Source: Acidobacteriota bacterium
GTDB taxonomy: Bacteria; Acidobacteriota; Terriglobia; Bryobacterales; Bryobacteraceae
Direction: 5' to 3'
Assembly: GCA_026394075.1 (NCBI GenBank)
Contig: JAPKYX010000039.1
Coordinates: forward strand, 1-39,373
DNA length: 39,373 nt
Of this stretch, positions 1 to 39,373 are shown in pieces. Both the position numbers and the translations under genes were made by a program. The notes under the pieces are model-generated. The model was not told the origin of the DNA, searched no databases, and worked only from the letters and a program-made list of their open reading frames with translations. Each line of letters begins with the position of its first letter. Position 1 is the first letter of the stretch.

Positions 1-2297
1 TGGGCAAGGCCTTTCTGGGCCTGACGATTGCGTGTGCGCGCTGCCACGACCACAAGCTGGACCCGATTCCGACGGCTGATTACTACGCGCTCTATGGCGT
101 GCTGTCGAGCTCGCGCATGGTGATGCGGACGGCGGATGTGCAGCAGGCGCAGGACCGAATCAAGCAGCAGTTGGCCGCGTTGAAGGCACCGATCCGGCGT
201 GAAGTGGCGAAGGCGTGGCAGCTGGAGCTGGAGACGCTGCCGCGTTATCTGATGGCGGCCTATCGCGCCTGGTCCGGCGGAGCTCCAGTGGCGGCGGATG
301 TGGCGGAGTTGCCGGTGGAGCGCGTCCAGGCGTGGGTGTCGCAGTTCGAGAAACCGAAGGCGGGCATGGAAGAACCGCTCTCGGTGCTGGCTCGCGTGGG
401 CAAGGGCGAGCTGGCTTCTGAGTGGGCGGCCGCCGCCAAGGCGTACGCGCAAGAGAGCACTTCGCGCGCGGCCTACAACCGCGAGAACTTTCAACCTTTT
501 GGTGATCTGGCCAAGGATGGCTTTGGCGGCTGGCAGGCCGATGGTACGGGGCTGACGGGGGCGCTGAAAGGTGCTTCACCGTCGGGTGAGTTTGCAGTGG
601 CCAATCGCGGCACGGCGGCCATCTCCGGCATCTTCCCGGCGGGCATCTATACGCATGCCTTGTCGGAGCGGTTGAATGGCGGATTGCGTTCGCCGCTGGT
701 GCCGAAGGACAAGAAGTTCGTCAGCTTGGAGGTGATGGGCGGGGAGTTGGGGGCTCGGCGGACGATTCTCGACAACTGCATGTTGAGCGAGGACTACCAA
801 CTGATCGAGAACGCGCGTCCGGCCTGGGTGAAGGTGCCCAACCGCGATGACCAGAAGTCACTGCCTTTCTACATTGAACTGGTGACGAAGCAGGACAACC
901 CGCGCATTCCGGACCGTCCGGGGCGGCTGAAGACGACGCCGGAACAGGTGGCTTCGCCCTATTCCTATTTCGGGGTGGCGCGCGCGGTGCTGCACGATGT
1001 CGATGCCAGCCCGAAGCCCGAGTTGTCGCACGTGGAGCGGCTGTTCGCGGGGCCGGCTCCGAAGACGATGGACGACGTGGCGGCACGCTACGCGCAAGTG
1101 ACCCGGCAGGCGCTGGCGGCCTGGGAGGCGGGCACGGCGACCGATGATGATGCGCGTTGGCTGGGCTGGTTGCTCGATGCCAAGCTGCTGTCGAACAGCA
1201 CCGCGATGACGCCGGAACTTTCAGCGTTGGTGAGTGAGTACCGCGCGATCGATTCGCGGATCACCGCTCCAACGGCGGTGCAGGCGTTGGCGGACATGGA
1301 GCCGGGTTACGACGTCTCCGTGATGGTGGGAGGCGATGCGGAGCGGCCGGGCAAGGTGGCGGCACGCGGCTTCTTGTCGTTGCTGTCGAAGCCGGGGGCG
1401 GTGTTCAACCCGATGGGCAGCGGGCGACGCGAGGTGGCGGAGTTGATTGCTGATCCGGAGAATCCGCTAACGGCGCGGGTGATGGCGAATCGGATCTGGC
1501 AGCAGGTGTTCGGGCGTGGCATTGTGGCGACGGCGGACAACTTTGGCACCTACGGCGAGAAGCCGACGCATCCGGAACTGCTGGACTATCTGGCGACGCA
1601 GTTGGTGGAGGGTGGTTGGTCCGTGAAGAAACAGATCCGGCTGCTGGTGACTTCACAGGCGTTTCAGCAGGCCGGGACGCCCAGTGCGGAGGCGGTGCGC
1701 ATTGATCCGCGCAATGCGTGGCTGTCGCATTACCCGATCCGGCGGATGGGGGCGGAGTCGATCCGGGATTCGATTTTGGCCATCTCGGGACGGCTCGACC
1801 GCACCATGTATGGACCCAGCATTCAGCCGCATCGGGAGGAGCCGAAGGATTACCGGAAGCTGCACCAGGGGCCGCTCGATGGCGATGGGCGGCGGAGCAT
1901 CTATGTGAAGGTGACGCGGCATGAGGGGTCGCGCTTTTTGGAGACCTTCGATTTTCCGAACCCGAACGTGGCGCGCGGGACTCGCGACACTACCAACGTG
2001 CCGCCACAGGCGCTGGCGCTAATGAATGATCCGTTTGTGGTGGCGCAGGCGGGCGTGTGGGCGGAGCTGCTGATCGCCCAGCAGGCCCCGACCGTGGAGG
2101 CTCGCATTGCGGCCATGTTCCGGACGGCCCTGGGGCGCGCGCCGCAGACTGCCGAGACGGAGCGGTTTGTGGGGTTGACCAAGGAGCTGGCCAGCTTGCA
2201 GAAGGTGCCCGCGGACAAGCTGATGGGGAGCCGCGAGTTGTGGAAGGATGTCGCGCATGCGGTGTTCAATCTGAAAGAGTTCGTGTATGTGCGTTAG
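1..2297 (+). CDS. PSD1 / DUF1553 domain protein, 5' end missing
   Basis: The reading frame is already open at the left edge (codons in phase with base 3), so the N-terminal part is missing. At bases 33-56 the frame encodes a CxxCHDHK motif followed by LDPIPTADYYAL, the signature at the end of the DUF1549 (PSCyt2) domain that precedes DUF1553 in Planctomycetes- and Acidobacteriota-type proteins. The C-terminal 300 residues match DUF1553 (PSD1): NPLTARVMANRIWQ, FGTYGEKPTHPELLDYLA, a WSVKKQIRLLV segment and a PNVARGTRDTTNVPPQAL stretch. The function of the family is unproven. The CxxCH site suggests haem or metal binding and a periplasmic location. A DUF1501 gene follows after 45 bp, the usual pairing for this family, so the two probably act together. 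An internal ATG at 99 is available but unlikely to be the true start. Confidence 0.93.
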   Translation, partial: GKAFLGLTIACARCHDHKLDPIPTADYYALYGVLSSSRMVMRTADVQQAQDRIKQQLAALKAPIRREVAKAWQLELETLPRYLMAAYRAWSGGAPVAADVAELPVERVQAWVSQFEKPKAGMEEPLSVLARVGKGELASEWAAAAKAYAQESTSRAAYNRENFQPFGDLAKDGFGGWQADGTGLTGALKGASPSGEFAVANRGTAAISGIFPAGIYTHALSERLNGGLRSPLVPKDKKFVSLEVMGGELGARRTILDNCMLSEDYQLIENARPAWVKVPNRDDQKSLPFYIELVTKQDNPRIPDRPGRLKTTPEQVASPYSYFGVARAVLHDVDASPKPELSHVERLFAGPAPKTMDDVAARYAQVTRQALAAWEAGTATDDDARWLGWLLDAKLLSNSTAMTPELSALVSEYRAIDSRITAPTAVQALADMEPGYDVSVMVGGDAERPGKVAARGFLSLLSKPGAVFNPMGSGRREVAELIADPENPLTARVMANRIWQQVFGRGIVATADNFGTYGEKPTHPELLDYLATQLVEGGWSVKKQIRLLVTSQAFQQAGTPSAEAVRIDPRNAWLSHYPIRRMGAESIRDSILAISGRLDRTMYGPSIQPHREEPKDYRKLHQGPLDGDGRRSIYVKVTRHEGSRFLETFDFPNPNVARGTRDTTNVPPQALALMNDPFVVAQAGVWAELLIAQQAPTVEARIAAMFRTALGRAPQTAETERFVGLTKELASLQKVPADKLMGSRELWKDVAHAVFNLKEFVYVR

Positions 2298-2330
2298 CGG
2301 CGCGTCGGCGCGGCGCATGGGGCTGATGCA

Positions 2331-2342
2331 TGAGGAGGAACG
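2331..2342 (+). promoter_or_regulatory. Ribosome binding site of the DUF1501 gene
   Basis: An AGGAGG core lies four bases before the ATG at 2343. It is one of the clearest Shine-Dalgarno sites in the window and fixes that start. It lies just after the stop codon of the DUF1553 gene, consistent with one transcript for both. Confidence 0.8.
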
Positions 2343-3773
2343 ATGAGTCATCCGAAAGATTGCCAGGGATCACAGGCGGTGCCGCTGAAGCGACGGGATG
2401 TTTTGCGTCAGGCCTCCACCGGGTTTGGTTTGACTGCCCTCGCATCATTGATGGCGGACAAGGCTTATGCGGGCTTGGCGGGTGGCGCCACGCACTTTGC
2501 TCCGAAGGCGAAGAACGTCATTTTCTGCTTTATGCCGGGCGGGATGTCGCATGTAGATACGTTTGATCCGAAGCCCAAGCTGGCGGAGATGAACGGCAAG
2601 AAGTTTGACGGCTTCTATCAGGTGGGGGCCAAGGCGGAGACGAACCGGCAGTGGCTGGGGAGCCCGTGGCAGTTTAAGCAGCATGGCCAATCGGGTGTGT
2701 GGGTTAGTGAGCTGTTTCCGCACATCGCCAAGTGTGTGGATGAAATGGCGATTGTCCGGTCCATGGTGTCGGGCTTTCCGCTGCACCCGCGCGGCAATCT
2801 GTTGATGCACACGGGTCGCAACACGGGCGGTTTCCCGAGCCTTGGTTCCTGGGTGAACTACGCGCTGGGCAGCGAGAACAAGAATCTGCCGGGCTATGTG
2901 CTGCTGCATGCCGGTGCCGTGCCGCCCGGGGGCTTGGAGAATTTCTCGAACGGCTTCCTGCCCGCCACGCATCAGGCGACCGCCATGCATGCCGAAGGCA
3001 AGCCGGTGATCAACATTGACGCCGCCGACAAGGACCCCAAGATCCAGCGCGCCAAGCTGGACACGCTGCTGCAGCAGGATCGGCAGTTTCTGGCCGCGAT
3101 CGGGCAGGACGACGGCATCGACGCGGCGATCAAGAACTACGAGATGGCCTACACGATGCAATCGGTGGTGCCGGATGTGTTGAATCTGGATAAGGAGTCC
3201 GAGGCGACCAAGAAGCTGTATGGCGTGGACGGCCCGGAACGGCACCAGCGGAACTATTCGCGGCAGTGCCTGCGGGCGCGGCGGTTGGTCGAGGCCGGTG
3301 TGCGGTTTGTCGAGATCACGTGCCCAGAGGTGTTTGGCGGCGACAACGGGACCTGGGATCAGCATTCGGACTTGAAGAAGGGTCACGAAGGGAATTCGCT
3401 GATCACTGATCAAGGCGTGGCGGCGCTGATCCAGGATTTGAAATCGCGCGGGATGCTGGGGGAGACGCTGGTGGTGTGGGCGACGGAGTTTGGGCGTACA
3501 CCGCACGGGCCGAAGCCGGACGCGCGGGATCATCATGAGACGGCGTTTACGGTGTGGATGGCGGGCGGCGGGATGAAGGGCGGCACGGTGTACGGCGCGA
3601 CCGATGAGGTGGGCATGCGGGCGGTGGAGAACGTGACGGAAGTGCATGATCTCCATGCGACGATCCTGCACGCCTTGGGCCTGGACCACAAGAAGCTGAC
3701 CTACCGTTTCGGCGGACGCGATGTCAGCTTGACGGACGTGCATGGGCACGTGGTGCGGGAGTTGCTGGCTTAG
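2343..3773 (+). CDS. DUF1501 domain-containing exported protein
   Basis: A 476-residue protein of the DUF1501 family (sulfatase/alkaline-phosphatase-like fold). Residues 16-40 form a Tat-like signal (KRRDVLRQASTGFGLTAL) followed by an Ala-rich cleavage region, so export by the twin-arginine pathway is likely. Family landmarks follow in order: FCFMPGGMSHVDTFDPKP near residue 60, HPRGNLLMHTGRNTGGFPSLGSW near 150, CLRARRLVEAGVRFVEI near 305, TLVVWATEFGRTPHGP near 380, and a C-terminal HDLHATILHALGLDHKKLTYRFGGRD. The biochemical role is not established, but the conserved Asp/His sets resemble metal-dependent hydrolases. It is the second gene after the DUF1553 gene, and this pair is recurrent in Planctomycetes and Solibacter-like genomes. 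Length and motif order look complete. Confidence 0.94.
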   Translation: MSHPKDCQGSQAVPLKRRDVLRQASTGFGLTALASLMADKAYAGLAGGATHFAPKAKNVIFCFMPGGMSHVDTFDPKPKLAEMNGKKFDGFYQVGAKAETNRQWLGSPWQFKQHGQSGVWVSELFPHIAKCVDEMAIVRSMVSGFPLHPRGNLLMHTGRNTGGFPSLGSWVNYALGSENKNLPGYVLLHAGAVPPGGLENFSNGFLPATHQATAMHAEGKPVINIDAADKDPKIQRAKLDTLLQQDRQFLAAIGQDDGIDAAIKNYEMAYTMQSVVPDVLNLDKESEATKKLYGVDGPERHQRNYSRQCLRARRLVEAGVRFVEITCPEVFGGDNGTWDQHSDLKKGHEGNSLITDQGVAALIQDLKSRGMLGETLVVWATEFGRTPHGPKPDARDHHETAFTVWMAGGGMKGGTVYGATDEVGMRAVENVTEVHDLHATILHALGLDHKKLTYRFGGRDVSLTDVHGHVVRELLA

Positions 3774-3865
3774 GGGCAGGATCGCGGAGAAGAGTTGCCC
3801 GCTCCTTCTGATGACGACTTTGCTATCGGCTTAGTTTGGCCGCAAAGGGCTTTGAAGTAAAGGTA

Positions 3866-3894
3866 TTTACGAATCGCTGCCTTCGAATCATAAT
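3866..3894 (+). promoter_or_regulatory. Candidate sigma-70-type promoter
   Basis: TTTACG (3866-3871) and CATAAT (3889-3894) are separated by exactly 17 bases and match the -35 and -10 consensus at four and five of six positions. The stretch is AT-rich compared with its surroundings and lies about 90 bp before the small gene at 3987. Pattern match only, with no transcription data. Confidence 0.4.
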
Positions 3895-3986
3895 TAGGTA
3901 TCCTTGCGATTCAAAAGCCAGGATGCGCGCTTTCGGATTGGAAACGTGTTTTTCCATATCGGGCGAGATTGTGAATGAAGGTGGCC

Positions 3987-4421
3987 ATGACGCATCCATT
4001 TCTTGAAAACGCGGCGGCGCTGGAGGCGTTTGTTGGTGATTGGCTCTCCGGGCGGTTGCCGAAGGCGGCGTGGACGCATGCGGCCCATGTCGCTGCGTGC
4101 GCCTATCATGCGGTGGGGCAGGATTGGGAGGCTACGTTTGCCGTCATGAAAAGGGGCATCCTGGACTTCAACACGGCGGTGGGGACGGCGAACACGCGGT
4201 CGAGCGGGTATCACGAAACTCTGACGCGGCTGTGGGCGGCGGTGATTGTGGACCACGTGGCGGCGGCCGGGTGTAGGACGCGGTTTGAGGCGGCCTGTTC
4301 GGCGGTGGAGCGGTTTGGGGAAGATCGCACGCTCCACCGGCGGTACTACAGCTTTGATGTGGCCAAGGATGAGCGGGCGCGGGCGGAATGGGTGGCTCCG
4401 GATGTGGCCGGAGCCGGTTGA
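3987..4421 (+). CDS. Conserved protein of unknown function (WTHAAH / GYHETLT family)
   Basis: A soluble protein of about 144 residues. I recognise recurring landmarks of an uncharacterised bacterial family: a WTHAAHVA segment near the N-terminus, an NTAVGTANTRSSGYHETLTRLW segment in the middle, and a C-terminal RYYSFDVAKDERARAEWVAPD. The two His-containing motifs suggest a metal or ligand site, but no activity is known to me. The ATG at 3987 is preferred because AAGGTGG lies a few bases before it. An ATG four codons upstream (3975) has no such site. No signal peptide or membrane segment is visible. It is transcribed alone, convergent with the Gfo/Idh gene. Confidence 0.8.
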   Translation: MTHPFLENAAALEAFVGDWLSGRLPKAAWTHAAHVAACAYHAVGQDWEATFAVMKRGILDFNTAVGTANTRSSGYHETLTRLWAAVIVDHVAAAGCRTRFEAACSAVERFGEDRTLHRRYYSFDVAKDERARAEWVAPDVAGAG

Positions 4422-4472
4422 TGTTCCGATTGAGCGGTCGACATTTCTGAGCGCGTCGGGCCGAGCCCCGAC

Positions 4473-4499
4473 CTGCAGGAGGGGCCTGTCCTCCCGCAG
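4473..4499. repeat. Hairpin in a convergent intergenic region
   Basis: CTGCAGGAGG (4473-4482) and CCTCCCGCAG (4490-4499) form a 10-bp stem with one mismatch and a 7-base loop. A 6-bp stem, GTCGGG/CCCGAC, lies just before it (about 4455-4472). It sits between the convergent ends at 4421 and 4615 and has no T-run, so it may be a rho-assisted terminator or a palindromic intergenic repeat. Confidence 0.4.
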
Positions 4500-4560
4500 C
4501 CAAGACACTCCATCCACGCGGACATTGCTTGACCACAGCAGCCGTGCATCGCTCGGGCAG

Positions 4561-4585
4561 ACCGCTCCTGCGGGTCGCGGCTCGG
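4561..4585. repeat. Dispersed intergenic repeat, copy 1
   Basis: A 25-base segment starting ACCGCTCC and ending GTCGCGGCTCGG is nearly the same as 12029-12054: about 24 of 26 positions agree with one gap. Both copies lie outside genes, just downstream of a 3' end or between transcription units. This suggests a family of short interspersed elements in the genome. Confidence 0.5.
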
Positions 4586-4614
4586 TTACGAACCACGACC
4601 CCGGTGGAGCCCGA

Positions 4615-6213
4615 CTACCCGTTCAGGGTCCAGTTGGGGCGGTACTGGCGCTTCAGGTAGTCGTTGGCTTCGGTTGAGTTGGTGACGCGGCCGGTGGCGG
4701 CATCGTAGGTCAGCTTTTTGCCGGCGCGGTGGGCGACCAGGCCCAGCAGCATCTGCTCGATCATGCTGCCGGAATAGTCGAAGTCGCAGTGTGTTTTGCT
4801 GGACGTTCCGTGGGTGACGCCGTTGTATTTGCCTTTGCAGGCGTCGATCCATTCCTGCTGGAAGACGTCGGTGCCGGGTCCGGGGGCGCGGCCTTCGCGG
4901 ATGGCTTGGGCGACCGGGGCGATCTGCGGGTTGGGCAGGCCCAGAGCGGCGGGCAGGCCGTTTTCCAGAAACTCGACTTTGGCGAAGCCGTTGGCGCTGG
5001 GGGCGGCGCTGGGCATGGCGTTGAAGCCTTTGGGCAGCGCGGAGGGCGGGCTGGCCGGGCGTGGCGGGACCGGGCGGGCGGCTTGCGTGATCTGGCCCGT
5101 GCCGCCGATCAGCGGCAGTGTCTTGTCCGCGGCGCGGCGCTGGTAGTAAGTGAAGTCGCCATCGTCGTTGTTGGGGATGATGACGCGGGTGGTGAAGTCG
5201 GCGAAGATGGCGCCTTTGGTCCCTTCAAAGATGGCTCCGTTGCCGACGCGTGAAAGGTCGAGGTAGGGCTTGGGGGCGCTGGGCTTCAGGCCGCCTTGAT
5301 ACCAGTGGACCGTGATGGGTCCGCGCCAGCTGTTGGCGGGGTGCTCAAAGGCGACCTTCAGCTTTACCGGGCAGATGTCGGCGTTGTATTTGTCGGTGAC
5401 GTCCTGATCCACCTCAATGCCGGAGGGGGCACCGGCGTCGATCACGTTCCACAGCAGGTCCATGGTGTGCGCGCCCATGTCGCCCATCTGGCCAACGCCG
5501 AAGTCACGATACATGTTCCAGAACAGGCAGTTCAGGCCGTTGGAGCCGCCGAAGTATTGCGGGCTGTAGGGGTGGTAGGGCGACGGGCCGATCCACTGTT
5601 CGTAGTGCAGCGAGGCGGGCGGGTTGCCTTCACCGGCGGGGTAGCCGGGGCGGGGGAGTTCGCGGGCGTCCCAGGCGTGGACGGTCTTCAGTTCGCCGAT
5701 GGCGCCGTCGAGGATCAGCTCGCGGAGGCGTTCGAAGTTGGGGTAGGCGTGGCGCTGGGTGCCGTGCTGGGTGGCCAGCTTGGTGCGGTTCTTCAGGTAG
5801 GTGGCGCGGACGGTGCGAGCTTCTTCCACCGAGATACCGAGCGGCTTTTCGCAGAAGACATGCATGCCGCGGTTCATGGCCCAGTTGGCGATGAAGGCGT
5901 GGTGATGGTCCGCCGTGCAGATGATGACGGCTTCGACGTCTTTCTGGTCCAGCAGTTTGCGCCAGTCGTAGTAAGTCTTGGCTTTGGGGAAGATCTCGAG
6001 CGCCTCTTTGGTGCGGGTGTCATTGACGTCGCACAGGGCCACGACGTTCTCGTTGCGCATCACGTTGTAGTGCGCGGTGCCGCGGCCCCAGACGCCGATC
6101 AGGGCAACGTTGAGCTTGTTCGAGGGGGCGTTTTGGCCGCGGAGGGTGCCGCTTTTGAGGATGGTTAAACCGGCGGCGGAGACGGTGGATTTCAGCAGGT
6201 CGCGTCGTTGCAT
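4615..6213 (-). CDS. Gfo/Idh/MocA family oxidoreductase, exported
   Basis: A 532-residue NAD(P)-dependent sugar dehydrogenase-type protein. It starts with a Tat-like signal (MQRRDLLKSTVSAAGLTIL). The Rossmann nucleotide-binding region follows (VALIGVWGRGTAHYN near residue 36, ALCDVN near 59), then the family EKP motif (FCEKPLGIS near 120) and the C-terminal alpha/beta domain with HAWDARELPRPG and GDMGAHTMDLLWNVIDAG. Exported Gfo/Idh proteins are common in polysaccharide-degrading Bacteroidetes, Planctomycetes and Acidobacteriota, but the substrate cannot be read from sequence. Residues about 385-420 form a Pro/Ala-rich low-complexity insertion absent from most members. GAGG lies six bases before the ATG and supports the start. 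The gene stands alone, with the TonB receptor's terminator just upstream. Confidence 0.92.
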   Translation of the reverse strand: MQRRDLLKSTVSAAGLTILKSGTLRGQNAPSNKLNVALIGVWGRGTAHYNVMRNENVVALCDVNDTRTKEALEIFPKAKTYYDWRKLLDQKDVEAVIICTADHHHAFIANWAMNRGMHVFCEKPLGISVEEARTVRATYLKNRTKLATQHGTQRHAYPNFERLRELILDGAIGELKTVHAWDARELPRPGYPAGEGNPPASLHYEQWIGPSPYHPYSPQYFGGSNGLNCLFWNMYRDFGVGQMGDMGAHTMDLLWNVIDAGAPSGIEVDQDVTDKYNADICPVKLKVAFEHPANSWRGPITVHWYQGGLKPSAPKPYLDLSRVGNGAIFEGTKGAIFADFTTRVIIPNNDDGDFTYYQRRAADKTLPLIGGTGQITQAARPVPPRPASPPSALPKGFNAMPSAAPSANGFAKVEFLENGLPAALGLPNPQIAPVAQAIREGRAPGPGTDVFQQEWIDACKGKYNGVTHGTSSKTHCDFDYSGSMIEQMLLGLVAHRAGKKLTYDAATGRVTNSTEANDYLKRQYRPNWTLNG

Positions 6214-6287
6214 GGAGGGCCTCTTTCGACGTCTATCGTATCCGAAGCGGAGGGCGCAATGAAGGCCCCCAAGAAGAGGCTCCCCCC

Positions 6288-6343
6288 AAAAAAGAAAAGG
6301 GCGGAGTACCGGCCACCAAACTGGTGACCGAAGTACTCCGCCC
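6288..6343 (-). terminator. Rho-independent terminator of the TonB receptor gene
   Basis: A perfect 11-bp inverted repeat (GGGCGGAGTAC at 6299-6309, its complement at 6333-6343) encloses a second nested stem (about 6311-6329) that pairs best in minus-strand RNA, where one mismatch becomes G-U. Leftward, the stem is followed by TTTTCTTTTTT (complement of 6288-6298). Stem plus U-tract on the minus strand is a textbook intrinsic terminator, 30 bp after the receptor's likely stop codon. Confidence 0.88.
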
Positions 6344-6372
6344 GGAAGGGAACGGAATGAACCGCGCTGAGC

Positions 6373-9300
6373 TTAGAAGCTCAGCCGGAGGCCCATGGTG
6401 ATGGCGCGAGCGCCCACCTGGGGTCCGGTGGGGCGGCCAAAGTTGGCGTTGCCCACGGTGCCGTTGACGCCGCCGAAGCGGGTGCGGTTGAACAGGTTGA
6501 ACGCGTCGGCGCGGAATTGCAGCACCACCGGGTTCTTTTCGTTGTTCCACAGCGTCGTCCGCTTCGAGAGGCCGACGTTTTCGAAGGCGACCATCGGTTG
6601 GCGGAAGTCGTTCTGGTAGAGCGCCGCGGTGCCCAGGGTGAACGGAGCGGCGGCGGTGAAGACGCCGGTTGCCCGAGTAGTAACGCTGCGCGCCGGAAAT
6701 GGTCCAGCCACTCACCGCCGCGTTGACGAAGTGGTTGGTGGTGCCCAGGAACTTCTTGCCCTTGCCGAACGGCATGTCGTAGGCCCAGACCAGGTTCAGC
6801 ACGTGCGGCTGATCGAACGGATTGAAGGACTTCATGTCCCGCAGATTGTTCGCATCCTGCGCGCCGATGTTGAAGTGCTGGCTGAAGATCTGACGCCAGT
6901 GGGCGTTGGCCAGGGACTTGGACCAGGTGTAAGCCGCCAGCAACTGGAAGCCACCGAAGCGGCGTTCCACCTTGGTTTGCAGCGAGTCGTACCAGGTCTG
7001 GCCGTCGCCAGAGTTACGGCTGAGCACGTCCAGATACTGCGGGAACGGCCGCAGCGACTGGGCGACGGAGCGGTTGGTGGGGAAGCCGGCGTAGGGCAGC
7101 CGGAAGTTGGCCGCTCCGACGGTCTGCGTCAACAAGCTGCCTTTGGACAGTTCGCTGACGGGTAGCTGGTTGTTCGTGATGGTGGAATTCAAGCCACTGC
7201 CGCGATTGCCGACATAGGCTACATCGATCAGGAAGCCCTTGACCTCATGCTGGATATTGAAGCTCCAGTTGTAGACGCGGGGCGCCTTGCCGAACTTGGG
7301 CCCCAGGAAGTCGATGTTCTGGAAGTTGAGCAGGGTGGAATCGAGCAGCGGTGGCGGACGGAAGGTGGGGCTGACGGGAATCCCCGCGTCCCAGTTCAGG
7401 ACGGGGTTGACGCCGTCGCCGTTGGCGGTGTCGGGGTTCGAGAAGCCCGGGCGGCAGCCGCAACCACCGTTGCCGAGCGTCTGGTAGAAGATGCCCCAGC
7501 CGCCACGGATGACGGTCTTGGAGGCGACCTGGTAGGCAAAGCCCAGGCGGGGCCCGATGTTCGAGAAATCGGTGGGGTACGGGCGGGTCTGGCCATTGCG
7601 GCCGGGACCGGCACCGTAGAACACCAGCGCTCCGGGCAAGCCGCCAGCACCCGGGTTGGGGGTGGTGAGGCTGATGCTGCCGTAGTTGCCGTTGGGGAAG
7701 TGGAAGCCGATGGGCACTTCATACCGGATGCCCAGGTTCAACGTCAGCCGCTTGGTGATGCGGAAGTTGTCGTTGAAGTAGCCGGAGGTGTAACGGTAGA
7801 CGGCCTCATCGAACAGGACCGGGGTCCGCGTGATGTTGGCCTGGTTGACGCCACCCAGCAGCAGGCTGGCGAATTCGTGGCCACTGCCGGAGGTGCTGTT
7901 GGGGATGGCGGTCTGGGCGCGGTTGAAGAAGTACTGGCCATTGGTGGTGGCCAAGTCAAACCCGAAGGTGCTCAACCGACGCGAATCCCAGCCGAACTTC
8001 AGTTCGTGCTTGCCCTTCACCCAGGTGTAGCCCTGCGTGATCATGATGGTGTCGTTATCCTGGCCACCCTTGGCCACTTTGCCGTCCTGCACGCCGTAAG
8101 GCGACAGACCCGCCAAGCCCTGGAAGTTGATACGGGGCGTGGCATCAGACTGGCCGGACAGGCCGGGCAAGCCCAATTTGCTGCCGAACCCAGCCTGCGC
8201 GGGGTTGTCCCACAATTGGCGCGTGGCCGAATAGCCAAACGTGGTGTGCATCAGGAACGTCGGCGAGAACGTGTAGTCATGGTTGACGCGGACGTTGTAG
8301 GGGTACTGGCCCGATTGCCCCAGTCCATTGCCGATGGGGCCGGGGAAGTTGGTGGTGGACGCGGTGGCACCGTTTTCCTTGCTCAAGAAGAAGGAGAGGC
8401 GGTTGCGCTCAGTGAAGTTGTGATCCGCCTTGATGCTCCAGATCTTCTGCTCAATGACGTCGGTGTTGACGAAGTCATAGTTCTGCAGCAGGGTCGGGCG
8501 GGTGGGGTTGGGGATCAGCGGGAGCAGGTTCTTGGAAACGTTGCTGAACCGGTTGTTGGGGATCACGTTGTTGGGGAACGGTTGGCGGACGTTGCCCACC
8601 GTGGTGTTGGGATCGTAGATCAACTGAGTTCCCAACTCGCCAAAGTCGCCGCCCTTCATGCGCGCCGTGGGCAGGGTGCTCAGCGGGAAGCCGATGCTGG
8701 CCGGTAGCAGGCGCTGCGAATAGGTGTAATAGAAAAAGCTCTTGTTGCGGCCGTCGTAGACCTTGGGGATATAGACGGGGCCGCCGCCGGCGCCGCCGAT
8801 TTCATTCTGCCGCTCTTTGGGGCGGAAGGTGGTCGCCGGGTTGGTGCTGGCGTTGCGGGCCCAGGCGTTGGCATTCCAGATGTCGCGGCGCATGTTCAAA
8901 AACGCCGTGCCGTGGTACCAGTTGCTACCGCTCTTGGTCACGTAGGTTTCGACGCCACCGCCGAAGCGGCCGTACTCTGACGAGTAGCCACCGGTGATCA
9001 GCTTGAACTCCTGGAACATTTCGGCTGACGGCATGTTGAACACAACACCGCCCGATTCCGGAATGATCGCCGAAGCGCCGTCGATCTGCACTTCCTGCGC
9101 GCGGCCACCGGATCCAGAGATGCTGACTTCCGCGCCGGCGTTGACGCCGGGCATGTAGCTGACAAACGCGCGGGGATTACGGATGGCGCCGGTGAACAGC
9201 GGCACTTCATTCATGAACTTGGGCGAGAAGTTGGTGCCCTTGTCGCTGGAAGTGGTCTCCAGCAGTGGTGCTTCGGACGTCACTTCGACGGTCTGCTGCA

Positions 9301-9637
9301 CATCACCAACTTCCAGCTTGACGTCGAGGTCGACGCGCTGGGCGATGCGAATTTCCAGGTTCGGGCGGTTTACCTTCTTGAAACCGGCCTTCTCAACAGT
9401 CATGGCATAACCGGCGGCGGGCACGGAAGCGAAGATGTAGACTCCGGCTTCATTGGTGACCGTCTCTTGTTTGCTGCCGGTGGAGGTGCCGGTAATTACT
9501 ACTTTGGCGCCGGGGACGCTGGCACCATTGGAATCAGTCACGGTGCCGCCCAAGGCACCGGAGGCGATCTGGCCGAAGGCCAAACCGGCGCTGCATAGTA
9601 GCCCTATGACCCACGTGGTCAACTTGATATGTCTCAT
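6373..9637 (-). CDS. Oar-like TonB-dependent receptor, frame broken near the 3' end
   Basis: An outer-membrane receptor of the Oar/CarboxypepD_reg class. It has a signal peptide (residues 1-22, ending AFGQ), then a carboxypeptidase-regulatory-like beta-sandwich to about residue 105 (GALGGTVTDSNGASVPGAKV). A TonB plug follows (VQIDGASAIIP; GGYSSEYGRFGGGVETYVTKSGSN), then a long beta-barrel with NYDFVNTDVIEQ- and RYEVPIGFHFP-type strands. The frame that encodes the barrel runs on to a stop at 6233, but after SGWTISGAQRYYSGN (about 6675) it turns into Arg/His-rich nonsense. The true family ending (FTAAAPFTLGTAALYQNDFRQP to MGLRLSF, stop at 6373) lies in another frame. The usual stretch of roughly 40-60 residues between these parts is missing. 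A deletion plus frameshift is inferred. An AGAGGTG site precedes the ATG. Confidence 0.87.
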
Positions 9638-9660
9638 TTCACCTCTGTTTTTTGGTAGTC

Positions 9661-9684
9661 AACTCTATGATTTTTCATAGGGTT
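9661..9684 (-). promoter_or_regulatory. Hairpin in the leader of the TonB receptor gene
   Basis: AACTCTATGA and TCATAGGGTT (9661-9670, 9675-9684) form a 10-bp stem with one mismatch around TTTT. It lies 25-45 bases before the receptor start, in an AT-rich leader. It could be an operator or an mRNA structure. No known regulator site is recognised. Confidence 0.4.
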
Positions 9685-9801
9685 GGCTCGCTCTGTAAAC
9701 AATCTTCAAAAATCTTATAACAACCGCCGACGGATTGGTACACCTTTTTGAAACACCGCCATCCGGCGCTGGTGGTGAATCGGCGTGGGGAGGGAAAAAC
9801 G

Positions 9802-9831
9802 TTACACCACGGGCGGTGGCGGCGGTATACA
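9802..9831 (+). promoter_or_regulatory. Candidate promoter of the CE15 esterase, nearly leaderless
   Basis: TTACAC (9802-9807) and TATACA (9826-9831) are 18 bases apart, a plausible sigma-70 pair. The -10 box ends only 11 bases before the esterase ATG at 9843, so a transcript from here would have almost no leader. That fits the lack of a clear Shine-Dalgarno site. Pattern match only. Confidence 0.35.
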
Positions 9832-9842
9832 CTGCTCCTCAT

Positions 9843-11099
9843 ATGCAACGACTTATGGGTTCGGGCGGCCGCTGGGCGGCGCGGTGGATGCTGGTGTTTT
9901 GGGGCGGGGTGACGTGGTGCGCGGCGCAGCCGGTGGTGGCGCCCCGGCCGGCCGTGCCGAACTATGACGAGGCCCAGATGCCCGCCTACACGTTGCCTCC
10001 GGCACTGGGGACGGCGAAGAAAGCGGCCGATTGGCCCGGGCGGCGGGCGGAACTGTACGCTCTGCTGGAGCGCGAGATGTTTGGGCGGATGGGCGGAAAG
10101 CTGGCCACGACGGTGTATGAGCCGACCTCCGGTCCGGCACCGGCGCTGGGTGGGGCGGCGGTCCGCAAAGAGGTCTCGATTCTGTTTACGGGCAAGAAGG
10201 ATGGGCCGCGGATGAACCTGCTGATCTATCTGCCGCCGAACTCCAAGGGTCCGGTACCGGTGTTTCTGGGGCTGAACTTCCAAGGAAATCACACGGTGGC
10301 CCAGGATCCGGCGGTGAAGGCGGTGACGGAGAAGGCGCGCGGGGCGCAGGAGTCCCGCTGGGTGGTGGAGCAGGTGCTGAAGCGCGGCTACGCGACGATC
10401 ACGGCGCATTATGAAGACCTGGACCCGGATTTCGACGATGGCTTCCAGAACGGCGTACAACCGCTGTTCTACAAGCCGGGCCAGACCCGGCCGGCCGCGG
10501 ATGAATGGGGCGCGGTTGGGGCCTGGGCGTGGGGTTTGTCGCGGGCGATGGACTACATCGAGACGGACAAGACGCTCGACGCCAAGCGGGTGGTGCTGCA
10601 TGGGCACTCGCGCATCGGGAAGGCAGCCCTGTGGGCGGGGGCGAGTGATCCGCGGTTTGCGATCGTGATCTCGAATGATTCCGGAGCCGGGGGCGCGGCG
10701 CTGTCCAAACGCATCTATGGCGAAACGGTGGCTGACCTGAACACGCGGTTCCCACACTGGTTCGCCAAGAACTACGCGCAGTACAACGGCCAGGAAGCGC
10801 GGATGCCGTTTGATCAGCATATGCTGATCGCGCTGATGGCTCCGCGGCCGCTGTATGCGTGTAGTGCTCAGGAGGATCAGTGGGCAGACCCGAAGGGCGA
10901 GTTTCTCTCACTGGTGGCGGCGGACCCGGTCTACAAGCTGCTAGGAAAGCCGGGCCTGCCCTCGCACGAATTCCCCGCGTTGCATACTCCGATCATGGGC
11001 ACCTTGGGCTATCACATCCGGGCGGGGAAGCACGATGTGACGGAGTACGACTGGCAGCGGTGGATGGATTTTGCGGACAAGCATTTCGGGCGGAAATAA
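9843..11099 (+). CDS. Carbohydrate esterase family 15-like (glucuronoyl esterase) protein
   Basis: An alpha/beta-hydrolase of about 418 residues. CE15 enzymes cleave the ester between lignin alcohols and 4-O-methyl-glucuronic acid on xylan. Seen in sequence: a signal peptide (hydrophobic WMLVFWGGVTWCAAQ), FLGLNFQGNH, the nucleophile elbow GHSRIGKAALWAGASDPRF (Ser about residue 256), ISNDSGAGGAAL after it, and a His-rich C-terminal LGYHIRAGKHDVTEYDW that should supply the catalytic His. The frame is open from 9735, but the 36 residues before this ATG lack family features and would hide the signal peptide, so 9843 is chosen. It is divergent from the TonB receptor, which suggests joint use in plant cell-wall breakdown. 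Other alpha/beta esterases of the 'acetylxylan esterase' annotation group are the main alternative. Confidence 0.86.
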   Translation: MQRLMGSGGRWAARWMLVFWGGVTWCAAQPVVAPRPAVPNYDEAQMPAYTLPPALGTAKKAADWPGRRAELYALLEREMFGRMGGKLATTVYEPTSGPAPALGGAAVRKEVSILFTGKKDGPRMNLLIYLPPNSKGPVPVFLGLNFQGNHTVAQDPAVKAVTEKARGAQESRWVVEQVLKRGYATITAHYEDLDPDFDDGFQNGVQPLFYKPGQTRPAADEWGAVGAWAWGLSRAMDYIETDKTLDAKRVVLHGHSRIGKAALWAGASDPRFAIVISNDSGAGGAALSKRIYGETVADLNTRFPHWFAKNYAQYNGQEARMPFDQHMLIALMAPRPLYACSAQEDQWADPKGEFLSLVAADPVYKLLGKPGLPSHEFPALHTPIMGTLGYHIRAGKHDVTEYDWQRWMDFADKHFGRK

Positions 11100-11135
11100 G
11101 CCCCTAGGTAGTGCGTCACCGGAACTGACGACTGT

Positions 11136-11162
11136 GTGGGGCAGGCCTGGAGCCTACCCCAC
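11136..11162. terminator. Convergent terminator hairpin
   Basis: GTGGGGCAGGC (11136-11146) and GCCTACCCCAC (11152-11162) form an 11-bp stem with one mismatch and a 5-base loop, between the convergent ends at 11099 and 11184. The + strand tail is only weakly T-rich (TTTGATCT). Position and stem strength suggest a terminator for the esterase gene, possibly used from both sides. Confidence 0.5.
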
Positions 11163-11183
11163 TTTGATCTGCCATCTGCTGAT

Positions 11184-11963
11184 CTATTTGCCTTTGCGGA
11201 CGTAGATGCGGCCGTTCATCGTTTGGAGGCGGATTTCCGCGCCGCCGCCGCCCACTTGGGCCACGGTGGTGGATTCTGATTTCCAGCGGCCTTTGCCATT
11301 CTGGGAGTTGTTCTGCTCGGTTTTGACTGTGGCCTCAAAGTCGGTAAAGATATCGCCATTGTCGGCGCGCATGCGCAGGGTGGCTTTCAGGTCCGACGGG
11401 AAGGTGACGTCGACGTTGCCGTTGAGCGAGGTGAAGGCCATCGGTTTACCGGCCGTGACCTTGTTGAGGGTGACTTCGACCTTGCCGTTGCTGCTGTTGG
11501 CGACGACGGCTCCGGAGACGTCGATCAGGCGGATGGAGCCGTTGACGTTCTGCACTTCAATTTCGCCTTCGACATTTTCGACGCGCACCGTGCCGCCATT
11601 GACGGTTTTCAGGATCAGCGAGGTCTTGAAGGGCACTTGCAGGGAGACGTCCTGGCCACCGGCCCAGGAGTCGCTATCGATGCGGATGACGTTGCCTTCT
11701 TCGCGGGCGTTCAGGTTGGCTCCGCCCCCGCCAATGCGGCGCATGCCGCCGGCGGCCTCTTCGCGCTGGCGTGTGGCGCGGCCCTTGCCGTCGAGGATGA
11801 CACTGTTGCCCGCCGCGCCGGTGACATGGATACTGCCTTGCGTGAGTTCCACGCGGACCGTGCCGGGGCGGCTGGGGTCGGAGAAGGCTAGGGTCATGGG
11901 CTGTGCGACGACCGTGGTGAGTGTGGCCGTGGCGGCCAGGGTGATTAAGGCAAGGTTCTTCAT
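11184..11963 (-). CDS. DUF4097-type beta-repeat envelope protein
   Basis: A 259-residue exported protein. After a signal peptide (residues 1-20, ending VVAQ) it is a run of short beta-strand repeats: GSIHVTGAAGNSVILDGKG, ILKTVNGGTVRVENVEGEIEV, VNGSIRLIDVSGAVVANSSNGKVEVTL, SLNGNVDVTFP, MRADNGDIFTDFEA, MNGRIYVRKGK. Alternating NG/SG turns and valine-rich strands are typical of DUF4097 'putative adhesin' proteins, thought to form a beta-solenoid at the cell surface or periplasm. It lies 150 bp downstream of the sigma/anti-sigma pair on the same strand. DUF4097 proteins often sit with such regulators, so it is probably a target or partner of that stress circuit. Molecular function is unknown. Confidence 0.83.
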   Translation of the reverse strand: MKNLALITLAATATLTTVVAQPMTLAFSDPSRPGTVRVELTQGSIHVTGAAGNSVILDGKGRATRQREEAAGGMRRIGGGGANLNAREEGNVIRIDSDSWAGGQDVSLQVPFKTSLILKTVNGGTVRVENVEGEIEVQNVNGSIRLIDVSGAVVANSSNGKVEVTLNKVTAGKPMAFTSLNGNVDVTFPSDLKATLRMRADNGDIFTDFEATVKTEQNNSQNGKGRWKSESTTVAQVGGGGAEIRLQTMNGRIYVRKGK

Positions 11964-12028
11964 CGTAGTTCTCTCACTGTTTCCTGATTCATCGTTCGTT
12001 ACATTCCGTCGAAATATTGGCTTTCCCC

Positions 12029-12054
12029 ACCGCTCCCTGGCGGTCGCGGCTCGG
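12029..12054. repeat. Dispersed intergenic repeat, copy 2
   Basis: This 26-base segment matches 4561-4585, differing by one inserted base and a small change in the middle. It lies in the 150-bp gap between the anti-sigma gene and the DUF4097 gene. The rest of that gap shows no other clear signal. Confidence 0.5.
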
Positions 12055-12113
12055 CGAGTGACTGCGGGCGAAACGCCGGTTCTGAGTGGCGATGCGGTTG
12101 CCGTGGAAAGCAG

Positions 12114-12959
12114 TTAGTCTTCACGCTTTTCTAAACGCTCCAGTGCCAGCCGGGCGCGCTGTTTGACGACAGTCTCGCCCTGCTTGGCCATGGCCACGGT
12201 CCGGAAGGCGTTGGCGGCTTGCTGGTCACGGGCGACGGCGGGGTTCTCCATCAGCGCATCGATCAAGGCAATCTGGACCAGCGGCGAATCGCTAGCCACC
12301 AGGGACTCAGCAAAACCGCGGCGGACATTCTGGTCACCAGACATGCGCTTCAGGGCATCGACTGCGGAAAGCCGCACGTTGACGTTCGGGTCATGACGCA
12401 GGGTCTCGACTAGCACGGCGGTGACTTCGGGGTCCGGCCGGTCGAGCGTGGTGGACGTCAGCACGCCCTTCAACCGTTCCGAAGCGGAGGTCTGCCGCAG
12501 CATCGAGACCACCACCGCCTCCCGCAGATCACGAACCTCACCCCGGAGAGACGCTACTTCGTCAGGGGCTTTGGCCGTCGGCAGTTGTACGAAGCGTCCG
12601 CCCAGGAAACCGGCCGCCAGTAGTGCGGCCGCCATCGCCCAGCGCCAGACGGGGTGGGCCATGGGCTTGGGCTTCACAAAGCGCGTGGACGGCGCGTCCA
12701 TGTTGGCCCACAGCATGTCCTGGAAACGGGCGCGCAGTTCGACGCTGGGCCGTTCCGGCGTCAGCCCGGCCATCTTGTCCCACACGGCCACGGCGCTGCG
12801 GCAATCGGCGCAGGCGGCCAGATGCTGGTCCACTTGACGGCGGGCGGTGGCGTTGAGGGTGCCGCCCAGGTAGTCGGCCAACTGGTCTTCAATCGCTTCG
12901 CAATGAGGGTTCGCTTCGCCGTGAAGGTTCGCTTCGCCGTGGAGGTTGTCGTGGTTCAT
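12114..12959 (-). CDS. Zinc-binding anti-sigma factor with HEAT-like repeats
   Basis: A 281-residue membrane anti-sigma factor. The N-terminus has an exact zinc anti-sigma (ZAS) pattern: Cys20, His46, Cys50, Cys53 (C-x25-H-x3-C-x2-C). One transmembrane helix lies near residues 107-125 (WRWAMAAALLAAGFLGGRF). The periplasmic part holds helical HEAT-like repeats (LVETLRHDPNVNVRLSAVDALKRM; LVQIALIDALMENPAVARDQ). ZAS domains hold their ECF sigma factor at the membrane until a signal releases it. The HEAT part may sense protein partners. Its start overlaps the end of the sigma gene's sequence context: GGAG before the ATG lies within the sigma gene's last codons, so the two are probably translationally coupled. 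An 18-bp tandem repeat encodes residues 5-22. Confidence 0.9.
   Translation of the reverse strand: MNHDNLHGEANLHGEANPHCEAIEDQLADYLGGTLNATARRQVDQHLAACADCRSAVAVWDKMAGLTPERPSVELRARFQDMLWANMDAPSTRFVKPKPMAHPVWRWAMAAALLAAGFLGGRFVQLPTAKAPDEVASLRGEVRDLREAVVVSMLRQTSASERLKGVLTSTTLDRPDPEVTAVLVETLRHDPNVNVRLSAVDALKRMSGDQNVRRGFAESLVASDSPLVQIALIDALMENPAVARDQQAANAFRTVAMAKQGETVVKQRARLALERLEKRED
12894..12947 (-). repeat. Three tandem 18-bp units inside the anti-sigma gene
   Basis: Units at 12894-12911, 12912-12929 and 12930-12947 share the pattern CGCTTCGCCGTGAAGGTT; the first is more diverged. In protein they read as repeats of NLHGEA / NPHCEA at the N-terminus, and the last unit supplies the first zinc ligand, Cys20. 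The length is a multiple of three, so copy-number change would not break the frame. Confidence 0.85.
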
Positions 12960-12960
12960 T

Positions 12961-13551
12961 TCATACTCCGTGTGCGGGCCGGGTGACCGGCGGCGCGCTT
13001 AACTCCAGATAGATATCCCGCAGCAGTTTGACGGCGCGGTGGACCCGCGTTTTCACTGTCCCCACTTCGATCTCCAGCAGTGCGGCGATCTCCGTATAGG
13101 GCAGTTGCTGAAAGCGGGCCAGGACAAGCAGTTCGCGCTGCTCCACCGGTAGCCGGAGCAGCGCCTGGCGCAGCAGTTGGAGGTCCTGCTCCTGCTCCAG
13201 GTTGTTTTCGGGCATCACCGGGCTGTCCATGGTGTCATCCTTCTGCACTTCCCACCGGCGTTTCCGTGTGTGATCGACAAACGTATTCCGCGCAATCCGG
13301 AACATCCAGGTGGTGAACAAGTGCCCATCTCGGAACGTATCCCGGTAGCGCAGGATGCGGCAGAAGATCTCCTGCACCAGATCCTCGCTCCATTCCCGGT
13401 TGCCGGTCATCCGCATGGAGTAGCGGAACAGGCTGCCGTGGTGGCGGTCAAACAGCTGTGCGAGTTGGCGTACGTCGCCCGAGCGCACGTCCACCATCAG
13501 CTTCTCGTCCGTCACTCCGGCGTCGCCCCGCGCTGCGATGTGCAATCTCAC
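12961..13551 (-). CDS. ECF-type RNA polymerase sigma factor
   Basis: A 196-residue sigma-70 family factor. Region 2 spans about residues 30-100 (LFDRHHGSLFRYSMRMTG; SEDLVQEIFCRILRYRDTF; FTTWMFRIARNTFVDHTRKRRW). Region 4 spans about 125-180 (LRLPVEQRELLVLARFQQLPYTEIAALLEIEVGTVKTRVHRAVKLLR), containing the helix-turn-helix that reads the -35 element. Regions 1.1 and 3 are absent, as in ECF sigmas. The next gene, one base away, is a ZAS anti-sigma, so activity is likely set by membrane sequestration. The GTG at 13551 is the first start. A GTG at 13515, giving VTDEKLMV, fits the usual family N-terminus better, so the true protein may be 12 residues shorter. Confidence 0.93.
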   Translation of the reverse strand: MRLHIAARGDAGVTDEKLMVDVRSGDVRQLAQLFDRHHGSLFRYSMRMTGNREWSEDLVQEIFCRILRYRDTFRDGHLFTTWMFRIARNTFVDHTRKRRWEVQKDDTMDSPVMPENNLEQEQDLQLLRQALLRLPVEQRELLVLARFQQLPYTEIAALLEIEVGTVKTRVHRAVKLLRDIYLELSAPPVTRPAHGV

Positions 13552-13644
13552 CTCTCACAAGATGATTACTGGTTTGGTTCGGGAAGGTTACGCCAGAATG
13601 GGGCAAAAAGATAGCGTGGGCGCTAGTCGCTCCCCGGAGTCGGG

Positions 13645-13971
13645 CTAGCCAGCAACACGGCCGGAAACATGAACCACTTGGCCCGGCCTTACCGTCGCGG
13701 CCGCGCTGCGCAGTTGGGGGAACAGCGGCCGGTAGAAGGCGATCTTGTTCCGCTCGACATGAACCACGACGATTCCGAACGAGAGTGATTTAAGGTTGTG
13801 CTGATGCTCGAAGCCACGGTCGGCCGTGACGAATACGTGGCACTCTAGCTGCTTTACCAGCACATTGTCTTTCAGATGCTGCCAGCCCAAATCAAACAGT
13901 GTGCGGACATCGTCTTGGGGGAATGCCTCGACCAGGCGTGGATCGATGGACGCGTCTATGACGACGCGCAT
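13645..13971 (-). CDS. DUF5615-type PIN-like protein (putative toxin)
   Basis: A 108-residue protein with the DUF5615 / Mut7-C-like PIN fold: an N-terminal VVIDASIDPRLVEAF with the first acidic residue, then DVRTLFDLGWQHLKDNVLVKQLECHVFVTADRGFEHQHNL, where TADRGF carries the second acidic site. Proteins of this family pair with DUF433 proteins and are viewed as toxin-antitoxin-like modules in which the PIN-like partner would be an RNase. Activity is not shown. It overlaps the upstream DUF433 gene by 16 bp, which implies coupled translation. Near full length for the family. Confidence 0.82.
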   Translation of the reverse strand: MRVVIDASIDPRLVEAFPQDDVRTLFDLGWQHLKDNVLVKQLECHVFVTADRGFEHQHNLKSLSFGIVVVHVERNKIAFYRPLFPQLRSAAATVRPGQVVHVSGRVAG

Positions 13972-14213
13972 GTCAACTGGTCAATGGCAATGTCACGGCT
14001 TAGTTCAAGAAATGCGAATACATGTTGCCGGGGAATGCTGGGGTAGACGGCGAGAAAATCGTCGATGGTTTCGCCGGTCTCGAGAAAGTCGAGGAGCGTC
14101 TGCACCGGTACCCGGGTATTGGCAAAGCAAGGGATGCCATGCAGGACCTCCTGATCGATGGTCACTACGTCGGCCAGCGCGCTTCTTTGCTCAGCGATCG
14201 TCACTGGTCCCAT
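13956..14213 (-). CDS. DUF433 domain protein (putative antitoxin)
   Basis: About 85 residues. The DUF433 signature is clear: TIDQEVLHGIPCFANTRVPVQTLLDFLETGETIDDFLAVYPSIPRQHVFAFLEL, a winged-helix-like DNA-binding domain. The ATG at 14213 is preferred. The frame opens 14 codons earlier with a GTG at 14255, but that has no ribosome site and the family's N-terminus matches the shorter form. It lies 57 bp after the permease gene and overlaps the DUF5615 gene. By analogy it would neutralise that protein and repress the pair. A weak inverted repeat, GCACT-N6-AGTGC (14238-14253), lies just upstream and might be its operator. Confidence 0.85.
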   Translation of the reverse strand: MGPVTIAEQRSALADVVTIDQEVLHGIPCFANTRVPVQTLLDFLETGETIDDFLAVYPSIPRQHVFAFLELSRDIAIDQLTCASS

Positions 14214-14270
14214 GATAACGGACCTGCCGACATCGGGGCACTGCAGCGAGTGCACCGGTTGAGTGGCGCA

Positions 14271-16799
14271 CTACTCATAGCGCAGCGCGATCAGCGGATC
14301 AATCGAGCTGGCGCGGCGGGCGGGGATGAGGCCGGCCAAGGCGGCTACCGTCACCAGAATCAACATCGTCACTCCGGCCACGCCTGGGTCTCGGGCCTGG
14401 ACGCCGTAAAGCTGTTTGGCGATGAACTGCCCGGCCCCCAACGCCGCCGGGAGGCCGACGGCGAGGCCAATGGCCAGCAGCACGATTACCTCTTTCATCA
14501 CCAGCCAGATGACGCTGTTGGGCGGTGCGCCCAGGGCGATCCGCAGTCCGATTTCTTTGGTCCGCCGCGCGACCACGAAGGCCATCACGCCATATAGACC
14601 AATGGCTGCCAGCAGCGTGGCGAGGGCTCCGAAACCGGCGGAAAGGAGGGCGATCAGGCGCTCGGTCAGCAGCGTCTGGTCCAGTTGGTTGGCCAGAGTC
14701 TTCATGCCATAGACCGGTAAAGCCGCGTCCAGCTTCCGTACTTCGCCGCGCACGACGGAGTAGAGAGCGGCGGAATCGCGCGCCGCCCGGACATAGACAA
14801 ACGCGCTGCCTTTGCCGAAATGTGAGACAAAGACCTGGCGGTGGACACCTTCCCGTGGGCCTTCGTAGAGCGCGTCTTCGACGACGCCGATAATCTCCAT
14901 GTTCAGTTTGGTCTTGGGTCCGCCGCCCCAGCCCAGCATTCGGCCAACAGCGCTTTTGCCGGGGAAGAAATGGTCGGCGAATTTGCGGTTGACGATGCAG
15001 ACCTGGCGTTGCTCGGTGAAGCTACCCCGGTCCCGGCCATCGCTATCGCGATAGTCAAAGTCACGGCCCTCTTGCAAAGCAATGCCCATGGCGGAAAAGT
15101 AGCCGGGTGATAGGGAATTCATGAAGGCTTGCATGTCTTCGCCATCCTTGGCGGTGTGTCCCTCAACCTTGATGGTCGAATCCCATTCGTCGCCGGACAG
15201 GACGCCAACACCGGAGAGTCCGGCGGCCTTCACCCCGGGCGATGACCGGATGTTGGCCAGCAAGTCCCGGTAAAGCTGTTCTGCCCGTGCATCCGTGTAG
15301 CCATTGAGAGCTGGTGACAGCTGGAAGGTCACCAGGTTGTCGATGTCGTTAAAGCCGGTTTCAGTGCCCTTCAGGTTCTGGAGGCTCCGCACGAAAAGTC
15401 CGGCGCCGAATAGCAGCAGAAAACTCAGGGCCACCTGAGCCGACACCAGACCCTTGCGCAGCAGCACGGAGCCGCCCGCAACGGCGATGGAGCCGACGGC
15501 GTCTTTGAGCGTGCTCCACAGATCCGGGTTGCTGGCCTTGAGTGCCGGGACGAGGCCGAACAGTAGGCCGGTGACGAAGGTCAGCGCCAGCGTGAAACCC
15601 AGCACTCGAAGATCAGGCGTGGCGCTCAACAGCAGCGGGCTACCTTCGGCCGGGATGAGGGAGAGCAGGCCTTGCGTCATCCACACCGACAGCACGACGC
15701 CGCAGACGGCACCCAGGAATGACATCAACAGGCTTTCGATCAACAATTGCCGGACCAGTTGCCAGCGGGAAGCGCCCACCGACAGGCGCACGGCGATCTC
15801 CTTTTGCCGGGCTACGGCGCGGGCGATCAACAGGTTCGCCACGTTGGCGCAGGCGATCAGCAGCACCAGCCCCACCATGCACATCAACACAACCAGCGCG
15901 GTGGAAAAACTATTGCGGAGTTGCGAATCGCCGGTGGCTGCTTGTTCGACGTGGATGGTGCCGCGCATGAATTCGTCGCGCGAGTACGGGGTCCAATCTT
16001 TGGCGGCGGCCAGGGCCATCTCGTCGCGCCGGATCTGGGTGAACAACACTTGCAGCGGAGCCTGCGCGGATGCGGGCGTGTAGCCAGGCTTCAAGCGCGC
16101 AAATACCTGTACCCAGCGGCTGCGCCGGTCGCTCATCTCAATCCAGGTCTGCTCTGGCATTAGTTGCGCCTTCATCAGGATGGGCACGCGGATCTGGGGT
16201 GCTTGGGCGGGGTCGAGTCCGGCGAAGCCCTCGGCGGAGACGCCGACGATGGTCATGGGGTAGTTGTTGACCAGGATCTTTTTGCCGATCACCTTGGGGT
16301 CACGGCTGAAGCGGGTGACCCAGTAGTCGTGGCCGATCACCACCGAAGCATGGCCGCCGTAGACCTGGTCATCCTCCTGCGAGTTGAACACCCGGCCGGC
16401 CGCCGGCTTGACGCCCAGTACGGAGAAGAAGTTGCCGGAGACCAGTTCCGCCGACACGCGCTCGGTCTGGTTGTCGATGCTGACCGAGGTGGGCACCTGG
16501 CGGCGACAGATCACTTCAGCCAGAGGGGCGGCCTTCTTCTGGAAGTCCTGATAGATGGGGTAGGAGTGCATCCGCCGGCCCATGTTGCTGCCATTGTGCG
16601 AGCCCTTCTGGTAGAGCATGACGAGCGTTTCCGGGTCCTTCACCGGCAGCAGGCGCAGCATCAGCTGGTCCATCACGGTGAAGATAGCGGTGTTGGCGCC
16701 GATGCCCAGCGCCAGCGACAATACCGCGATCAAGGTGAACAGCGGACTGCGGCGCAGCGTGCGCGCGGCGAACTTCAGGTCAGCGAGGATGGCATCCAT
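14271..16799 (-). CDS. ADOP-type MacB/FtsX ABC transporter permease
   Basis: About 842 residues. The N-terminal DLKFAARTLRRSPLFTLIAVLSLALGIGANTAIFTVMDQLMLR is the hallmark of the acidobacterial duplicated orphan permease family. Next come a MacB-type periplasmic domain (VSGNFFSVLGVKPAAGRVF), an FtsX transmembrane block (VLMCMVGLVLLIACANVANLLIARAVARQKEIAVRLSVGASRWQLVRQLL), a second periplasmic domain, and a final FtsX block (GFGALATLLAAIGLYGVMAFVVARRTKEIGLRIALGA). Such permeases normally need a MacB-like ATPase, and none is encoded here, as is typical of this 'orphan' group. The ATG at 16799 (MDAILADLKF) fits the family start. The longer frame to 16877 would overlap the nuoB region and adds unrelated residues. 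Substrate unknown. Confidence 0.92.
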   Translation of the reverse strand: MDAILADLKFAARTLRRSPLFTLIAVLSLALGIGANTAIFTVMDQLMLRLLPVKDPETLVMLYQKGSHNGSNMGRRMHSYPIYQDFQKKAAPLAEVICRRQVPTSVSIDNQTERVSAELVSGNFFSVLGVKPAAGRVFNSQEDDQVYGGHASVVIGHDYWVTRFSRDPKVIGKKILVNNYPMTIVGVSAEGFAGLDPAQAPQIRVPILMKAQLMPEQTWIEMSDRRSRWVQVFARLKPGYTPASAQAPLQVLFTQIRRDEMALAAAKDWTPYSRDEFMRGTIHVEQAATGDSQLRNSFSTALVVLMCMVGLVLLIACANVANLLIARAVARQKEIAVRLSVGASRWQLVRQLLIESLLMSFLGAVCGVVLSVWMTQGLLSLIPAEGSPLLLSATPDLRVLGFTLALTFVTGLLFGLVPALKASNPDLWSTLKDAVGSIAVAGGSVLLRKGLVSAQVALSFLLLFGAGLFVRSLQNLKGTETGFNDIDNLVTFQLSPALNGYTDARAEQLYRDLLANIRSSPGVKAAGLSGVGVLSGDEWDSTIKVEGHTAKDGEDMQAFMNSLSPGYFSAMGIALQEGRDFDYRDSDGRDRGSFTEQRQVCIVNRKFADHFFPGKSAVGRMLGWGGGPKTKLNMEIIGVVEDALYEGPREGVHRQVFVSHFGKGSAFVYVRAARDSAALYSVVRGEVRKLDAALPVYGMKTLANQLDQTLLTERLIALLSAGFGALATLLAAIGLYGVMAFVVARRTKEIGLRIALGAPPNSVIWLVMKEVIVLLAIGLAVGLPAALGAGQFIAKQLYGVQARDPGVAGVTMLILVTVAALAGLIPARRASSIDPLIALRYE

Positions 16800-16921
16800 G
16801 GCACTGATTACGACTGAAGTGGGCTGCGGTTCCCAATCTCGCCCCGCCATTTCGGGGTTTGGCCCATGCCAGCCCAATTCCGGAGCGCAATTGCGTCCGG
16901 CATAGGATACTGGAGGGACGG

Positions 16922-17542
16922 ATGTCTTTTCTTGAAAACCGGTTTGAACAGAACATTGTCACGACCACCGTGGACAGTGTGTTCAATTGGGCCCGCAAAA
17001 GTTCGCTGTGGCCGATGTCGTTTGGGCTGGCTTGTTGTGCGATTGAGATGATCGCTTCCACGACAGCACGTTTCGATATAGCCCGTTTCGGTAGCGAAGT
17101 GTTCCGTCCTAGCCCGCGGCAGAGTGACCTGATGATCGTGGCCGGGACGGTGACCTTGAAGATGGCGCCAGTCTTGAAGCGGCTCTATGACCAGATGCCG
17201 GAACCCAAGTGGGTGATCTCGATGGGCGCTTGCTCCAGTGTCGGCGGACCGTTTAACACATATGCGACGCTGCAAGGCGTGGACAAGATCGTTCCTGTTG
17301 ACGTGTACGTCACCGGCTGCCCGCCCCGGCCCGAAAATCTCTTTTATGCGCTGATGAAGCTGCAGGACAAGATCGATGCGACACCCAACTTGGTCAAGCG
17401 GCCCACGGAAGTGCACCTGGAAGAGGCGATGCTTGCGGAGTTTAAGCGCAGCGTCATGATCGCGCAGACCCAGAACCCGATGGCGGATTCGCCAGGCCTG
17501 ATCACGCCCGGCCTTGTGACGCTGGAGCCGCGCCGCGGATGA
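16922..17542 (+). CDS. nuoB: NADH-quinone oxidoreductase subunit B
   Basis: A 206-residue NuoB/PSST subunit of respiratory complex I. This subunit holds iron-sulfur cluster N2, next to the quinone site at the membrane face. The cluster ligands are all present: Cys38 and Cys39 (GLACCAIEM), Cys104 (MGACSSVGG) and Cys133 (VTGCPPRPE). [28 protein letters not shown] is also intact. GGAGG sits before the ATG at 16922, so the longer frame from 16859 is not used. No other nuo genes lie nearby. Instead its last four bases overlap pgeF. It may be the complex I copy of a split nuo locus, or a second nuoB. Confidence 0.95.
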
Positions 17543-18273
17543 GCCGGGTTCCGCCCAACGGGGCGACCGTTTCGGAAGCGCCGGAATTGTTGCAGATCCG
17601 GCAGTGGGCACTCCCCTGGCTGATCCACGGCTTTGGCACGCGGCAAAGTGAGAAGTGGACGCACCGGGCGGGCCGCACCTGGGTGCATCAGATTCATTCC
17701 GGGACGGTGCACCGGGCGACGGAAGCCGGCTATGTGGCCGATGGGGATGCTCTAATTTCCGACGTGCCCGGACTGCTGCTGGAGATCCGGACGGCGGATT
17801 GCCTGCCGGTGCTGCTGGTGGATCCGGTCCGGCGGATGGTGGCGGCCGCCCATGCCGGCTGGCGGGGAACCGTGGCGGGCATCGCAGCGCGGACGGCAAC
17901 GCAGATGGTGACCGAGTTCGGCTGCCGCTGGGACGATCTCCAGGCGGCATTTGGCCCCAGTATTGGCCCCTGCTGTTTTGAGGTAGGCCCGGAAGTGGCC
18001 GCGCAATTCGACGAGTCTTGCGTTGTCCGACCGGTCGAGGCGGGCGAGGCGAGCTCCCCGGAGAGTACCAATAGTACCCATCGGCGTGTCAAGGTGGACC
18101 TCCACCGCGCCAACCTGACCCAACTGGTGGACGCCGGACTCTCGCCCGGGGCTATTTTTCAGGTGGCGTCCTGCACCATGTGCCACCCGGGACAGTTTCA
18201 CTCCTTCCGCCGTGATCGTGAGCAATCCGGGCGGTTGGTGTCTGGAATCGGGATTCTAGACCCGGCGGCCTAA
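17539..18273 (+). CDS. pgeF: Peptidoglycan editing factor PgeF (YfiH/YlmD, laccase-domain family)
   Basis: A 244-residue cytosolic protein of the 'multi-copper polyphenol oxidoreductase' (DUF152) family. It has since been linked to removing wrongly built UDP-MurNAc-Ser precursors and to purine nucleoside phosphorolysis. Family motifs occur in order: HQIHSG near residue 50, TADCLPVLL near 90, [14 protein letters not shown] near 105, [14 protein letters not shown] near 140, and the C-terminal [15 protein letters not shown]. These supply the His/Cys zinc site. The start codon overlaps the nuoB stop in an ATGA, so translation is coupled. The linker after GPCCFEVG ([21 protein letters not shown]) is unusually polar, but nothing is missing. 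Confidence 0.92.
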
Positions 18274-18297
18274 GCCGATTGGCTGGTGGCAAAACGA

Positions 18298-18333
18298 AAT
18301 CGGGGCCCCTGCCCGAAGGTAGGAGCCCCGATT
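18298..18333 (-). terminator. Terminator hairpin between pgeF and the DksA-like gene
   Basis: AATCGGGGC (18298-18306) and GCCCCGATT (18325-18333) pair perfectly, and the inner bases extend the stem (CCTGCC/GGTAGG) to a CGAA loop. Leftward it is followed by TTTCGTTTT, a reasonable U-tract on the minus strand, so it most likely ends the TraR/DksA gene. It could also stop pgeF transcription. Confidence 0.7.
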
Positions 18334-18426
18334 GAACTACACGCTCTTGTCGAACGGACTTGCCGAACGATGGTGTCGAACTGTGTTGCCGAAGAATTCG
18401 GTGGAGAAGTCAGACTGCGACGCCTT

Positions 18427-18807
18427 TTAGGCGACCAGCATGTCCTCAACCATCTCTTCGCCGACTTCCACCTGATTGCGATCCGCCATCTCCTGGCAGG
18501 AGATGCAGTACGGGGCCCACGGCACCGCGTTCAAACGCTTCGGTGAAATATCTTCTTCGCAATGCACACAAACGCCATAGGAACCATCGGCCACCCGGCG
18601 CAGCGCCAGGCGGACGTTACGGAGCAACTGCGATTCGCGGTCGAGGTTGCGGATGGCGAGCTCGCGCTCTGCGGCATGCTGCACTTCGTCCAGGGCATCA
18701 GGACTCTTTTCGATCGCGATCCCTTCACGATTGCGGACAACTGCGGACAACTCCGTCTGTTTGGTCTCCAAAATCTGCCGGTATTTGTTTAATTCTTGTT
18801 TCGTCAT
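18427..18807 (-). CDS. TraR/DksA family zinc-finger protein
   Basis: A 126-residue protein with a long coiled-coil-like helical N-terminus (residues 1-75) and a C-terminal C4 zinc finger: Cys80, Cys83, Cys101, Cys104, within GVCVHCEEDISPKRLNAVPWAPYCISC. This is the DksA/TraR layout. Family members bind the RNA polymerase secondary channel and change promoter response, often with ppGpp. The DksA coiled-coil tip normally has a DxxDxA motif. Here the corresponding stretch reads SPDALDEVQHAAE, so full DksA function is uncertain. GGAG eight bases before the ATG supports the start. It is transcribed alone, with the hairpin at 18298-18333 as its likely terminator. Confidence 0.9.
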   Translation of the reverse strand: MTKQELNKYRQILETKQTELSAVVRNREGIAIEKSPDALDEVQHAAERELAIRNLDRESQLLRNVRLALRRVADGSYGVCVHCEEDISPKRLNAVPWAPYCISCQEMADRNQVEVGEEMVEDMLVA

Positions 18808-19255
18808 GGTGACTTCTCCTTCTAACTTACCTACGTTCGTGCTTTGGGCCCGGATCTTCTCTCAAGTCGATTTAGACGACAGAACTCGTCAAAAGTTTCA
18901 ACGAAATGTAGAATGTGAGCCCGAAACACTAAAATATCCTACGGTCAACGCTGTAGGGTTGATGCCTCCGGGAATCCGGACTCTTCCGTCCGTACTCCCC
19001 GCGTTTCGGCTAGCGTGTAGCATACCATACCTGTCAAGCAATTCCATGGCCATTTCCTTGGCTGACTGCCCGGCTTTGTTCCCTGCGTCGCACACTCCGA
19101 AACGTATCGGCGGTCTGTTCAACAAACTGTACTCCGTAATGACGAAGATTTGGGGGCAAAGTTTCAAGAATTCCAAAAATCAGCCACCCTGGACCCAATA
19201 GCGCAACCGGTAGACGAGGCAGCGCACCGGAATGTGGGAAAACCGCACCTTGTTT
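18808..19255. other. 448-bp gap without a convincing gene
   Basis: The gap lies between the DksA-like start and the 3' end of the membrane protein gene. The first 30 bases hold the DksA-like ribosome site. The rest is more AT-rich than its surroundings. A 92-codon minus-strand frame (18898-19176) has no ribosome site and no recognisable motif. Near 19201-19235 a piece resembles the D-arm of a leucine tRNA (ACCGGTAGACGAGGCAGC), but no anticodon arm or acceptor stem can be found. I see nothing else. Confidence 0.5.
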
Positions 19256-21043
19256 CTAGCGGACGCCGATTTTCCCAAAAACGACGCTGAGTTGGCGCTG
19301 ATCCTGGGCGGGGGTAAAGGTGCGGCTGGCGGTGATGACCAGCTCCACCGCGCCCTGGCCTCGGGCGGCGGCGGGCAGGGGATAGGTCAAGACGAACTGC
19401 TGGTTTGCTCCGGTAAGGCTCTGCGGGCCGGCGTCGATGCCATTGGCCGAGACGCTGAGTTGAATGGTTCCCAGGGCTTGTGGTGCATAGCCTTGCAGCT
19501 CAATCAGCCCGGCGGGGGCCACCTGTGCGTTCACCTGCACCGTGGCGCGCGCGCCCATCCAGCGCATGCCGTTTTCGGGCGCATACCAGCCACTGCCGAC
19601 CTGCTGGCTGAACTTGGGGTCCGCGACATCGACGAAGGCCGCCAGGGCGTCTCCCAACCGCTCGGCCTGGAGGCGGAAGGAGGCGGTGACGTTGCGCAGG
19701 CTGTCGCCGGTGGGTTGGTAGACGGCGACGCGTTCCTGTTCGAAGAGTTCCTTCACCTGAGCCGGCCCCAGCAGCCACTGGGAGATGCCGCCCCATTCGG
19801 GATGGGCGTCGATCTGCTTTTCGGCTCCGGGTGCCAGGTAGATTTCCTTCAACCCCAGCAGACGGAAGGGGTTGTCGAAGACGCCATCCCAGAAAAGTTC
19901 GTTGGAGATGCCGGTGAGCAGAATCACTCGGTCCGGGTGTTGCTGGCGGGCCGCTTCCACGCCCCGCACCAACTGCTGCACCGCCCGGGCCTTTTCTTTC
20001 TGCCAGTAGAACGCGCGCCGGGCGGGGATCCAGGAACCGGCCACCAGGCCCACGGCCACCAGCGCCATTACCGGCCGGGGCAGGCAGACGCAAAGCAGGC
20101 CGGCCAAAAAGCCCAGCGCCATCAGCGGCATCGCCAGATAGTAATGCAGTGTGTGGTCCCGCAACGGCAACACCGGCGCCAGCAGCGCCAGGAACCAAAT
20201 GGCACCGAACAGAGCCGGGCGATTGCGCAACCAGACGAGCGCCAATCCGGCGACGGCTGACAGAGGGAAGGCCCAAACGAGGTACGTCCACAATGTCGCG
20301 CCCAGGCTGCGTGGATCGAGGTGTAGAAAATAGGCCGGGTCCGCGGCCGCCTTGGGGATGACGGCGAAATGCAGCACCAGAAACCCGAGTGACGGCACCG
20401 TCAGCGCTGCCGCTTGCCGCCAACGGGACCGGTCATAGAGTGCCACCCAGGCCAGGGCCAGTGCCGGAAACACCACCATGGATTCCAGCGTTCCGAAGCC
20501 CAGCAGGAAAACCACCCAACAAGCCACCATCCGGCGGTCCAGCAACAGCCACAAGGCACCCAGTATGGCCGCGGCGCAGAAGATCTGGTTGCCAGAGCTC
20601 ATCCACCCCATTGCTGCTGAGAGGCCAACGGAGACGGTCCAGAACACTGCCGCCAGGACTCCGGCCACTTTGGACCCGGTCAATTTGCGGGTCACCAGCG
20701 CCAGCAGGACGCAACTGACGCACTGCGCGCCGACGATGACGACGCGGAAGGGCAGAGCCTCCAGGCCGAACAGCGATTCCAGGGTCAGAAAGAAGGCCCG
20801 TTCGCTCAAGAATCGGACGGTGCCCTGGGCCATGGGGGCAAACAGTGCGGTCCACAGGTCAGACGGCTGATGCACCGAGAGCCTAAGGCCCAGCCAGGCG
20901 AAGTCGTCCGCCCGGAACCAGGTGCCCAAGGTGCGCCAATAGAAACCGAGGCTGGCCAGGAAGGGCACGGCCCACCAATAGCGCTGCCAGAGGTGCAGGA
21001 GTTGTTCACGGAGAGGTCCGTGGCCGGACAAGCGAGATTCCAC
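19256..21043 (-). CDS. GT-C-like integral membrane protein with C-terminal beta-domain
   Basis: About 595 residues. Some ten hydrophobic helices (FLASLGFYWRTLGTWF, LFGLEALPFRVVIVGAQCVSCVLLALV, VVFLLGFGTLESMVVFPALALAWVALY and others) surround an early RADDFAWL that could hold the acidic residue used by GT-C glycosyltransferases. The last 130 residues form a soluble, beta-rich domain (GSGWYAPENGMRWMGARATVQVNA; IQLSVSANGI) that should lie in the periplasm. I infer a glycan- or lipid-linked sugar transferase, but no family is proven. The GTG at 21043 is the likely start: earlier codons would overlap the divergent methyltransferase and lack hydrophobic character. Its position 20 bp from that operon suggests shared regulation. 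Confidence 0.72.
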   Translation of the reverse strand: MESRLSGHGPLREQLLHLWQRYWWAVPFLASLGFYWRTLGTWFRADDFAWLGLRLSVHQPSDLWTALFAPMAQGTVRFLSERAFFLTLESLFGLEALPFRVVIVGAQCVSCVLLALVTRKLTGSKVAGVLAAVFWTVSVGLSAAMGWMSSGNQIFCAAAILGALWLLLDRRMVACWVVFLLGFGTLESMVVFPALALAWVALYDRSRWRQAAALTVPSLGFLVLHFAVIPKAAADPAYFLHLDPRSLGATLWTYLVWAFPLSAVAGLALVWLRNRPALFGAIWFLALLAPVLPLRDHTLHYYLAMPLMALGFLAGLLCVCLPRPVMALVAVGLVAGSWIPARRAFYWQKEKARAVQQLVRGVEAARQQHPDRVILLTGISNELFWDGVFDNPFRLLGLKEIYLAPGAEKQIDAHPEWGGISQWLLGPAQVKELFEQERVAVYQPTGDSLRNVTASFRLQAERLGDALAAFVDVADPKFSQQVGSGWYAPENGMRWMGARATVQVNAQVAPAGLIELQGYAPQALGTIQLSVSANGIDAGPQSLTGANQQFVLTYPLPAAARGQGAVELVITASRTFTPAQDQRQLSVVFGKIGVR

Positions 21044-21063
21044 TACTTGGGTATCATAGAGGG

Positions 21064-21780
21064 TTGCAGGTTTCCACCACCAGCGAATACACCGTTGCCG
21101 ACCAGCAACGCATGTCGAAAGCCGTCCGCTACTTCGAGTGGCAGTCGCGTATTTCGGCCGAGGCACTGGGGCAGCGCGTGCTGGAAGTGGGTTGCGGGTT
21201 GGGCAACTTTACTCAGTCGCTGGTAGATCGTGAATTGGTGGTGGGTATCGACATTGATGCCGCCTGCATCGAACTGCACCACCAGCGTTTCAGTGACCGG
21301 CCGCACGTCCAATCCCGCGTGTTGGATGCGCTAGACCCGGAGTTCCTGGAACTGAAGCAGCATCGGCCGGATTCGATTGCCTGCCTGAACGTGCTGGAGC
21401 ACATCTCGGACGACTTGGCGACGCTGAAGCGTTTTGCCGACGTGCTGCCTACTGGCGGGCGGGTGGTCCTACTGGTGCCGGCCTTTAAGGCGCTTTACGG
21501 CCCGATCGATGCCAACCTGGGCCACTACCGGCGCTACACCAAAGCGTCGCTGCGGGCGACGGCGGAGCAGGCCGGGTTGCGGGCGCGCACGCTGAAGTTC
21601 ATGAACCTGGTGGGCTTTTTCGGCTGGTGGGTGAACGCCAAGGTGCTGAAGCGCGAACAGCAGAGCGAAGGCCAGATTGCGCTGTTTGACGGCGTGATTG
21701 TGCCGGTGATGTCGACGCTGGAAGGCTTGGTGGAGCCGCCGGTGGGCCAGTCGATTTTTGCGGTTCTCGAAAAAGTGTAA
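21064..21780 (+). CDS. Class I SAM-dependent methyltransferase
   Basis: A 238-residue methyltransferase. Motif I is clear (VLEVGCGLGNFTQSLVDRELVVGIDID, about residues 40-66), then ARVLDALDPEFLEL-like motif II and SIACLNVLEHISDDLATLKRFADVLPTGGRVVLLVPAFKALYGPIDANLGHYRRYT. This group of enzymes is common beside GT2 glycosyltransferases in lipid-sugar loci. The substrate is probably a sugar or polyprenyl lipid, but that is not shown. The start is a TTG at 21064 or the ATG at 21112. The longer form keeps a conserved RMSKAVRYFEWQ segment inside the protein and is preferred. It is the first gene of a five-gene operon; the next start is five bases past its stop. Confidence 0.85.
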   Translation: MQVSTTSEYTVADQQRMSKAVRYFEWQSRISAEALGQRVLEVGCGLGNFTQSLVDRELVVGIDIDAACIELHHQRFSDRPHVQSRVLDALDPEFLELKQHRPDSIACLNVLEHISDDLATLKRFADVLPTGGRVVLLVPAFKALYGPIDANLGHYRRYTKASLRATAEQAGLRARTLKFMNLVGFFGWWVNAKVLKREQQSEGQIALFDGVIVPVMSTLEGLVEPPVGQSIFAVLEKV

Positions 21781-21784
21781 GCCG

Positions 21785-22540
21785 ATGAAGGTCTCCATCA
21801 TCATTCCGGTGTACAACGAGATCAACGTGCTCGATCAGGTGATGGAGCGCGTCTTGCAGGCGCCGCTGCCGGAGGGGATGGAGCGCGAGATCATTGTCGT
21901 CGACGATGGCTCCACGGACGGCACGACGGAACTGTTGAAGCAGTATCACGACACGCCGCTGGTGGTCGTGCACCATTCGCAGGTGAACTTCGGCAAGGGC
22001 GCCGCCCTGCGGATCGGCATTGCCAACGCGACGGGCGACCTGATCCTGGTGCAGGATGGCGACCTGGAATACGATCCCAACGACTGGGTGCGGGTGCTGA
22101 CGCCGCTGGCTATCGGCGCGGCGTCGGTGGTCTATGGGTCGCGCTTCCAAGGCCGCCCGAAGGGCATGAAGTTCGCCAACTGGCTGGCGAACAAGATCCT
22201 TACGGGCACCGCCAACCTGCTTTACGGTGCCCAGATTACGGATGAAGCCACTGCCTACAAAGCGTTCCGGACTGATGTGCTGGCCAGCATGCGCCTGCGT
22301 TGCATCCGGTTTGAGTTCTGCCCGGAAGTGACGGCCAAGGTACGCCGTCTGGGGCATGTCATCCATGAAGTGCCGATCAGCTACAACGCGCGCGGCGTGC
22401 TGGAAGGCAAGAAGATCCGGTGGCAGGATGGCGTTGAAGCTCTTTGGACACTGCTGCGTTACCGCTGGGGCGCGATGGAGCGCCCGAATCCGGTGCGCCC
22501 GGCCACTGTCGCCAATGCCCGCGCGGCGCGGAGCGTCTAG
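21785..22540 (+). CDS. Glycosyltransferase family 2 (polyprenyl-phosphate sugar transferase-like)
   Basis: A 251-residue GT2 enzyme similar to dolichol/undecaprenyl-phosphate mannosyl- or glucosyltransferases. It has the N-terminal nucleotide-binding strand (MKVSIIIPVYNEINVL), DDGSTDGTTE, an NFGKGAALRIGIANATGDLILVQDGDLEYDP segment with the DxD-like metal site, and GSRFQGRPKGM, ending ISYNARGVLEGKKIRWQDG. It lacks C-terminal transmembrane helices, so it should sit at the inner membrane face. It would make the lipid-linked sugar donor that GT-C enzymes use outside, and two such membrane proteins follow in the operon. The ATG at 21785 is preferred over one nine codons upstream in the previous gene. 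Confidence 0.9.
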   Translation: MKVSIIIPVYNEINVLDQVMERVLQAPLPEGMEREIIVVDDGSTDGTTELLKQYHDTPLVVVHHSQVNFGKGAALRIGIANATGDLILVQDGDLEYDPNDWVRVLTPLAIGAASVVYGSRFQGRPKGMKFANWLANKILTGTANLLYGAQITDEATAYKAFRTDVLASMRLRCIRFEFCPEVTAKVRRLGHVIHEVPISYNARGVLEGKKIRWQDGVEALWTLLRYRWGAMERPNPVRPATVANARAARSV

Positions 22541-22546
22541 ACCGCC

Positions 22547-24346
22547 GTGTTTCCGGATTGGTGGCTGGACGGTTGGCTCCAGCTTCGAGACTCACTACCG
22601 CCTGAATCCCCCCTGCTGTTGATCCGCTGGCTATTGCAGGGTTTGACCCTGGCGTTGCTGGTTGCCTTGGCGGATCTGCTGGCGGGTGCGGCCGTGCTCC
22701 ACTGGGCGCGAGTGCGGTTGCCGGCACGGTTACGCGGTGCGGCCATGCTGGCCATCGGCATGGGGCTATCCGGGACGCTGATGCTGATCTATCCCCGTGG
22801 TTGGGTGGGGCTGCTGCCGGGGTTGCTGGGCCTTCCGTTGCTCCGCACGCGTGCCGGACGTTGGCACGTCTTTGGCTGGCTGAGCGCATTCCGTCCGCGG
22901 GGTTGGGTGGCCTGGGCGTTGGTGCCGGTGGTGCTGCTGTCGCTGCCGGACCTCTTTCTGCCGATCGTCGAGTACGACGCCACGTTGTACCACATGGTGG
23001 CGGCCCGCCAGTATCAGGATGCCGGGCGCGTGTCGTTTGATGCGGGCGTTCGCTTCAATTCTCATCCGCAACTGGGGGTGTTGCTCTATGCACGGCAGCA
23101 GATGCTGTCGGGCGAAGATTCGCTGACTAAGCTGGTGAACCTGGAATGGGTGGCGATGATCGTGCTGGCCGTGCTGCAAATGGCCCGGCGGGCGCGTGGC
23201 GACAACCGGACGCGCTCGGCCTTGGCTTGCTTGCTATTGGCCGGGTCACCTTTGTTCTGGCATCTCGCCAAGATTGAGTACGCCGATCTGGCGTTGACGG
23301 CGTGGTTGGCGGTGGCGGTGGCGTTGCTTGAATGGCGGGGTGTGCCGCCGTGGCTGGCGGGGCTCGCGCTGGGGTTTACTGCTGCTTCGAAGATGCAGGG
23401 GTTGCTGATGGCGGGCTTGGTGGGGTTGATCTACCTGCTGCTGCGGCGGAACTGGCGGGCGGGGCTGCAGGTGGCTACGGTGGCGGCGTTGGTCAACCTG
23501 GGCTGGTGGATCCGCTCCTCAATGGCGACGGGAAGCCCGGTTTATCCGTTCTTGAGTGCCGATGGCCGCACCGAGTCAGCCTACCTGTTTGAGGTGAGCG
23601 CCCGTTACGGCGTCGGGCATGACTGGGTGCATTTCCTCCGGCTGCCATGGGATCTGCTGACGCATTCGCCTTTCATCTTTACCGATGCCTTTGTCTTCGG
23701 ACCCGCTCTGCTGCTGGTGCCGCTGCTGGCCATCGCAGGCTCACCACGGTGGCTGCCGCTGCTGACGTCTGCGGTCTATCTTGTGTTTTGGTACACGACC
23801 GGCCAGGTGGGGCGTTATCTGGTGCCCGTGTTGCCGCTGCTGGCCATGGGGCTGGGTGGCGCTCCGCCCAAGCTGGCGGCGTGGGTGGCGCAAGGCTTGC
23901 TGGCGGCGTGGGCCGCCTTTGCCGGGCTCAGTACGTTGGCCACGGTGCGCTTTCACGCGCTGCCGCCGGTCACTTTTGGCCAGAAGACGGAGTACCTGCG
24001 GCAGACCTTGCCCTATGCCAGTGCGGTGATCGAGATCAACCGCGTGGCGCGGCCGTCGGACCTGACCTACCTCTGGTTCGCCGAAGATGCCCGGTACTAT
24101 GTGCGGACCCGCGCGGAAGGCGATTGGTTTGGCTCCCATAGTTTTGGTGACGCCACCTCACTTGACCGGCTGCGAGAGTGGGGTGTGCGGTTTATCCTGA
24201 TTGATCGCGACCGGGCCGCTTACAATGGCCGGATCTATGGCGAGCAGTTTGGCACGACCGCCCTGGTGAAGCGTTTCGGGCTGGTTCCCGCGGGGCTCAC
24301 GCTGATCTACGATGATGAACGATACTCGGTATTCCGTCTTGACTAA
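22547..24346 (+). CDS. GT-C-like integral membrane protein (putative glycosyltransferase)
   Basis: A 599-residue multi-pass protein. Hydrophobic helices fill most of it, and a short DATLYHMVAARQYQDAGRVSF loop after the third or fourth helix carries an acidic residue and His, as in GT-C transferases that take a lipid-linked sugar. SHPQLGVLLYARQQML and SKMQGLLMAGL are other landmarks; GGRYLVPVLPLLAMGLG-type helices lead to a soluble C-terminus (residues about 480-599). No named family is recognised with confidence. It starts with GTG six bases after the GT2 stop, so it is in one operon with it, and probably uses the lipid-sugar that the GT2 makes. Confidence 0.75.
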   Translation: MFPDWWLDGWLQLRDSLPPESPLLLIRWLLQGLTLALLVALADLLAGAAVLHWARVRLPARLRGAAMLAIGMGLSGTLMLIYPRGWVGLLPGLLGLPLLRTRAGRWHVFGWLSAFRPRGWVAWALVPVVLLSLPDLFLPIVEYDATLYHMVAARQYQDAGRVSFDAGVRFNSHPQLGVLLYARQQMLSGEDSLTKLVNLEWVAMIVLAVLQMARRARGDNRTRSALACLLLAGSPLFWHLAKIEYADLALTAWLAVAVALLEWRGVPPWLAGLALGFTAASKMQGLLMAGLVGLIYLLLRRNWRAGLQVATVAALVNLGWWIRSSMATGSPVYPFLSADGRTESAYLFEVSARYGVGHDWVHFLRLPWDLLTHSPFIFTDAFVFGPALLLVPLLAIAGSPRWLPLLTSAVYLVFWYTTGQVGRYLVPVLPLLAMGLGGAPPKLAAWVAQGLLAAWAAFAGLSTLATVRFHALPPVTFGQKTEYLRQTLPYASAVIEINRVARPSDLTYLWFAEDARYYVRTRAEGDWFGSHSFGDATSLDRLREWGVRFILIDRDRAAYNGRIYGEQFGTTALVKRFGLVPAGLTLIYDDERYSVFRLD

Positions 24347-25010
24347 TTCACTACTGACTAGATCGCTACTGGCATGGATGGCGCTGAGCCTGGCCGCCTG
24401 CGTGGGTTCGCGCGAGCGTTCCCGGTTTCCGGCGGAGCCGCATCTGGACCAAGTAGTGCCGCCTCGGGTGGGGGCCGGCAAGTCGTTCCAGGTGCAGCCG
24501 GATGGGCGGTCCGCGTTGATTGTGCGGGGCACCAACTTGTCGCCCAAGTCACGCATCCGGCTGAATGGTCATGTGCTGGACACCAGCGGCGGCGACGGCA
24601 CGCAATTGAGCGCGTATGTTCCTGCGGAGTTGATCAAGGAGCCGGGCCAGTTTCCCGTTTCGGTCGAGACGCCGGAAGGACAGCTCTCCAATAGTCTGCC
24701 GTTCTGGGTGCTCTCAAACAGCGGCCCGGCGCCGGAGATCGGCAAGCTCTACCCGGCCGAATACACCGCCGGGCAAGCGTTCAACAAGCAGCCCAACGGT
24801 GCCTCCGCCTTGGGGATCACTGGGCAGAACTTTCTGCCGGAACCAGTGGTGGAGATTAACGGCGAACCGACGGTGACGGCCTTTGGCGGCTCCGAGCAGT
24901 TGAGCGCGCTGGTGCCGGACAAGTTCATTCAGAAGCCCGGCCGGCTGAAGATCACGGTTCGTAACCGTGACGGCAAGGTGTCGGCACCGGTGGAGTTGAT
25001 CCTGAAGTGA
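24312..25010 (+). CDS. Lipoprotein with two TIG/IPT-like domains
   Basis: A 232-residue exported protein. The N-terminus has a hydrophobic core ending LSLAAC, a lipobox, so it should be lipid-anchored. Two copies of one beta-sandwich follow: about residues 45-140 and 145-232. They share a P-x-x-x-x-AG-x-x-F-x-x-QP(D/N)G-x-SAL start, a G-x-N, an N-G, a GG-x-x-QLSA-x-VP turn, and a PG stretch. This layout is that of IPT/TIG immunoglobulin-like folds. The start overlaps the preceding gene by 35 bp and its stop overlaps the next start by four (GTGA). It sits between two membrane glycosyltransferase-like genes, so it may be the acceptor or a chaperone of the glycosylation machinery. Binding function is inferred only. 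Confidence 0.8.
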   Translation: MMNDTRYSVLTNSLLTRSLLAWMALSLAACVGSRERSRFPAEPHLDQVVPPRVGAGKSFQVQPDGRSALIVRGTNLSPKSRIRLNGHVLDTSGGDGTQLSAYVPAELIKEPGQFPVSVETPEGQLSNSLPFWVLSNSGPAPEIGKLYPAEYTAGQAFNKQPNGASALGITGQNFLPEPVVEINGEPTVTAFGGSEQLSALVPDKFIQKPGRLKITVRNRDGKVSAPVELILK

Positions 25011-26917
25011 GAGATTATCGCCGCGGGGAATGGCTGTTTCTGCTGGCGGCCTGCCTGCTGACTGCAGCGGCTTGCTTTCCGTGGATGCCGAACCTCGGCA
25101 TGGAGTACGACGAGGCCCACTTCCTGGAGTCCGCCACGCGCATCGCCGCGACGCATCCGGAACGGCTGAAGGTGCCGGACGGCGTCTACCTGGCGAACCG
25201 CCCGTTCCCGTTCATGACGATGGTCTACGTGGGGGCGCTGGATGGTTGGTTGATGGCGCCGGTGCTGGCGATCTTCGGGTTCTCGCCCGTGGTGCCCCGC
25301 GTGGCCTACTGGTTGGCGGGATGTCTTGTCCTCTGGCTCGCTTACGGGCTGGCGCGGCGGCTGGGCGGCATGTGGGCGGGCGTGGTGGCCGTCAGCTTCC
25401 TGGTGGTGGACCTGGAATGGCTGTTGCATGTGCCCACCCACTTCGGCCCCTTTTTCCTACAGATCATCGCCGCCACAGTGGCTTACTGGCGTCTGGACCG
25501 GTGGCTGGTTGACGGCCGGCCGCGCGACTTCTACATCGCCTGTTTCGTCGCTGGGCTGGCATTCCAGGAGAAGCTGACCTTTGTGTGGGTGCTGGCGGTG
25601 CTGGTGCTGGCGCTGCTCGTGTTCCGGGGCCGCGAGGTGCTGCGGACTTTGCGGCCGCTCCAGTTCGGCATTGGGTTCGCGCTGTTCCTGCTGGGTGCGG
25701 CTCCGGTGCTGTGGTACGTCATTGCCCACCGCGACATCGTGTTCGGCTATGGCGGGCAAAGCACGGCGCTTCCGACGGCGGAGATTGTCGAGAAGCGGCT
25801 TTACCAGTGGCAGGATCTGCTGAATGGGCAGCGCTTCATGATCCAGCAATTGGGCGACCCGATCGGCGTGGTGCGTTATTCCGCTCTGCCGTGGATCTTT
25901 TGGGGCAGCCTGGTGGCTTGCGCGGCGTTGCGTGTGTGGGCGGCGGCTCCGTTGCTGTTCTTCACGGTGGGCTTGGTGGCTTTGAATACGCTGTTTCCCG
26001 AAGGCGGCCGGGCGCATCACTTGTTGCTGGTGTACCCGTTGATGCAGTGCGGCATCGGCGTGGTGGCGGCGCGGTCTCGGTGGCTGCTGATTCCGGTCTT
26101 GGTTCTACTGGGCCTGACCGGCCTTTCAACCGCCCAAAATCTAGCTTGGTATACGCAGGAAGTGGCCCGCACCGGCGGCCGCGGACATTGGTCCAGCGCC
26201 ATCAATGATGTGGCGGACTGGATCAAGACGCAACCGGACAAGCACTTTGCCGCGGCCAGTTGGGGCTTCTACCGGCAGTTGTACTTTCTCACCGCGGGCC
26301 GCATTTCTCTGCACGATCGCTACTTTGACCTGATGCCGGACCCACTGCCGCCGGACAACCTGGAGCAGATCACTTCGCTCGTCCAGCGGCAGGACACCAT
26401 CTGGCTGACTTCCAGCTTTCTGCCGCAGTATGTGACCAACCAGCGGAAGCTCTTCGGCGTCGCCGCCGGGTTGGGTCTCACCCCACGCCACCTGAAAACC
26501 TTCTACCGGAAGACGGGTGAGCCGATCTATGAGGCGTACGCGTTTCTGCCGGAGCAGACCGCCCCCTGGCGTCCGTTGACGGTGTCGGCCAACGGTGCGC
26601 GGAGAGCTGAGTTCCTGGTTCCGCCGGGGACGCGGGAAGTCGCTTTCCATGCGTCTGGCCGCGCTTGGCATCACGCCAACGCCGTTACCGTGGAACTGCT
26701 GGATGCCAGCGGCGCCCGCCTGCGCGCGTGGTGGCGGACGACGGAAGCATACCCGATTACACCCCTGGAAGAACGGATGAGCTTCGGCAAGGACCGCTAT
26801 CCCGATTACTTTGTCCCCTTGCCCGGGGCCCGCGACGGCGAAGTCGCGCAAGTGCGCTTCAACGCCGAGACGGAAAAACCGGTTGACCTCCAGATCAACC
26901 AGGTCCGGGTGCGATAG
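25007..26917 (+). CDS. GT39/ArnT-like membrane glycosyltransferase
   Basis: A 636-residue membrane protein. It has the PMT/ArnT (GT-C) look: an early NLGMEYDEAHFLES loop after the first helix with the acidic DE pair typical of the active site, then about ten helices (VLAIFGFSPVVPRVAYWLAGCLVLWLAYGLARRLGG and others), a GGRAHHLLLVYPL segment, and a beta-rich periplasmic tail (residues about 500-636). Such enzymes move sugar from polyprenyl phosphate to lipid A or to Ser/Thr of proteins. It starts with GTG overlapping the lipoprotein stop by four bases. It is the last gene of the operon. The acceptor is not known, but the duplicated-TIG lipoprotein next to it is an attractive candidate. Confidence 0.83.
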   Translation: MRDYRRGEWLFLLAACLLTAAACFPWMPNLGMEYDEAHFLESATRIAATHPERLKVPDGVYLANRPFPFMTMVYVGALDGWLMAPVLAIFGFSPVVPRVAYWLAGCLVLWLAYGLARRLGGMWAGVVAVSFLVVDLEWLLHVPTHFGPFFLQIIAATVAYWRLDRWLVDGRPRDFYIACFVAGLAFQEKLTFVWVLAVLVLALLVFRGREVLRTLRPLQFGIGFALFLLGAAPVLWYVIAHRDIVFGYGGQSTALPTAEIVEKRLYQWQDLLNGQRFMIQQLGDPIGVVRYSALPWIFWGSLVACAALRVWAAAPLLFFTVGLVALNTLFPEGGRAHHLLLVYPLMQCGIGVVAARSRWLLIPVLVLLGLTGLSTAQNLAWYTQEVARTGGRGHWSSAINDVADWIKTQPDKHFAAASWGFYRQLYFLTAGRISLHDRYFDLMPDPLPPDNLEQITSLVQRQDTIWLTSSFLPQYVTNQRKLFGVAAGLGLTPRHLKTFYRKTGEPIYEAYAFLPEQTAPWRPLTVSANGARRAEFLVPPGTREVAFHASGRAWHHANAVTVELLDASGARLRAWWRTTEAYPITPLEERMSFGKDRYPDYFVPLPGARDGEVAQVRFNAETEKPVDLQINQVRVR

Positions 26918-26969
26918 CCAGCACCAGAAACCCGTGGAGTGTCCGCGCTTGGCGAAATGGAAGAGGCCG

Positions 26970-28640
26970 CTAGTTATCGCCCGGCTTCGACTCTGAGGCC
27001 GGCGCTTTGTGTGCGGCCCGGTTGCGTACGCTATAGCCGGTCAACCAGGCGGGGTCCATCGGGTAGACTTCCGGGTCGAACAGCACGAAGTAGAAGTGCC
27101 AGACCAGGATCGAGAGCGTGGCCAGGACCGCTTCATAGAAGTGCACCGCGCTGAACGCATCCAGCACTGGCTTGGGCCAGTACTGCAACGTGAATTTGTT
27201 TGCCCACAGCGCAATGCCGGTTGCCGCCATCAGCACGGCACCCCACACGACCGCCCAGTATTCGGCCTTCTCGATGTAGCCGTGAGACGCCACCTGCGGC
27301 CTCCGCCGGATGAGGCCCAGGTTCCAAAGGAACATGCTGAAGGCCTCACGGACATCACTCCCGTGGGGAATCAATTCCATCCAGTGCTCCCGCAAGCGGC
27401 GGCTTACCACCAGCGACACAACATGTGACACCGAAACCACGATGAACACCACGGCAGCGACTCGGTGAGCAATGCCGCGAATCGAGAGGGACGCTTCCCA
27501 GGCCACCCAGGGTTTCGCCCACCAAGCATCGGGATAGCGAAGGGCAAACCCGCTCAGCGCCAAAACCACAAACGACACCACCAGAGCGGCGTGTTGTACC
27601 CGCTCCGCGCCGTGCATGCGGAACTGGCGGGCGTTAGACCGCAGTTGGAAGTCCGGCACAGCCACCTTCGCCAATCGCAACGCGACCAGCTTGCGGATAA
27701 AGTCGCCCCCGTTGTGAAGAAGCATCAGGCCGATAATCAATGGGATGGCCACGCCGTAGATCAGCCGGATCCACTCCACCCCCGCCGGTTCCTTCTGCCC
27801 CTCCGTCCAATGAACCGTGCCCAAGGCAAACCGCGTCCCGGCACCTTCGTGGCACCGGCCGCAGGTGGCGGCCAGATTCTGGGGATGCACCATCGACAAG
27901 GGATCCTTGGATTCTCGAATCTCGTGAAAGCCATGGCAACTGGAGCAGTTGGCCACCGTCTGGGAGCCAGCCTTCAGCGCGAGGCCGTGAAAGGACTGGT
28001 CAAAGCTGACAATGCGGTCGGGCGGAATCCCGAACCGGCTGGCCAACCGCAGGTCAGCGTGGCAACTCGCGCAAGTCTCGCGAATCTGGCTGGCTTTTGA
28101 GAAGGTGTTCTTGCTCTGCGGGGGCAGCGCGACATGGACTCCGTGGCAGTTGCTGCAACCGGGTGCGTCGGGAATGCCTTTGGCGATCGCCTGGCCGTGA
28201 ACGCTCTTCTGGAACTGCTCCAGCTGTTCCGAATGACACATACCGCAGGTCTCGATCGATTGCTTTCGTGCGTCAAACGAGGCGGTCCGTGTCACCTCAT
28301 GGGTGACCCCGTGGCAGACCGCGCATTCGGGTACACCCTGTTCACCCCGCTGCGTGGCTTGCCCATGCACGGTCCGCGGAAACTCACTCACTTGTTTGGC
28401 GTGACAGGTCTTACACTCTGCCGGTGCCGCCTGGGCGGGGTGGGGGAACTCTTCATGCCGGGCATGGCAAGATGCGCAAGCCACCGGTCCGTGGGCACCG
28501 GCTTCCACCTTGGCCGCCACTGGCTGATGGCAAGCCTCGCAGAGCGAGTTATCAGGCTTGGCCTGCGAGAACGTGCACCCAGCCGCCAAGATAAAGATAG
28601 TCCAACACCGATTGAGTAAGCGCATGGTGGAGCCGAACAT
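26970..28640 (-). CDS. Nonaheme cytochrome c fused to a b-type cytochrome membrane domain
   Basis: A 556-residue protein. A signal-like N-terminus (LLNRCWTIFILAAGCTFSQA) is followed by nine CxxCH haem sites, starting at residues 34, 55, 76, 106, 132, 162, 190, 232 and 260, with a further His in many VHGQA/FHGLA segments as axial ligands. From about residue 285 there are five transmembrane helices with paired His (LIYGVAIPLIIGLMLLHNGG; RIAHRVAAVVFIVVSVSHVVSLVV; FYEAVLATLSILVWHFYFVLF), resembling a cytochrome b561/DUF4405-type quinol module. It probably moves electrons between the quinone pool and periplasmic carriers. The exact partner is unknown. It may start at 28640 or at an ATG five codons later. 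The gene stands alone, with convergent ends on its 3' side. Confidence 0.9.
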   Translation of the reverse strand: MFGSTMRLLNRCWTIFILAAGCTFSQAKPDNSLCEACHQPVAAKVEAGAHGPVACASCHARHEEFPHPAQAAPAECKTCHAKQVSEFPRTVHGQATQRGEQGVPECAVCHGVTHEVTRTASFDARKQSIETCGMCHSEQLEQFQKSVHGQAIAKGIPDAPGCSNCHGVHVALPPQSKNTFSKASQIRETCASCHADLRLASRFGIPPDRIVSFDQSFHGLALKAGSQTVANCSSCHGFHEIRESKDPLSMVHPQNLAATCGRCHEGAGTRFALGTVHWTEGQKEPAGVEWIRLIYGVAIPLIIGLMLLHNGGDFIRKLVALRLAKVAVPDFQLRSNARQFRMHGAERVQHAALVVSFVVLALSGFALRYPDAWWAKPWVAWEASLSIRGIAHRVAAVVFIVVSVSHVVSLVVSRRLREHWMELIPHGSDVREAFSMFLWNLGLIRRRPQVASHGYIEKAEYWAVVWGAVLMAATGIALWANKFTLQYWPKPVLDAFSAVHFYEAVLATLSILVWHFYFVLFDPEVYPMDPAWLTGYSVRNRAAHKAPASESKPGDN

Positions 28641-28706
28641 CCACCCACTCTACACTTAACCGCAGACACAAGAAAACAAAAGTTTTCGTATCCGGATTGT
28701 TCGATA

Positions 28707-28737
28707 TAACTCGAAGTGATGGAGTACCTTCGAGTTA
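28707..28737. promoter_or_regulatory. 10-bp perfect inverted repeat upstream of the cytochrome gene
   Basis: TAACTCGAAG (28707-28716) and CTTCGAGTTA (28728-28737) are perfect complements around an 11-base loop. They lie 67 bases before the cytochrome start and 18 bases beyond the 28755 end of the larA-like gene. There is no T-run on either side. An operator for the cytochrome gene or a weak larA terminator are both possible. A second short palindrome (GAAAAC-AAAA-GTTTTC) lies about 20 bases closer to the cytochrome gene. Confidence 0.45.
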
Positions 28738-28754
28738 CAAACGATGACGGGAAT

Positions 28755-30035
28755 TCAATTCCCCGAAGGTAGCCAACTGGCTAAGCAGCACGCCGAGGTG
28801 CTTCGGGTTCGGCGCTGCCCACGCGGGCGAGCACATACGGACCTTCCGTCGATCGCCTCCGCGGGAGTGGCCAAACGCGGACCCCACAGCGTCGCGTCGA
28901 ACTCCGCCGGAAGCCCGGGCGTGTAGAAGATCACTTGCTTTTGCGCGGTCACCAGCGCCAGTTTCTCCAGTTGCCACTGGTCCACCGTTACCGGCGCACC
29001 GCCGATGTGGTCCATAAACGATTTGTCGGAAGCAAATCGCTTCATCATCTCCTGGAACTCAGGCGCTCCGGCCCCTTCGGCGCATTCAGAAAAGACCAGA
29101 ATCCGGCCGCCGGGCTTCACGATGTGCTGCGCCGCGGTAATGCCTTTTACTGTCTGGTAGAACGTCAAGTCCAGGGGGTAACCCGCCGATGTAGTGATCA
29201 CCGCGTCCACCGGATGTTCAATCAACTCGAGCATCGTTTTCGACACAAACTCGACACCCTGGGCGTGCGCTTGCTCGGCGTGCCCGGCAAAGACACCCGC
29301 GACACGACGGTCCCGCGTCAGCGAGACATCGATCATGAAATGGTGTCCGGCCATCCGGGCGATCTCCTGCAACTCGCGGTGGAGCGGATTGTCCGCGATG
29401 GAGCCTTCAATCGCGCGCGCATCGCGCATGAACTTGGGGCTGTGGATCACCTTGATGGTCTCCTGCGCCGCCAGGCCGGGCGCAATCAACTTGCGGCCGC
29501 CCGAATAGCCCAGCATCAGGTGCGGCTCAATGAAGCCGAGCGTGATGTGCAGGTCGGCGGCCATGAAACGCTCGTCGATGTAGACCGGAATGCCGGAGGC
29601 GGTGGAGCCCAGCGCGCGATGCTCGCTCAGCACCTTGGCGTGATGGTTTTCGACGCGCAGTTTGCCATAGAGCTCCGGCCCCACGATCTCGCGCATTTCG
29701 GCTTCAGTGGCGGGGCGGTGCAGGCCGGTGGCGATCAACACCAGCACCTGGTCGATCTCAATACCGCCGGCGGCGAGCTCGCGCAGGACGTGCGGCAGCA
29801 CCAGTCGGTTGGGCACCGGGCGCGTGATGTCGCACACCGAGATGGCCGCCGTCTTCTTGCCGCGCGCCAACTCCCGCAAGGGCAGCGTTCCGATGGGGTT
29901 GTTCAGCGCCGCTTCCAGCGCCGCATCCGCATCCGGCAGCGCCTGCGCCGACTTTGCTTCCAGCAGTTGATAGTTGTATCCAGCGGGCAGCTCAACGCCC
30001 AAGCCAGTCTTGCCAAAGGCCAATTCCACGTGCAT
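28755..30035 (-). CDS. LarA-family (nickel-dependent lactate racemase-like) protein, broken C-terminus
   Basis: A protein of the LarA/DUF2088 family. LarA racemises lactate with a nickel-pincer cofactor; many homologues act on other 2-hydroxyacids. Seen: ISVCDITRPVPN near residue 66, ATGLHRPATEAEM near 105, VENHHAKVLSEHRALG near 128, LGFIEPHLMLGYSGGRKLIAPGLA near 168, and SAGYPLDLTFYQTVKG near 290. The end is wrong: after LWGPRLATPAEAID the frame becomes an Arg/Ser-rich tail with a stop at 28755. In another frame, EGPYVLARVG, the normal family ending, is followed by a stop at 28781. About 15-20 residues between these parts appear to be missing. A deletion with frameshift near 28846-28855 is inferred. 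No larB/C/E genes are close by. Confidence 0.87.
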   Translation of the reverse strand: MHVELAFGKTGLGVELPAGYNYQLLEAKSAQALPDADAALEAALNNPIGTLPLRELARGKKTAAISVCDITRPVPNRLVLPHVLRELAAGGIEIDQVLVLIATGLHRPATEAEMREIVGPELYGKLRVENHHAKVLSEHRALGSTASGIPVYIDERFMAADLHITLGFIEPHLMLGYSGGRKLIAPGLAAQETIKVIHSPKFMRDARAIEGSIADNPLHRELQEIARMAGHHFMIDVSLTRDRRVAGVFAGHAEQAHAQGVEFVSKTMLELIEHPVDAVITTSAGYPLDLTFYQTVKGITAAQHIVKPGGRILVFSECAEGAGAPEFQEMMKRFASDKSFMDHIGGAPVTVDQWQLEKLALVTAQKQVIFYTPGLPAEFDATLWGPRLATPAEAIDGRSVCARPRGQRRTRSTSACCLASWLPSGN

Positions 30036-30054
30036 TCTCTGAACCTAACACGGC

Positions 30055-30132
30055 ACTGGCACTTTGGGTATAGACACTGGCATTCGGGGCATGGGCACCC
30101 CTGGTGCTGGCACTTGCGGCATGGGCACATCC
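30055..30132. repeat. Three degenerate CTGGCA...CATGGGCAC units
   Basis: Units start at 30055, 30076 and 30106, each with (A/G)CTGGCA(C/T)T; the last two end in GGCATGGGCAC and are 30 bp apart. They lie just upstream of the larA-like gene, in the 263-bp gap to the small membrane protein. The rest of the gap shows no clear signal. Confidence 0.5.
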
Positions 30133-30298
30133 GGCCACATTGCGCACTCAGGCAAAATCCGCAGAGTGTCGGAGCGCGTAAACAAGGGGTGAGTAGGGGA
30201 AGACGCCTTAAGGAATTTGATTTGTCCTGCCAGATGAAATGCGCTTCATGGATGAAACCGTTTCGTCGATACGCGCATTCAAACCAGTGGAGACCATC

Positions 30299-30418
30299 AT
30301 GCTGATTGCCGGATTAATTGCTGGATTGATGATCCTGAGCTTGTTCTTTTCGATGCTCGCGCATTCGCCGCGGGAAGAGGAAGAAGAGCCGGTGGTGGTG
30401 GAGTCGAAGCAGGTTTAG
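30299..30418 (+). CDS. 39-residue single-pass membrane protein
   Basis: A short open frame starting ATGCTGATTGCC and ending at TAG (30416-30418). The protein is one hydrophobic helix (MLIAGLIAGLMILSLFFSML) followed by an acidic tail (REEEEEPVVVESKQV). GGAG lies seven bases before the ATG, a proper ribosome site, which is why I accept such a small gene. Function is unknown. Many genomes have such small membrane proteins that bind larger transporters or signalling proteins. It is transcribed toward the vapC gene and ends ten bases before its 3' end. Confidence 0.6.
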   Translation: MLIAGLIAGLMILSLFFSMLAHSPREEEEEPVVVESKQV

Positions 30419-30428
30419 AGGCGGCGCG

Positions 30429-30815
30429 TTACGCCGAAGTGAGGTCGGTGGCCTTGAAGTCATCGCCTTTGTAGAGCAGCGGAACGCCCTTGGTCTTCGC
30501 CAGTGCGTAGGCGAAGCAATCACCGAGATTTAGCTTGGCTGGGCGGCCGCGGAACCTCACCGAGGCGGATAGAGCGATCCGGGCGTCTTCCATCGTGATG
30601 GGTTCCACTTGAACCCCCAGCGCATCCATCCAGATCGCTGCCCGGGAGATCCCGTTGGTTCCATGGAGCCGTTCAATCCGAGCATTGACTTCCCACCAGT
30701 TCACCGGTGACAACCAGATGCAGTCCGCTTCCCGCAGGCGAGATTCGAACCAATCTGCATCCGGCTCCTCTAGCAAGACAGCGAGCAACGCCGAAGCGTC
30801 AACCACCATTTTCAT
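30429..30815 (-). CDS. vapC: VapC-type PIN-domain toxin
   Basis: A 128-residue PIN-domain RNase. The acidic active-site residues are in place: Asp6 in MKMVVDASALLAVLL, Glu in PVNWWEVNARI, and Asp in LNLGDCFAYALAK and YKGDDFKATDL. VapC toxins cut tRNA or rRNA when not bound by their antitoxin. The start overlaps the end of the upstream antitoxin gene by four bases (ATGA), the usual vapBC arrangement. Length is normal for the family. The C-terminus is complete. Confidence 0.92.
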   Translation of the reverse strand: MKMVVDASALLAVLLEEPDADWFESRLREADCIWLSPVNWWEVNARIERLHGTNGISRAAIWMDALGVQVEPITMEDARIALSASVRFRGRPAKLNLGDCFAYALAKTKGVPLLYKGDDFKATDLTSA

Positions 30816-31075
30816 TTCGGGAGGCCGTCTTCATCGTAAAAGTCGTCATCGGTCAGCAGTGGGCCAATCCTAGGCAGTTGCCTGAACCGCTTCAGTGCTT
30901 CATCCGCCCTCGCTAAGCGCGCGGCTTTCTCTGATTGCTTCGCCACCTTCTGCGCTGCCAACTGAGTTTGTATGGCCTCGGAAATGGCGTCCGTGATGGA
31001 AACGCCGCGCAGGGCCGCCAACTCCCTCGCGGCTGCCGCCACATCGGGTCGCCGGATTTGAATTGGGCTGCTCAT
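30812..31075 (-). CDS. vapB: VapB-type antitoxin, Rv0623-like (PSK) family
   Basis: An 87-residue antitoxin. The N-terminal IQIRRPDVAAAARELAALRGVSITDAISEAIQTQLA is a ribbon-helix-helix-like DNA-binding segment of the Rv0623/PSK type. The C-terminal part, rich in charged residues and ending FYDEDGLPK, should wrap the VapC partner. It would neutralise VapC and, with it, repress the pair. Its ATG (31073-31075) lies within one arm of a 15-bp inverted repeat. Confidence 0.88.
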   Translation of the reverse strand: MSSPIQIRRPDVAAAARELAALRGVSITDAISEAIQTQLAAQKVAKQSEKAARLARADEALKRFRQLPRIGPLLTDDDFYDEDGLPK

Positions 31076-31103
31076 GATCTTGAGGTTATCATGAGCAGCC
31101 CAA
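31063..31103. promoter_or_regulatory. 15-bp perfect inverted repeat covering the vapB start codon
   Basis: TTGGGCTGCTCATGA (31063-31077) is mirrored by TCATGAGCAGCCCAA (31089-31103) with an 11-base spacer. The vapB start codon is inside the first arm. Best reading: operator for the VapBC complex. A transcript starting further upstream could also fold so that the AUG is paired, limiting translation. No U-tract follows in either direction, so a terminator for msrP is less likely. Confidence 0.7.
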
Positions 31104-31128
31104 CTTTCATGATCCCGAAGTAGCCGCC

Positions 31129-32037
31129 CTAAAACTCTTTCCCGTTGTACATACCGGCCACGTACTTCTCGTAGCCGTTGTATTGCAGCGTCTTCTGACG
31201 CTCGCCGGTGGGGATCAGGCGCTCATTGGCTTGTGACCACCGGGGGTGGGGCTTGCCGGGTTCGACGTTGGAATAGAAGCCGTATTCGCTGGATTGCAGC
31301 TTGTTCCAGAACGTCGGCGGCTCTTTTTCGGTGAACTCGATCTTGACGATCGCCTTGATGCTCTTGTAGCCGTACTTCCAGGGCGTCACGACGCGGATGG
31401 GCGCGCCGTTCTGCTTGGGTAGCGGCTTGCCGTAGATCCCGGTCACAAACATCGCCAGCGGATTCATCGCTTCGTCCATGCGCAGACCCTCGTGGTAGGG
31501 CCACGGATAGAACGGCGCCATCTTCATCCCCGGAAACTGGTCCGGCCGGTTGGCGGTGACAAAGCGGAGATACTTGGCGTTGGGTTTGGGTTCCACTTCC
31601 TTGATCAGTTGCGAGATCGGGAAGCCGGTCCAGGGCACCACCATGGCCCAGGTTTCGACGCAGCGGAAGCGGTAGATGCGTTCTTCCATCGGCATTCGCT
31701 TGCGGATGTCGTCCAGGTCGTATTTCTTGGGCTTGTTGACGAGGCCCGAGACTTCAAACGACCACGGCTCCGTGATGAACTTGTCACCCAGGTCCTTGGC
31801 CTTTTCCTTGTCGGTGGGGTGCAGTTCGTAGAAGTTGTTGTAGCCGGTGGCCGCAAATTCCGGCGTCAACTTGGTGGCGTCGGAAAATTCCGGGTTCCGC
31901 TTAGCGGTGTCGGCCATCAGGCCCTCCACTCCCAGGAATCCGGCTGCCGCCAGCAACTGGCGCCGGTTCAAATAGAACTTCTCCGGGGTCACCGCGCTTT
32001 CCGGCAATTCCCAACCAGGACGAGTACGAATCAGCAT
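31129..32037 (-). CDS. msrP: Protein-methionine-sulfoxide reductase catalytic subunit MsrP
   Basis: A 302-residue molybdoenzyme of the sulfite-oxidase fold (YedY). It repairs oxidised methionines in periplasmic proteins with electrons from the quinone pool. Seen: a Tat-type signal (FYLNRRQLLAAAGFLGVEGL), EPWSFEVSGLVNKP, and the molybdenum ligand Cys126 in YRFRCVETWAMVVPWTGFPI. GMKMAPFYPWPYHEGLRMDEAMNPLA and GAPIRVVTPWKYGYKSIK complete the family pattern. GGAGG lies three bases before the ATG and supports the start. The usual partner, the haem membrane protein MsrQ, is not adjacent here, so electrons must come from elsewhere or an unlinked msrQ. Confidence 0.96.
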   Translation of the reverse strand: MLIRTRPGWELPESAVTPEKFYLNRRQLLAAAGFLGVEGLMADTAKRNPEFSDATKLTPEFAATGYNNFYELHPTDKEKAKDLGDKFITEPWSFEVSGLVNKPKKYDLDDIRKRMPMEERIYRFRCVETWAMVVPWTGFPISQLIKEVEPKPNAKYLRFVTANRPDQFPGMKMAPFYPWPYHEGLRMDEAMNPLAMFVTGIYGKPLPKQNGAPIRVVTPWKYGYKSIKAIVKIEFTEKEPPTFWNKLQSSEYGFYSNVEPGKPHPRWSQANERLIPTGERQKTLQYNGYEKYVAGMYNGKEF

Positions 32038-32302
32038 AGGCCTCCACTTCTATTAGACGATACGTTCCAAGTCCCTGGATGTGCGCCCTTCACCCGTTGA
32101 TCGGAAAAAGCGACTGGAACTCCTGCGGTTGAATGCCGCCAGACGGGCGAAACATTCCCGGTATTCCAAAGGCTGGCTCCCGTGAGGGGATCTTTGTTGA
32201 AACAATCAAACGGTTCGGTGCCGGATGGCGTCTAAAGAGTGATTCAGTATCGGGGCGGCAAATCCGTCAAGGTCAAGATTGGCGACTGGCGTTATACTCA
32301 CG

Positions 32303-33307
32303 ATGAAGAGAAACAGATCCATGGTGCGATATCTTACGTCTGTCAGCTGGGCCATTCTCTTAGGATGTGCTCTGGTTTCCGGGGCGGCGGGTCAATCCGG
32401 GCCCAAGCCCACCATTGAGCCGCGCAAGAGCACTGCTGCGCCCAAGCCGGAAGAATCTCGTGGGTCGAACATTCGGGTCGACACCAGCCTGGTGCTCATC
32501 CCGGTCACCGTTACTGATCCGCTGAACCGTTTCGTGACTGGACTGGAGCGGGAACATTTCAAGCTGCTGGAAGACAAGATCGAGCAGGAGATCAAGCAGT
32601 TCGCCAGCGAAGACGCGCCCTTGTCGGTGGGGCTGGTGTTTGACGCCTCAGGCTCGATGGGCGCCAAGTTGAACAAATCTCGCCAAGCGGCCGCCCAGTT
32701 CTTCAAGACCGCCAATCCGGAAGACGAATTTTTCCTGGTCCAGTTCAATGACCGGCCGGAACTGGTGGTTCCCTTTACGCACAACACCGAAGAGATCCAG
32801 AACCGACTGGCCTTTACCAACGCGCGGGGCCGCACGGCGCTGCTCGACGGCGTTTATCTCGCCATGAACCAGATGAAGAAGGCCAAGAATGCGCGCAAGG
32901 CGGTCCTGATTCTGTCTGATGGCGGCGACAACTCCAGCCGTTATACCGAAAGCGAAATCAAGAACGCGGTTCGGGAGGCGGATGTGCAGATCTACGCCAT
33001 CGGCATCTTTGAGCCCATCCACGCCCGCGGCCGCTCAGCTGAAGAACTTTCCGGCCCAGGTTTGCTGAACGAAATGGCCGAACAGACCGGCGGCCGGCAC
33101 TTCGCGGTCGAGAATTTGAACGAGTTGCCTGACATCGCCGCAAAAATCGGAATCGAACTGCGTAACCAATACGTTATTGGTTATAGTCCATCCAATCAGA
33201 TGCGGGACGGCAAATATCGCCGAGTCCAGGTAAAATTAAATCAGCCGCGCGGCCTTCCTCCGTTGAGGCCATTCTGGCGGCAAGGTTACTATGCACCAGC
33301 CCAATAG
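32303..33307 (+). CDS. VWFA-related Acidobacterial domain protein (first of a pair)
   Basis: An exported von Willebrand factor A-type protein of about 334 residues. The ATG at 32303 (MKRNRSMVRYLT) starts a clean signal peptide ending VSGAAGQ; an earlier ATG at 32279 adds unrelated residues. It belongs to the 'VWFA-related Acidobacterial domain' group (TIGR03436). It has the MIDAS metal site (VFDASGSMGAKLNKSRQAAAQF), an FFLVQFNDRPELV strand, GRTALLDGVYLAMNQM with the MIDAS threonine, LILSDGGDNSSRYTESEIKNAV, and the family ending LRNQYVIGYSPSNQMRDGKYRRVQVKL. These proteins probably bind partners outside the cell membrane. The biological role is unknown. A TTATACT box just upstream may be its -10 element. 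Confidence 0.92.
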   Translation: MKRNRSMVRYLTSVSWAILLGCALVSGAAGQSGPKPTIEPRKSTAAPKPEESRGSNIRVDTSLVLIPVTVTDPLNRFVTGLEREHFKLLEDKIEQEIKQFASEDAPLSVGLVFDASGSMGAKLNKSRQAAAQFFKTANPEDEFFLVQFNDRPELVVPFTHNTEEIQNRLAFTNARGRTALLDGVYLAMNQMKKAKNARKAVLILSDGGDNSSRYTESEIKNAVREADVQIYAIGIFEPIHARGRSAEELSGPGLLNEMAEQTGGRHFAVENLNELPDIAAKIGIELRNQYVIGYSPSNQMRDGKYRRVQVKLNQPRGLPPLRPFWRQGYYAPAQ

Positions 33308-34226
33308 GGCCCCCCAATCCCAACTCCGGCGCTTGCTTCTGCTGCTGCCCCTTTCTCTGCTTTCGATCTCCCTGCCGGCGCAGGATCAGGACGCGACCTT
33401 CCGCTCCGATACGCGCCTGGTGGTGCTGCACGCCTCGGTTGTGGACAGCAAAGGCAAGCTGGTGACGAACCTGCCGAAGGAAGCGTTCAAGGTCACCGAA
33501 AACGGTCAACCGCAACAGATTCGCATTTTCCGCCGCGAAGACGTGCCGGTTTCGCTCGGCCTCATCGTCGACAACTCCGGGTCCATGCGGAACAATCGCC
33601 AAAAGGTGGAGGCGGCCGCGCTGGCGATGGTGAAGGAGTCGAACCCGCGCGACGAAGTGATGGTGGTCAACTACAACGACGAAGCCTACGAGGACGTGCC
33701 GCTCACCTCTGACATCAAGAAGATGGAAGAAGGCCTCCAGCGCATCGACGCTCGGGGCGGTACGGCCATGTACGACGCCGTCTCCATGACCATGGACCGG
33801 CTGAAGCAGAAGGGCAAGCGCGAGAAAAAGGTGATCATGCTGATCACCGACGGCAACGACAACGCCAGCCTCACCAAACTGGAACAACTGCTCCGCAAGG
33901 TATCCAGCGAAGAGATCGTGATTCACTGCATCGGCCTGCTGGAAGCCGAGGAGCGCACCGCAGCCCGCAAGGCCAAGCGCGCCGTCGAAGCGATGTCCAC
34001 CGCCACCGGCGGCCTGTTCTTCTTCCCCACCAATCTGGCCGAAGTGGAGCGCATTTCCCTCGAAGTGGCGCACGACATCCGCAACCAGTACGTGCTGGCC
34101 TATTCGCCCACCAACCAGACGCTGGACGGCAGCTTCCGGACGATTAAGGTGACGGCCAACGGCCCCAACAAACCCACCGTCCGCACCCGCACCGGCTACT
34201 ACGCCAGCGCCGAGAAGAAGAAGTAA
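33291..34226 (+). CDS. VWFA-related Acidobacterial domain protein (second of a pair)
   Basis: A 311-residue paralogue of the preceding protein, with a signal peptide (LLLLLPLSLLSISLPAQ). The same set of motifs occurs: VVLHASVVDSKGKLVTNLPKEAFKV, a MIDAS site (IVDNSGSMRNNRQKVEAAA), RGGTAMYDAVSMTMDRL, MLITDGNDNASLTKLEQLL and RNQYVLAYSPTNQTLDGSFRTIKV, with a Lys-rich end. Its ATG overlaps the first gene by 17 bp, so both are made together. Tandem copies suggest two subunits of one surface assembly. Confidence 0.92.
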   Translation: MHQPNRAPQSQLRRLLLLLPLSLLSISLPAQDQDATFRSDTRLVVLHASVVDSKGKLVTNLPKEAFKVTENGQPQQIRIFRREDVPVSLGLIVDNSGSMRNNRQKVEAAALAMVKESNPRDEVMVVNYNDEAYEDVPLTSDIKKMEEGLQRIDARGGTAMYDAVSMTMDRLKQKGKREKKVIMLITDGNDNASLTKLEQLLRKVSSEEIVIHCIGLLEAEERTAARKAKRAVEAMSTATGGLFFFPTNLAEVERISLEVAHDIRNQYVLAYSPTNQTLDGSFRTIKVTANGPNKPTVRTRTGYYASAEKKK

Positions 34227-34420
34227 TGCTGGCCGTCCTGTGGCGCCTCTCGCGCGGCTACCGCTTGACGCCCTGGCGCAGCCCCTACCTGAAGTGGCGC
34301 ATCGAAACCTACGCCGGCATTCCGGCGGATGAGATCGACGCCGCTACCTTCTGGCGCTTCACCTGGACCCACCGCAAGGATCTCGCCCGGTTTCTGCACT
34401 GGGCCGAGATGATGCGGTAA
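34226..34420 (+). CDS. Small basic protein of unknown function
   Basis: A 64-residue protein, rich in Arg and Trp (LWRLSRGYRLTPWRSPYLKWRIETYAGIPADEIDAATFWRFTWTHRKDLARFLHW). No known domain. The start codon overlaps the stop of the VWFA gene in a TAATG, so it belongs to the same operon and is probably real. It might be a small regulator or assembly factor. Confidence 0.7.
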   Translation: MLAVLWRLSRGYRLTPWRSPYLKWRIETYAGIPADEIDAATFWRFTWTHRKDLARFLHWAEMMR

Positions 34421-34424
34421 CGAG

Positions 34425-35456
34425 CTAGATATTCTGCGTCACTTTTGACAATGCCCGCGGCTGGTCGGGGTTGAGCCCCTTCTCGGCGGCTAGGTGCGCG
34501 GCAAAGAGCTGCGCCGGGATGATGTAGGGGATCGGCGTGTAGAGCTCATTCAGCTTCATCGGCAACTGCAAGTCCGGCTTGCTGACCTCCTTGTTGCTCT
34601 TGTCACTGATCACGAACGTCTCGGCATGCAGGGATTGCAGCTTGGTCAACGTCTCGCTTACCGCGGTCCAGGTGACGCCCGAGGGGGCGAATAGGAAGGC
34701 CGGGAAGGTGCGCTCCACCATCGCGATCGGCCCGTGCAGCAAGTCGGCTGAAGAGAAGCGTTCGGCGACCACATAGCAGGTCTCCATCAGCTTCAGGGCC
34801 ATCTCAAAAGCGTTGGCGTAGTTCAGGCCGCGGCCCACCACGACGGCGCGCTCCATGTAGTGATACCGCACGCAACGCTCCGCCACCTGCTTTTCGAGCG
34901 TGAGGGCTTTGGCCGCAAGATCGGGCAACTTCTCGAGATCCTTCAGCTTCAGGTCCGCGCCCAACGCCCAGGCGATCAGATACATGGCCAGCAACTGGCC
35001 GGTGTACGTCTTGGTCGCTGCGACGCTCTTCTCTTTGCCGGCGCGGACCTGGATGGTCTGGTCCGCCAACCGGGCCAGTGTTGATTCGCTTTCGTTGGTG
35101 ACGCCGATGGTGAAGGCACCCTGTTCCTTGGCGCGTTCGAGGACAAAATTGACATCGGTCGATTCGCCTGATTGAGACACGCCGATCACCAGCGTATCGG
35201 CCATGTTCACCGGCGCCCGGTAGAGCGTATGCACGCTGGGCGCGGCCAAGGACACGGGAATGCCGGTGGAGATCTCAATGAGATAGCGGCCAAACTGAGC
35301 GGCATTGTCGGAGGTGCCACGCGCGGCCAGCACCACCAGGCGGGGCCGGTGCGTTTCCAAATACTTCCGCAGCTTGACGATGGCCGCGAGTTCAGATTTC
35401 AATGTCCGGGCCAGCGCGACGGGCTGTTCACGGATTTCCTGGAGCATCAAGGACAC
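34425..35456 (-). CDS. Double-SIS sugar isomerase-like protein (GlmS C-terminal/AgaS type)
   Basis: A 343-residue protein made of two SIS domains: the first, about residues 30-160 (VVLAARGTSDNAAQFGRYLIE; TLVIGVSQSGESTDVNFVLERAKEQGAFTIGVTN), and the second, about 190-330 (AVVVGRGLNYANAFEMALKLMETCYVVAERFSSADLLHGPIAMV). This is the isomerase half of GlmS without its glutaminase, as in AgaS/NagB-II-type amino-sugar phosphate deaminases-isomerases. It likely converts an amino-sugar phosphate to a keto sugar phosphate. The GTG at 35456 is the first start; an ATG three codons later is also possible. It is divergent from a GH88 gene, which fits a sugar-use role. Confidence 0.88.
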   Translation of the reverse strand: MSLMLQEIREQPVALARTLKSELAAIVKLRKYLETHRPRLVVLAARGTSDNAAQFGRYLIEISTGIPVSLAAPSVHTLYRAPVNMADTLVIGVSQSGESTDVNFVLERAKEQGAFTIGVTNESESTLARLADQTIQVRAGKEKSVAATKTYTGQLLAMYLIAWALGADLKLKDLEKLPDLAAKALTLEKQVAERCVRYHYMERAVVVGRGLNYANAFEMALKLMETCYVVAERFSSADLLHGPIAMVERTFPAFLFAPSGVTWTAVSETLTKLQSLHAETFVISDKSNKEVSKPDLQLPMKLNELYTPIPYIIPAQLFAAHLAAEKGLNPDQPRALSKVTQNI

Positions 35457-35574
35457 GACTCCATTATGCGTGGTCGCGCGATGGCTATGGTTGGCATCCG
35501 TCCAGACGGCTCTAAGGTATTTCCCTCAGTAGAGAAATCCCCTACGATGGTGCGACACTTGATGCTGAACAACC

Positions 35575-36834
35575 GTGATTCAATTCGAACTCGATACCGA
35601 CCGCCAGCTGTTTGAGAACACCTGGACCTTTGCTAAATCGCAAGTGAAGCGCCTTGTCGAAACCCACCCGGACTTCTACCCGATGTACACGGAAGAAGGC
35701 CAGTGGAAGCACGGCAAACCGGCCTGGACCCATTGGTGCGACGGCTTCTTCCCCGGCATGATGTGGCTGTTTGAAAAGCGCTCAGAAGGCGCCGAGGCGG
35801 CCTACTGGATGCAGCAGGCCATCCGCTATTCAGAGCCGCTGGAGCACCGCAAGCTGGACCGCGATGTGCACGACCTAGGCTTCATCTTCTTCTCCACGTA
35901 CTATCGCTGGTTCCGCAAGACCAAGGATCAGGCGCTGAACGACGTGCTGATCGAAGCCGGCAAGACGATGTCGCTGCGCTTCAAGGAAAAGGGTCAGTAC
36001 CTGCGCAGCTTCGTGGCCGACAATTCGCTGTTCATCGACATCATGATGAACGTTGGCATCATCTTCTACGCCGCTCGCGAAACGGGTGATGCGCGGTTGC
36101 GCCAGGTGGCGATGCGCCATGCCTTGACCACGCGCAAGTATCTGGTGCGCGGCGATGGTTCGACGTCGCACGAAGGTCTGTTTGACACTGAAACCGGCGA
36201 GTTCCTGAAGCAGACCACGCACCAGGGCTATCGCGGCGATTCCTGCTGGTCACGCGGCCTGGCCTGGGCGCTGTATGGCTTTGGCACTTGCTACGAGTAT
36301 TCACGCGACCCCCGGTTCCTGGAAACCGCCGAAGCCTGCGCCGACTACTACATCACCTTCACGCCCGCCGACGGCGTGCCGCCGTGGGACTACAACCCAC
36401 CGGCTGACTATAAGGGCCACGACGGCGTGGATGCCAGCCGCAAGCAGGTAGACACCTCCGCCGCCGCGATCACGGCCGCGGGCCTGCTGCGTTTGTCCCG
36501 CTTGATCCAGGATCCGGTGAAGGGCCATTTCTACTGGACCACGGCCGTCCGCATCCTCCGCAGCCTCTGCGAAAAGCACGTCCCGCACTCCAACCCCAAA
36601 TGGGAAGGCGTGCTGGCCGGCGGCGTCTATCACATCCACAAGGGTTTGGGCGTCAACGAAAGCGTGATGTGGGGCGAGTACTTCTTCATTGAAGCCCTGG
36701 AGCACGTGCTGCGTCCGCTGGCCTATGGTTTTTTGGGCTATGCATTCCGCCCAACACCTAGCCCCATGGGTCAGCTTGGGGCTTATGCGGGGGGCCGCGA
36801 AAAAGCCCCAAGCTCACGCCTGGGGCTGGTGTAG
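35575..36834 (+). CDS. Glycoside hydrolase family 88 (unsaturated uronyl hydrolase)
   Basis: About 419 residues. GH88 enzymes remove the unsaturated 4,5-uronic acid left by polysaccharide lyases. Family motifs are visible: WTHWCDGFFPGMMWLFEKR, DRDVHDLGFIFFSTYYRW with the catalytic Asp, SLFIDIMMNVGIIFYAARETGD, STSHEGLFDTETGEFLKQTTHQGYRGDSCWSRGLAWALYGFG, and VDTSAAAITAAGLLRLSRL. WGEYFFIEALEHVLRP is the normal C-terminus. The remaining 40 or so residues lie in a set of nested inverted repeats (36760-36827), so the original stop was probably lost and the tail looks like read-through of an intergenic hairpin. The start is a GTG. No signal peptide is seen, so it is probably cytosolic. Confidence 0.93.
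   Translation: MIQFELDTDRQLFENTWTFAKSQVKRLVETHPDFYPMYTEEGQWKHGKPAWTHWCDGFFPGMMWLFEKRSEGAEAAYWMQQAIRYSEPLEHRKLDRDVHDLGFIFFSTYYRWFRKTKDQALNDVLIEAGKTMSLRFKEKGQYLRSFVADNSLFIDIMMNVGIIFYAARETGDARLRQVAMRHALTTRKYLVRGDGSTSHEGLFDTETGEFLKQTTHQGYRGDSCWSRGLAWALYGFGTCYEYSRDPRFLETAEACADYYITFTPADGVPPWDYNPPADYKGHDGVDASRKQVDTSAAAITAAGLLRLSRLIQDPVKGHFYWTTAVRILRSLCEKHVPHSNPKWEGVLAGGVYHIHKGLGVNESVMWGEYFFIEALEHVLRPLAYGFLGYAFRPTPSPMGQLGAYAGGREKAPSSRLGLV
36760..36827. repeat. Nested inverted repeats at the 3' end of the GH88 gene
   Basis: AGCTTGGGGCTT (36773-36784) and AAGCCCCAAGCT (36803-36814) are perfect 12-bp complements with an 18-base spacer. Outside them, AGCCCCA (36760-36766) pairs with TGGGGCT (36821-36827). 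The four GCCCC/GGGGC units look like a REP-type element or an old terminator without a T-run. The GH88 frame reads through it. Confidence 0.6.
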
Positions 36835-36875
36835 GGTAGCCCGCCACGGGGCGGGCGTCGTAGAATAGAGAAGCT

Positions 36876-37202
36876 GTGACCCGCCCGGTTCTACCACTCC
36901 CCGAGATCGAAGAAGAAGAGCTGCATGAGCACGCGAAGCTGTTCCATGTCGTGCTGCTGGATGATGACGAGCATACGTATGACTACGTTGTCGACATGCT
37001 GCAGAAGCTGTTCTTCATGTCCGCCGATCAGGCCTTTACGCACGCCGTCGAAGTGGATGCGCAGAAGCGGACGATCGTCATGACGTGCGAGCTGGAGCCC
37101 GCCGAATTTGCCCGCCAGCAGATCCACGCCTATGGCGCTGATTGGCGGATGGTGCAATCAAAGGGTTCCATGAGCGCCATCGTTGAGACCGCGGAAAACT
37201 AG
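36876..37202 (+). CDS. ClpS-like protease adaptor, divergent
   Basis: A 108-residue protein with the ClpS fold pattern: FHVVLLDDDEHTYDYVVDMLQKLFFMSADQAFTHAVEVDAQKRTIVMTCELEPAEFARQQI. ClpS delivers N-degron proteins to ClpA/ClpC. The canonical pocket residues differ: the Asn of NDD is Asp29, and the His that reads the N-terminal amine is Asp61 by alignment to E. coli ClpS. The C-terminal HAYGADWRMVQSKGSMSAIVE is a feature I associate with a planctomycete/acidobacterial ClpS subgroup. The start is a GTG. It stands 21 bases before the SDR gene on the same strand. The substrate choice is probably not the classic one. Confidence 0.83.
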   Translation: MTRPVLPLPEIEEEELHEHAKLFHVVLLDDDEHTYDYVVDMLQKLFFMSADQAFTHAVEVDAQKRTIVMTCELEPAEFARQQIHAYGADWRMVQSKGSMSAIVETAEN

Positions 37203-37222
37203 TCCCCAAAGCAGCAACCCTC

Positions 37223-37957
37223 ATGTCGCGAGTGGCCCTGGTTACCGGCGGATCCCGCGGCATTGGCCGCGCCATTGCGGAGCGGCTGCAAGCCGACGGC
37301 TCTCGCGTCGCGATCAGCTACAAGCAGACCCGGGGCACCCTCGATGTGCCGCTGGCCGTGCAGGCGGATATTGCGGATCGCGAGCAGGTGAAGCGGCTGG
37401 TGGCGAAAGTCGAAGCTGACCTGGGGCCGGTGGAGATTTTGGTCAACAACGCCGGCGTGTTGAACCGCGGCGATCTGTTCGACATGAACACGGCCGAGTT
37501 TGAAGCGATGCGTCAGGTGAACGTCGATGGGTTGGTGGCGATGACGCGCGCGGTCGCTCCTGGGATGATGGATCGCCGCTTCGGCCGCATCGTGAACATG
37601 AGCTCCATTGCCGCGCACGGCACGGCCTTTGCGGGCACCACATTCTACGCCGCCACCAAAGCCGCCGTCATCACGCTCACGCGGCGTTTCGCCTTCGACC
37701 TAGGCCCCCACGGCATCACCGTGAACGCCATCGCCCCGGGCTTCATCATGACCGACATGGTCACGCAAGGGAAGACTGACGCCGAGGTGCAAGCGGTGGT
37801 GGAACGCATGTCCGACCGCGCCATGACGCGCCGCATCGGCACTCCGGAAGATATCGCGAACGGCGTGGCTTTCCTGGTGGGTGACGCCGCCGGGTTTGTC
37901 ACGGCGCAGACGCTGACGATCGACGGCGGGCGGATGGACTACATCTCGCACCCGTAG
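37223..37957 (+). CDS. SDR family NAD(P)-dependent oxidoreductase (FabG-like)
   Basis: A 244-residue short-chain dehydrogenase. It has the TGGSRGIG dinucleotide loop (residues 8-15), NNAG (75-78), catalytic Ser127/128 and the YAATK motif (Tyr142, Lys146), then a PGFIMTDM stretch and the C-terminal AQTLTIDGG. The pattern is that of 3-oxoacyl-ACP reductases, and many relatives act on sugars or alcohols, so the substrate is uncertain. It lies 20 bases after the ClpS-like gene and is probably cotranscribed. Confidence 0.92.
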   Translation: MSRVALVTGGSRGIGRAIAERLQADGSRVAISYKQTRGTLDVPLAVQADIADREQVKRLVAKVEADLGPVEILVNNAGVLNRGDLFDMNTAEFEAMRQVNVDGLVAMTRAVAPGMMDRRFGRIVNMSSIAAHGTAFAGTTFYAATKAAVITLTRRFAFDLGPHGITVNAIAPGFIMTDMVTQGKTDAEVQAVVERMSDRAMTRRIGTPEDIANGVAFLVGDAAGFVTAQTLTIDGGRMDYISHP

Positions 37958-37994
37958 GCCGTGTGGTTCTGGCGGTGCCTTATCCTAAGGAAGT

Positions 37995-38192
37995 ATGTCC
38001 AATCTGGTGCTTGAAGTGGTGCAGGAACCCGATGGCGGCTATTGCGCGGAGTGCCTAGCCGAGAATATTTTCACGCAGGCCGACACCTGGGACGAGCTAC
38101 GCGCCAACGTCAAGGAGGCGGTGGCTGGATAGTTCTTTGATCAACCAGAACTGAACGGACTGCATCTCGTACCCCTAGATGGCCGCCCTTAA
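37995..38192 (+). pseudogene. HicB-like small protein with premature stop
   Basis: An ATG at 37995 with AAGGAAG ahead of it opens a 45-codon frame: MSNLVLEVVQEPDGGYCAEC, then LAENIFTQADTWDELRANVK, then EAVAG and a TAG (38130-38132). This is the pattern of HicB-like small proteins often annotated '2-oxoisovalerate dehydrogenase E1'. In the same frame past the stop the usual C-terminus continues: FFDQPELNGLHLVPLDGRP, ending at TAA (38190-38192). The stop therefore looks like a mutation or a base error. The short form may still be made. No HicA-like toxin is seen next to it. Confidence 0.7.
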
Positions 38193-38226
38193 GTTCACAG
38201 CTAACCTCCTGGAGTAACATGAGGTC

Positions 38227-38721
38227 ATGCGGACCCTTGGCTTGGTTGCCCTATCGTGGTTGCTGCCCATCCATGCGGCGGAAGGTTGGCAGGTGCAGCG
38301 CCTGGTCGAACCTCTTTTCCCTCCTTTGGCTCAGCAAGCGCGGATTCGGGATAAGGTCACGGTTCGTTGCGAAATCGCTGCGGAAGGTGTGACCAAGGAA
38401 TGCGCTCCAGTCTCTGGGCATCCGCTGCTCGCGCAGGCGGTGGTCCGGAACGCAAAACAGTGGACTTTCCGGAGAGGCGGGTCCACCAGTACCGAAGAAG
38501 CAAATTTCTTCGAGATCGAATACAACTTCGAATTCTCCGAAAAGACGGTCCGCTTCTCGCCAACGCCAACGTACTTTTCCTTCAAGTTTCCAAACCGCGT
38601 CACTCTTACGTCCGCGATTCCTAGCGTCGGTCAAGGTTTTTGCAGCGAAGAGGAATGGCAGGCTTTGCAGAAGGAACAGGGCAAGAAGGGCAAGCGCAAG
38701 AAACGCATCGCGATTTACTGA
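38227..38721 (+). CDS. TonB C-terminal domain-like exported protein
   Basis: A 164-residue protein. A signal peptide (residues 1-18, LGLVALSWLLPIHAAEG) is followed by a TonB-C fold: LVEPLFPPLAQQARIRDKVTVRCEIAAEGVTKECAPVSGHPLLAQAVVRNAKQWTFRR, as in energy-transducer TonB domains. The rest is a beta-rich tail and a Lys-rich end (KEQGKKGKRKKRIAIY). It lacks the N-terminal membrane anchor and proline linker, so it is not a classic TonB but a stand-alone TonB-C domain, a common form in Acidobacteriota. GAGG lies just before the ATG. Function unknown. Confidence 0.8.
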   Translation: MRTLGLVALSWLLPIHAAEGWQVQRLVEPLFPPLAQQARIRDKVTVRCEIAAEGVTKECAPVSGHPLLAQAVVRNAKQWTFRRGGSTSTEEANFFEIEYNFEFSEKTVRFSPTPTYFSFKFPNRVTLTSAIPSVGQGFCSEEEWQALQKEQGKKGKRKKRIAIY

Positions 38722-38760
38722 GTATCGTTGGTCGTAGATCTGCCCGGCTCGACCCCGACT

Positions 38761-39373
38761 CTACCCCTTCGCCCGCGCCGCCTTCCAACCGCCAGCCATC
38801 ACCTGCCGCATCTTGGCCAGCGTGGCAGAGTGGGCCGGGTTGCGGCTGAGGTTGGTGAACTCGTGCGGGTCGGTCTGGTGGTCGTAGAGTTCTTCGCGAT
38901 CCGCTGACCCCGGCTCTTTCGCACTAGCCGGAGCCTCGCCGGTCCACTGGATGTAGCGGTAGCGCTGAGTCACCACCGCGCGGCCCACGATGTTGGGCGG
39001 CTGATAGACCTGCGTGAAGGCGGCCGTCTTCCAGGGGCGTTGCGGGCGGTCCAGCAGCGGCACGAAGCTCTGGCCTTCCAGGTGCGCCGGTGCGGTGAGG
39101 CCGGCCAGTTCGGCCACCGTGGGGTAGACGTCCACCAGTTCCACTAGTGAGCGGCTGGTGGCTCCGCGAGCTTTTCGGCCGGGCGCGGCGACGATCAGCG
39201 GGACGCGGGAGGATTCTTCGAACAGGCTCCGCTTCTGCCAGCGGAAATGCTCGCCCAGATGGTAGCCGTGGTCGCTCCAGAAAACGACGGCGGTGCGGGC
39301 CAGCTCGCCCTTCTTTTCCACCGCTTGCAGTACCTGGCCCACCAGCGAATCCATGTAGCTGACGGAGGCATAG
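38761..39373 (-). CDS. Sulfatase (arylsulfatase / iduronate-sulfatase-like), 3' part only
   Basis: The right edge cuts the gene. The frame stays open to the end, with YASVSYMDSLVGQVLQAVEK ahead of the first ATG in view, so the N-terminus, including the Cys that becomes formylglycine, lies outside the window. Seen: TAVVFWSDHGYHLGEHFRWQKRSLFEESSRVPLIVAAPG, the conserved DHG site that helps bind metal, then LVELVDVYPTVAELAG and a C-terminal ELYDHQTDPHEFTNLSRNP. Sulfatases of this group remove sulfate from glycans or aryl esters in the periplasm. It fits with the CE15, GH88 and Gfo/Idh genes of the window. Confidence 0.93.
   Translation of the reverse strand, partial: YASVSYMDSLVGQVLQAVEKKGELARTAVVFWSDHGYHLGEHFRWQKRSLFEESSRVPLIVAAPGRKARGATSRSLVELVDVYPTVAELAGLTAPAHLEGQSFVPLLDRPQRPWKTAAFTQVYQPPNIVGRAVVTQRYRYIQWTGEAPASAKEPGSADREELYDHQTDPHEFTNLSRNPAHSATLAKMRQVMAGGWKAARAKG

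Follow-up and report, generated by a model that had tools for sequence, protein, structure and literature searches.

A two-TIG lipoprotein of Bryobacteraceae as a possible detached accessory subunit of a GT-C glycosyltransferase

The window, the whole stretch of 39,373 nucleotides analyzed here, carries a five-gene operon for which we consider the following reading about an even bet. The products would form an extracytoplasmic glycosylation pathway, and within it a lipoprotein with two TIG modules would be an accessory subunit, detached from the GT-C glycosyltransferase that it serves and whose gene lies immediately upstream; this subunit would likely hold the acceptor glycan in place at the active site. 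The lipoprotein is likely such a helper because other bacteria fuse the same module to predicted glycan-building enzymes. The first-pass annotation described five genes joined by gaps of 4 to 6 bp and by overlaps of 35 and 4 bp; the ORF coordinates bear it out, and the five genes are co-directional. A divergent GT-C-like gene lies just beyond the region that it covered.

19256..21043, minus strand: divergent GT-C-like membrane protein, 595 aa; GTG start at 21043, 20 bp from the MT start
21064..21780, plus strand: MT, class I SAM-dependent methyltransferase, 238 aa; TTG start; Pfam Methyltransf_23, E 5.5e-17
21785..22540, plus strand: GT2, polyprenyl-phosphate-sugar synthase-like; ATG start; 4-bp gap after MT; Glycos_transf_2, E 8.6e-32
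22547..24346, plus strand: GTC1, GT-C membrane glycosyltransferase, constant companion of the lipoprotein; GTG start; 6-bp gap after GT2
24312..25010, plus strand: two-TIG lipoprotein, 232 aa; ATG start; 35-bp overlap with GTC1
24399..24401, plus strand: codon of the lipid attachment residue Cys30, lipobox LAAC
24441..24719, plus strand: TIG module copy 1, residues 44-136
24486..24515, plus strand: loop motif copy 1, FQVQPDGRSA, residues 59-68; FxxQPxG between strands 52-54 and 67-74 of the model
24729..25007, plus strand: TIG module copy 2, residues 140-232
24780..24809, plus strand: loop motif copy 2, FNKQPNGASA, residues 157-166; FNxQPxG between strands 142-147 and 165-172 of the model
25007..26917, plus strand: variable member, PMT_2/GT39-like GT-C of 636 aa with a soluble part at the C terminus; GTG start; 4-bp overlap with the lipoprotein; Pfam PMT_2, E 1.2e-11

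The duplicated TIG-like domain of the earlier description also held, as 30 of 91 aligned residues are identical between the copies (33%), with a score 21 SD above shuffles. The protein is a member of both Pfam IPT/TIG PF01833 (40.6 bits, gathering cut-off 20.9) and NCBIfam NF058597, the choice-of-anchor Z repeat (102.3 bits, cut-off 30), each over two stretches, and an AlphaFold2 model (pLDDT 88) gives two Ig-like beta-sandwich domains. The 35-bp overlap with GTC1 is confined to the window's genus (3 genomes); at the other 12 orthologous loci, the chosen lipoprotein start lies 5 to 7 bp past the GT-C stop in 11 and overlaps by 7 bp in one. We note that an alternative TTG start at 24339 in the window would shorten the overlap to 8 bp and still keep the signal peptide.

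Among 200 genomes of the order, strong orthologs of the lipoprotein and of GTC1 occur in the same 15 genomes, and these belong to five related genera and are not independent. GTC1 lies directly upstream of the lipoprotein in all 15 loci, GT2 lies upstream of GTC1 in 14 of 14 testable loci, and MT lies upstream of GT2 in 13 of 14, one of them cut by a contig end (it was not detected in G122). The PMT-type gene was found at 10 of 14 testable loci, and 2 of 17 strong lipoprotein homologs lie elsewhere, one of them, checked with Pfam, near T2SSE and T2SSF genes. The divergent GT-C-like gene is adjacent at six loci, the window's included. A lipoprotein-PMT fusion in G122 and G098, where open frames run to 878 and 895 residues, was rejected when reading of the loci gave separate ORFs; the lipoprotein ORFs there are 224 and 221 residues, and no PMT was detected downstream. 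For more distant relatives we checked 20 loci, 18 of them for GT-C homologs (17 of the 21 non-own phylum hits and one other hit). No lipoprotein homolog was found among ORFs of at least 90 aa in any of the 18, several on contigs shorter than 6.2 kb, and the coupling looks clade specific.

The partner enzymes resemble a lipid-linked sugar pathway. The best solved-structure match of GT2 is the DPM synthase 5mlz (E 9.1e-18 over residues 1-209), with ArnC-type enzymes next, and a hydropathy scan predicted no transmembrane helices. By family, the earlier proposal that GT2 makes a lipid-linked sugar is probable. GTC1 has a GT-C fold with a C-terminal soluble domain, as in ArnT, and matched no named Pfam GT-C family above cut-off (GT87 came to 16.9 bits against 25). 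Asp144 is invariant in 13 of 13 aligned sequences and, judging from the family, is probably the acidic residue of the first outer loop with a catalytic role. We find no support for the further proposal of outward movement of the sugar by the GT-C proteins, which instead resemble transferases. No flippase gene was recognized within the operon, and a search for GtrA (PF04138) found none in the window's genome, which is 96.9% complete, while the control was positive in 8 of 14 genomes.

Where else the module occurs is informative. Elsewhere, lipoprotein-type modules stand at the C terminus of proteins with a glycosyltransferase domain or of multi-pass GT-C-like proteins. One such protein, in G251, has 716 aa, is multi-pass and ends in two modules. 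A search with these modules found 72 proteins of 394 to 1253 aa, namely 27 GT4/GT2 proteins (a Pfam glycosyltransferase domain plus 0 to 2 predicted helices), 33 multi-pass proteins, a share that is partly circular because the search began from a GT-C-like fusion, 10 multi-TIG proteins and 2 unassigned. A less biased route took a pair of peptide patterns from the aligned lipoproteins to 84,980 species and gave 72 matches and 11 confirmed loci. Five of the 11 lie outside Bryobacteraceae, and in four of these five a membrane protein bears the module at its C terminus. One of the four is of LtaS type; another, in Bosea lathyri, is followed downstream by genes for GT2, Asn-synthase and GtrA. It speaks against the reading that within the phylum a module match at E <= 1e-12 was seen in few genomes, at least 5 of 396 among a capped number of scored candidates. 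A profile search for small relatives, which scored the best 7999 candidates, gave 34 proteins. Lipoprotein orthologs and their fragments account for 29 of them (E <= 1e-49); the others are P0102-P0105, small proteins with a single module, and P0106, a GT2 fusion. Single-TIG architecture was also seen in a lipoprotein of G476.

How these fusions relate to the enzymes beside the lipoprotein differs by enzyme. An alignment of six divergent-gene sequences matched 36 multi-pass TIG fusions over 374 columns (hhalign probability 98.9, E 3.6e-17), which places the divergent gene in one family with most of the multi-pass proteins bearing the module elsewhere. The PMT-type protein is related to the TIG-fused P0070 and P0057 (24 to 25% identity over about 500 aa). 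Two GT-C types near the lipoprotein have distant relatives with the module covalently attached. Membership of GTC1 in the family of the TIG-fused multi-pass proteins was not supported (hhalign probability 12.4), and no fusion of the module to a GTC1-type partner itself was seen.

The module may also be recognized by a loop at its surface. The motif FNxQPxGxSA, counted as F[NQS]xQ[PSLRA]x[GE]x[SAN][AGS], an expression written after the alignments were seen, occurs in 81 of 92 enzyme-fused repeats, 34 of 42 lipoprotein repeats and none of 100 repeats of 17 multi-TIG proteins. The 65 proteins counted as enzymes include the two unassigned ones, P0012 and P0034; the 17 have three or more repeats each and were listed after repeat detection; repeats with E >= 1e-3 or with 60 or fewer model positions were left out; and several loci with the ORF in the wrong register gave no repeat and fell outside the 17. 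The motif is absent from both repeats of the G390 lipoprotein, a neighbor of which had no Pfam domain over cut-off, and, by a looser expression, from the orthologs P0094, P0097 and P0098 and the fragment P0100. It is a strong, though imperfect, mark. Generic TIG proteins were rejected as the source of the signal, given the 100 repeats without the motif. Many fusions also match NF058597 at E <= 0.001 (32 of 36 members and 17 of 29). The proteins that score highest against that family here have multiple repeats and lack FNxQPxG (up to E 6e-253), and the family name carries no link to glycosyltransferases. Nor did searches of the open-license PMC library yield a link between TIG or choice-of-anchor repeats and glycosyltransferases.

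That a generic TIG lipoprotein is merely carried by linkage in an ordinary envelope cluster, with no role in glycosylation, seems to us very improbable. In its favor, NF058597 repeats are frequent in the order's large proteins, and a multi-TIG protein of a BRC1 MAG (L056, kept as a separate class) has the motif in two of three repeats and no glycosyltransferase part. A single split in the repeat tree (support 0.705) parts all 100 multi-TIG repeats from all 134 enzyme and lipoprotein repeats; the lipoprotein repeats are not nested in those of the enzymes, as linkage would allow, and by branch length are nearest multi-TIG or secretion-locus repeats. Linkage does not, however, account well for the complete co-occurrence with one GT-C in the sample, the lack of the motif in the 100 repeats of the 17 multi-TIG proteins or the way in which, across several phyla, modules with the motif have repeatedly been joined to glycan enzymes.

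What the lipoprotein binds admits another answer. It might be a protein-docking scaffold, the scaffold half of the earlier "acceptor or scaffold" proposal, and keep the machine together through TIG modules attached to the GT-C or to another envelope protein, with no contact to glycan; we consider this rather unlikely. In solved structures, TIG domains frequently mediate protein interactions, and the matches here include Met, plexin, NFAT and RBPJ. Docking would also fit the strict pairing of the lipoprotein with a single GT-C, the occurrence of a relative close to type II secretion genes, and the conserved loop, which is poor in aromatics, whereas carbohydrate-binding modules (CBMs) usually have an aromatic platform. 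Yet the module sits on cytosolic-type GT4/GT2 and on multi-pass enzymes, which share a glycan and no obvious protein partner. The window's genome offers little support for docking of module to module: of its five matches, the two strongest were checked, and one is the lipoprotein, the other a multi-TIG protein (E 5e-10) with no motif in its repeats.

Two known systems bear comparison with an accessory role. To our knowledge the fold of LpqW is not TIG, and we liken it to the window's lipoprotein by published role, not sequence. In the LpqW-PimE/MptB system of mycobacteria and corynebacteria, as described in PMC7261415, an outer-face mannosyltransferase depends on this lipoprotein, without which MptB activity is reduced. 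In GT136 of Citrobacter youngae, according to PMC11127046, the acceptor O antigen is bound by an Ig-like CBM at the C terminus of the GT-C; this CBM was not essential. Gtr/GT136 systems share with the window a polyprenyl-phosphate-sugar synthase and a GT-C transferase; here, in contrast, the Ig-like part is a separate two-copy TIG-family lipoprotein, a methyltransferase is added, and GtrA, part of the three-component Gtr system, was not found in the genome.

A dedicated acceptor glycosylated by the operon, the other half of that earlier proposal, is suggested by Pgf of Streptococcus mutans, which, according to PMC5856776, modifies the adhesin Cnm encoded alongside. The layout described there, cnm-pgfS-pgfM1-pgfE-pgfM2, likewise has a surface protein gene next to a GT2 and a pair of multi-pass proteins of PMT type. 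GT2 resembles PgfS (E 3e-17) but reaches 62.8 bits against the PgfS equivalog cut-off of 500, and the operon lacks an epimerase. We find the acceptor role improbable, and less likely than the accessory role. The mature lipoprotein shows no Ser/Thr-rich stretch. Moreover, such modules are fused to enzymes, cytosolic-type ones included, which points to a part of the machine rather than its cargo; the lipoprotein is of this enzyme-associated module type, unlike the adhesin Cnm as that source presents it.

How an accessory lipoprotein would serve the pathway can be outlined. By family, GT2 would attach a sugar to polyprenyl phosphate on the inner side of the membrane, and MT may methylate that sugar. 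A flippase would turn the product over; no GtrA was found. By fold, the ArnT-like GTC1 would transfer the sugar on the outside, working with the separate, lipid-anchored two-TIG lipoprotein encoded adjacent to it in the same 15 of 200 genomes. The TIG module may bind glycan as the Ig-like CBM of GT136 does, and further sugars may be added by the PMT-type enzyme, where present, and by the divergent GT-C.

More tentatively, we speculate that a TIG fold marked by a rigid FNxQPxGxSA loop is a portable glycan-holding module, common to bacterial surface-glycan machines on both membrane faces (cytosolic GT4 and GT2, GT-C-type and LtaS-type fusions), that in Bryobacteraceae stands free as a two-copy lipoprotein serving one GT-C in trans. 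If so, a repeat named only as a surface-protein repeat would mark enzymes that build glycans in several phyla, some of which are currently annotated "hypothetical protein," and an acceptor-binding domain could work in trans from a lipid anchor. The fused version in Bosea lathyri DSM 26656, with GT2 and GtrA genes downstream, would make the function of the module directly testable.

The glycosylation operon in the window is real and conserved; its general kind is known, and it includes an accessory part of a new kind. The first-pass annotation had placed methyltransferase, GT2, GT-C, lipoprotein and PMT (PMT_2/GT39-like GT-C) genes at 21064-26917, and all five were confirmed there, on the plus strand, with the spacings claimed. 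Its proposal that the lipoprotein carries two copies of one TIG-like domain also held: aligned over 91 residues, the copies share 33% identity, and their alignment score is 21 SD above shuffles. The window is one entire contig of a draft genome of 5.77 Mb (302 contigs, 96.9% complete). A further GT-C-like gene diverges from the operon:

19256-21043, minus strand, divergent GT-C-like gene, start 20 bp from the methyltransferase gene

Because the two start codons lie so close (21043-21064), the promoters of both genes are probably inside coding sequence. Convergent with the operon, a minus-strand gene (26970-28640) joins a cytochrome c7-type multiheme part to a b561-type membrane domain.

Conservation was sampled in 200 genomes of the window's order. 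The lipoprotein matched in 80 of them at E <= 1e-3 and in 17 at E < 1e-30. Fifteen of the 17 reached E < 1e-40, and the same 15 genomes held strong orthologs of the upstream partner GT-C (E < 1e-40); 10 further GT-C matches were all weak (E 8e-19 or worse). The GT-C gene was immediately 5' of the lipoprotein gene at 15/15 loci, counting one cut by a contig end (G050) and one with GT-C matches in two frames (G139). Among 14 testable loci, GT2 was 5' of GT-C in all 14, the methyltransferase was 5' of GT2 in 13 (not detected at G122), and PMT was 3' of the lipoprotein in 10 (not detected at G020, G098, G069 and G122). The 15 genomes, with named records from Bryobacteraceae, Bryobacter and other acidobacterial MAGs, fall in five genera, and thus the co-occurrence does not represent 15 independent events. 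Close relatives of the window have a lipoprotein whose signal peptide is made longer by TKDLV-like tandem repeats in frame (L032:8427-9155, minus strand, and P0003).

The remaining 2 of the 17 strong lipoprotein matches, in genomes G045 and G054, have a different gene neighborhood. In G054, nearby genes include T2SSE and T2SSF instead of glycosyltransferases, which gives this type of lipoprotein a second genomic context:

L046:1132-1833, minus strand, related two-TIG lipoprotein
L045:9846-10538, plus strand, related two-TIG lipoprotein

The TIG module also occurs fused to enzymes. A lipoprotein-alignment search of the phylum matched 9/396 genomes at E <= 1e-20 and led to G251, where a 716-residue multi-pass protein ends in two modules of the lipoprotein's type. 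When that C-terminal part was searched against 5.8 billion proteins (length 394-1253 residues, E <= 1e-8), 72 matched. Proteins with 4-13 predicted helices made up 33 of these, and another 27 carried GT4 or GT2 domains (together with asparagine synthase in three, methyltransferase in two) and had 0-2 helices; 10 were multi-TIG proteins and 2 fell in none of these classes. As the query was itself a GT-C-like fusion, this search cannot alone show how often the module is enzyme linked. Thirty-six multi-pass fusions were aligned (32 of the 33, plus those of G251, L058, L059 and L060). PMT_2 was matched by 11 (E <= 0.01) and sulfatase by one, the GT-C label of the others being based on helix count and motif only, and a single BLAST cluster held 27 of the 36. 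Among individual architectures, P0025, P0026 and P0032 join asparagine synthase to GT2 or GT4, each catalytic part being followed by one module. P0067 and P0079 are single chains in which two GT2 domains occur together with a methyltransferase domain and, at the C terminus, a module, three kinds of part present in the window operon; their methyltransferase is not closely related to that of the window, BLAST giving no match.

Two further searches agree with the module-enzyme link suggested by the 72 proteins. Peptide patterns from the lipoprotein alignment, run against 84,980 species, gave 72 matches and 11 confirmed relatives, 5 of them outside Bryobacteraceae. Of those five, three were multi-pass proteins that end in a module (none above a Pfam cutoff), one was an LtaS-type protein with two modules and one was a multi-TIG protein. 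In Bosea lathyri, a GT2 gene and an asparagine synthase gene come after the multi-pass gene, and GtrA is encoded 6 kb downstream. A single-module profile, partly biased because 17 of its 21 rows come from fusions, matched at least 5/396 phylum genomes at E <= 1e-12, where no more than 13 candidates were scored in any listed genome. Besides the window and G251, these were G571, with an LtaS-type fusion, and G390 and G476, with lipoproteins. LtaS-type proteins were found at two loci:

L060:7754-10282, LtaS-type (sulfatase-fold) membrane protein with two C-terminal modules, gammaproteobacterial MAG
L147:3280-5850, LtaS-type (sulfatase-fold) membrane protein with two C-terminal modules, genome of the window's phylum

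Lipoprotein and fusion modules likely share one subtype. A loop motif, FNxQPxGxSA, is common to both and, counted as F[NQS]xQ[PSLRA]x[GE]x[SAN][AGS], was present in 81/92 repeats of 65 fusions, 34/42 repeats of 21 lipoproteins, 2/2 repeats of the secretion-locus lipoprotein (G045 copy) and 0/100 repeats of 17 multi-TIG proteins; a BRC1 MAG multi-TIG protein (2/3) and the G390 lipoprotein (0/2) were kept out of these classes. In the lipoprotein model, the FxxQPxG segment of each loop falls between beta strands, and pLDDT there exceeds 90. Moreover, one split of the repeat tree (support 0.705) parts multi-TIG repeats from fusion and lipoprotein repeats. Lipoprotein repeats were not nested among fusion repeats in that tree, which does not place the lipoprotein as a descendant of an enzyme fusion, and by branch length they are closer to multi-TIG or secretion-locus repeats. 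Very small proteins (P0102-P0105, 121-157 residues) pair a lipoprotein-like N terminus with a single FNVQPDG module.

Two of the window enzymes are themselves related to module-bearing ones. The divergent GT-C belongs to the family of most multi-pass fusions (hhalign probability 98.9, E 3.6e-17, 374 columns), with a strong pairwise BLAST match to P0035 only, and PMT is related to two TIG-fused proteins, P0057 and P0070, with which it shares 24-25% identity across some 500 residues. Thus, distant relatives with a covalent module exist elsewhere for two of the locus's three GT-C types; no such relatives were found for the partner GT-C.

The presence of the module on both cytosolic-type GT4/GT2 and multi-pass enzymes would be easier to explain by what these enzymes have in common, the glycan, than by a protein partner of them all, and glycan binding is the leading reading of its putative function. 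Homotypic docking between modules has little support from the sequence of the window genome, in which the next best match is a multi-TIG protein lacking the motif and three more matches are weaker. The C-terminal Ig-like domain of GT136 binds acceptor O antigen, yet is not essential (PMC11127046), a precedent for a glycan-binding Ig-like domain, there on the glycosyltransferase itself. LpqW, a lipoprotein on whose presence a mannosyltransferase depends (PMC7261415), is a precedent for a lipoprotein with a dependent enzyme. The central result is that the TIG subtype of the lipoprotein is linked to glycan-making enzymes.
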